41,003 nt of DNA. Origin: Gammaproteobacteria bacterium. Lineage in GTDB: Bacteria; Pseudomonadota; Gammaproteobacteria; Nitrosococcales; Methylophagaceae. The stretch is from NCBI GenBank assembly GCA_023488305.1, contig JAMDEF010000173.1, positions 1 to 41,003 of the forward strand, given 5' to 3'. The position numbers and the translations under genes are program-made. Under the pieces are notes generated by a model. It did not search any database and had not been told where the DNA came from. It saw only the letters and a program-made list of their open reading frames with translations. This document shows positions 1-41,003 of this stretch, piece after piece; position 1 is the stretch's first letter; the number at the start of each line of letters is the position of its first letter.

Positions 1-1521
1 CAACTGCAACTTAAAAAAACCATCGCCTTACAAGAACTGTTAGCTGATGCTCGATCAGGTGCCTCACGCAATGTGATTAAAGGTCATATTGAAGTTATTG
101 AAAATATTACGATTGAAAACGCACTAGGCCTGCAGGAAATTCTGACGATCCTCGAGGATGCTGAAAACAAATCGCTGGAAGCTGAATTATTAGCTGATGT
201 TGCCAGTCTGGAACAAAGCACGGCCAAAATCGTGGAACAGCAGGAAAATTATCAAAACTATGTTGATAGTGCGATTAAAGTCATTCAACGTGGTGGAAGC
301 ATGTCGGGCGGTGGATATCTCTCGACAGCAGAGCGACAAACCTTAAAAGAAATTGAGGCGGATTTGTTTGTCACACTTGAGAGCATGCAAGCCACTATCG
401 GCAACATTAGTCAGCGAACGATTGCAGGCGTTCAGCAAGTTCAAACTGCCAGCTTATATAGCTTGATCGCTATGGCTGCCGCCGCGCTCATCATTGGTGT
501 ACTGATTTCAAAAGTCATCATCAGCAATATCGTGACGCCGATTAAAGAGGTGATGAATACACTCAGTGCAATGGCAGCAGATAATGACCTCACCAGAAGG
601 ATGCATTTCGAAAGTACCGATGAAGTCGGTGCGATGGGTAAAACCTTCAACAATTTTGTTGAAAAGCTTCAAACTCTGGTCGTTGGAATTGCTTCAGCTT
701 CTGAAGAGCTTTCAACCGCCGCCGAACAAACATCAATTGTTACTGGTGCAACCAACCAGAATGTTGCGAAGCAGCAAAATGAAACCAACCAGGTTGCATC
801 AGCTATCACCGAAATGACCGCAACAGTTCAGGAAGTCGCGATTAATGCTGAAAAAGCTTCTGCAGCAGCGATAAATGGCGGCAAGGATTCAGAAAAAGGT
901 CGTCAAGTTGTTGAGGAAATTGTGGGTTCAATCAATCAACTGGCTTCAGAAATCAACTCTTCCACCACAGTTATCAGAGACTTAAAAGCCGGCAGTGAGA
1001 ATATTGGCACTGTGCTGGTAGTGATCAAAAACATTGCTGAGCAGACTAACCTGTTGGCACTAAATGCAGCGATAGAAGCCGCTCGTGCAGGTGAACAGGG
1101 CAGAGGCTTTGCCGTCGTTGCCGATGAAGTGCGTTCACTTGCTCAAAAAACGCAAGATTCAACCAAGCAAATTGAAGGCCTGATTTCTTCACTGCAACAA
1201 GGTTCAGACCATGCCGTCACCTCAATGGAACAAAATCGAAACAGTATCGAGGGCTTGGTATCAAAAGCGGTGAATGCCACCGATTCGTTGAATGCTATTA
1301 GTCAATCAGTTAATTCCATCACTGATATGAACACATTGATTGCCAGATCTGCCGAAGAGCAAAACCATGTCGTGAACGAAATTCATAATAATGTTTTGAA
1401 TATTCAAAACGTTTCAGAAGACACGGCTTTAGGTGCCGAGCAAGTAGCACAAGCCAGCCATCGTATAGCAGAGCTAAGTGAGGCTCTGGAAAGAATGGTC
1501 AGACAATTTAAGGTTTCTTAA
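1..1521 (+). CDS. Methyl-accepting chemotaxis protein, 5'-truncated by the window edge
   Basis: The frame stays open upstream of the listed GTG at 73 to base 1 ([24 protein letters not shown]...). TM segment plus HAMP-like region, and the conserved signalling tip [37 protein letters not shown]. Confidence 0.93.
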
Positions 1522-1546
1522 GTGTTTCTTTCTAACTAATATTCCA

Positions 1547-1577
1547 CAAAAACGTCGACTCTATGTCGGCGTTTTTA
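1547..1577 (+). terminator. Rho-independent terminator downstream of the MCP gene
   Basis: Inverted repeat AAAACGTCGAC-TCTAT-GTCGGCGTTTTT (one G-U wobble) followed by T-rich sequence, just after the stop at 1521. Confidence 0.75.
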
Positions 1578-1821
1578 TTTCACACTCTCTCTAAGAGCAA
1601 AAAGATTTAACTTACGATCTTATCGAAGATGGCGATCAAAATTTGATCAATCGATTACTGATTCATGGTTTCAGATGGTAAAACGCTTTCAGATCCTAAG
1701 TAGCTATTCACGGAGGTGCTAGTTACGCCGCAGGTGAAGTTAAGTTTCGGAAGCTAGCGATTAAGCCGTTGTAATTTCAGAATAGGAAGTTAGTGGATAG
1801 TCGCTTCAACGAACTATCAAT

Positions 1822-2295
1822 TTAACGTTTAGCTTTTTGTAACCACTTATCCAGTTGATTACCAAATGCTTGTCTGTCGCGTTGATTAAAGGTGGCGGGG
1901 CCGCCCATATGTTCACCGCTGCTGCGCATCGTTTCCATAAAGTTACGCATGGTAAGACGGGCGCTGATGGTGTCGGTGGTATAGAGTTCGCCTCTGGGAT
2001 TCAATGCTAATGCACCTTTTTCGATAGCTTCGGCAGCGAGCGGGATATCTGCGGTAATCACTAAATCGCCTTTTTGCAAACGCTCGACGATTTCATTGTC
2101 GGCCACATCAAATCCGGATTGCACTTGCTGAAAGGTGAGAAACGGTGAGGGCGGTAATCGTAAACTGTGATTGGCAATAAAGGTGGTAGGTGTTTCGGTG
2201 CGAGTGGCAGCACGATAGAGAATTTCTTTAATCACCACCGGACAGGCATCAGCATCGACCCAGATCTGGGGTTTACGCGGTTCAACTTCGGTCAA
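1822..2295 (-). CDS. YaiI/YqxD family protein (DUF188)
   Basis: [21 protein letters not shown]-terminus and [30 protein letters not shown] motif typical of the family. Confidence 0.9.
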
Positions 2296-2296
2296 T

Positions 2297-2614
2297 TTAT
2301 TTTTCCAACTGGCGGGTACGATCCACCTGTTTGACTTTAATATGAATGGCGGCCTTGGCCATCAGATGTGCACTAACTGGCGCAGTGATAAACAGGAACA
2401 GCGTGACCAGAATTTCATGCAGACTAACACCATCAGTTTTAAGGCTGAAATGAATAGCTGAGGCGACCAGAATGGCGCCTACACCCAAAGTACTGGCTTT
2501 AGTTGGACCGTGTAAACGCATATAGAAATCGGGTAGTTTAAATAAGCCAATTGAACCGACCAGCGTGAAAAACGCTCCCAGTAAAATCAAAATTGCTAAG
2601 GTCCACTCAAGCAT
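2297..2614 (-). CDS. mnhG: Na+/H+ antiporter subunit G (MrpG/MnhG)
   Basis: Small hydrophobic protein with [27 protein letters not shown] motif; position in the Mrp operon. Confidence 0.92.
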
Positions 2615-2622
2615 AATTGCCT

Positions 2623-2892
2623 CTATTCCATTATGTCGCCGCGCAGCAAATATTTGCTTAACGCCAGCGTACCCATAAAGCCCATTACAGCGATTAACAA
2701 TGCCGCTTCAAAATACAGCGCACTTTGCAAGTTGATTCCCAGCAAAATCAGCAGCGCAATGGTGTTGATATATAAAGTGTCGAGCGCCAGGATTCGGTCC
2801 GGCACACTGGGGCCGATAATCAGCCGGATAAAACTCAATAGGATCGCGATGGCGACCATGACAAAAGCAATTGATAGGGCCAGATTCAGCAT
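2623..2892 (-). CDS. mnhF: Na+/H+ antiporter subunit F (MrpF/MnhF)
   Basis: RLIIGPSVPDRILALDTLYIN motif; position in operon. Confidence 0.92.
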   Translation of the reverse strand: MLNLALSIAFVMVAIAILLSFIRLIIGPSVPDRILALDTLYINTIALLILLGINLQSALYFEAALLIAVMGFMGTLALSKYLLRGDIME

Positions 2893-3383
2893 ACGACAAA
2901 GATCTCCAGCAATGGCTTCTCGAATTTGCGATAGATTTCAGCTTTGATTTCTGCCACGTCATCAATGTGTAAAGCATGGATCAATAAATAACGACGGTCT
3001 TCGGTCAGGTCACAGCTGACTGTGCCGGGTGTTAATGAAATGGTATTCGCTAACAAGCTGATGCCAACCGGGCTGGTTAATTGCAATTCATAATGCAGAA
3101 AACCAGGATTGAGTTTCTTTTGTGGGCCGAGGATCAACTTTGCAACAATGACATTGGCAATCAAAATATCCCATAAAACGTAAAGGATATAATGCACCAG
3201 CTTCCACGGCCGACGAATGATAATTTGCTCTGGCCAATAGCTGGACGTCAGCCACGGAATAAAGACCGCTAAAGCGCCACCCAGCACGATATGTCCCGGA
3301 TCAATGCTGTTATTCAATAATAACCAGATCGCCCATAAAATCAGGGTCAGTAACGGATGGGGAAATAGTCGCCGAAACATCAT
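2886..3383 (-). CDS. mnhE: Na+/H+ antiporter subunit E (MrpE/MnhE)
   Basis: ANTISLTPGTVSCDLTEDRRYLLIHALHID motif typical of MrpE; overlaps the mnhF start. Confidence 0.92.
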   Translation of the reverse strand: MMFRRLFPHPLLTLILWAIWLLLNNSIDPGHIVLGGALAVFIPWLTSSYWPEQIIIRRPWKLVHYILYVLWDILIANVIVAKLILGPQKKLNPGFLHYELQLTSPVGISLLANTISLTPGTVSCDLTEDRRYLLIHALHIDDVAEIKAEIYRKFEKPLLEIFVVC

Positions 3384-4906
3384 TTGCCGTTTTCTCCATG
3401 AGGAAGCGTCGTTAATACGGCATCAATATAAGCCTGTTGATCGTATAACTGTGCAGCAATTTGGCTACTCATGTCATTCAATGGTTTGGCAAAAATCACC
3501 ATTAACGGGCTGACCAGCATCAGCACGATGACTGCCACAAATGCGGATTTATTTAACGGTGCTGATTGTTCCGATTTATCTTTTTTCACGCTGTAAAACA
3601 TCAATGAACCGGAGCGGCAAACCGCCACGATCATCAGTAAACCGGCAACCAATATCACGCTTAAAATAGCCGCGAACCATGGATGACTGAGTGCTGAGTT
3701 CAGAATCATTACCTTACCGAAAAAACCTGATAACGGCGGCATACCGGTCAAGGCAATAGCGAGCACCATAAAAACTGATCCCACAATGATCGGACGATCA
3801 ATAGGAATCGCTTTGGTTAATGAATCGGCATAGATGCCACGACCTTTAAGGATGACATCAGCGATTAAAAACATCGCCGCGCCCAGCAGAGTGGAATGTA
3901 TCAAATAGTAGAAAGTGGCTGTCAGTGCTAATTCATTGTTAATACCAATGGCGATCATCAAGGTCGCTACTGACGCTAAAATCAAATACGCCACCTGACG
4001 TCGTAATGCCCGAGCGGCTAATACACCTAATGCAGCCAATGCCAAGGTGATTAAGCCTAGCAGTAAAACCCATTGAACATGAACAAATGCCAGATCACCG
4101 GCTTGTTCGCTAAAGATGGTGCCGTGTACACGGATAATTGAATATAGACCAACTTTGGTCATGATGGCGAATAGCGCTGCTACCGGTGCCGAGGTATAAG
4201 CGTACGCACCGGGTAACCACAAATACAATGGAAACATTGCGGCTTTAATACCAAATACCACCAGTAATAACACTGCTGCGGTGGCAACAACTCCTTGATC
4301 TTCTGGAGACACGGACTTTACTGCAATAGCCATATCCGCAATATTCAGCGTACCGAGAATGCCATAAAGCGTGCCGACGGCAAACAGGAACAACGTCGAA
4401 CCTACCAGATTGATCACCACATAATGGAGACCGGCGCGAGTACGCAGTCGACCGCCACCATGGAGTAATAAACCGTAAGAGGCGAGTAGCAGAACTTCAA
4501 AGAACACAAACAGGTTGAACACATCACCGGTCATAAATGCGCCGTTAAGACCAAACAGCTGCATCTGGAACAACACGTGGAAATGTTGTCCCTGTTTATC
4601 GGTATCGGTGCGTATGGCATACCACAACGCCGCCAATGCGAGTAACGAGGTTAATAACAACATCATCGCTGATAAGCGATCCAGCACGATGACAATACCA
4701 AATGGTGCTTGCCAGTTACCGAGTAAAACTACCTGCTGAATATCGCTGCTTGCCAGGTTGAAACTAACCAGACTGACACCTACCAGCAAACTGACTAAGA
4801 TCAGGTTTAAGATGCGTTGTGTTTGAATGCCTGCTGGACGCGCCATCAACATCAAGATGCCGCCAATTAATGGCAACAATATCGGCAGAATGGTAAACGG
4901 ACTCAT
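3380..4906 (-). CDS. mnhD: Na+/H+ antiporter subunit D (MrpD/MnhD)
   Basis: 508-aa polytopic NADH-quinone oxidoreductase-like membrane protein with MTGDVFNLFVFFEVLLLASYGLL; ATGA-type overlap with mnhE. Confidence 0.93.
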   Translation of the reverse strand: MSPFTILPILLPLIGGILMLMARPAGIQTQRILNLILVSLLVGVSLVSFNLASSDIQQVVLLGNWQAPFGIVIVLDRLSAMMLLLTSLLALAALWYAIRTDTDKQGQHFHVLFQMQLFGLNGAFMTGDVFNLFVFFEVLLLASYGLLLHGGGRLRTRAGLHYVVINLVGSTLFLFAVGTLYGILGTLNIADMAIAVKSVSPEDQGVVATAAVLLLVVFGIKAAMFPLYLWLPGAYAYTSAPVAALFAIMTKVGLYSIIRVHGTIFSEQAGDLAFVHVQWVLLLGLITLALAALGVLAARALRRQVAYLILASVATLMIAIGINNELALTATFYYLIHSTLLGAAMFLIADVILKGRGIYADSLTKAIPIDRPIIVGSVFMVLAIALTGMPPLSGFFGKVMILNSALSHPWFAAILSVILVAGLLMIVAVCRSGSLMFYSVKKDKSEQSAPLNKSAFVAVIVLMLVSPLMVIFAKPLNDMSSQIAAQLYDQQAYIDAVLTTLPHGENGK

Positions 4907-5292
4907 GACTCGCTCCGTTCAGAATCTGTTTTGGTATTGTGTCGAGTGGCTTTGCGTTCATCTTCAGAACGATGCAATCCATCAACATGATCATTGCCCA
5001 GCTCACTTCGTGCTTTTAAAGCCAGAACAATTAGAAAGGCCGTCATACCAAAGGCGATTACGATAGCGGTTAACACTAAAGCTTGAGGAAGTGGGTCAGT
5101 GTAACCGGCAGCAGCAGGATCAATAACAGCAGGAAAGCCAACTTGCAAACGGCCCATGGCAAATAAAAAGACATTTACCGCATAGGCAAGCATGGTCAGC
5201 CCCAATACGACGGGGAAGGTTCTGGCTCTCAGCGTTAAATACACCCCACAACCGGTCATAACGGCAATGACACTGGCGATTAGCCACTCCAT
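4903..5292 (-). CDS. mnhC: Na+/H+ antiporter subunit C (MrpC/MnhC)
   Basis: NuoK-like MrpC sequence ...DPLPQALVLTAIVIAFGMTAF; operon position. Confidence 0.93.
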   Translation of the reverse strand: MEWLIASVIAVMTGCGVYLTLRARTFPVVLGLTMLAYAVNVFLFAMGRLQVGFPAVIDPAAAGYTDPLPQALVLTAIVIAFGMTAFLIVLALKARSELGNDHVDGLHRSEDERKATRHNTKTDSERSES

Positions 5293-8111
5293 TAGTTCAC
5301 TTCCTCTTGTTTGATGTGATGCGAGGCATGACTGAGTTTACCAAGCTCTACCAGAATCATTACCGTGGCACCCACCACTACCAGGAATACCCCTAAATCA
5401 AAGGCTATTGCACTGGCCACTTCAAATTTGCCAACAATCGGCCATGTCAGATAGGTAAAGGCAGTTGTCAGGAACGGATAGCCAATAAACATCGACACCA
5501 CGCCGGTCAATGTGGCAATCAATAAGCCAATCCAGATCACCCGATGCATATCAATTCGTAAACGCTCATTGGTCCAATCAATACCATTAGCTAAGTATTG
5601 TGAAATCAAAGCGACCGAAGCAATCAAACCAGCGATAAACCCACCGCCAGGTAAATTATGACCACGCAGGAAGATAAACACCGCCACCATCAACATTAGT
5701 GGGAACAGTAGGCGTGTCAGGGTCTGCATAATGGGTGGGTGTGGATCATGGCTCCAAACCAGTCCATCAACATCTTTAGTTGGTGCGAACAGTTTCAAGC
5801 CTTCCAGCATGGCAAATATACATAAACCGGCTAGTGCCAGTACGGCAATTTCACCCAATGTATCAAAGCCACGGAAATCGACCAGAATGACATTGACCAC
5901 ATTAGTACCACCGCCACCGGGTTTAGCATTATCAATAAAGAAGCCAGAGATTGGGGAGTAGTCACGACTCAATACCGCCATGGCTAAAAAGAAAACTGAA
6001 ACAGCAGCGGAGACAGAAATAACGCCATCACGAGTAAAGCGAATATAGCTGCGTTCCTGCGGTGTGTGTTGTGGCAAAAAGAACAAAGCCAGCAACAACA
6101 GCACAATGGTGACGACTTCAACCGATAACTGGGTCAACGCCAAATCCGGTGCCGAAAACTTCACAAAGCCTAAAGCCACAATCAGACCGACTACGCCAAT
6201 AGCGATTAATGCGACCAGTCGTTTATGGTGGAGTATAACCGTCAGCAAACTGGCCACTATGAGAATCAGTGACATTAACAACGTGATAACATCGGCCTCC
6301 ATCATCACACGATCGCCGATTAAGGGTGAGTTGAACTGGAAGAAAGTAATGATACCAAGAACCAATGCACCACCAATTACCCACGTAACTGCTGGTTGTA
6401 AGGTGGTTTGATCGAAGGCATCGGTGACTTTTTTCGACAAGCGGATAGTTTTCCACAGTAGCCAATCAAAAACGGCTTTGCCATCAAGGCTATGCAGACC
6501 TTTTTCATTCCAGGCGAATAAACGATGGCGCACAGTGTAGACCGCCACACCCAAAACCAAGGCAATGAAACTCATCAATAATGGAATATTAAAGCCGTGC
6601 CAGATAGCCAGACTGAATTCAGGTGCTGCGGTTTGCAGACTTGATGCCACAGCCACCGTCAGAATAGGGCTGATTAAATACATCGGAGCAACACCAACCA
6701 ATAAACACAGCACTACCAGGATATCGACTGGGATTTTCATAAAGCGTGGCGGTTCATGTGGTGTTTTCGGCAGATCGATCGGTTCGCCATTGAAAAATAC
6801 GTCGTGAATAAAACGCAGGGAGTAGGCAACTGAGAAAATGGCGGCGAGTGTGACCAAAGCTGGAATTGTCCAGATAGCAAGTGGGGTTCCTGAGGCACTA
6901 ATCGCCTGTTCAAAAAACATTTCTTTACTCAAGAAACCATTCAACAAAGGAACACCGGCCATAGCTGCCGCAGCAATCATCGCCAGTACTGCCGTGTGTG
7001 GCATCATTTTGAACAGACCATTAAGCTTACGCATATCACGGGTGCCGGACTCATGGTCGATAATGCCGGCGACCATAAATAGCGAGCCTTTAAAAGTAGC
7101 GTGATTGATGATGTGAAAAATTGCGGCAACCAATGCCAGCTCACTGCTAAAACCAAACAGCAGGGTGATAAGTCCCAAATGACTTAATGTTGAGTAAGCC
7201 AATAAACCTTTTAAATCATGTTTGAATAAAGCGACGTAAGCACCAAGCAGTAGGGTGATCAAACCGGCGGAACTGACCAGCCAAACCCATTCTGGAGTGC
7301 CGGATAAGGCTGGGAAAAAGCGTGCTAACAAAAAGATACCGGCTTTAACCATAGTGGCGGAATGTAGATAAGCCGAAACCGGAGTCGGGGCAGCCATCGC
7401 ATGGGGCAGCCAGAAATGAAATGGAAACTGAGCTGATTTGGTAAATACACCCAGCAAAATCAAAACTAACGTCGGCAGATATAAGTCATGCCCTTTGATC
7501 AAGTCACCAGAAGCCAATACATCTGTTAACTGATAGCTACCCACAATATGACCTAGCAGTAACACGCCACCCAGTAACGCTAATCCGCCGCCACCGGTCA
7601 CAGCAAGTGCCATCCGTGCACCTTGGCGGGCATCCTGACGATGTTGCCAGTAACTGATAAGCAGGAATGAGGTGATAGAGGTGAGCTCCCAGAACACCAC
7701 CAGTTGAAGCAGGTTTTCCGATAAAACAATGCCCAGCATCGACCCCATGAACATCAACATGTAGGCGTAAAAACGGCCCATGGAATCTTTTGCAGACAAG
7801 TAATACCGGGCATAGATAATGACCAGCAGACCAATCAGTAAGATTAGTAGCGCAAATAACAGTGCCAGACCGTCAATTCTAAAAGCGATGTTGAAACCAA
7901 TGGAGGGTAACCAGGACCACTGTTGAATAATGGTTTCACCGGCAAAGACAAATGCCATGGAAGGGAATAACAATGCCAGAGTAAGCAGGGTGGTTATACC
8001 GGCTACCCAGGCGGAGGCTAATCTATTGTAGCGGGTGGCCCATGCAGCAAAAGGAGCTGCAAAAAAGGGCAATAAGGCGGCAAGTGGGAGATTAAAACTG
8101 AGTAAGCTCAT
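5292..8111 (-). CDS. mnhA: Na+/H+ antiporter subunit A/B fusion (MrpA with C-terminal MrpB domain)
   Basis: 939 aa. NuoL-like N-terminal portion ([36 protein letters not shown]) and a C-terminal MrpB-like segment ([43 protein letters not shown]). No separate mrpB between it and mnhC. Confidence 0.92.
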
Positions 8112-8205
8112 GGCGGCTGGTGTGATCCCTGTCGATGCTAGACGATAATCGTTTCAGCATTAGGCTTAATAACTCTAAAATGTTGTTTTGGTGTTTATCT
8201 CAAAA

Positions 8206-8231
8206 GCTAAGCCGGAATATACCGGCTTAGC
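8206..8231 (-). terminator. Rho-independent terminator for the cytochrome c gene
   Basis: Perfect 10-bp stem GCTAAGCCGG-AATATA-CCGGCTTAGC; on the minus strand it is followed by TTTTGAG. Lies just 3' of the stop at 8252. Confidence 0.7.
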
Positions 8232-8251
8232 GTGTTCATGCAATTACTTTT

Positions 8252-8761
8252 TTATTCAGCTGATGAAATCATGTAATCCACAGCAGCTTTAACTTCTTCA
8301 TCGGTTAATTTCGGATTACCGCCACGGGCTGGCATCATATTAAAGCCTTCAATCGCGTGCTTGTAGACTGTGTCCATGCCTTGTTCAATTCGCGGAGCCC
8401 AATCAGCTGCATTGCCAATTTTTGGTGAGTTCATCATGCCAGATGCGTGGCAAACCGCACAGACTTGAGTGACGACTTGTTTACCAACACTGTTATCACC
8501 AGCTTGGGCAGTATCTTCGGTTTCGTCTACTGCAGGCGCTTCTGCAATTTGTTCTTCACCAATATTTTCTCTGGCAACCGGTTTTAATCTTTCGGCAATA
8601 GCTTCAGCATCCATGGGTTCTGGTTCTACAACACTATCAGCGATGGCCAACATATTAGACAAAATCAGATTGGCGATTACAAACAGTACTGCGACAACAA
8701 TTAAACTGCCGATCAAATACTTAGGTGAATTAGTTGATTGCATGTTTACCTCAGTCTTCAT
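8252..8761 (-). CDS. Membrane-anchored class I c-type cytochrome (cytochrome c5-like)
   Basis: N-terminal TM anchor, acidic linker, single CxxCH haem motif (VCAVCHASGMMNSPKIG), and distal Met region (GFNMMPARGGNPKLTDEEVKAAVDYM). Confidence 0.88.
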   Translation of the reverse strand: MKTEVNMQSTNSPKYLIGSLIVVAVLFVIANLILSNMLAIADSVVEPEPMDAEAIAERLKPVARENIGEEQIAEAPAVDETEDTAQAGDNSVGKQVVTQVCAVCHASGMMNSPKIGNAADWAPRIEQGMDTVYKHAIEGFNMMPARGGNPKLTDEEVKAAVDYMISSAE

Positions 8762-8800
8762 AATAGTGGCACTAATTATACGGGCATATGCTCAGCCGCG

Positions 8801-9805
8801 CTACGCATCAGACAACGGCCCGAGCGTTATCTTGCCTAATGTTTGAGATTGGCTTAATAAATCATGAGCTTGTTCAAGTGTTTGGGGGGTAAGCTGGTCA
8901 AAATGCCGTTGTGCTATAGGCATTAATTGGTTTAATTCAACCATTTCGGCGATGCGTTTTAGTATGTTGCCCTGCTGCTGAATATCGTTGGTTTGCATAC
9001 GAGTTCGGGTGAACATGAATTCCCAGACCAATCCGGCGCTTTTATTTTTCAGCAAATTCAAATCGACGGGCTGCTGAAAATTCACCACCAACGCGATAAG
9101 ACCTTGTGGAGCAATTAATTCGACCATTTGCGGATAGTAAAAATCACTGTCATTCAGGCAAAGAATATAATCCGGTGCAGGCAGATCGGCTTGCCGATAG
9201 TTGGCTTGCAGTGAGCCTTGATGACTCACTACGGCATCAGCGCCTAGGGTTTCACACCATTGTTTGCTCTCTGGGCGTGAAGCGGTCGCGACAACGTTCA
9301 GTGTGGTGAGTTGTTTGGCAAGTTGAATGGCCATTGAACCAACACCACCCGCACCACCGATAATCAATAATGTTTTATTCTCATCTTTGATCGCATCAAT
9401 TTTCATTCGATCAAACAGACTTTCCCATGCTGTAAGACTGGTTAACGCTAAGGCGGCCGCTTGATGCATTTCCAGATTGCTAGGTGCTTTGGCAATAATT
9501 CGTGAATCCACCAGTTGGTGCGTCGCATAACAACCCTCTCTGCCAATATCACCAGCGTAGAAAACTTTATCACCAACCTGAAAACCTTGGCATTGATCAC
9601 CTATTTCAATGATAGTGCCAGCGGCATCAAAGCCAATGATTTTGCCTTCTGAATCGGGCTGAATGGTGGATTTAACTTTCAAGTCCACCGGGTTTACCGC
9701 TACCGCTTCTACGGCAACCAATACGTCATAGCCGGATGCTTTAGGTGTTGGTTGATTGATTATCTGCGTCCTTGTCTGAGCATTCTGAAACTGTAATGCC
9801 TGCAT
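8801..9805 (-). CDS. Zinc-type alcohol dehydrogenase-like / quinone oxidoreductase (MDR superfamily)
   Basis: GFDAAGTIIEIG, VGDKVFYAGD and a Rossmann motif LLIIGGAGGVGSMAIQLAK. Start placed at ATG 9805 (MQALQFQNAQ) rather than the longer ORF, which overlaps the upstream gene. Confidence 0.87.
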   Translation of the reverse strand: MQALQFQNAQTRTQIINQPTPKASGYDVLVAVEAVAVNPVDLKVKSTIQPDSEGKIIGFDAAGTIIEIGDQCQGFQVGDKVFYAGDIGREGCYATHQLVDSRIIAKAPSNLEMHQAAALALTSLTAWESLFDRMKIDAIKDENKTLLIIGGAGGVGSMAIQLAKQLTTLNVVATASRPESKQWCETLGADAVVSHQGSLQANYRQADLPAPDYILCLNDSDFYYPQMVELIAPQGLIALVVNFQQPVDLNLLKNKSAGLVWEFMFTRTRMQTNDIQQQGNILKRIAEMVELNQLMPIAQRHFDQLTPQTLEQAHDLLSQSQTLGKITLGPLSDA

Positions 9806-9807
9806 GA

Positions 9808-10242
9808 TTATTTCTCCGATAAACGATGGACTGCTTTGAGATAAGCGGTTTCTGATGGCGGTTGTTGCTGCTGTTGGGCCAGCCACAATTGTTCAGCCAG
9901 GCAATCAACCATCAAATGTTCAGTGGTATGTGCATCACCTGTTTTAGCGGATAACTGTTGATAGGCTTGCACGATTCCAGCTGGACGATTGATGGAGAGT
10001 TGTTCGTGAACCGCAATGTGGAGTCCCAGATGCAGATAGGGATTGGTCTGACCGTTTTCTACAAAATATTCCTGACCTGATTGAACAGGTGAGGAGAGCA
10101 GGGAGTGATATTCGGGGTGAAGCGTTATTACATCAGCAATCATCTGCTCTAAAGCAGTGAGTATTTGACCTGATTGCATTTTTTGCCAAACATCATGATA
10201 TTGCTGGCGCAGTGCATCACGATTCTGGCTGAAAATGGCCAT
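9808..10242 (-). CDS. DUF1841 family protein
   Basis: 144 aa; NPYLHLGLHIAVHEQLSINRPAGI motif typical of DUF1841; 1-nt overlap with nth. Confidence 0.83.
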   Translation of the reverse strand: MAIFSQNRDALRQQYHDVWQKMQSGQILTALEQMIADVITLHPEYHSLLSSPVQSGQEYFVENGQTNPYLHLGLHIAVHEQLSINRPAGIVQAYQQLSAKTGDAHTTEHLMVDCLAEQLWLAQQQQQPPSETAYLKAVHRLSEK

Positions 10243-10892
10243 CAGGCAGTTATCCGTTGTCGCTGATTACGGCGGAATTCATCACACAAATCAGTCACAA
10301 TGCATTGATCACAATGTGGTTTTCTTGCTGTGCAAACATAGCGACCATGCAGAATCAACCAGTGATGGGCATCGAGTTTGAATTCGTCAGGGATCACTTT
10401 CATCAAGCGATCTTCCACCTCACGAACATTTTTGCCTTTGGCCAGACCGGTTCGATTCGACAAACGGAAGATATGTGTATCAACTGCCATGACTGGATGT
10501 TTGAAAACGGTGTTTAGAATGACATTGGCGGTTTTGCGACCAACACCGGGTAAAGCTTCCAAGGCTTCACGATCTTCTGGAACTTCACCGTTATGTTTTT
10601 CAATCAGTTGCTGGCAGGTTTTGATAACGTTTTCGGCCTTGCTGTTAAACAGGCCAATGGTTTTGATATAGCTTTTCAGCCCATCCACACCCAAATCCAG
10701 AATTGCCTGCGGCGTATTGGCCACGGGATAAAGTTTATCAGTGGCTTTATTGACGCCTACATCGGTGGCTTGTGCTGACAGAATCACCGAAATCAGCAGT
10801 TCAAACGGTGTTGAATAATTCAGCTCTGTGGTGGGCGATGGGTTTTGATCGCGCAGTCTGCTGAAAAATTGTTGCCGCTGCGTTTGATTCAT
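10242..10892 (-). CDS. nth: Endonuclease III
   Basis: HhH-GPD signature LEALPGVGRKTANVILNTVFKHPVMAVDTHIFRLSNR and C-terminal 4Fe-4S cluster CTARKPHCDQCIVTDLC. Confidence 0.97.
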   Translation of the reverse strand: MNQTQRQQFFSRLRDQNPSPTTELNYSTPFELLISVILSAQATDVGVNKATDKLYPVANTPQAILDLGVDGLKSYIKTIGLFNSKAENVIKTCQQLIEKHNGEVPEDREALEALPGVGRKTANVILNTVFKHPVMAVDTHIFRLSNRTGLAKGKNVREVEDRLMKVIPDEFKLDAHHWLILHGRYVCTARKPHCDQCIVTDLCDEFRRNQRQRITA

Positions 10893-10894
10893 TG

Positions 10895-11584
10895 TTAGCC
10901 CGTTGTGGTTTGCGGTGCCAGCGTTGTTGCTTCTACCTTAACGGCACGACGACTGACTCGAGCATCAATCACGTTCTTCAACGCCACGATTAATCCCAGG
11001 CCGATAAATGCACCGGGCGGCAAAATGGCAATCAGAAAACCACGGTAATCATCAATAACAGTGATTTCCAAACCACGAGCAGCTTCACCAAACATTAAGT
11101 GTGCCTGGCTAAACAGGGTGCCCTGACCCAATAATTCGCGCATGCCACCTAGCAATACCAGCACCGCAGTAAAACCAATACCCATCATCAGTCCATCGAG
11201 TAAAGAGGGTGCGACTGGATTACGAGCAGCAAAGGCTTCTGCCCGGGCGATGATCGAACAGTTGGTGACGATTAACGGAATAAATATACCGAGGATCAGA
11301 TACAGCTCATGGAACCAGGCATTCATCGACAATTCGATCGCGGTGACAATCGACGCAATAATTAAAACAAACACCGGCAACCGTGCTTCATCCGGAATTT
11401 GATGACGTAACATGGAGATAATACCGTTTGAAGCCACCAGAGTCAGGATGGTGGCGAGGCCAAGTCCCAGCCCATTAATCATGGTATTGGTAACAGCCAA
11501 CAACGGGCACAATCCCAATAATTGCACTAAGGCGGGATTATTTTTCCACAGACCTTCTTTAATAATCTGCTGATAGATTGTCAT
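10895..11584 (-). CDS. rnfE: Rnf electron transport complex subunit E
   Basis: [28 protein letters not shown], canonical RnfE/RsxE; operon position. Confidence 0.96.
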
Positions 11585-12219
11585 GTGTTTTCCTCTGCCG
11601 GGATAAACAACTTATCCTGATTAGCTTCAAAAAATTCCAATGTACGTTTGATGGCATTCACTACGGCACGGGCGGTAATGGTTGCGCCGGTAAATTGATC
11701 AAAATCACCACCATCTTTTTTCACTTTCCACCGCGATTTATCCGGTGATTCTAATGACAATCCAGCAAATTGCAGGATCCAGTCATCACGCTGCACATCA
11801 ATTTTGTCGCCCAAGCCGGGGGTTTCTTTGTGACTGATTACACGTACTCCAGCCAAACTGCCATCGGTGTATACAGCAATCAAAATATTGATACTGCCGC
11901 TATAACCATCCGGAGCCACACTACTTAATACCGCAGCAACCGGTTCATTATTTTTACGTGCCCGATACACCATTGTTGGTTCTGTAGTGCCTAATAGCGG
12001 GGTAGCGGGTAACACAATCGTGTCATTCAGAATATCGTTGTCATAGACCTGTTTTGGCACCAATACATTAATGGCATCCAGTAAAGCCAGACGTTCATTT
12101 TCTTTTATCTGATCACGAGTACTTTCTTCGGTAAACGCGACTAATGTAGTGGCCACGATGGCAAACAAAGCCAGCATCAGCCCAACCCGAAACGCCGGTT
12201 GATTCCATAATGCTTTCAT
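11581..12219 (-). CDS. rnfG: Rnf electron transport complex subunit G
   Basis: Single TM plus FMN-binding domain, [13 protein letters not shown], and flavinylation motif [15 protein letters not shown]. Confidence 0.95.
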
Positions 12220-13247
12220 CGTGCCGCTCCACCATAGACACGTGGCTGAGTGTAATAATCAATCAGTGGCACCAGCATATTCATCAGGATCACGGCAAAC
12301 GCCACGCCATCTGGATAACCACCCCAAATACGAATTACATAAGTCAAAATACCAACCCCAGCGCCAAACACGATACGACCTTTCAATGTGGTCGAACCCG
12401 ACACCGGATCGGTAGCAATAAAAAATGCACCAAGCATAGTGCCACCGCTTAATAGATGAAACAGCGGTGAACCAGAAATACTCGAATCAATCAGGGTGGT
12501 AATACTGCTAATAATCAGCAGCGCTAAAATCATCGCCACTGGAACATGCCAGCTGATAACTTTGCGATAAATCAGCCAGATCCCGCCCAAAGCAAACCAG
12601 ATATTGATCCACTCCCAGCCAAGACCTCCAGCCATGCCAAACATAGCTTGACTACTGATAAATTCAGGATGTTGCTGTAATACGATTTGCGTTTTCATCG
12701 CATCAAGCGGGGTCGCGCCAGAATAGGCATCTATACCTAAACCATTAAACTGACCGGTGAAAATCAATTGCAGTGCGCTCATCCAACCCATTGGTTGGTC
12801 AGCCAAAGATTGCACAGGCAACCAAGTGGTCATTTCTAGTGGAAAGGAAACTAATAACAACACATAACCAATCATCGCCGGATTAAATGGGTTATAACCC
12901 AGTCCGCCGTATAAATGTTTAGCAAACACAATGGCAAAGGTCACGCCAATCACCGTCATCCACCATGGTGACAACGGAGGAATCGCCAATGCCAGTAACA
13001 CCGCGGTTACCGCTGCACTACCATCACTTAGAAACGGTTTTAATGGGCGATTGCGTAATTTCAGCATCAACGCTTCGGTGATGAGTGCCACTGAAACGGC
13101 TAGCGTGACATTAATTAAAACACCTGGACCAAAATAAAAGGTCATGGCAATCACGGCCGGAATTAATGCGACCAGCACTTGCAACATTTGTAATGTAACG
13201 CGATTAGCACCTGCTAAAAACGGCGGGCTCAGCCGAAAAATAGGCAT
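12216..13247 (-). CDS. rnfD: Rnf electron transport complex subunit D
   Basis: Polytopic membrane protein with FNPAMIGY, AYSGATPLDAMK flavinylation motif and DPVSGSTT. Confidence 0.96.
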   Translation of the reverse strand: MPIFRLSPPFLAGANRVTLQMLQVLVALIPAVIAMTFYFGPGVLINVTLAVSVALITEALMLKLRNRPLKPFLSDGSAAVTAVLLALAIPPLSPWWMTVIGVTFAIVFAKHLYGGLGYNPFNPAMIGYVLLLVSFPLEMTTWLPVQSLADQPMGWMSALQLIFTGQFNGLGIDAYSGATPLDAMKTQIVLQQHPEFISSQAMFGMAGGLGWEWINIWFALGGIWLIYRKVISWHVPVAMILALLIISSITTLIDSSISGSPLFHLLSGGTMLGAFFIATDPVSGSTTLKGRIVFGAGVGILTYVIRIWGGYPDGVAFAVILMNMLVPLIDYYTQPRVYGGAAR

Positions 13248-14776
13248 CAGGCTTTTTCCTCAGTAACCGAATCGGCAGCTTCTGCTGTGTTGATCGAATC
13301 TTCTTCTTTGGCTTTTGCTGCTTTTGTTGCAGCCAGAGCGGCTTTACGTTGACGTTGACGTTCTTCTTTTTCCTGCGCCTCACGTTCTAAACGTTCGAGA
13401 CGGCTTTCATGACGTTGTCTGGCAAGGTCAGATTTATGACGTTCGCGTTCCTGATTCATGATTTCAGTTTTGGCAAACCGGAAATAAGAAACCAGCGGTA
13501 TTTTGCTAGGGCACACATAATCACAGCAACCGCATTCGATACAGTCAAACAGGTTGTAATCACGGGTTTGATCAAAGTCTTTGGCGCGGGAATACCAATA
13601 CAACTGTTGTGGCAGCAAACTGGCAGGGCACACATCGGCACAATCACCACAACGAATACACGGTAACGGTTGGGCTGGTGGAGCCACATCATCAACACCG
13701 ACCAGAATACAGTTGGCCGTTTTAGTGATCGGTAAATCATCACCGGCCAGACTGTAACCCATCATCGGACCACCTTGGATAAATGGCTCGTCCGGTTGAC
13801 GTCGGGTCTCACAGAATGCCAATAAGTCTTTGATTGGCGTGCCAAATAAGGTTTCAAAATTGCCGGCGTGAGTGACATCTGTACCAGTGACAGTCACCAC
13901 TCGTGAAATTAACGGTTCACCATGCAAAATAGCGCGACCCACAGCATAGGCTGTTCCAGGGTTGTGGCAGACAATACCGATATCAATTGGCAATTTATTG
14001 GTTGGTACCTGTTTTTTGGTGACAACCTGAATCAATTGTTTTTCACCACCCGTTGGATAACGGGTTGGCACCACTACTATTTCGGTTTGCGATAAATGCG
14101 ATCGGCTGGAGAGGGCATAACGCATCGCTGCGATAGCCTCAGGTTTGTTGTCTTCAATAGCCAGGATGCAGCGTGAAGCTCGCAGGGCGAACAACATGAT
14201 CTCTACACCATCAAGAATACCGTCTGCACGTTCACGCATCAGCATGTCATCACAGCTGATATATGGTTCGCACTCTGCACCATTAATCAGTAAGGTTTCA
14301 ACGCTGTGATGCACACCTGGATTGAGTTTGATAAAGCTTGGAAAACCAGCACCACCTAAACCGACAATACCGGCATCCCGAATAATCTGCCGTAATTCAT
14401 GGGCAGAATGCTGACGAAAATCTTTTATTTGTTGCCGATCAATCCAGCGATCTTCACCATCAGTTTCAATGGTAATACACGGGGCAGAAAGACCTGATGG
14501 ATGTGGAATGGCATGGTCACCAATAGCGGTAATTACACCGGAGCTAGGAGCGTGCAGACAGACAGAAACATGGCCTTCAGCACGCGCAATCCGTTGGCCT
14601 TTTAAGACTTTATCACCGACCTCAACAATTGGCCCCGCAGCTGCACCGATATGTTGTTGCAAGGGAAGCACCAGTTGTTTGCTTATTGGTGTTTTACGAA
14701 TCGGCCCTTGAGTGGAACGTTTTTTATGACCGGGCAGTTTCAATCCACCTGGAAAATCACCTAACGGCGCACTCAT
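13247..14776 (-). CDS. rnfC: Rnf electron transport complex subunit C
   Basis: [26 protein letters not shown], two ferredoxin motifs [12 protein letters not shown] and [12 protein letters not shown]; short charged C-terminus. Confidence 0.97.
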
Positions 14777-15333
14777 GATCCGGTTCTCCTTTGCAGGTCA
14801 ACATGGGAAGGATCCGGCCAGCGCCAGGTGTGCGGGTTCGGTTGAGTTTCGACCATATCAATACAATCTACTGGACAAGGTTCAACACATAATTCGCAGC
14901 CGGTGCATTCATTAGCAATAACCGTGTGCATATGTTTGGCAGCGCCGAGAATGGCGTCTACAGGGCAGGCTTGAATACACAAAGTACAACCGATACAGCG
15001 TGCTTCATCAATCACAGCCAGCATTTTCGGTTTTTCCACCCCACATTCTTCATCGAGTGGTTTGGGTTCCACATCAAGCAAATCGGCCAGTGCCTGAATG
15101 GTAGCTTCACCACCGGGAGGGCAACGGTTGATATCAACTTCTCCTGCAGCGATCGCTTCTGCATAAGGTCGGCAACCGGCAAAACTACATTGACCACATT
15201 GGGTTTGTGGCAGGATTTTATCGATTTGATCGACAATCGGATCACCTTGAACTTTGAAACGTATCGAGGCAAAGCCGAGCACAAGTCCCAGAGTCAACGC
15301 GAGCAGCGTGATGGCTATAATCGCTGTCAACAT
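14773..15333 (-). CDS. rnfB: Rnf electron transport complex subunit B
   Basis: [21 protein letters not shown] Fe-S motif and two 4Fe-4S ferredoxin motifs ([32 protein letters not shown]). Confidence 0.97.
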
Positions 15334-15335
15334 GG

Positions 15336-15917
15336 CTAAACCTTCACTAAACCGGCAAAGCCCATAAAGGCCATCGACATTAATCCAGCGGTGATAAGCC
15401 CAATAGCAGCACCTTGGAACGGAACGGGTACATCAGCTGCCGCTAGTCGTTCACGCATCGCAGCAAAAATGATTAATACAATCGAGAAACCGACAGCGGC
15501 ACCAAAGCCATATAAGGCTGATTCCAGGAAGCCGTGTTTTTCCTGAACATTGAGTAACGCAACGCCCAGTACCGCACAATTGGTGGTGATCAATGGCAGG
15601 AAAATACCCAAAACCTGATACAGCAGTGGGCTGGTTTTATGCACGACCATTTCGGTGAATTGAACGACAACGGCAATAACAAAAATAAAACTGATGGTGC
15701 GCAGGAATTCAAGACCCAGTGGAGACAGCAGGTATTCGTTGATCAAATAACTACTGATAGACGATAAGGTCAAAACAAATGTGGTTGCCAGCGCCATGCC
15801 CATTGCTGTTTCCAGCTTGCGCGAAACACCCATGAACGGACACAGGCCGAGGAATTTCACCAGCACAATGTTGTTCACCAGAATGGTGCTTATTAAAATT
15901 AGGGCATAGTCAGCCAT
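15336..15917 (-). CDS. rnfA: Rnf electron transport complex subunit A
   Basis: [28 protein letters not shown], canonical RnfA/RsxA. Confidence 0.97.
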
Positions 15918-16127
15918 GTAATAACCTACTGATTTTCTCAGGAATTAGCATGAGTTACTGCTTTACCCTGATTCAAATACAAATTATGAACCGAATATTA
16001 TAGCTTAATAACGCTTTTAATGTAGCCTTGCAGTATGAGGTTAAGGCTTGATGGTGAAGGACTTAGCGTCCGTAGCAACGAGTTCGCAATCTGACTATAC
16101 AATCAGTCAATAATTCCTTTGTGTTTA

Positions 16128-17201
16128 TCAAGCCGCCGCAGAATTATTACGACGCTGTCTGACAGCCGCGGCTAATTCACGCAACAATGGCTCACTATTT
16201 TCCCAAGCCATACAGGCATCGGTAATACTTTGACCGTAAACCAGTTCTTTGTCAGCTTCCACATTTTGTCTGCCGCCAACCAGATTACTCTCCAGCATTA
16301 AACCGATAATGCGTTTATCACCGGCTGCGATCTGTTCAGCCAACAAACGTCCAACCACTTCCTGTTGCAGGTGATCTTTGCCACTATTGGCATGACTGCA
16401 ATCGACCATAATTCGCACTGATTGCCCACTGCGGCCAATCACTGCAGCCGCTTCATCAATACTGCTTTTATCGTAATTAGGCTTTTTTCCACCACGTAAA
16501 ATGACATGGCAATCCGGATTGCCAGTAGTAGAAAAAATAGCGGAATGGCCATCTTTGGTCAGGGACATGAAGTGATGTGGTTTTGATGCTGACAAACAGG
16601 CATCCACCGCGATTTGCAGTCCACCATCGGTGGCATTTTTAAAGCCAACCGGGCAAGACAAGCCAGAAGCCAGTTCACGATGCGCCTGACTTTCTGTTGT
16701 ACGCGCACCGATTGCGCCCCAGGAAATCAGATCGGCAATGTATTGAGGGCTAATCAGATCCAGATATTCTGTTGCAGCAGGAACACCCATTTCAGCAAGA
16801 TCCAACAGCAATTTTCTGGCGATATTCAGTCCGTCATTGATTTTGAAACTGCCATCGAGGTAAGGATCATTAATCAGACCTTTCCAACCGACAACGGAAC
16901 GAGGCTTTTCAAAATAGACACGCATAATGATATGCAGATCATCAGCCAGCTCGTTAATCAAAGGCTGCAAGCGACTGGCATAGTCACGTGCCGCATTGGG
17001 ATCATGAATAGAGCAGGGGCCAATAATGACGATTAAACGATCATCACGGTGATGCAGAATATCCTGACACGCAGTGCGAGCGTTAAACACGGTTTCAGAT
17101 GCCGCATCCGAGATCGGTAATTGTTCATGCAATTGCGCTGGTGGCAAAACTTCCTGAATACCAACGATGCGTAAATCATCTGTGTTGTAACGCATTTTCA
17201 A
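16128..17201 (-). CDS. 3-deoxy-7-phosphoheptulonate synthase (class I DAHP synthase)
   Basis: VIIGPCSIHDPNAARDYASRL, MRVYFEKPRSVVGWKGLINDPYLDGSF, IMVDCSHANSGKDH. Confidence 0.96.
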   Translation of the reverse strand: MKMRYNTDDLRIVGIQEVLPPAQLHEQLPISDAASETVFNARTACQDILHHRDDRLIVIIGPCSIHDPNAARDYASRLQPLINELADDLHIIMRVYFEKPRSVVGWKGLINDPYLDGSFKINDGLNIARKLLLDLAEMGVPAATEYLDLISPQYIADLISWGAIGARTTESQAHRELASGLSCPVGFKNATDGGLQIAVDACLSASKPHHFMSLTKDGHSAIFSTTGNPDCHVILRGGKKPNYDKSSIDEAAAVIGRSGQSVRIMVDCSHANSGKDHLQQEVVGRLLAEQIAAGDKRIIGLMLESNLVGGRQNVEADKELVYGQSITDACMAWENSEPLLRELAAAVRQRRNNSAAA

Positions 17202-17269
17202 CCTGATTTGTGTTCAAAAAATAATCGGCAATTGTAATACGTCGGGGCCTTTTACGCTATTTCAAGCTG

Positions 17270-18742
17270 TCAGGGTAGAGCGACAGCAAATAAATCAGCA
17301 TTCATCCAGAGATGAACCCAGATACTGGCGATATAGCCAAGCGCAATTGCCCAAATCCATTTCAAATGTGCGACAAAGGTATAGATACCACGGGCTTGCC
17401 CCATTACTGCTACGCCAGCTGCTGACCCTATCGACAACAGTGAACCACCGACTCCGGCGGTTAACGTGGCAAGTAACCATTGACCATGACTCATGTCAGG
17501 CATCATAGATAACACGGCAAACATGACAGGAATGTTATCGACAACTGCGGAAATCAAACCGACCATGATATTGGCAGTGGTCGCACCTAATTGACCATAT
17601 AAAAACTCTGAACCTACACTGAGATAACCAATGGTACCAAGGCCGCCAACACATAAAATGATGCCGTAGAAAAACATTAATGTGTCCCATTCGGCGCGTT
17701 GCAATTGCTCAAAAATATTGAACGGCATTTTCTGCTGGGTTTCGTCGTTAATATTGAATGCGGTCTGACCATCGTTTTCACGTTTATCCATCAGTCGCTT
17801 ATCGCGCATTTTTAGAAAATAACCATGCAGTTTCAGTAGACCTAAACCTGTCATCATGCCAAGTACAGGCGGTAAATGCAGGAAGTGGTGACTGCTGGCA
17901 GCCATGGCAATGGTGAGGATAAATAATCCAACAACTACCATCGCTCCGGCTTTAAGCGGGGCATATTCATGAACCGCTATTGAGGCCACATTTTTAATTG
18001 CCAGTGATAATAAAACTGCCGGAATTAACCAGTTCACCAACGACGGCACAAACAGTGCAAAAAATTCATGAAACGCCAGTACACCTTTTTGCCAGACCAT
18101 TAACGTTGTGATATCACCAAATGGGCTGAAAGCACCGCCAGCATTGGCCGCTACAACGATATTGATACAAGCGACAGCAATAAATTTATGATTATTGCCG
18201 GCAACTGCCATGACCACGGTGGCCATTAATAAAGCAGTGGTTAAATTGTCGGCTACCGGTGAGATGAAAAAAGCCATCAAACCGGTCAACCAGAAAATAG
18301 TTCTTAATGAAAAGCCTTTATTGACCAGCCAAGCACGAATCGCGTCAAAGATTCCACGTTCGCCCATGGTGTTGATATAGGTCATTGCTGCCAGCAGGAA
18401 TAAAAACAGTTCGGCATATTCCAGAAGATTGTGGCGAATCATGATGCCAGCTGTTTCATGGAAAACCGGATCGGTTTGCTGGGCGTAAATCATTGCAATC
18501 AATACCCAAATCAAACCCGCAGCCACAATGACCGGCTTGGACTTGCGCATATGGATCTGTTCTTCGGCGATGACCAATCCATAGGCGATAAAGAATATTG
18601 CTAATGCGGCAAAGCCAACCCAATGTCCAGTCAAATCAAGCATAGCTGCATTTTCTGCTGCCAATAACGCTGGAGAAAACAGTGACATTAAGACAAAGAT
18701 TGTCCAGCCGGACAATGACTTGGATAAGCCTGAAACGGGCAT
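17270..18742 (-). CDS. nhaD: Na+/H+ antiporter NhaD family
   Basis: 490-aa polytopic protein with AAFFISPVADNLTTALLMA-type motif, NAGGAFSPFGDITTLMVWQKG and VVDNIPVMFAVLSM, typical of NhaD. Confidence 0.9.
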   Translation of the reverse strand: MPVSGLSKSLSGWTIFVLMSLFSPALLAAENAAMLDLTGHWVGFAALAIFFIAYGLVIAEEQIHMRKSKPVIVAAGLIWVLIAMIYAQQTDPVFHETAGIMIRHNLLEYAELFLFLLAAMTYINTMGERGIFDAIRAWLVNKGFSLRTIFWLTGLMAFFISPVADNLTTALLMATVVMAVAGNNHKFIAVACINIVVAANAGGAFSPFGDITTLMVWQKGVLAFHEFFALFVPSLVNWLIPAVLLSLAIKNVASIAVHEYAPLKAGAMVVVGLFILTIAMAASSHHFLHLPPVLGMMTGLGLLKLHGYFLKMRDKRLMDKRENDGQTAFNINDETQQKMPFNIFEQLQRAEWDTLMFFYGIILCVGGLGTIGYLSVGSEFLYGQLGATTANIMVGLISAVVDNIPVMFAVLSMMPDMSHGQWLLATLTAGVGGSLLSIGSAAGVAVMGQARGIYTFVAHLKWIWAIALGYIASIWVHLWMNADLFAVALP

Positions 18743-18810
18743 GATAGCTTCCTGCGATGGGGGGTAAAAAAGCTGTTAGATGATACCCCTCATCGCTGGA
18801 ATAACAACCC

Positions 18811-19281
18811 TTATTTTAGAACTTTTTGATAGAAACCTTCAGCAGCATCAGTAACTAAATCAAATACATGGTTAAAGCCATTCTGCCCGCCGTAGTAGGG
18901 ATCCGGCACATCGGTTTCATCACGGCCTTCGGCATAGTCAAGAAATAGTCTGACCTTATGTTGATATTCAATTGGACAAGCCTGTTTGAGGATATCCAGA
19001 TTGTCCTGATCCATCGCCAGAATGTAATCAAAATGCTCGAAATCTTCGTAACGAAATTTACGAGCTCTGATAAAAGATAAATCTACACCACGTTGCTTAG
19101 CGGTTTGTTGGGCACGGGTATCAGGTGGTTCGCCAACGTGATAAGCATGTGTGCCGGCAGAGTCAACCAGAAACTTGTCACTGCTGCCTTTATCTTTCAG
19201 CAAACTGATAAACACACCTTCTGCGGTAGGTGAACGGCAGATATTGCCCATACAGACGAATAACACTTTGATTTGACTCAT
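18811..19281 (-). CDS. Low molecular weight protein-tyrosine-phosphatase
   Basis: P-loop VLFVCMGNICRSPTAEGVF and C-terminal DVPDPYYGG acid loop. Confidence 0.96.
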   Translation of the reverse strand: MSQIKVLFVCMGNICRSPTAEGVFISLLKDKGSSDKFLVDSAGTHAYHVGEPPDTRAQQTAKQRGVDLSFIRARKFRYEDFEHFDYILAMDQDNLDILKQACPIEYQHKVRLFLDYAEGRDETDVPDPYYGGQNGFNHVFDLVTDAAEGFYQKVLK

Positions 19282-19287
19282 TCTTAA

Positions 19288-20175
19288 CTAGCTCCGTAGC
19301 TCGGCCAATAGTTGCGAAATCATGGCATCGGCCTGACCGAGGTAGCCGCCACCAAATAGATTAAGATGATTGATAATATGATAAAGGTTATAGAGCGTTT
19401 TGCGGGTGCGGTAACCGGAATCCACTGCTCTGATACTCCGGTAACCCGCATGAAAGTCACTGCCAAAGCCACCAAATAATTCAGTCATGGCCAAATCGGT
19501 TTCAGCATCTCCGTAGTAACAGGCTGGATCAAAAATCACCGGATTACCATGCTCATCTGCAGCAGCATTGCCGCCCCATAAGTCGCCGTGTAATAAAGAA
19601 GCTTGTGGCTGATAATCCGTGAAAAAGGCTGGCAGTTGTTCAATTAACCGTTCGCCATTTTTCTGCAGACTGCCTCTAAAGCCATTTGTGGCAGCGAATT
19701 CAAGTTGCTTTCCAAGACGCTGTTGTTGCCAGAACTCCACCCAGTTGGCAGAACGATCATTAATCTGCGGCGTGCTGCCTATGGTGTTATCCATATGCCA
19801 GCCAAAATACGCTTGTGGATGTTGATGTAGCAGTGCTAACTGTTCCCCCAGTTTGGCATTGGCTGCGCCGCGCATGCTGCCAAGAGGAATGTATTCCAAT
19901 ACAAGATAACTATGACCATCGGCGGTGCCATAACAAATGACTTTCGGCACGCGAACAGCGTTGAGTTCTGCCATCTCTTGCAAGCCTTGGGCTTCAGCAA
20001 CAAACATATCTGACAGCTTCGGACTATTTACTTTAATAAAGAACTGAGTATCGGGTGTTTTCAACTGATAGGCGGTATTTATGCAACCGCCGCCTACCGA
20101 AGACAGTTGATGAGGTTGGCAGTTGAGTCCAGTTACACGTTCAATTTCCTGGATTATTTCAGTGAGTTGAGCCAT
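19288..20175 (-). CDS. Fructosamine kinase family protein
   Basis: APH-like kinase motifs LLHGDLWGGNAAADEHGNPVIFDPACYYGDAETDLAMTELFGGF. Start taken at ATG 20175 with GGAG upstream instead of the GTG at 20187. Confidence 0.92.
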   Translation of the reverse strand: MAQLTEIIQEIERVTGLNCQPHQLSSVGGGCINTAYQLKTPDTQFFIKVNSPKLSDMFVAEAQGLQEMAELNAVRVPKVICYGTADGHSYLVLEYIPLGSMRGAANAKLGEQLALLHQHPQAYFGWHMDNTIGSTPQINDRSANWVEFWQQQRLGKQLEFAATNGFRGSLQKNGERLIEQLPAFFTDYQPQASLLHGDLWGGNAAADEHGNPVIFDPACYYGDAETDLAMTELFGGFGSDFHAGYRSIRAVDSGYRTRKTLYNLYHIINHLNLFGGGYLGQADAMISQLLAELRS

Positions 20176-20260
20176 GTTTGTCTCCACGAAAGGTGAGCAG
20201 CTAATTTAACCATGCTAAGCTGAAACGACAATTTTGCCAAAACATGCAAGGAGTTTGTCA

Positions 20261-20962
20261 ATGTCCACACATACTGAAGCGAGCCCGCCAAGTCCCAAAC
20301 AACAAGTGGCCATCAAGGCTGCTGAAATAGTCGACAATGGCATGATTGTCGGCTTGGGGACCGGTTCAACCGCCAACCTGTTTATCAATGAACTGGCTCG
20401 CCGACAGCGTGAACAGCAATTGGATATTCAGGTGGTTGCCAGTTCGGTCATTAGTCGAGTTAAAGCCCAGCAGGCTGGACTAAAGGTCATTTCCATCGAG
20501 CATTTGTCGCATCTGGATATGTATGTGGATGGTGCAGATGAAGTTACTACCGATATGCAGCTGTTAAAAGGAAGAGGTCAGGATCTGGTTTGTGAGAAAT
20601 TATTAGCAAGTCATGCCAGCGCTTTTTATGTTTTGGTTGATGACAGCAAAATGGTTTCCAGAATTGGTGAAAAAAACGCCATACCTATTGAAGTGATGCC
20701 AAGTGCCGCGCAATTAGTATTAAATCGACTGGCAAAATTGCAGGCTAAAGGCAGTCTCAGGCTAAATGCTGCGGGTGATAATGTGGCCTATAGTGCGGCT
20801 GGAAATTTAATTCTGGATATGCAATTTACTGATCTTGAAACCGCGCAGATTAATGCCTTGCTAACCGTTATGCCGGGAGTCGTTGAGCACGGTATTTTTG
20901 CGGATATTGTTAAAGCGGTGTTTATTGGTTCGTCGGATGGGGTGAAGCTGTTACAGCGTTGA
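20261..20962 (+). CDS. rpiA: Ribose-5-phosphate isomerase A
   Basis: VGLGTGSTANLFINEL, DMYVDGADEV, LLKGRGQDLVCEK. ATG at 20261 preceded by AAGGAG. Confidence 0.96.
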   Translation: MSTHTEASPPSPKQQVAIKAAEIVDNGMIVGLGTGSTANLFINELARRQREQQLDIQVVASSVISRVKAQQAGLKVISIEHLSHLDMYVDGADEVTTDMQLLKGRGQDLVCEKLLASHASAFYVLVDDSKMVSRIGEKNAIPIEVMPSAAQLVLNRLAKLQAKGSLRLNAAGDNVAYSAAGNLILDMQFTDLETAQINALLTVMPGVVEHGIFADIVKAVFIGSSDGVKLLQR

Positions 20963-20973
20963 GAAAACATTAA

Positions 20974-21009
20974 ACAAAAAGGGCAGTGTCAAACACTGCC
21001 CTTTGTTTA
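20974..21009. terminator. Bidirectional rho-independent terminator between convergent rpiA and peroxiredoxin genes
   Basis: Perfect 12-bp stem AAAGGGCAGTGT-CAA-ACACTGCCCTTT with A-rich left flank and T-rich right flank. Confidence 0.85.
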
Positions 21010-21029
21010 AACCGGTTAACTTGCGACCG

Positions 21030-21542
21030 TTATTTTTTTAATTCTTCCAGAATGGTTTCGGCTTTGGATTTACCAAACTCACCCGAACCTTCCACGCCGA
21101 TATATTTCACTTCACCATCGGTAATAATCATCGCGGCCCGGAATGAACGAACGCCCATGCCACCACCGGTTAAATCACGATCCAAACCTAATGCTTTGGT
21201 GTATTCAGCGCTGCCATCAGCCATCATGCGTACTTTGCCATTGGCTTTTTGCTCACGGCCCCAAGCGGCCATAACAAACGCATCATTGACTGCTAAACAC
21301 CAAATTTCATCAGCGCCAGCGGCTTTAATGGCATCTGCATGTTCGACATAGCCAGGTAAATGTTGTGATGAACAAAGTGGGGTGAATGCACCCGGTACCG
21401 TGAACAATACAATGGTTTTGCCTTTTGCCATCTCACGCACATCCATCGGCGACGGATTCATCGGGCAGCCATTTTCAGGATCAAACTCCACACATTCGGT
21501 TAATTTGCCATCAGGTATTTGTTGTCCAACTTCAATCGTCAT
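21030..21542 (-). CDS. Peroxiredoxin (Prx5-like)
   Basis: VPGAFTPLCSSQHLPGYVEHADAIKAAGADEIWCLAVNDAFVMAAWG. Confidence 0.92.
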   Translation of the reverse strand: MTIEVGQQIPDGKLTECVEFDPENGCPMNPSPMDVREMAKGKTIVLFTVPGAFTPLCSSQHLPGYVEHADAIKAAGADEIWCLAVNDAFVMAAWGREQKANGKVRMMADGSAEYTKALGLDRDLTGGGMGVRSFRAAMIITDGEVKYIGVEGSGEFGKSKAETILEELKK

Positions 21543-21692
21543 AACTCGTCCTCATTGATGAATAAGATTATTGAGTAGGATAAGCCATCTCTCTCGAGAT
21601 AAAAACACTGATTATTAAAGGGACTTTCAAGTTTGGTGCAATCCATTTAAATCGTTATGATGAAGCACATAATGTTTTAACTGGAGTAAAAA

Positions 21693-22709
21693 ATGACCGC
21701 AGAAAAAACTATCCTGAACTGGGGGATCCTCGGTGCAGCGCGTGTCACCGAAAAATTAATCCCTGCCATCATTGAAGCCAATAATGCAAAGCTGGTTGCC
21801 GTCGCCAGTCGTCGAAAAGGCGCTGCAGCTGAGGCCTTGGCAAAACTGGCGCCTGAGAATAACCATATTCTTGCTCTGGACGATCCCGAGGCTTTATTAA
21901 GTCATCCAGATATTGATGTAATCCATTTGCCGATGGCGAATGAAGAGCATGCCGAATGGGCATTAAAAGCCATTGCCCATGGGAAACATTTGCTCATTGA
22001 AAAACCGATGGCCTTAACGGTTGAAGATATTGATGCCATTACCCAAGCCGCAAAAGAGAAGGGCGTCAAAATAATGGAAGGCTTTATGTATCGCTTTCAC
22101 CCACAACATGACGCGGTCCGGGAAATCATTGAGTCCGGTGTGATCGGTGATGTCAGAACGGTCAGCACGCGTTTTGCCTTTCCAATGAAACCAGCTCGTT
22201 TATATCGGGTTAACCGGCCCATTGAAAACGGTGGTGGAGCAATGTGGGATATCGGACCGTATGCCATACATACAGCCAGATTATGGTTTGATGAAGAACC
22301 TAAAGCCGTTACCGCTGTTGCCAACATAAATGAACATGGTGCGGATTTAAGCCTGACAGGTGTTTTCGACTACGGTAATGGCCGGTTTGCCCAATTCGAA
22401 ATGAGTTTTGAACATGCCCGTCGCAGTGTCTACGAAATCATCGGTACCTTGGGTGGCATAACCTGTCATACCACCTGGCAACCGGCAGACGAAACGGCCA
22501 AGATTTCCTGGTGGACGGAAGCAGGGCAACAGGAAACGGTTGAAGTGCCAGCAGCCGATCAATTTGTGAATGAAATTGAACATTTTTCCGATTGTGTAAT
22601 GAACAACACTGATCCCTTACTCAGCCTGCAGGATGCCCGATCTAACTGTAAGGCTATTGTGGCTGCATTGCAGTCGGTTAAAGAAGGTAAAACGATAAAA
22701 CTCGATTAG
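21693..22709 (+). CDS. Gfo/Idh/MocA family oxidoreductase
   Basis: NAD-binding N-terminus WGILGAARVTEKLIPAI and GKHLLIEKPMALTVED motif; MYRFHPQHDAVREII. Confidence 0.93.
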   Translation: MTAEKTILNWGILGAARVTEKLIPAIIEANNAKLVAVASRRKGAAAEALAKLAPENNHILALDDPEALLSHPDIDVIHLPMANEEHAEWALKAIAHGKHLLIEKPMALTVEDIDAITQAAKEKGVKIMEGFMYRFHPQHDAVREIIESGVIGDVRTVSTRFAFPMKPARLYRVNRPIENGGGAMWDIGPYAIHTARLWFDEEPKAVTAVANINEHGADLSLTGVFDYGNGRFAQFEMSFEHARRSVYEIIGTLGGITCHTTWQPADETAKISWWTEAGQQETVEVPAADQFVNEIEHFSDCVMNNTDPLLSLQDARSNCKAIVAALQSVKEGKTIKLD

Positions 22710-22716
22710 AAAATAA

Positions 22717-22742
22717 AAAGGCTGCACATTGATGCAGCCTTT
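22717..22742. terminator. Bidirectional rho-independent terminator between convergent genes
   Basis: Perfect 10-bp stem AAAGGCTGCA-CATTGA-TGCAGCCTTT between the oxidoreductase stop (22709) and the MCP stop (22750). Confidence 0.82.
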
Positions 22743-22749
22743 CTGTTAC

Positions 22750-24357
22750 TTAAACCTGAAATTTATCAACCGTGGTTTTGAGGCGTCCAGAGAGCAGGGC
22801 AAGCTGTTGGGCCGTTTGAGATATTTGTTCACTGATTTCGGCCCGATCCTTCGCCATTTGTGAAATTTTGTCGATTTGACTGTTAATTTCATTGCTGTCA
22901 TCACTTCCTTGTGCTGCAGCCGCTGCAATATTTTCAATAACATTATTTGTCTGCTGGGCGCCGGCATTAATCTGCTGCAGCGATTGACCAGCTTTTTCGA
23001 CAAGTTCAACGCCATGTTTGACCAGAATTTCACCCTGATCAGCATGTTTGACGGCATTCTGTGTTTCTGATTGCACAGCAGCGATGACCTCTCCAATCTC
23101 TAATGTGGCCTTGGATGTACGCTCAGCTAATTTGCGTACTTCATCAGCCACGACGGCAAAACCACGTCCTTGCTCGCCAGCACGCGCGGCTTCAATAGCG
23201 GCATTTAACGCCAGTAAGTTGGTTTGAGCCGCAATGTCTTGAATTACTTGAATGATTCCGCTGATTTCGTCTGAACGCGCACCGAGATTAGTGACGGTGG
23301 CCGCCATATGTCGAACAGCTTCAGCGATTTGATTAATGCTATCAGCCGCTTCAGCCACAACTGTTCGTCCATTTTCTGCAGAGAATTGGGCTGTCTTGGA
23401 AATTTCCTGAGCTTCAGAAGCATTATTTGCCATCGACTCAATAGTCGAATTGATATGGGTGATTTTCTCGACGATATCGTCCACTACCTGCTTCTGTTTG
23501 ACGGACCCGGTGGCAACGCGATCGGAAATATTCGTAAGCTGATTGGCTGATTCAGACGTTTTTTGAGTATGTTCCAGCAGATCACGAATAATAGTTTGTA
23601 AATTATTCATAAACTGATTAAAGGCACTGGCGACCACGCCTATTTCATCATCGGCATTCACAATAGGTAATCGTTTGGTGAGATCCGCTTCACCAATAGC
23701 CAGATTACTCATCGATGATTCAAGTTCACTCAGAGGCAGCAATAAACGACGGGTTAATAGTCGAATAACAATGGCAGAAAGAATTACCAAAATAATGGCA
23801 AAAATCACACTTTTGGTAACCAACTCGCCAATAATATCGAAAAACCGTGCTTTTTCGACACCAACATACAAAATGCCGATGACTTCACCATTAGCATTCA
23901 GAATCGGCTCGTAGGCCGTAAAATAACGCACGCCTAGAATGTCTGCTTCACCATGAAACGGCTGCGCCTGTTTTAATACCGTGTCGTAAACTTCACCTGG
24001 AGCGAGCTTTGTACCAATGGCGCGTGTTCCATCGTCTTTAATCACATTAGTCGATATGCGCGTGTCGTATTGAAAAATAGTGGCCGTTCCGCCCACTAAT
24101 TCTTTGATTTTATCAACAACAGCATAATCCTGATCGAGGGGCTGGCCATCAAGTAGCAACTGGTTGTTTTCCAGGCTGAATTGCTGACCTTGCTGCTGTA
24201 ACACGGACCAGGCCACCCGCATATTACTTTCCTGGTTTTCCTGGGCCTGCATATATAAGCCCTGACTCAGAATATAGGTGGTAGCGCTGACGATAATGAA
24301 AGTTAAAAACAGACTGCTTACCACATTCGACACAATGAGTTTCTGGTATAGCTTCAT
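22750..24357 (-). CDS. Methyl-accepting chemotaxis protein with periplasmic Cache-type sensor
   Basis: Two TM segments flanking a sensor with [30 protein letters not shown]...[24 protein letters not shown] (Cache_3-Cache_2-like), HAMP, and the conserved hairpin tip. Confidence 0.94.
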
Positions 24358-24520
24358 ATTCTCTCACTCCAGCTCATGCTGTTTTTTATAGATATAACTA
24401 CTGCCTCAGATGGTTATCGTCCGCCTTGACAATTTAATGAGTTATATTCAATTTAACAATTATTTGTGATGCGCTAAATGGCCAAAAGTAAGATGTAAAG
24501 TTGTTAGGAGGGGGTAAATA

Positions 24521-24554
24521 AAAAAGCCACTCAATAATTATAGAGTGGCTTTTT
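24521..24554 (-). terminator. Rho-independent terminator of the downstream MCP gene
   Basis: AAAAAGCCACTC-AATAATTATA-GAGTGGCTTTTT, perfect 12-bp stem just 3' of the stop at 24577. Confidence 0.82.
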
Positions 24555-24576
24555 CTAAGGCTTATAAGCGAATAAC

Positions 24577-26235
24577 TTAACTGGCAGTTTTAAATTTACT
24601 GATCGATTGTTGCAGCACATCCGCCAACTGATTGAGTTCATAACTCAAGGTTGAAATCGATTGGGAGCCGGCTTCAGCCTTATCTGATACGGCAGTTATC
24701 CGGCGGAAGTTATTGTTAATTTCCTCGGCCACTGCCGATTGCTGTTCGGCGACACTGGCGATTTGGGCATTCATATCATTGATCGCGGTTACTGAGCGAC
24801 TGATGACCGCTAAGGATTCACCGGCATGCTCTGCCTGAGTGACACATTGATGCGCTTTATTTTTGCCTTCTTCCATCACTTTGACCGCGATTACGGTTCT
24901 GCTTTGGGTTTTTTCAATCAGCTTTTGAATATTTAAGGTTGATTCCTTAGTACGACTGGCCAGGCCACGTACTTCATCAGCGACAACAGCAAAACCCCGA
25001 CCATGTTCACCGGCGCGGGCCGCTTCAATTGCTGCATTTAAAGCCAGTAAATTAGTTTGTTCGGTGATATCAGCGATGACTTCGACAACCGTACCAATTT
25101 TTTTACTGTCCTCTGATAATTCATCAATTACACGTGCTGCTTCTTCAACTTTAGCCGCCAACTCAGCAATACTGGCAATCGTTTTACTAACTTCCTGATT
25201 ACCATTAATGGTTTCTTTATCAGCAGTTTGAGCCTGCATGGCAGCCTCACTGGTCAGGCGGGCAATTTCTTGCACAGAAGTAGAAATTTCACTGATCGCA
25301 TTGGCACCATCCAAAGTTTGCTGCTTTTGATCAATAACCAAACTTTGATTTTCGGTGGAAGTTTTATTCATCACCTTGGCTGCATCAGATACCTGCCCGG
25401 CAGAATTACTAATCGCTTTCATGATGTGTGAAAGTTCACTCGACATAGAGCTCAAGGCACCAACAATGCTTTTCGGGAAGTGGGTTTGAGCTTGTTGAGT
25501 CAAATCACCCGATGCAAATGCACTGATTAATTCTGCAGCAGAATCAGGCTCACCACCGATGGTGGAATAAAGACGACCAATCAACCGATAGCTCACAAAA
25601 ATGGCAATGACAATGGCAATTAGCGTAACGGTGATCATCAAAGCCATAAATCCACCCGTTTGCTGACGAATGTAATCGACTTGATTGCTGATAGTGACTT
25701 CCTGAAAATCGATAAATTGATTTACGGCAGCTAACCATTGTGTGTAAGCAGGAGAAGTATTGACCATCAGATAATCCCGGGCTTCTATGTTTCTGCCTTG
25801 ACTGATTAAGTTAATAGTCTGGGCTGTGTGGGCCAAAGTCTGTTGTTCAATTGCTTTGATATTGTCTAACAGTGTTTTTTCTTGAGCGGTAAATTGCTGT
25901 GGATTATTGGCCATCGCTTCAAGGTTTACAGCTGATTCAGCATAGAATTGTTCTAAGCGTTCGATATCCTGTAGATGCTGTTGGCGCTCGGCACTATTTT
26001 CGCTTAACACTACATCTCGAATGGAAATAGCCCGGTCATGAACACTGCCACGAAAGTTAATGGCGGCACGTGTAATGGATGCATTAGCGGCACGTTGTTT
26101 GACACTATCGACCTCGTTGATTTTACTCATTGTGCGATCAATTTTACCGACTTCGTTTATGCCGATTATGGCGATTAACACCATTAAACTTAATACGATG
26201 CCAAAGCCGAGTTGAAGCCTGTTTTTGATAGTCAC
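24577..26235 (-). CDS. Methyl-accepting chemotaxis protein with four-helix-bundle-type sensor
   Basis: N-terminal TM, helical periplasmic domain ([44 protein letters not shown]), second TM, tip [37 protein letters not shown]. Confidence 0.94.
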
Positions 26236-26415
26236 TGAAATTTCCTGGTTATTTAATGCAACGCATCTTCGCGGATCGCATGTGAGTTTTGTGTCAAAGC
26301 AATATTATGTATGCCTGTTTAAATAGCGAAATCAGGAAATTTCTTAAAATGCTTAGGAATGAGCATTAGCTATCATTTAGCGTGGGTGTAGCAACGAGGG
26401 CTATACGGGGAGTGA

Positions 26416-27471
26416 TTAAAACAAGCTCATTTGACTATCTGGAGCTTGAAATATGTCACAACGTAATACAGGCAGAGTGGAGTTGACGTTTAATTTTTTG
26501 CAGATATTGCGAAAACGTTGAGCTAACAAATCAGCAAAAATACCTTCACCGCGAAGCCGATGACCAAACCGCGGATCGTTATTTTTACCGCCGCGTAAAT
26601 CATGTATGCGATTCAAAATATGTTGTGCTTGATCCGGGCGGTGAGTTTGCAGCCAGTCTTCGAACAATGGACTGACCTCCAGCGGTAATCTGAGCAGAAT
26701 GTAATGGACATCTAATGCACCGGCATCTACCACGGCTTTTACAATATTCTCAAGCTCCGCATCGGTTAATACTGGAATAACCGGCGCAATTAAAACTGTT
26801 ACCGGAATACCTGCAGCGCGTAATGTTTCAATGGTTTGCAAACGACGTTTCGGAGTACTTGCTCTGGGTTCCATTATTCGTGATAAGGCAGGATCCAGTG
26901 TGGTTATAGATAGATGAACCTGTACTAAATCTACTGAGGCCATCTGTTGCAGAATATCAATATCACGTTCTACCATGGCCGACTTGGTCACGATATGACA
27001 GGGATGACGGGTTTCATTCAAAACCTGCAGAATCTGTCGGGTGATTTGATAGTCGCGTTCGATTGGCTGGTAGGGATCGGTGTTTGCGCCTAATGAGATG
27101 GGCGAGCATTGATAATTCTTTGCCGCTAATTCTTTTTTGAGCAACTTTGCAGCATCAGGTTTAGCTGTCAGTTTTGTTTCAAAATCCAGTCCGGGGGAGA
27201 GTCCTAAATAGGCATGGGATGGGCGAGCATAACAATAAATACAGCCATGTTCGCAACCACGATAGGCATTTATGGATTGGCTAAAAGGTAAATCAGGCGA
27301 TTGATTGCGGGTGATGATGGTTTTCGGGTGTTCTATTTCTACCGTCGTTTTGGGCGGGTTTTCTGGTTCCTGAAACCAACCATCCTCAACTGTTTCCCGT
27401 TGGTGAGCATTGTATCGCCCATCAATATGCTCAGATGTGCCGCGTCCTTTGATGGGAGATTTATGATTCAA
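26416..27471 (-). CDS. PA0069-family radical SAM protein (SplB-like)
   Basis: RGCEHGCIYCYARPSHAYLGLSPGLDFETKL with CX3CX2C radical SAM motif; long family-typical N-terminus. Confidence 0.92.
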   Translation of the reverse strand: MNHKSPIKGRGTSEHIDGRYNAHQRETVEDGWFQEPENPPKTTVEIEHPKTIITRNQSPDLPFSQSINAYRGCEHGCIYCYARPSHAYLGLSPGLDFETKLTAKPDAAKLLKKELAAKNYQCSPISLGANTDPYQPIERDYQITRQILQVLNETRHPCHIVTKSAMVERDIDILQQMASVDLVQVHLSITTLDPALSRIMEPRASTPKRRLQTIETLRAAGIPVTVLIAPVIPVLTDAELENIVKAVVDAGALDVHYILLRLPLEVSPLFEDWLQTHRPDQAQHILNRIHDLRGGKNNDPRFGHRLRGEGIFADLLAQRFRNICKKLNVNSTLPVLRCDIFQAPDSQMSLF

Positions 27472-27473
27472 AG

Positions 27474-28196
27474 TTAATCAGAAAGATAATATTCCACAGT
27501 AGAAACCACGCGAACCTGTTTGATATGCGGATTATTGTTGTCGCGAGCGGTAATGCTGAATTGGCCTTGAGACGCTTTGCGAATTTTGCCTAAATCACTG
27601 TCAGAATCCTGGGCAAACTTCTCAGCAACTTCACGGGCGTTTTCAGTGGCTTCTTCGATCATTTCCGGTTTGACTTCATTGAGTCGGGTAAACAGATATT
27701 CGGTTTGTGCCATGTAGTTTTCACCGGTCAATACCAAACCTTGCTTACCTAATTCCGCCACAGCAGGCATTGCCAGTCGAACCGCCTCAATATTTTGCGA
27801 ATAGACAGTGACGGTTTGCGTTGCGGTATAACGAAATTCTGCTCTTGGACCACCACCATATTGTTGAGCGGACTTGTCGATAATTGCGGGTGCGTTGAAG
27901 GTGATCTCGTCTTGCTTAATGCCACGCTGCTGCAGAAACTCACGAACTTTCTTGCCGTTACTTTCAATCGCTTGATACAACTCAGGCAGATCGTTATTGG
28001 CTTCAGTAAATTGAATTGGCCAAATCACCACGTCGGCAGGGTAGTCACGCTCAGATAAACCTTTTACCGTGACGCTGCGTTCCAGCTGTTTGAAATCAAT
28101 TAACGCCTTACCCAGCTGAAAGCCTAGCAACGTTAAGCCCAGAAATAATGCTCCACCCAAAATCAATGCCGTTGTTTTACTTTGATTAGCCATCAT
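27474..28196 (-). CDS. SIMPL domain-containing protein (DUF541), periplasmic-anchored
   Basis: N-terminal TM anchor, then RSVTVKGLSERDYPADVVIWPIQF typical of SIMPL proteins. ATG at 28196 preceded by AGGAG; the ORF track extends to TTG 28217. Confidence 0.87.
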   Translation of the reverse strand: MMANQSKTTALILGGALFLGLTLLGFQLGKALIDFKQLERSVTVKGLSERDYPADVVIWPIQFTEANNDLPELYQAIESNGKKVREFLQQRGIKQDEITFNAPAIIDKSAQQYGGGPRAEFRYTATQTVTVYSQNIEAVRLAMPAVAELGKQGLVLTGENYMAQTEYLFTRLNEVKPEMIEEATENAREVAEKFAQDSDSDLGKIRKASQGQFSITARDNNNPHIKQVRVVSTVEYYLSD

Positions 28197-28213
28197 TCCA
28201 AACTCCTGTTGTA

Positions 28214-29218
28214 TCAACGATGATCAGTAAAATGTTCTCTGGCGTAAGCGACGCGATCTTCGACGCTCATCCTTTTTTTGTGGCTTAGACCTTCAATCTG
28301 ACGCAATCTAGGCAGTAAACCTTTGCCATTGGCAATTTGAATGGTTAGGCCAGGACGGGCATTCAGTTCCAGTAACATCGGGCCTTTAAAACGATCCAAG
28401 ACGATATCGGTTCCCAAATATCCCAAGCCGGACATTTCATAACAAGACACAGCCAAATTTAATACTTCTTCCCAATGCGGCACATTCAACGTCATCATGT
28501 TGAGACCTGTGTCTGGATGCAGCAGAATTGGTTTATCAAATTGTACGGCACGCAATGCATGGCCATCACCGATATCCAGACCAACACCTACTGCACCTTG
28601 ATGCAGGTTGGCTTTACCATTGGAAGCGGCAGTTGATAAACGCATCATTGCCATTACCGGAAAACCACGAAACACAATAACGCGTGTATCAGGCACACCT
28701 TCATAGCTGAAACCGCTAAAGCAATCATCAAAATGAATCAGATCTTCAATAATGGCGACATCAGCACGACCGCCCAGCGAAAACAATCCCGCTAGAATAT
28801 TGGATACATGACGTTCCAAATCACCAATGTTGGCGAATTGACCATTTGATTTGCGATATCCTTCTTCACTCTGCCGAGTGATAACCAAAATGCCTTTGCC
28901 ACCTGAACCATGGGCCGGTTTGATACAAAAACCGCTGCTGCAGCGTTGCAGAATACCAGCAAGATCTTTTACCGAATGTTGTTCGCTGATGACACCAATC
29001 AAATCAGGCACTTTTACGCCTGCTTCCAGTGCCAGTTCCTTGGTTTGTAACTTATCGTCGACCAGTGGAAACAGATGGCGTGGATTGTAGCGGCTGATAT
29101 AGGAAACATTACGCCGATTCATCCCCAACACACCGATTTTGCTCAGTGCACTGGGATGCGCATAACGCTCACGCATGGTTTGAAACCAGTTCAATTTTTT
29201 TTCAGCTGGTTCGCTCAT
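28214..29218 (-). CDS. Alpha-L-glutamate ligase-like protein (RimK-like ATP-grasp)
   Basis: CIKPAHGSGGKGILVI and LLELNARPGLTIQIANGKGLLPRL, ATP-grasp metal/ATP-binding motifs. Confidence 0.9.
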   Translation of the reverse strand: MSEPAEKKLNWFQTMRERYAHPSALSKIGVLGMNRRNVSYISRYNPRHLFPLVDDKLQTKELALEAGVKVPDLIGVISEQHSVKDLAGILQRCSSGFCIKPAHGSGGKGILVITRQSEEGYRKSNGQFANIGDLERHVSNILAGLFSLGGRADVAIIEDLIHFDDCFSGFSYEGVPDTRVIVFRGFPVMAMMRLSTAASNGKANLHQGAVGVGLDIGDGHALRAVQFDKPILLHPDTGLNMMTLNVPHWEEVLNLAVSCYEMSGLGYLGTDIVLDRFKGPMLLELNARPGLTIQIANGKGLLPRLRQIEGLSHKKRMSVEDRVAYAREHFTDHR

Positions 29219-30726
29219 TGTTTATCCAGCTTGGTCAGAGGTTTAAACCGCTTTAATTCAAGCAAACGATAACCGGTATAACTACCCGCAACCAATGTCA
29301 GTGCCATCAGAATCAGCTGAATTCCCATAAAGTTAAAGGTTAAATGGCGAACCCAGTCGAGGTTCATCGCCAAGTAGGCAAGGATGGCAACCAGTAACGA
29401 ACCACCGCCTTGAATCATAACTTCCTTGGCACCTTCTTCTTCCCAGAGGATAGACATACGTTCAATGGTCCATGCCAGAATGATCATCGGGAAGAAGGTG
29501 ATTTTCATACCTTCAGTCAGACCAAATTTATAGGCGACAATCGAGAAGATAGCGATCATGCCGATAACCATAATAATGACCGCGGATATTCGGGCGACCA
29601 GTAGTAAGTTGAGATAGGACAAGTAGGATCGGATCATCAAACCTACGCCGACAATCAGTAAAAAGCCGATCAAACCGGTCATTAAACTGGTTTGGATAAA
29701 CGCCATGGCAATCAATACCGGCATAAAGGTACCCGAGGTTTTGATACCCACCAGAATTCGCATCAAGACAACAATCAATACGCCTACCGGGATCAGCAAA
29801 ATACCTTTAAAAATAGCTTGTTCTTCAAGCGGCAGGGTATACAGCGAAAAATTCAGCCATTCGTTATCAGCAAACTTTTGGTTTAAAGCGATGTTGAAGG
29901 GTTGCTCTTGTGAAATCATTGAGAAAGTAACTTGTGCATTGGTTGCACCTACCACTTCCAATACGGGGCCAGAATGATATTGCCACAGCAACATATTTTC
30001 AGCTTGGCCTTGTACACCGGTTTCAGGGTTAAACACCTCATAGTCTTCGCCATCAAACACCTGAATGTATTCAATTAATGACTGACGTCGACGGCCATCT
30101 TCCAGATACAAAGCATGAATGCGTCTGGCAGGCACGCCAGCTTCTTGCAGCAATTGAGCAATCCAGATGGTTTTAGGCTTGAGTTGTGCCAGCAATTCAG
30201 CGGTTTGCTGTTGATTATTAAATTCGTGAATCAGTTCACGAGCCAGCGTGTAGTTGGAAGACGAGCGTTCTGTGGCACGATCCAGAATCATTTGGGCGGC
30301 TGAAGCATAAGGCTCTTTTTCAACGTTTGGTTTAACGTTTGCTACTGGCTCCTGTTCTGCCGGAATGGCATACGGATCCAACAACATATCAACTTTGTAA
30401 TAAAGTGATTGATTGCCAGTGGCTTCGCGGATAGACCATTCTGCGTAGGTGCCGCCTTTACGATCAACAAAGGCTAAACCATAACCCGGACTAGCTGTTT
30501 GTTGATTAAGCTGAGTAAAGCCCGGTTGGGTATTTGGAATGGCTAGACGGGCAGTAACCGGTTCACCACGAGCTTCAAAATCTACCTTGGCTTCAATTGA
30601 CCAAGTTTGACGTTGTTCACCTGGAAACCAGGGAATATCAAACGCAATATGACGATGTAAAGTAAGCGCTAAACCTGCAAAAAACAGCAGACTGACCAGA
30701 ATATAAAACGGCGCACGTGATGCCAT
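29215..30726 (-). CDS. Inactive transglutaminase fused to 7 transmembrane segments
   Basis: N-terminal TM, soluble domain with transglutaminase-like AQLLQEAGVPARRIHALYLEDG but no cysteine, then a multi-TM C-terminal half. ATGA overlap with the next gene. Confidence 0.87.
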   Translation of the reverse strand: MASRAPFYILVSLLFFAGLALTLHRHIAFDIPWFPGEQRQTWSIEAKVDFEARGEPVTARLAIPNTQPGFTQLNQQTASPGYGLAFVDRKGGTYAEWSIREATGNQSLYYKVDMLLDPYAIPAEQEPVANVKPNVEKEPYASAAQMILDRATERSSSNYTLARELIHEFNNQQQTAELLAQLKPKTIWIAQLLQEAGVPARRIHALYLEDGRRRQSLIEYIQVFDGEDYEVFNPETGVQGQAENMLLWQYHSGPVLEVVGATNAQVTFSMISQEQPFNIALNQKFADNEWLNFSLYTLPLEEQAIFKGILLIPVGVLIVVLMRILVGIKTSGTFMPVLIAMAFIQTSLMTGLIGFLLIVGVGLMIRSYLSYLNLLLVARISAVIIMVIGMIAIFSIVAYKFGLTEGMKITFFPMIILAWTIERMSILWEEEGAKEVMIQGGGSLLVAILAYLAMNLDWVRHLTFNFMGIQLILMALTLVAGSYTGYRLLELKRFKPLTKLDKQ

Positions 30727-30735
30727 GAGGTTTCC

Positions 30736-31614
30736 TTATTCTTCTTCTGATACTTTAGGATTAGCTTGTTCTGCTTTTTTCGGAATAGCTGATGCCCGAT
30801 CTGTCAGTAGCTCTGGTTTAGGTTGAACATTTTTCTTGGCAACGTCGACTACAGCAATATCTTTCAAAAACTCACGGCCCAGCAAAATCGGATAAGTCAT
30901 ATGTGAACGATCGGTGAGGGTAAATTCTGCGGTATCGGTCATATTGCCGATCTTGATGGTTAGTCTGACGACCGGACGTTTATCCACTTCATTAGTTGAA
31001 GATTGACGGATATTGGCAATTCGGGCGATAGGTGCTTCTACCTCATAACTGTTATCACTGCCTTCTTCCGGAACAATAGTAAAACGCGCCCATTTCTGAC
31101 CATCACGTTCCAAAGTCACAATATCTTGTGCCGTTAACGATGAGGTTGTGGCACCGGTATCTACTCGAGCTGGGAAAACACGATTGACGGCTTCAATCCA
31201 TAACCACTCAGATTGACCCAATACCAATTTATCACCCAATGTCATCGGTGCTGGTGGCGGGCAGCTTTGGCTGCTTGCAGCAGAAGCGACTTGAGCTGTT
31301 TGCACAGATTCGACTACTGCACGTTGAGCCAGTTTTTCACTGAGCTGCTCAACTTGATGGTTTAACTCATCGAGTTGTTTGCGAGTGACTTGTTGTTCTT
31401 TGGAAAAAGATTGCAGGCCAGCTTGGTGCTTGTTTTGATTATCGATAACTTTTTGGCATTGCTGACTCAGTTGATTTTGAATTCGGGATTCACTGTCACT
31501 AAGCGCTGACTTTAATTGTTCATTTGAAACGGTCGGACGGGTTTCATTTTGAACGCAAGCTGTTGTAAACAAACTAGATAAAATAAGGATGAGAGGTAAT
31601 TTATGTTTGAACAT
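30736..31614 (-). CDS. ATP-dependent zinc protease family / retropepsin-like aspartyl protease, predicted lipoprotein
   Basis: Lipobox-like N-terminus LILSSLFTTAC; coiled-coil-like region; FPARVDTGATTSSLTAQDI (D-T-G-A) and MTYPILLGREFLKDIAVVDV typical of PF05618-type proteins. Confidence 0.88.
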   Translation of the reverse strand: MFKHKLPLILILSSLFTTACVQNETRPTVSNEQLKSALSDSESRIQNQLSQQCQKVIDNQNKHQAGLQSFSKEQQVTRKQLDELNHQVEQLSEKLAQRAVVESVQTAQVASAASSQSCPPPAPMTLGDKLVLGQSEWLWIEAVNRVFPARVDTGATTSSLTAQDIVTLERDGQKWARFTIVPEEGSDNSYEVEAPIARIANIRQSSTNEVDKRPVVRLTIKIGNMTDTAEFTLTDRSHMTYPILLGREFLKDIAVVDVAKKNVQPKPELLTDRASAIPKKAEQANPKVSEEE

Positions 31615-31704
31615 GTCTTTCCTAAAGCTTAAAACGGATTATTAAGTCAAAACGCAATTATCAAAACAAAATTGATAGGACTGCATATTATGAAGTAATC
31701 CCTG

Positions 31705-32472
31705 CTAATCCGGAGATATTTTCTCGGTGAGTAAATGTACGTAACGTCCCATGTCACGATAGGTAGGCATACGGCAATACTGATGCTCTAATGCCAGTAA
31801 TTCTTGTTCATTTGTCTGGTTTCGGCTCTCAGAGTTCAAATAATCACTAAACACGCGAATTCCACTGTATTGAATTATCTCAAAACGATTACTTTCTAAA
31901 AACTGAATCAATTCATACGGATATTGTGGAAACGGCGGACTTAATTTGTTTCCGGCACCAATATAGCGATCATTCAGGATTGGTTCCAGTCTCCAGCCAC
32001 CTTGAATGATATTTTTATAAACCATGGCGTTGCGGTTATAAAACATCAATGACAGGTAACCACCGGTTTTTACACGGTCTAGCACAAGTTTTAAGGTTTC
32101 TAAAGGCGTTGCCAGCCATTCCACTACGGCATGGCAAATCACTAAGTCAAACTCTGCTAACTGCGGTGCCAGCTGCTGAATTGAAGCGTGATGGAAGCCT
32201 GCATCCAGCTCTGCTTGCGCAAATGACTGCTTGGCCTGCTCAAGTAATTTCTCTGAAATATCACATAAAGTCAGTTGATGACCAAAGCCGGCCAACCACA
32301 AACTGATTTGACCGGCTCCACAACCTGCATCCCAAATCTGTAAATCTTTAGATTCGGTGAACTGATGTAAATCTTGTTTAAGTATCTCTAAACGTAACTG
32401 ACCCTTGCTGGTGTCATAAATACGCGCATTAAAGCGCTCAGCCAAATCGTCAAAATTACGATCCTGTTGCAT
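31705..32472 (-). CDS. cmoM: tRNA 5-carboxymethoxyuridine methyltransferase
   Basis: MQQDRNFDDLAERFNARIYDTSKGQLRLEIL closely resembles the E. coli CmoM (SmtA) N-terminus; SAM-binding WDAGCGAGQISLWLAGFGH; LSLMFYNRNAM. Confidence 0.92.
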   Translation of the reverse strand: MQQDRNFDDLAERFNARIYDTSKGQLRLEILKQDLHQFTESKDLQIWDAGCGAGQISLWLAGFGHQLTLCDISEKLLEQAKQSFAQAELDAGFHHASIQQLAPQLAEFDLVICHAVVEWLATPLETLKLVLDRVKTGGYLSLMFYNRNAMVYKNIIQGGWRLEPILNDRYIGAGNKLSPPFPQYPYELIQFLESNRFEIIQYSGIRVFSDYLNSESRNQTNEQELLALEHQYCRMPTYRDMGRYVHLLTEKISPD

Positions 32473-35400
32473 CAGGCGGCCGGTTTAAGCAGGTTATCCA
32501 ACAAGGAATCGATCGCCAGAATGCGACTTTCAGCATCCGGCATATTATCTGTGAATCGCAGTTTATCCTGACCATCCAGTTTGAAGCGGGAAGGCTGTTT
32601 CTGAATCAACTGGATGATGGTCATCGGCTCAACCTGTGGTTCTTTATCAAACAGCAATCGGCCCCCTTGATCATAAACATCGATTTTACGGATACCGATG
32701 GTCTTGGCTTTAAGACGTAATTCATGCACGGCAAAAAGGGTTTGAACTGGTTCGGGTAACAGACCAAATCGATCAATCATTTCCACCTGCAGTTCACGCA
32801 ACGCTTCTTTATCTGCCGCTGCGGCAATACGTTTATATAACACGAGACGAGTATGCACGTCGGGTAGATAGTCTGATGGAATCAACGCCGGTACATGCAG
32901 ATCGATTTCCACGGTCTGCCGCGCCATATTATCCAGATCAGGGGTTTTGCCGGATTTCAACGCATTGACCGCGCGTTCCAGCAATTCGTTATATAAGGTA
33001 AAGCCAATTTCCTGCATCTGACCGCTTTGTTCATCACCTAACAATTCACCAGCACCACGAATTTCCATATCGTGAGTTGCCAGGGTAAAGCCAGCACCTA
33101 AATCTTCAATCGACTCAATAGCTTCCAAGCGTTTGATAGCATCGGCTGTCATGGCCTGTTGCGGTGGCGTGATCAGATAAGCATAAGCACGGTGATGTGA
33201 ACGACCGACACGACCACGGATTTGGTAAAGCTGAGCTAGACCTAATTTATCGGCTCTATCAATAAAGATAGTATTGGCGGTCGGTACGTCGATACCGGTT
33301 TCAATAATGGTGGTGCAAACCAGCACATTAAAACGCTGATGATAAAAGTCGAGCATCACCTGTTCCAGCTCACGTTCACGCATTTGGCCATGCGCCACTG
33401 CAATGCGAGCTTCCGGCATTAAGGTTTCCAGTTCACGCGCTACGCGATCAATGTCTTCGACCTTGTTATGCAAGAAGTAAACTTGTCCCCCACGTTTGAT
33501 TTCACGCAGCATACCTTCACGGATTTTGTCGGCATTCCATTGCAAGACAAAGGTTTTGATTGCTAAACGACGAGCCGGGGCGGTGGCAATAATCGATAAA
33601 TCACGAATGCCGGAAATCGACATATTCAATGTGCGTGGAATCGGCGTGGCAGTGAGGGTTAATACATCGATCTGCGAGCGATATTTTTTCAGCTGTTCTT
33701 TTTGTGTGACGCCAAAACGATGTTCTTCATCAAGCACAAACAAGCCCAGACGCTTCGGATCAATATCCTGCTGCAATAATTTATGTGTGCCGATGACGAT
33801 ATCAGCAGTGCCTTCAGTGATGGCTGCTTTCACATCATCCAGTTGTTTCTTGCTACGAAAACGTGACAAAACTTCAACTCTGATGGGCCAATCAGCAAAA
33901 CGATCTTTAAAGTTTTCGTAATGTTGCTGGGCGAGCAGGGTAGTCGGTACCAAAACCAATACCTGTTTGCCAGATTGAACCGCCAGGAATGCCGCACGCA
34001 TGGCAACTTCAGTTTTACCGAAACCAACATCGCCACAGACCAATCTGTCCATAGGCGTTTCTGATTGCATATCGGCAATCACTGCATCAATCGCGTCTTG
34101 TTGATCTGGGGTTGTTTCAAATGGGAACGCTGCCGAGAATGCTTCATATTGCTCATCAGGTGACTGCATTGGCGGTTTTTTATTGGCAGCACGTTTGGCA
34201 TAGATATCGAGTAATTCTGCAGCCACATCACGTACTTTTTCAGCAGCACGGCGGCGGGCTTTTTCCCATTGTGTAGTACCGAGTTGATGTAACGGAGCAA
34301 GTTCTGGAGCAGAACCGGAGTAGCGACTGATTAAATCCAAAGAGGCGACTGGAACATACAACTTATCACCCTTGGCATATTCCAATGTCACGTATTCAGT
34401 CGCAACATCACCGACATCGAGAGTCTGTAAACCCAGATATCGTCCTACACCGTGATCTTCATGCACTACGGCATCACCGATGGTGAGTTCGGCAAGGTTA
34501 CGGATAATGGCATCAGAGTCACGTTTTTTACGGCTGCGACGGCGACGCTGCATAACCTGTTGGCCGAATAACTGGGTTTCAGCAATGACGGCAATATTTT
34601 CACTTTGCAGCAGCAAACCTTGTTCGAGCGGAGCCACTGTGATGCATAGCGGGGCGCTTTCATTAATAAAAGCATCCCAATTGTCGACCACTTTGGGTTG
34701 TAACTGGTTTTTACGCAGCAGATCCAGCAACGTTTCACGACGACCTGCAGATTCGGCAGCGATTAAAATCCGCCCCGAAAACTTATCTATAAATTGGTGT
34801 AATGCTTCGCACGGACGATCTTGCTTGGAATTTAATGGCAACGAGGGTGGCATTACCGTGGCGTAATTACTGTTACCGGCTGAGCCATCAATTTCAAAGT
34901 TCTGGCATTGCAATCGTTGCCACTGTTTGAATTGACTGAATAATTCTTCTACCGGCACAAACACATTGATCGGCGGTAATAACGGTCTTTCTGGATCGAC
35001 ACTATGCTGACGGTAACGGATCTGGATTTCCTGCCAGAACTGTTCGGCGGCATGAACCGTATCATTGAGCTGCACTAACAGCGTGTTGTCCGGCAGATAA
35101 TCGGTAAGGCGTGCGGTCTCCTCGAAAAACAACGGCAGATAAAACTCAATACCGCCCGGCATATTGCCGGCACTGACTTCACGATAGATCAGACTGCGTT
35201 GTGGGTCGCCATCAAAATACTGCCGAAATTGTTTACGAAACAGGGCAATACTGTCGTCATTAACCGGAAACTCACGCGCCGGTAACAACTGGATCTGATC
35301 GATATTATCTATAGAGCGTTGTGTTTCAGGATCAAACGTCCGCAGCGTATCAATCTCGTCATCAAACAAATCAATACGAAACGGCTGACGGCTACCCATT

Positions 35401-36005
35401 GGGAATAAATCAATGATGGCCCCACGAACGGCAAATTCGCCATGCTCGATAACCTGGGCCACATTGCGATAACCGGATTTTTCCAGTTTCAGACGCCATT
35501 GTTCGATATCAAATTGATCGCCAACCTTCAGTTCAAGATGGTTGCCATCAAGGAATGCTCGCGGTGCAATACGTTGCATCAAGGTGGCAATCGGCACTAG
35601 TAAAATGCCACGTTTGAAGTCGGGCAAATGATGCAAGGTTTGCAAGCGTTCGGAAACAATATCCTGATGCGGAGAAAAACTGTCGTAAGGCAAGGTTTCC
35701 CAGTCTGGGAAATGCAAAATCGACAGTTCGGCATTGCCTAGATAAAAACGGATTTCCAACTCTAATCGATGGGCACCGGCCACATCATCTGTCACTACTA
35801 ATAAAGGCCCTTCATGCTGTTGCGCTGCTTTTGCCAATAACAATCCCTGTGCACTACCGTATAATTGCCCGGCACGAAGTTGATCTTTGGCTGATACTGG
35901 TAAGACAGGCTGAAGCAAATTAGCTGGCAAGAGTGATACCTTGATATATTGAAAGTGAGAAAGCGCGTTATTTTCCCATACTTGACCAAGTACAGCATCC
36001 AGCAT
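32472..36005 (-). CDS. mfd: Transcription-repair coupling factor
   Basis: DWETLPYDSFSPHQDIVSERLQTL, RNA polymerase-interaction region, helicase motifs CGDVGFGKTEVAMRAAF and DEEHRFGV. The exact start is uncertain (ATG 36005 chosen; ORF track TTG 36035; later starts possible). Confidence 0.95.
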   Translation of the reverse strand: MLDAVLGQVWENNALSHFQYIKVSLLPANLLQPVLPVSAKDQLRAGQLYGSAQGLLLAKAAQQHEGPLLVVTDDVAGAHRLELEIRFYLGNAELSILHFPDWETLPYDSFSPHQDIVSERLQTLHHLPDFKRGILLVPIATLMQRIAPRAFLDGNHLELKVGDQFDIEQWRLKLEKSGYRNVAQVIEHGEFAVRGAIIDLFPMGSRQPFRIDLFDDEIDTLRTFDPETQRSIDNIDQIQLLPAREFPVNDDSIALFRKQFRQYFDGDPQRSLIYREVSAGNMPGGIEFYLPLFFEETARLTDYLPDNTLLVQLNDTVHAAEQFWQEIQIRYRQHSVDPERPLLPPINVFVPVEELFSQFKQWQRLQCQNFEIDGSAGNSNYATVMPPSLPLNSKQDRPCEALHQFIDKFSGRILIAAESAGRRETLLDLLRKNQLQPKVVDNWDAFINESAPLCITVAPLEQGLLLQSENIAVIAETQLFGQQVMQRRRRSRKKRDSDAIIRNLAELTIGDAVVHEDHGVGRYLGLQTLDVGDVATEYVTLEYAKGDKLYVPVASLDLISRYSGSAPELAPLHQLGTTQWEKARRRAAEKVRDVAAELLDIYAKRAANKKPPMQSPDEQYEAFSAAFPFETTPDQQDAIDAVIADMQSETPMDRLVCGDVGFGKTEVAMRAAFLAVQSGKQVLVLVPTTLLAQQHYENFKDRFADWPIRVEVLSRFRSKKQLDDVKAAITEGTADIVIGTHKLLQQDIDPKRLGLFVLDEEHRFGVTQKEQLKKYRSQIDVLTLTATPIPRTLNMSISGIRDLSIIATAPARRLAIKTFVLQWNADKIREGMLREIKRGGQVYFLHNKVEDIDRVARELETLMPEARIAVAHGQMRERELEQVMLDFYHQRFNVLVCTTIIETGIDVPTANTIFIDRADKLGLAQLYQIRGRVGRSHHRAYAYLITPPQQAMTADAIKRLEAIESIEDLGAGFTLATHDMEIRGAGELLGDEQSGQMQEIGFTLYNELLERAVNALKSGKTPDLDNMARQTVEIDLHVPALIPSDYLPDVHTRLVLYKRIAAAADKEALRELQVEMIDRFGLLPEPVQTLFAVHELRLKAKTIGIRKIDVYDQGGRLLFDKEPQVEPMTIIQLIQKQPSRFKLDGQDKLRFTDNMPDAESRILAIDSLLDNLLKPAA

Positions 36006-36084
36006 TTTCAAACAAGATAATGTCCTTACAAACAATAAGTGTTAATGCTATAGTCAAAATTTTGCAACGAAGCGGAGATGAAAC

Positions 36085-36294
36085 ATGGTGAAACGTACGG
36101 AAAATGTTGTGTTATTAAAAGTTATTGGCACTGCTGAGTTATTAGCTGCCTTGGCCATGTTTTATTTTTATCACGAAAATGTTCCAGCCATAATTGGTGG
36201 GTTAATTTTGTTAGGCTTATCTGCCAACAGTTTTTACCAAGCCCACAAATGCTATCAACGTCAATATTCTCCAAGAAAAGACGATAATTCTTAA
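36085..36294 (+). CDS. Small hypothetical membrane protein (two predicted TM segments)
   Basis: 69 aa, hydrophobic stretches LLKVIGTAELLAALAMFYFY and VPAIIGGLILLGLSANSFY; start preceded by GGAGATGAAAC. Confidence 0.65.
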   Translation: MVKRTENVVLLKVIGTAELLAALAMFYFYHENVPAIIGGLILLGLSANSFYQAHKCYQRQYSPRKDDNS

Positions 36295-36306
36295 ATCACG
36301 GTTTTA

Positions 36307-38148
36307 ATGAGTCAGACTGAAAATCCCACTACCGAACCGAAATTCGACCCGGTCAGTTTTGTAAAATCACTTACCAGTCGGCCCGGTGTCTATCGCATGG
36401 TCGATGCGGAAGGCACGGTGATTTATGTCGGTAAGGCTAAAAATCTAAAAAAACGTGTCGGCAGTTATTTTCGTAGCACTGGTTTAACCAGCAAAACTCA
36501 AGTTATGGTCGCCCAAATTGTGGCGATCGAAATCACCGTTACTCACACTGAAAACGAAGCTCTGATCCTGGAAAATAACCTGATCAAAGAGCTGATGCCG
36601 CGTTACAACGTGTTATTACGTGATGATAAATCCTACCCATACTTATTAATATCTGGTGATGACTATCCACGATTGAGTGTCCATCGTGGTGCCAAACGCA
36701 AAAAGGGTAAATATTTCGGACCCTATCCAAGCGCCGGGGCAGTTCGGGAAAGTCTTAATCTGCTGCAGAAACTGTTTCCAGTGCGTCAATGTGAAGACAG
36801 TTATTATCAAAATCGCAGCAGGCCCTGTCTGCAATATCAAATCAAACGTTGTACGGCGCCGTGTGTGGGCCTCATATCTGAAGCGGATTATCAAAAAGAT
36901 GTGCAGCACACCATTATGTTTCTGGAAGGCAAAAACCAACAGGTCATGGATGAGCTGAGTAATCAGATGGATGTTGCTTCGCAGAATTTACAGTTTGAGC
37001 AGGCCGCTTCTATTCGCGACAAGATCATCAGCTTACGTCGGGTACAAGAACGACAATATGTCAGCTCAATGCAAGGCGATTCTGATGTGCTGGCGGCCAT
37101 CGTGCGAGATGGCATTGCAGTAGTTGAAGTCAGTTTTGTTCGTGGCGGTCGTAATCTCGGTAGTAAATCGTATTTCCCGAAAGGCTCATCAGATCTTACT
37201 GAATCAGAATTGCTAGCGGCCTTTATCCCGCAGTATTACCTCGGTAAAGATGTTCCGGCTGAAATACTATTGAGTCATGAAGTCGAAGATGCACAACTGT
37301 TGCAAGATGTATTGCAGACTGAGTCCGGCCACAAAGTCAGTATACGTAAACCGCAACGCGGCCATGCAACCCGCTGGTTACAAATGGCGATGACTAATGC
37401 CGAAATCAGCCTGACACAACGTATCAGTAGCCGTTCTAATTTGTTACAACGCTTTGAAATGCTCCAGGATGCTTTGGAGCTGGACGAGCTGCCCAAACGT
37501 ATTGAATGCTTTGATATCAGTCATACCCGAGGTGAACGCACGGTTGCATCCTGCGTGGTGTTTGGCCTGGAAGGGGCGATTAAAAGTGACTATCGCAAAT
37601 TCAATATAGAGGGTATTACCGGCGGTGACGATTATGCTGCCATGTATCAAGCCTTAAGCCGACGTTTTACCCGCTTGAATAACGGCGAGGGCAAACGCCC
37701 GGATTTATTGCTGATTGATGGCGGTAAAGGCCAAATCAAAGAGGCTCAGGAAGTACTCGCAGAATTAAATCTAAGTGACTTACCGATTTTAGGTATCGCC
37801 AAAGGCCCGGCTCGCAAGCCCGGCGAAGAAACAATATTTCTAGTTGGCCGTGCTGGTGAAGTCACCCTATCTGCCGATTCACCTGCATTACATTTATTGC
37901 AGCAGGTGCGTGATGAAGCACATCGCTTTGCCATTACCGGTCATCGACAACGTCGCGCTAAAGCCCGTAAAACCTCTACTTTAGAAGATATTGCCGGGCT
38001 TGGGCCCAAGCGTCGGCAGAAGATCCTGCAACAATTTGGTGGGCTTCAAGAGGTCAAACGAGCCGGGGTAGAAGACCTGCAAAGAGTGGAAGGCATCAGC
38101 GCCGCTTTGGCACAGAAAATTTATGACTTGTTTCATCCGGACAATTAA
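36307..38148 (+). CDS. uvrC: Excinuclease ABC subunit C
   Basis: SRPGVYRMVDAEGTVIYVGKAKNLKKRVGSYF GIY-YIG domain, UVR motif region, HhH C-terminus LEDIAGLGPKRRQKILQQFGGLQEVKRAGVEDLQRVEGIS. Confidence 0.98.
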   Translation: MSQTENPTTEPKFDPVSFVKSLTSRPGVYRMVDAEGTVIYVGKAKNLKKRVGSYFRSTGLTSKTQVMVAQIVAIEITVTHTENEALILENNLIKELMPRYNVLLRDDKSYPYLLISGDDYPRLSVHRGAKRKKGKYFGPYPSAGAVRESLNLLQKLFPVRQCEDSYYQNRSRPCLQYQIKRCTAPCVGLISEADYQKDVQHTIMFLEGKNQQVMDELSNQMDVASQNLQFEQAASIRDKIISLRRVQERQYVSSMQGDSDVLAAIVRDGIAVVEVSFVRGGRNLGSKSYFPKGSSDLTESELLAAFIPQYYLGKDVPAEILLSHEVEDAQLLQDVLQTESGHKVSIRKPQRGHATRWLQMAMTNAEISLTQRISSRSNLLQRFEMLQDALELDELPKRIECFDISHTRGERTVASCVVFGLEGAIKSDYRKFNIEGITGGDDYAAMYQALSRRFTRLNNGEGKRPDLLLIDGGKGQIKEAQEVLAELNLSDLPILGIAKGPARKPGEETIFLVGRAGEVTLSADSPALHLLQQVRDEAHRFAITGHRQRRAKARKTSTLEDIAGLGPKRRQKILQQFGGLQEVKRAGVEDLQRVEGISAALAQKIYDLFHPDN

Positions 38149-38200
38149 CGGCTTCATAGTGCTACCATAGGCGCTATCTATAGGTTACAACGATATTATT

Positions 38201-38758
38201 ATGCTGAATTTACCCAACCTTCTCAGTTTGCTTAGAGTCTTACTGATACCTGTTTTGGTCGCTTTGTATTTTCTACCAAGTCCAAATGCGACCATCTGGG
38301 CAACCGTGGTGTTTGTACTGGCGGGCATTACCGATTGGCTCGATGGTTATCTGGCAAGGCGAATGAATCTTACCTCACCATTCGGGGCTTTTATTGATCC
38401 AGTCGCTGATAAATTAATCGTTGTCGTCGCGTTATTGTTGATTCTCTATAAGTCTCCGGTATGGTTTATTCTGCTTCCCGTCATCGTTATCGTATTTCGT
38501 GAAATAACAATTTCCGCATTACGTGAATGGATGGCCGAAATTGGTGCCCGTCATGTGGTCCAGGTTTCTTCGCTCGGCAAGTGGAAAACCACCTTTCAAA
38601 TGATCGCCATCGGCTGCTTAATTTTCTATAAACCGCTGTTTGGATTACCTGTTTTTGAGATTGGCGTAGCCTTGTTATATGTGGCAGCTTTGCTCACATT
38701 GACCTCAATGATCACCTACCTGAAAGCAGCCTTGCCAGTGTTGATAGATAAGGGTTGA
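38201..38758 (+). CDS. pgsA: CDP-diacylglycerol--glycerol-3-phosphate 3-phosphatidyltransferase
   Basis: CDP-alcohol phosphotransferase motif DWLDGYLARRMNLTSPFGAFIDPVADK. Confidence 0.97.
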   Translation: MLNLPNLLSLLRVLLIPVLVALYFLPSPNATIWATVVFVLAGITDWLDGYLARRMNLTSPFGAFIDPVADKLIVVVALLLILYKSPVWFILLPVIVIVFREITISALREWMAEIGARHVVQVSSLGKWKTTFQMIAIGCLIFYKPLFGLPVFEIGVALLYVAALLTLTSMITYLKAALPVLIDKG

Positions 38759-38782
38759 CAGAAAATATTAAGTGCCTATAAT
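38755..38782 (+). promoter_or_regulatory. Sigma-70 type promoter for the tRNA-Gly transcript
   Basis: TTGACA (38755-38760), 16-nt spacer, TATAAT (38777-38782), then GC-rich GCACG, ending ~14 nt before the tRNA 5' end. Confidence 0.85.
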
Positions 38783-38796
38783 GCACGTCTTCCTAA

Positions 38797-38871
38797 GCGG
38801 GAATAGCTCAGTGGTAGAGCACAACCTTGCCAAGGTTGGGGTCGCGAGTTCGAATCTCGTTTCCCGCTCCA
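38797..38871 (+). tRNA. tRNA-Gly (anticodon GCC), CCA encoded
   Basis: GCGGGAA/TTCCCGC acceptor stem, CAACC-TTGCCAA-GGTTG anticodon arm, GAGTTCGAATCTC T-arm, 3' TCCA. Confidence 0.97.
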
Positions 38872-38876
38872 AGAAT

Positions 38877-38918
38877 AAAAAAAGCCGCGGTCAGTCCAAG
38901 TAACTACTGCGGCTTTTT
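38877..38918 (+). terminator. Terminator-like hairpin between tRNA-Gly and tRNA-Cys
   Basis: AAAAAGCCGCGGT (38879-38891) pairs with ACTGCGGCTTTTT (38906-38918), 13-bp stem with one G-U, followed by TAGTTTT. Confidence 0.75.
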
Positions 38919-38949
38919 AGTTTTGGATAGCTTAAGAAAGACATACCAT

Positions 38950-39023
38950 GGCTGGGTGGCAGAGTGGTCATGCAGCGGACTGCAACTCCGTGAACGCCGG
39001 TTCGATTCCGACCCCAGCCTCCA
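38950..39023 (+). tRNA. tRNA-Cys (anticodon GCA), CCA encoded
   Basis: GGCTGGG/CCCAGCC acceptor stem, CGGA-CTGCAAC-TCCG anticodon arm, CGGTTCGATTCCG T-arm, 3' TCCA. Confidence 0.97.
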
Positions 39024-39183
39024 TATTCTTGTTCCATACTGTACCATGATGATTATAAATGATTGTTTCTTAAGGAAAAATCATGTTTGGTAGTCTCATG
39101 TTGTCTCATTCTATTTCTTGACATCTCACCATTTTAGGGGCAACCTTCGGGGCAGCTTTCAGCTGTAATCAGGAGATGCCCCC

Positions 39184-40395
39184 ATGCCGTTATCTGATAT
39201 CAAAATTCGTAATGCAAAGCCGGGTATAAAGCCTGATGGTAGCCTTACGCATAAACCTTACCGTCTGAGCGATGAGAGGGGATTGTATTTGGAGGTCTCG
39301 CCAAAGGGTGGTAAATACTGGCGATTAAAATATCGTTTCGATGGAAAAGAAAAGCGTCTATCACTTGGGGTTTACCCAGATATATCTTTGAAAATTGCTC
39401 GCGATAGACGAGATGAACTTCGTTCTCAAATAGCCGTAGGAATTGATCCCTCAAATGCTCGCAAAGCAGAAAAACTCAGCAAAGCGGGTGCAGAAAGTTT
39501 TGAATTTGTTGCTAGAGAATGGCACGGTAAATTTCGAAACGGATGGTCGGATGATTATGCTGACAGAGTTCTAACTAATTTAGAAAATAATGTCTTCCCC
39601 TGGATTGGTACTCATCACATTTATGATATCACTGCATCTCAACTTCTAGCAGTATTGAGGCGAATTGAGAATCGAGGTGCATTAGACACAGCTCACAGAA
39701 CAAATCAGCAATGCGGGAAAGTTTTTAGGTATGCAGTGGCTACTGGAAGAGCTGAACGTGATCCTTCTCAAGATATTCGAGGTGCACTGCCACCTGTCAA
39801 ATCACAACATCATGCTTCACTAACTGAACCAAAAAAAATCGCAGAACTGTTAAAGGCAATTGATGGCTATTCTGGTTCTTATGTGACAGCTTGTGCGTTG
39901 AAATTAGCTCCATTGGTTTTCGTTCGGCCTAAAGAATTGAGAAGTGCTGAATGGACGGAGTTTGATTTGGAAAAAGCTGAGTGGCGTATTCCTGCTGAAA
40001 AGATGAAAATGCGATTACTGCACATTATTCCTTTATCTAAGCAGGCATTGGAGATCTTAAATGACCTTAAACCACTTACTGGTTTAGGAAAATATCTCTT
40101 TCCATCCATCCGAAGTTTATCCAGACCAATGAGTGAAAACACTATTAACGGTGCGTTGCGTCGACTGGGCTATACAAAAGAGGAAATGACTGGTCATGGA
40201 TTTAGAAGTATGGCCTCAACGATTCTCAATGAACAAAACTGGAATCGTGATGCTATCGAAAGACAGCTAGCCCATAGTGAACGAGATGGAGTTAGAGCAG
40301 CATATAACTATGCTGAATATTTACCAGAGCGTCAGCGCATGATGCAATCCTGGGCTGATTACCTTGATGAACTTAAATCTACTCAGTTGATTTGA
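39184..40395 (+). CDS. P4-type tyrosine recombinase/integrase
   Basis: N-terminal MPLSDIKIRNAKPGIKPDGSLTHKPYRLSDERGLYLEVSPKGGKYWRLKYRFDGKEKRLSLGVYP (DUF4102-like arm-binding domain); catalytic region with R..HGFRSMASTIL..H(S)ERDGVRAAYNYAEY. Confidence 0.96.
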   Translation: MPLSDIKIRNAKPGIKPDGSLTHKPYRLSDERGLYLEVSPKGGKYWRLKYRFDGKEKRLSLGVYPDISLKIARDRRDELRSQIAVGIDPSNARKAEKLSKAGAESFEFVAREWHGKFRNGWSDDYADRVLTNLENNVFPWIGTHHIYDITASQLLAVLRRIENRGALDTAHRTNQQCGKVFRYAVATGRAERDPSQDIRGALPPVKSQHHASLTEPKKIAELLKAIDGYSGSYVTACALKLAPLVFVRPKELRSAEWTEFDLEKAEWRIPAEKMKMRLLHIIPLSKQALEILNDLKPLTGLGKYLFPSIRSLSRPMSENTINGALRRLGYTKEEMTGHGFRSMASTILNEQNWNRDAIERQLAHSERDGVRAAYNYAEYLPERQRMMQSWADYLDELKSTQLI

Positions 40396-40550
40396 GTTTC
40401 ATATGTACAAATGTACAACACAAGCTATAGCTTAAAGTACACCATATCATCTAGCCGAATGCTGAAGATAAAATTTGTTCTGATCAGGTCTTCACAGCCC
40501 ACCTAGCTACCATTCATAATGGTCATATAGGTTTAATTCAAGAGTTTCGC

Positions 40551-40760
40551 ATGAGTAATGAGCTGCCGAGTATTAGGGATAATAATCCATTGCAATTAGT
40601 ACGAATTAAAGACATTGTCTCTATCACGACTTTGTCACGATCTACTATTTATAGGCTTGTCCAGAATAATCAATTTCCTGCTCCTATTAAGCTTACTCCA
40701 TACACGTCGGCGTGGCGTCACTGTGATATTGAATTATGGATTGAAAAGAGGGCTGCTTAA
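40551..40760 (+). CDS. AlpA family phage-type DNA-binding regulator
   Basis: 69 aa; LVRIKDIVSITTLSRSTIYRLVQNNQFPAPIKLTPYTSAWRHCDIELWIEKR, typical AlpA/excisionase winged-HTH. Confidence 0.92.
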   Translation: MSNELPSIRDNNPLQLVRIKDIVSITTLSRSTIYRLVQNNQFPAPIKLTPYTSAWRHCDIELWIEKRAA

Positions 40761-41003
40761 TGAATGAAAAATCTAATGTATTGCCAGTTGAGTTATCAGA
40801 TAGCCAAAAAAATAATATTCTTTCTACCCCCCCTGCAAATGATCCAATATTTGTTGAAGACAAATTATTTAAATTTCGTGTTGCTATTAGTAGAGAGGTT
40901 GCAAGATCATATTGGAATGCAAACCTCCGACAAAAACGATTGCTTACATTGGCAATTAGCCGTATTGATTATTCCAAGAAGGCGCCCAATTTAGTAAAAT
41001 GGA
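40760..41003 (+). CDS. Putative replication initiator (Rep_3-like), 3'-truncated by the window edge
   Basis: ATG at 40760 overlaps the alpA stop (TAATG); open to the window end: MNEKSNVLPVELSDSQKNNILSTPPANDPIFVEDKLFKFRVAISREVARSYWNANLRQKRLLTLAISRIDYSKKAPNLVKW. The segment ...NLRQKRLLTLAISRID resembles Rep_3-family N-termini. Not in the ORF track because there is no stop. Confidence 0.5.
   Translation, partial: MNEKSNVLPVELSDSQKNNILSTPPANDPIFVEDKLFKFRVAISREVARSYWNANLRQKRLLTLAISRIDYSKKAPNLVKW

Follow-up and report, generated by a model that had tools for sequence, protein, structure and literature searches.

A P4-type integrase and AlpA gene at tRNA-Cys in Methylophaga: the left end of a probable satellite-like or defence island

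Features of the tRNA-Cys locus

The window analysed is an entire contig (C77, 41,003 bases) of a Methylophaga MAG that totals 1.75 Mb in 173 contigs and is 56 % complete. Two tRNA genes lie near its right end, and about 2 kb of an element are present beyond the second of these before the contig ends. The features of this region are:

38797–38871, + strand: tRNA-Gly(gcc), host backbone (ARAGORN)
38950–39023, + strand: tRNA-Cys(gca), the 3′ end of which is the left attachment site (ARAGORN; homology with relatives that have an empty site stops right after the CCA)
39024–39183, + strand: left end of the element, a 160-bp leader from the att core to int (alignment with seven other tRNA-Cys elements)
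39184–40395, + strand: int, an intact P4-type tyrosine integrase of 403 aa (PF13356, PF22022, PF00589)
40551–40760, + strand: alpA, an AlpA-family DNA-binding regulator/excisionase of 69 aa (PF05930; phrog_2790)
40760–41002, + strand: 5′ part (81 codons) of an ORF that runs past the contig end (ORF call; no database match)

ARAGORN, the ORF coordinates and Pfam agree with a sequence-only reading of this DNA, which had described an intact tRNA-Cys with a P4-type integrase 160 bp further on. All three integrase domains (Arm-DNA-bind_3, Phage_int_M and Phage_integrase) scored far over their Pfam cut-offs, and the match to the PRK09692 family (266 bits) fell under the cut-off of that model. The regulator next to it had been called AlpA-like and matched PF05930 at 51 bits (cut-off 21, E=1.3e-13). 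When AlpA was used as a query against IMG/VR no match was found. Weak matches of AlpA to defence proteins in PADLOC (mad1, PDC-M06B) are expected of any AlpA-like HTH and were not read as a sign of defence. The third ORF, correctly reported to overlap alpA and to be cut at the end, shares its first base with the end of the alpA stop codon and runs off the contig. The one-base overlap suggests that it is translationally coupled to alpA.

The attL core at the 3′ end of tRNA-Cys is at most about 26 bp long (CGGTTCGATTCCGACCCCAGCCTCCA). The leader includes short repeats of the CCATA/TCTCAT type, which are candidate arm sites for the integrase, and a search of the leader for the host tRNA terminator found none. 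The GC content from 39024 to 41003 is 0.397, below all of 19 equal-sized backbone windows (0.432–0.484), in line with the earlier remark that the element's coding region looks more AT-rich than the backbone. This low GC content suggests a foreign origin.

Empty and occupied tRNA-Cys sites in relatives

The nearest relative at this locus is the sister species Methylophaga muralis (G020, NZ_MCRI01000002.1), with 93.7 % identity over 1.3 kb upstream (uvrC-pgsA-tRNA-Gly). The two sequences agree as far as the tRNA CCA and diverge after it. In M. muralis, tRNA-Cys is followed by a terminator (a GCGC stem and a T run) and a different gene, representing an empty site. Empty sites were found in eight congeners (G006, G007, G011, G016, G017, G020, G021 and G022), where the terminator lies 19–31 bp past tRNA-Cys and no P4-type integrase adjoins it. 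In the window and in four congeners (G003, which is M. aminisulfidivorans HyVt-380, DRHY01000321.1, as well as G004, G005 and G019), no terminator is found directly past tRNA-Cys and an integrase starts instead 157–166 bp beyond it. The integrases of these four congeners are 65–73 % identical to that of the window.

The empty site in the sister species together with the related integrases in four congeners speak strongly for the proposal that the left boundary of an integrative element lies at tRNA-Cys, and comparison with relatives provides good support for a genuine boundary. Alternative occupied and empty states of the site, which had been put forward as a check, are both seen among relatives.

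Traces of other events were seen at the same tRNA. In G008 (contig 3, near 196455), a 52-aa integrase remnant with 83 % identity to a relative is found approximately 306 bp past tRNA-Cys and represents a decayed past insertion. Arm-like repeats with no integrase follow tRNA-Cys in G009 and G018. A near-identical terminator that appears to be element-borne comes after the left tRNA-Cys copies in G012 (contig 19, L057) and G014 (contig 1, L059), and in G012 a different integrase-like ORF (368 aa) is also found there. Second tRNA-Cys copies are located 32 and 36 kb away in G012 and G014, respectively. Such elements may supply the tRNA that they occupy with a replacement terminator.

Islands carried at tRNA-Cys in congeners

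A complete 20.4-kb island is present at tRNA-Cys in G019 (contig 12, 2478–22880; L055, L023), bounded by two exact 25-bp copies of the tRNA 3′ end, the far copy being followed by the native terminator. A second copy of the tRNA-Cys 3′ end, suggested earlier as the mark of attR, is thus seen as an attL/attR pair in this relative, but in the 56 %-complete MAG the core is single copy even with up to 3 mismatches allowed. The right flank from M. muralis is also not present in the MAG.

The G019 island resembles the element in the window in its tRNA, its integrase (67 % identity, starting at 158 bp) and an AlpA of the same family. It differs in having an extra ORF between int and alpA, and in the genes after alpA, which are a small ORF followed by a RepB-type primase and a PriCT_2/AAA helicase; the ORF that follows alpA in the window is unrelated. 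Beyond the helicase, the G019 cargo includes an SNF2 helicase (C3a139-like), a type III methyltransferase, a type III restriction enzyme and a DrmD-like helicase, and this cluster of defence genes may be a composite system. A 582-aa protein in the same island had no Pfam or PADLOC match.

The islands in G004 and G005 contain int, ORFs, AlpA, a zinc-ribbon/Toprim primase and a DUF3987 helicase. Backbone-like genes return about 7 kb into that of G004, and its right end is undefined because no tRNA-end repeat of at least 9 bp was found downstream of tRNA-Cys. No virion genes were found among the proteins examined from the G019, G004 and G005 islands. All three are satellite-like or defence-island chassis. 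In Methylophaga, tRNA-Cys is thus a site at which islands of a replicative, satellite-like or defence type have attached repeatedly. Among four papers found on Methylophaga, genomic islands and integrases, no title or abstract concerned the tRNA-Cys site.

Relationships of the integrase

In a tree of 37 integrases, that of the window fell in a mostly Methylophaga group of 12 (support 93/90), whose members lie at tRNA-Cys, tRNA-Leu(gag) or tRNA-Arg(cct). The tRNA-Cys integrase of G003 was nearest to tRNA-Leu integrases (a 100/100 pair inside a 95/97 group), and target switching inside the group is therefore likely. Two Methylococcaceae genomes and one Syntrophaceae genome also have related integrases at tRNA-Cys. 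Occupation of tRNA-Cys does not appear to be a matter of simple vertical inheritance. The MAG includes a second, distant tyrosine integrase (G000:C17:2129–3325; 29 % identity, 427-aa frame).

Nature of the element

The element shares with phage P4 and P4-like satellites the integrase family (44 % identity to P4 Int), a tRNA target and a regulator of the AlpA/Vis family. The target of P4 is a tRNA-Leu. The window differs in that alpA adjoins int, and none of psu, delta, sid, epsilon or alpha of P4 is found in the visible 2 kb. The Gram-negative PICIs of the EcCICFT073 type are similar in the order int, alpA and then a putative replication ORF. PICIs are defined by an integrase, a replication module and a master regulator in conserved order, by unique att sites that are never used by prophages, by the absence of phage structural or lytic genes, and by a size of about 12–15 kb (PMC6092414). 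AlpA switches on the EcCICFT073 genes, and Vis, the P4 homologue of AlpA, is required for excision (PMC6092414). Int and alpA are seen in the visible 2 kb, and the third ORF has no match to a replication family. The definition of P4-like sets lists seven components, of which no more than two may be absent (PMC8628076); two of the seven (integrase and alpA) are present in the visible 2 kb, which is too short for either the P4-like or the PICI definition.

On balance, the window probably holds, at the 3′ end of Methylophaga tRNA-Cys, the left end of an int-alpA-replication integrative element with a P4/PICI-like chassis, an island that resembles phage satellites or carries defence genes. Direct observation shows that the site is occupied here but empty in the sister species, that the P4-type integrase is intact and lies at a conserved distance, and that AlpA is present; a tRNA-targeted element with a P4-type integrase and a relative with an empty site are both in evidence. 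Int would recombine the chromosomal tRNA-Cys with an attP bearing a copy of its 3′ end, which would restore the tRNA and push the native terminator to the far end of the element. AlpA would be an activator and/or excision factor, and an operon beginning right after alpA would enable the excised element to replicate autonomously. Past the contig end there would be cargo, probably with phage defence among it. The earlier satellite or PICI reading is supported indirectly, by congener islands with int, alpA, primase and helicase, one of them laden with defence genes, but the 'rep-like' character of the third ORF on which it also drew was not confirmed, and this ORF is unlike the primases of the congener islands. 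ICEs and prophages can likewise possess P4-type integrases and AlpA, and the chassis is therefore no proof of a satellite.

The 81 aa of the third ORF had no significant match in Pfam, NCBIfam, PHROGs, PADLOC, PDB or plasmids, nor in IMG/VR, GTDB contigs or 369 gammaproteobacterial genomes, and no other copy was found in the MAG. The lack of primase similarity would fit an integrated plasmid or integrative mobilizable element, in which a plasmid-type Rep_3 initiator accompanies int and alpA and the excised circle replicates in the manner of a plasmid and may be mobilised by conjugation. With a purpose-built Rep_3 profile, residues 41–77 align in register to the start of WH1 at 5.0 bits, a score exceeded by 19 of 5,000 shuffles, and the best phmmer match (E=0.0013) came from a small set of ORFs from Rep_3 loci. 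However, these 81 N-terminal residues had no match to PF01051 (Rep_3) in Pfam, tblastn against plasmids gave no match, and in a background search the ORF ranked 8 among about 21,000 ORFs with E=16. A Rep_3-like initiator is a possible lead and not an assignment, and the plasmid or mobilizable element is an unlikely, if the foremost, alternative. No Rep_3 gene was found in the MAG. An AlphaFold single-sequence model of the ORF (pLDDT 76, pTM 0.38), with one long helix, was of no help in placing it. A long (about 400–450 aa), divergent Rep_3 family with the motif ELKKHVxxIHxSNxLxLxQRK at its N-terminus was observed in several gammaproteobacterial genomes (L243–L251 and other loci).

A small satellite-like island with new defence cargo, replicating by an undescribed initiator family (represented by the orphan ORF coupled to alpA) in place of a primase/helicase pair, is an improbable reading of the element. 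An ICE with conjugation genes past the contig end, which the earlier reading had also left open, is rather improbable too. Many ICEs have a P4-type integrase and lie at tRNAs, but the G019 island and the starts of the G004 and G005 islands hold replication and defence genes, with no conjugation gene among the proteins examined. Least probable is that the element has decayed to a remnant or is a temperate prophage. Either would be in keeping with the remnants at tRNA-Cys in G008, G009 and G018 and with the presence of integrases of this family in phages, but both int and alpA are intact in the window.

Implications

A replicative satellite-like or defence island is thus the most likely identity of the element. 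It is real but of an ordinary kind, and the fragment leaves existing knowledge of such elements unchanged. The tRNA-Cys gene in Methylophaga takes up related yet different islands, at least one of which is an anti-phage defence island. As this gene is recurrently occupied, at least once by a defence island, it is a promising site at which to look for defence cargo and satellites among marine methylotrophs.
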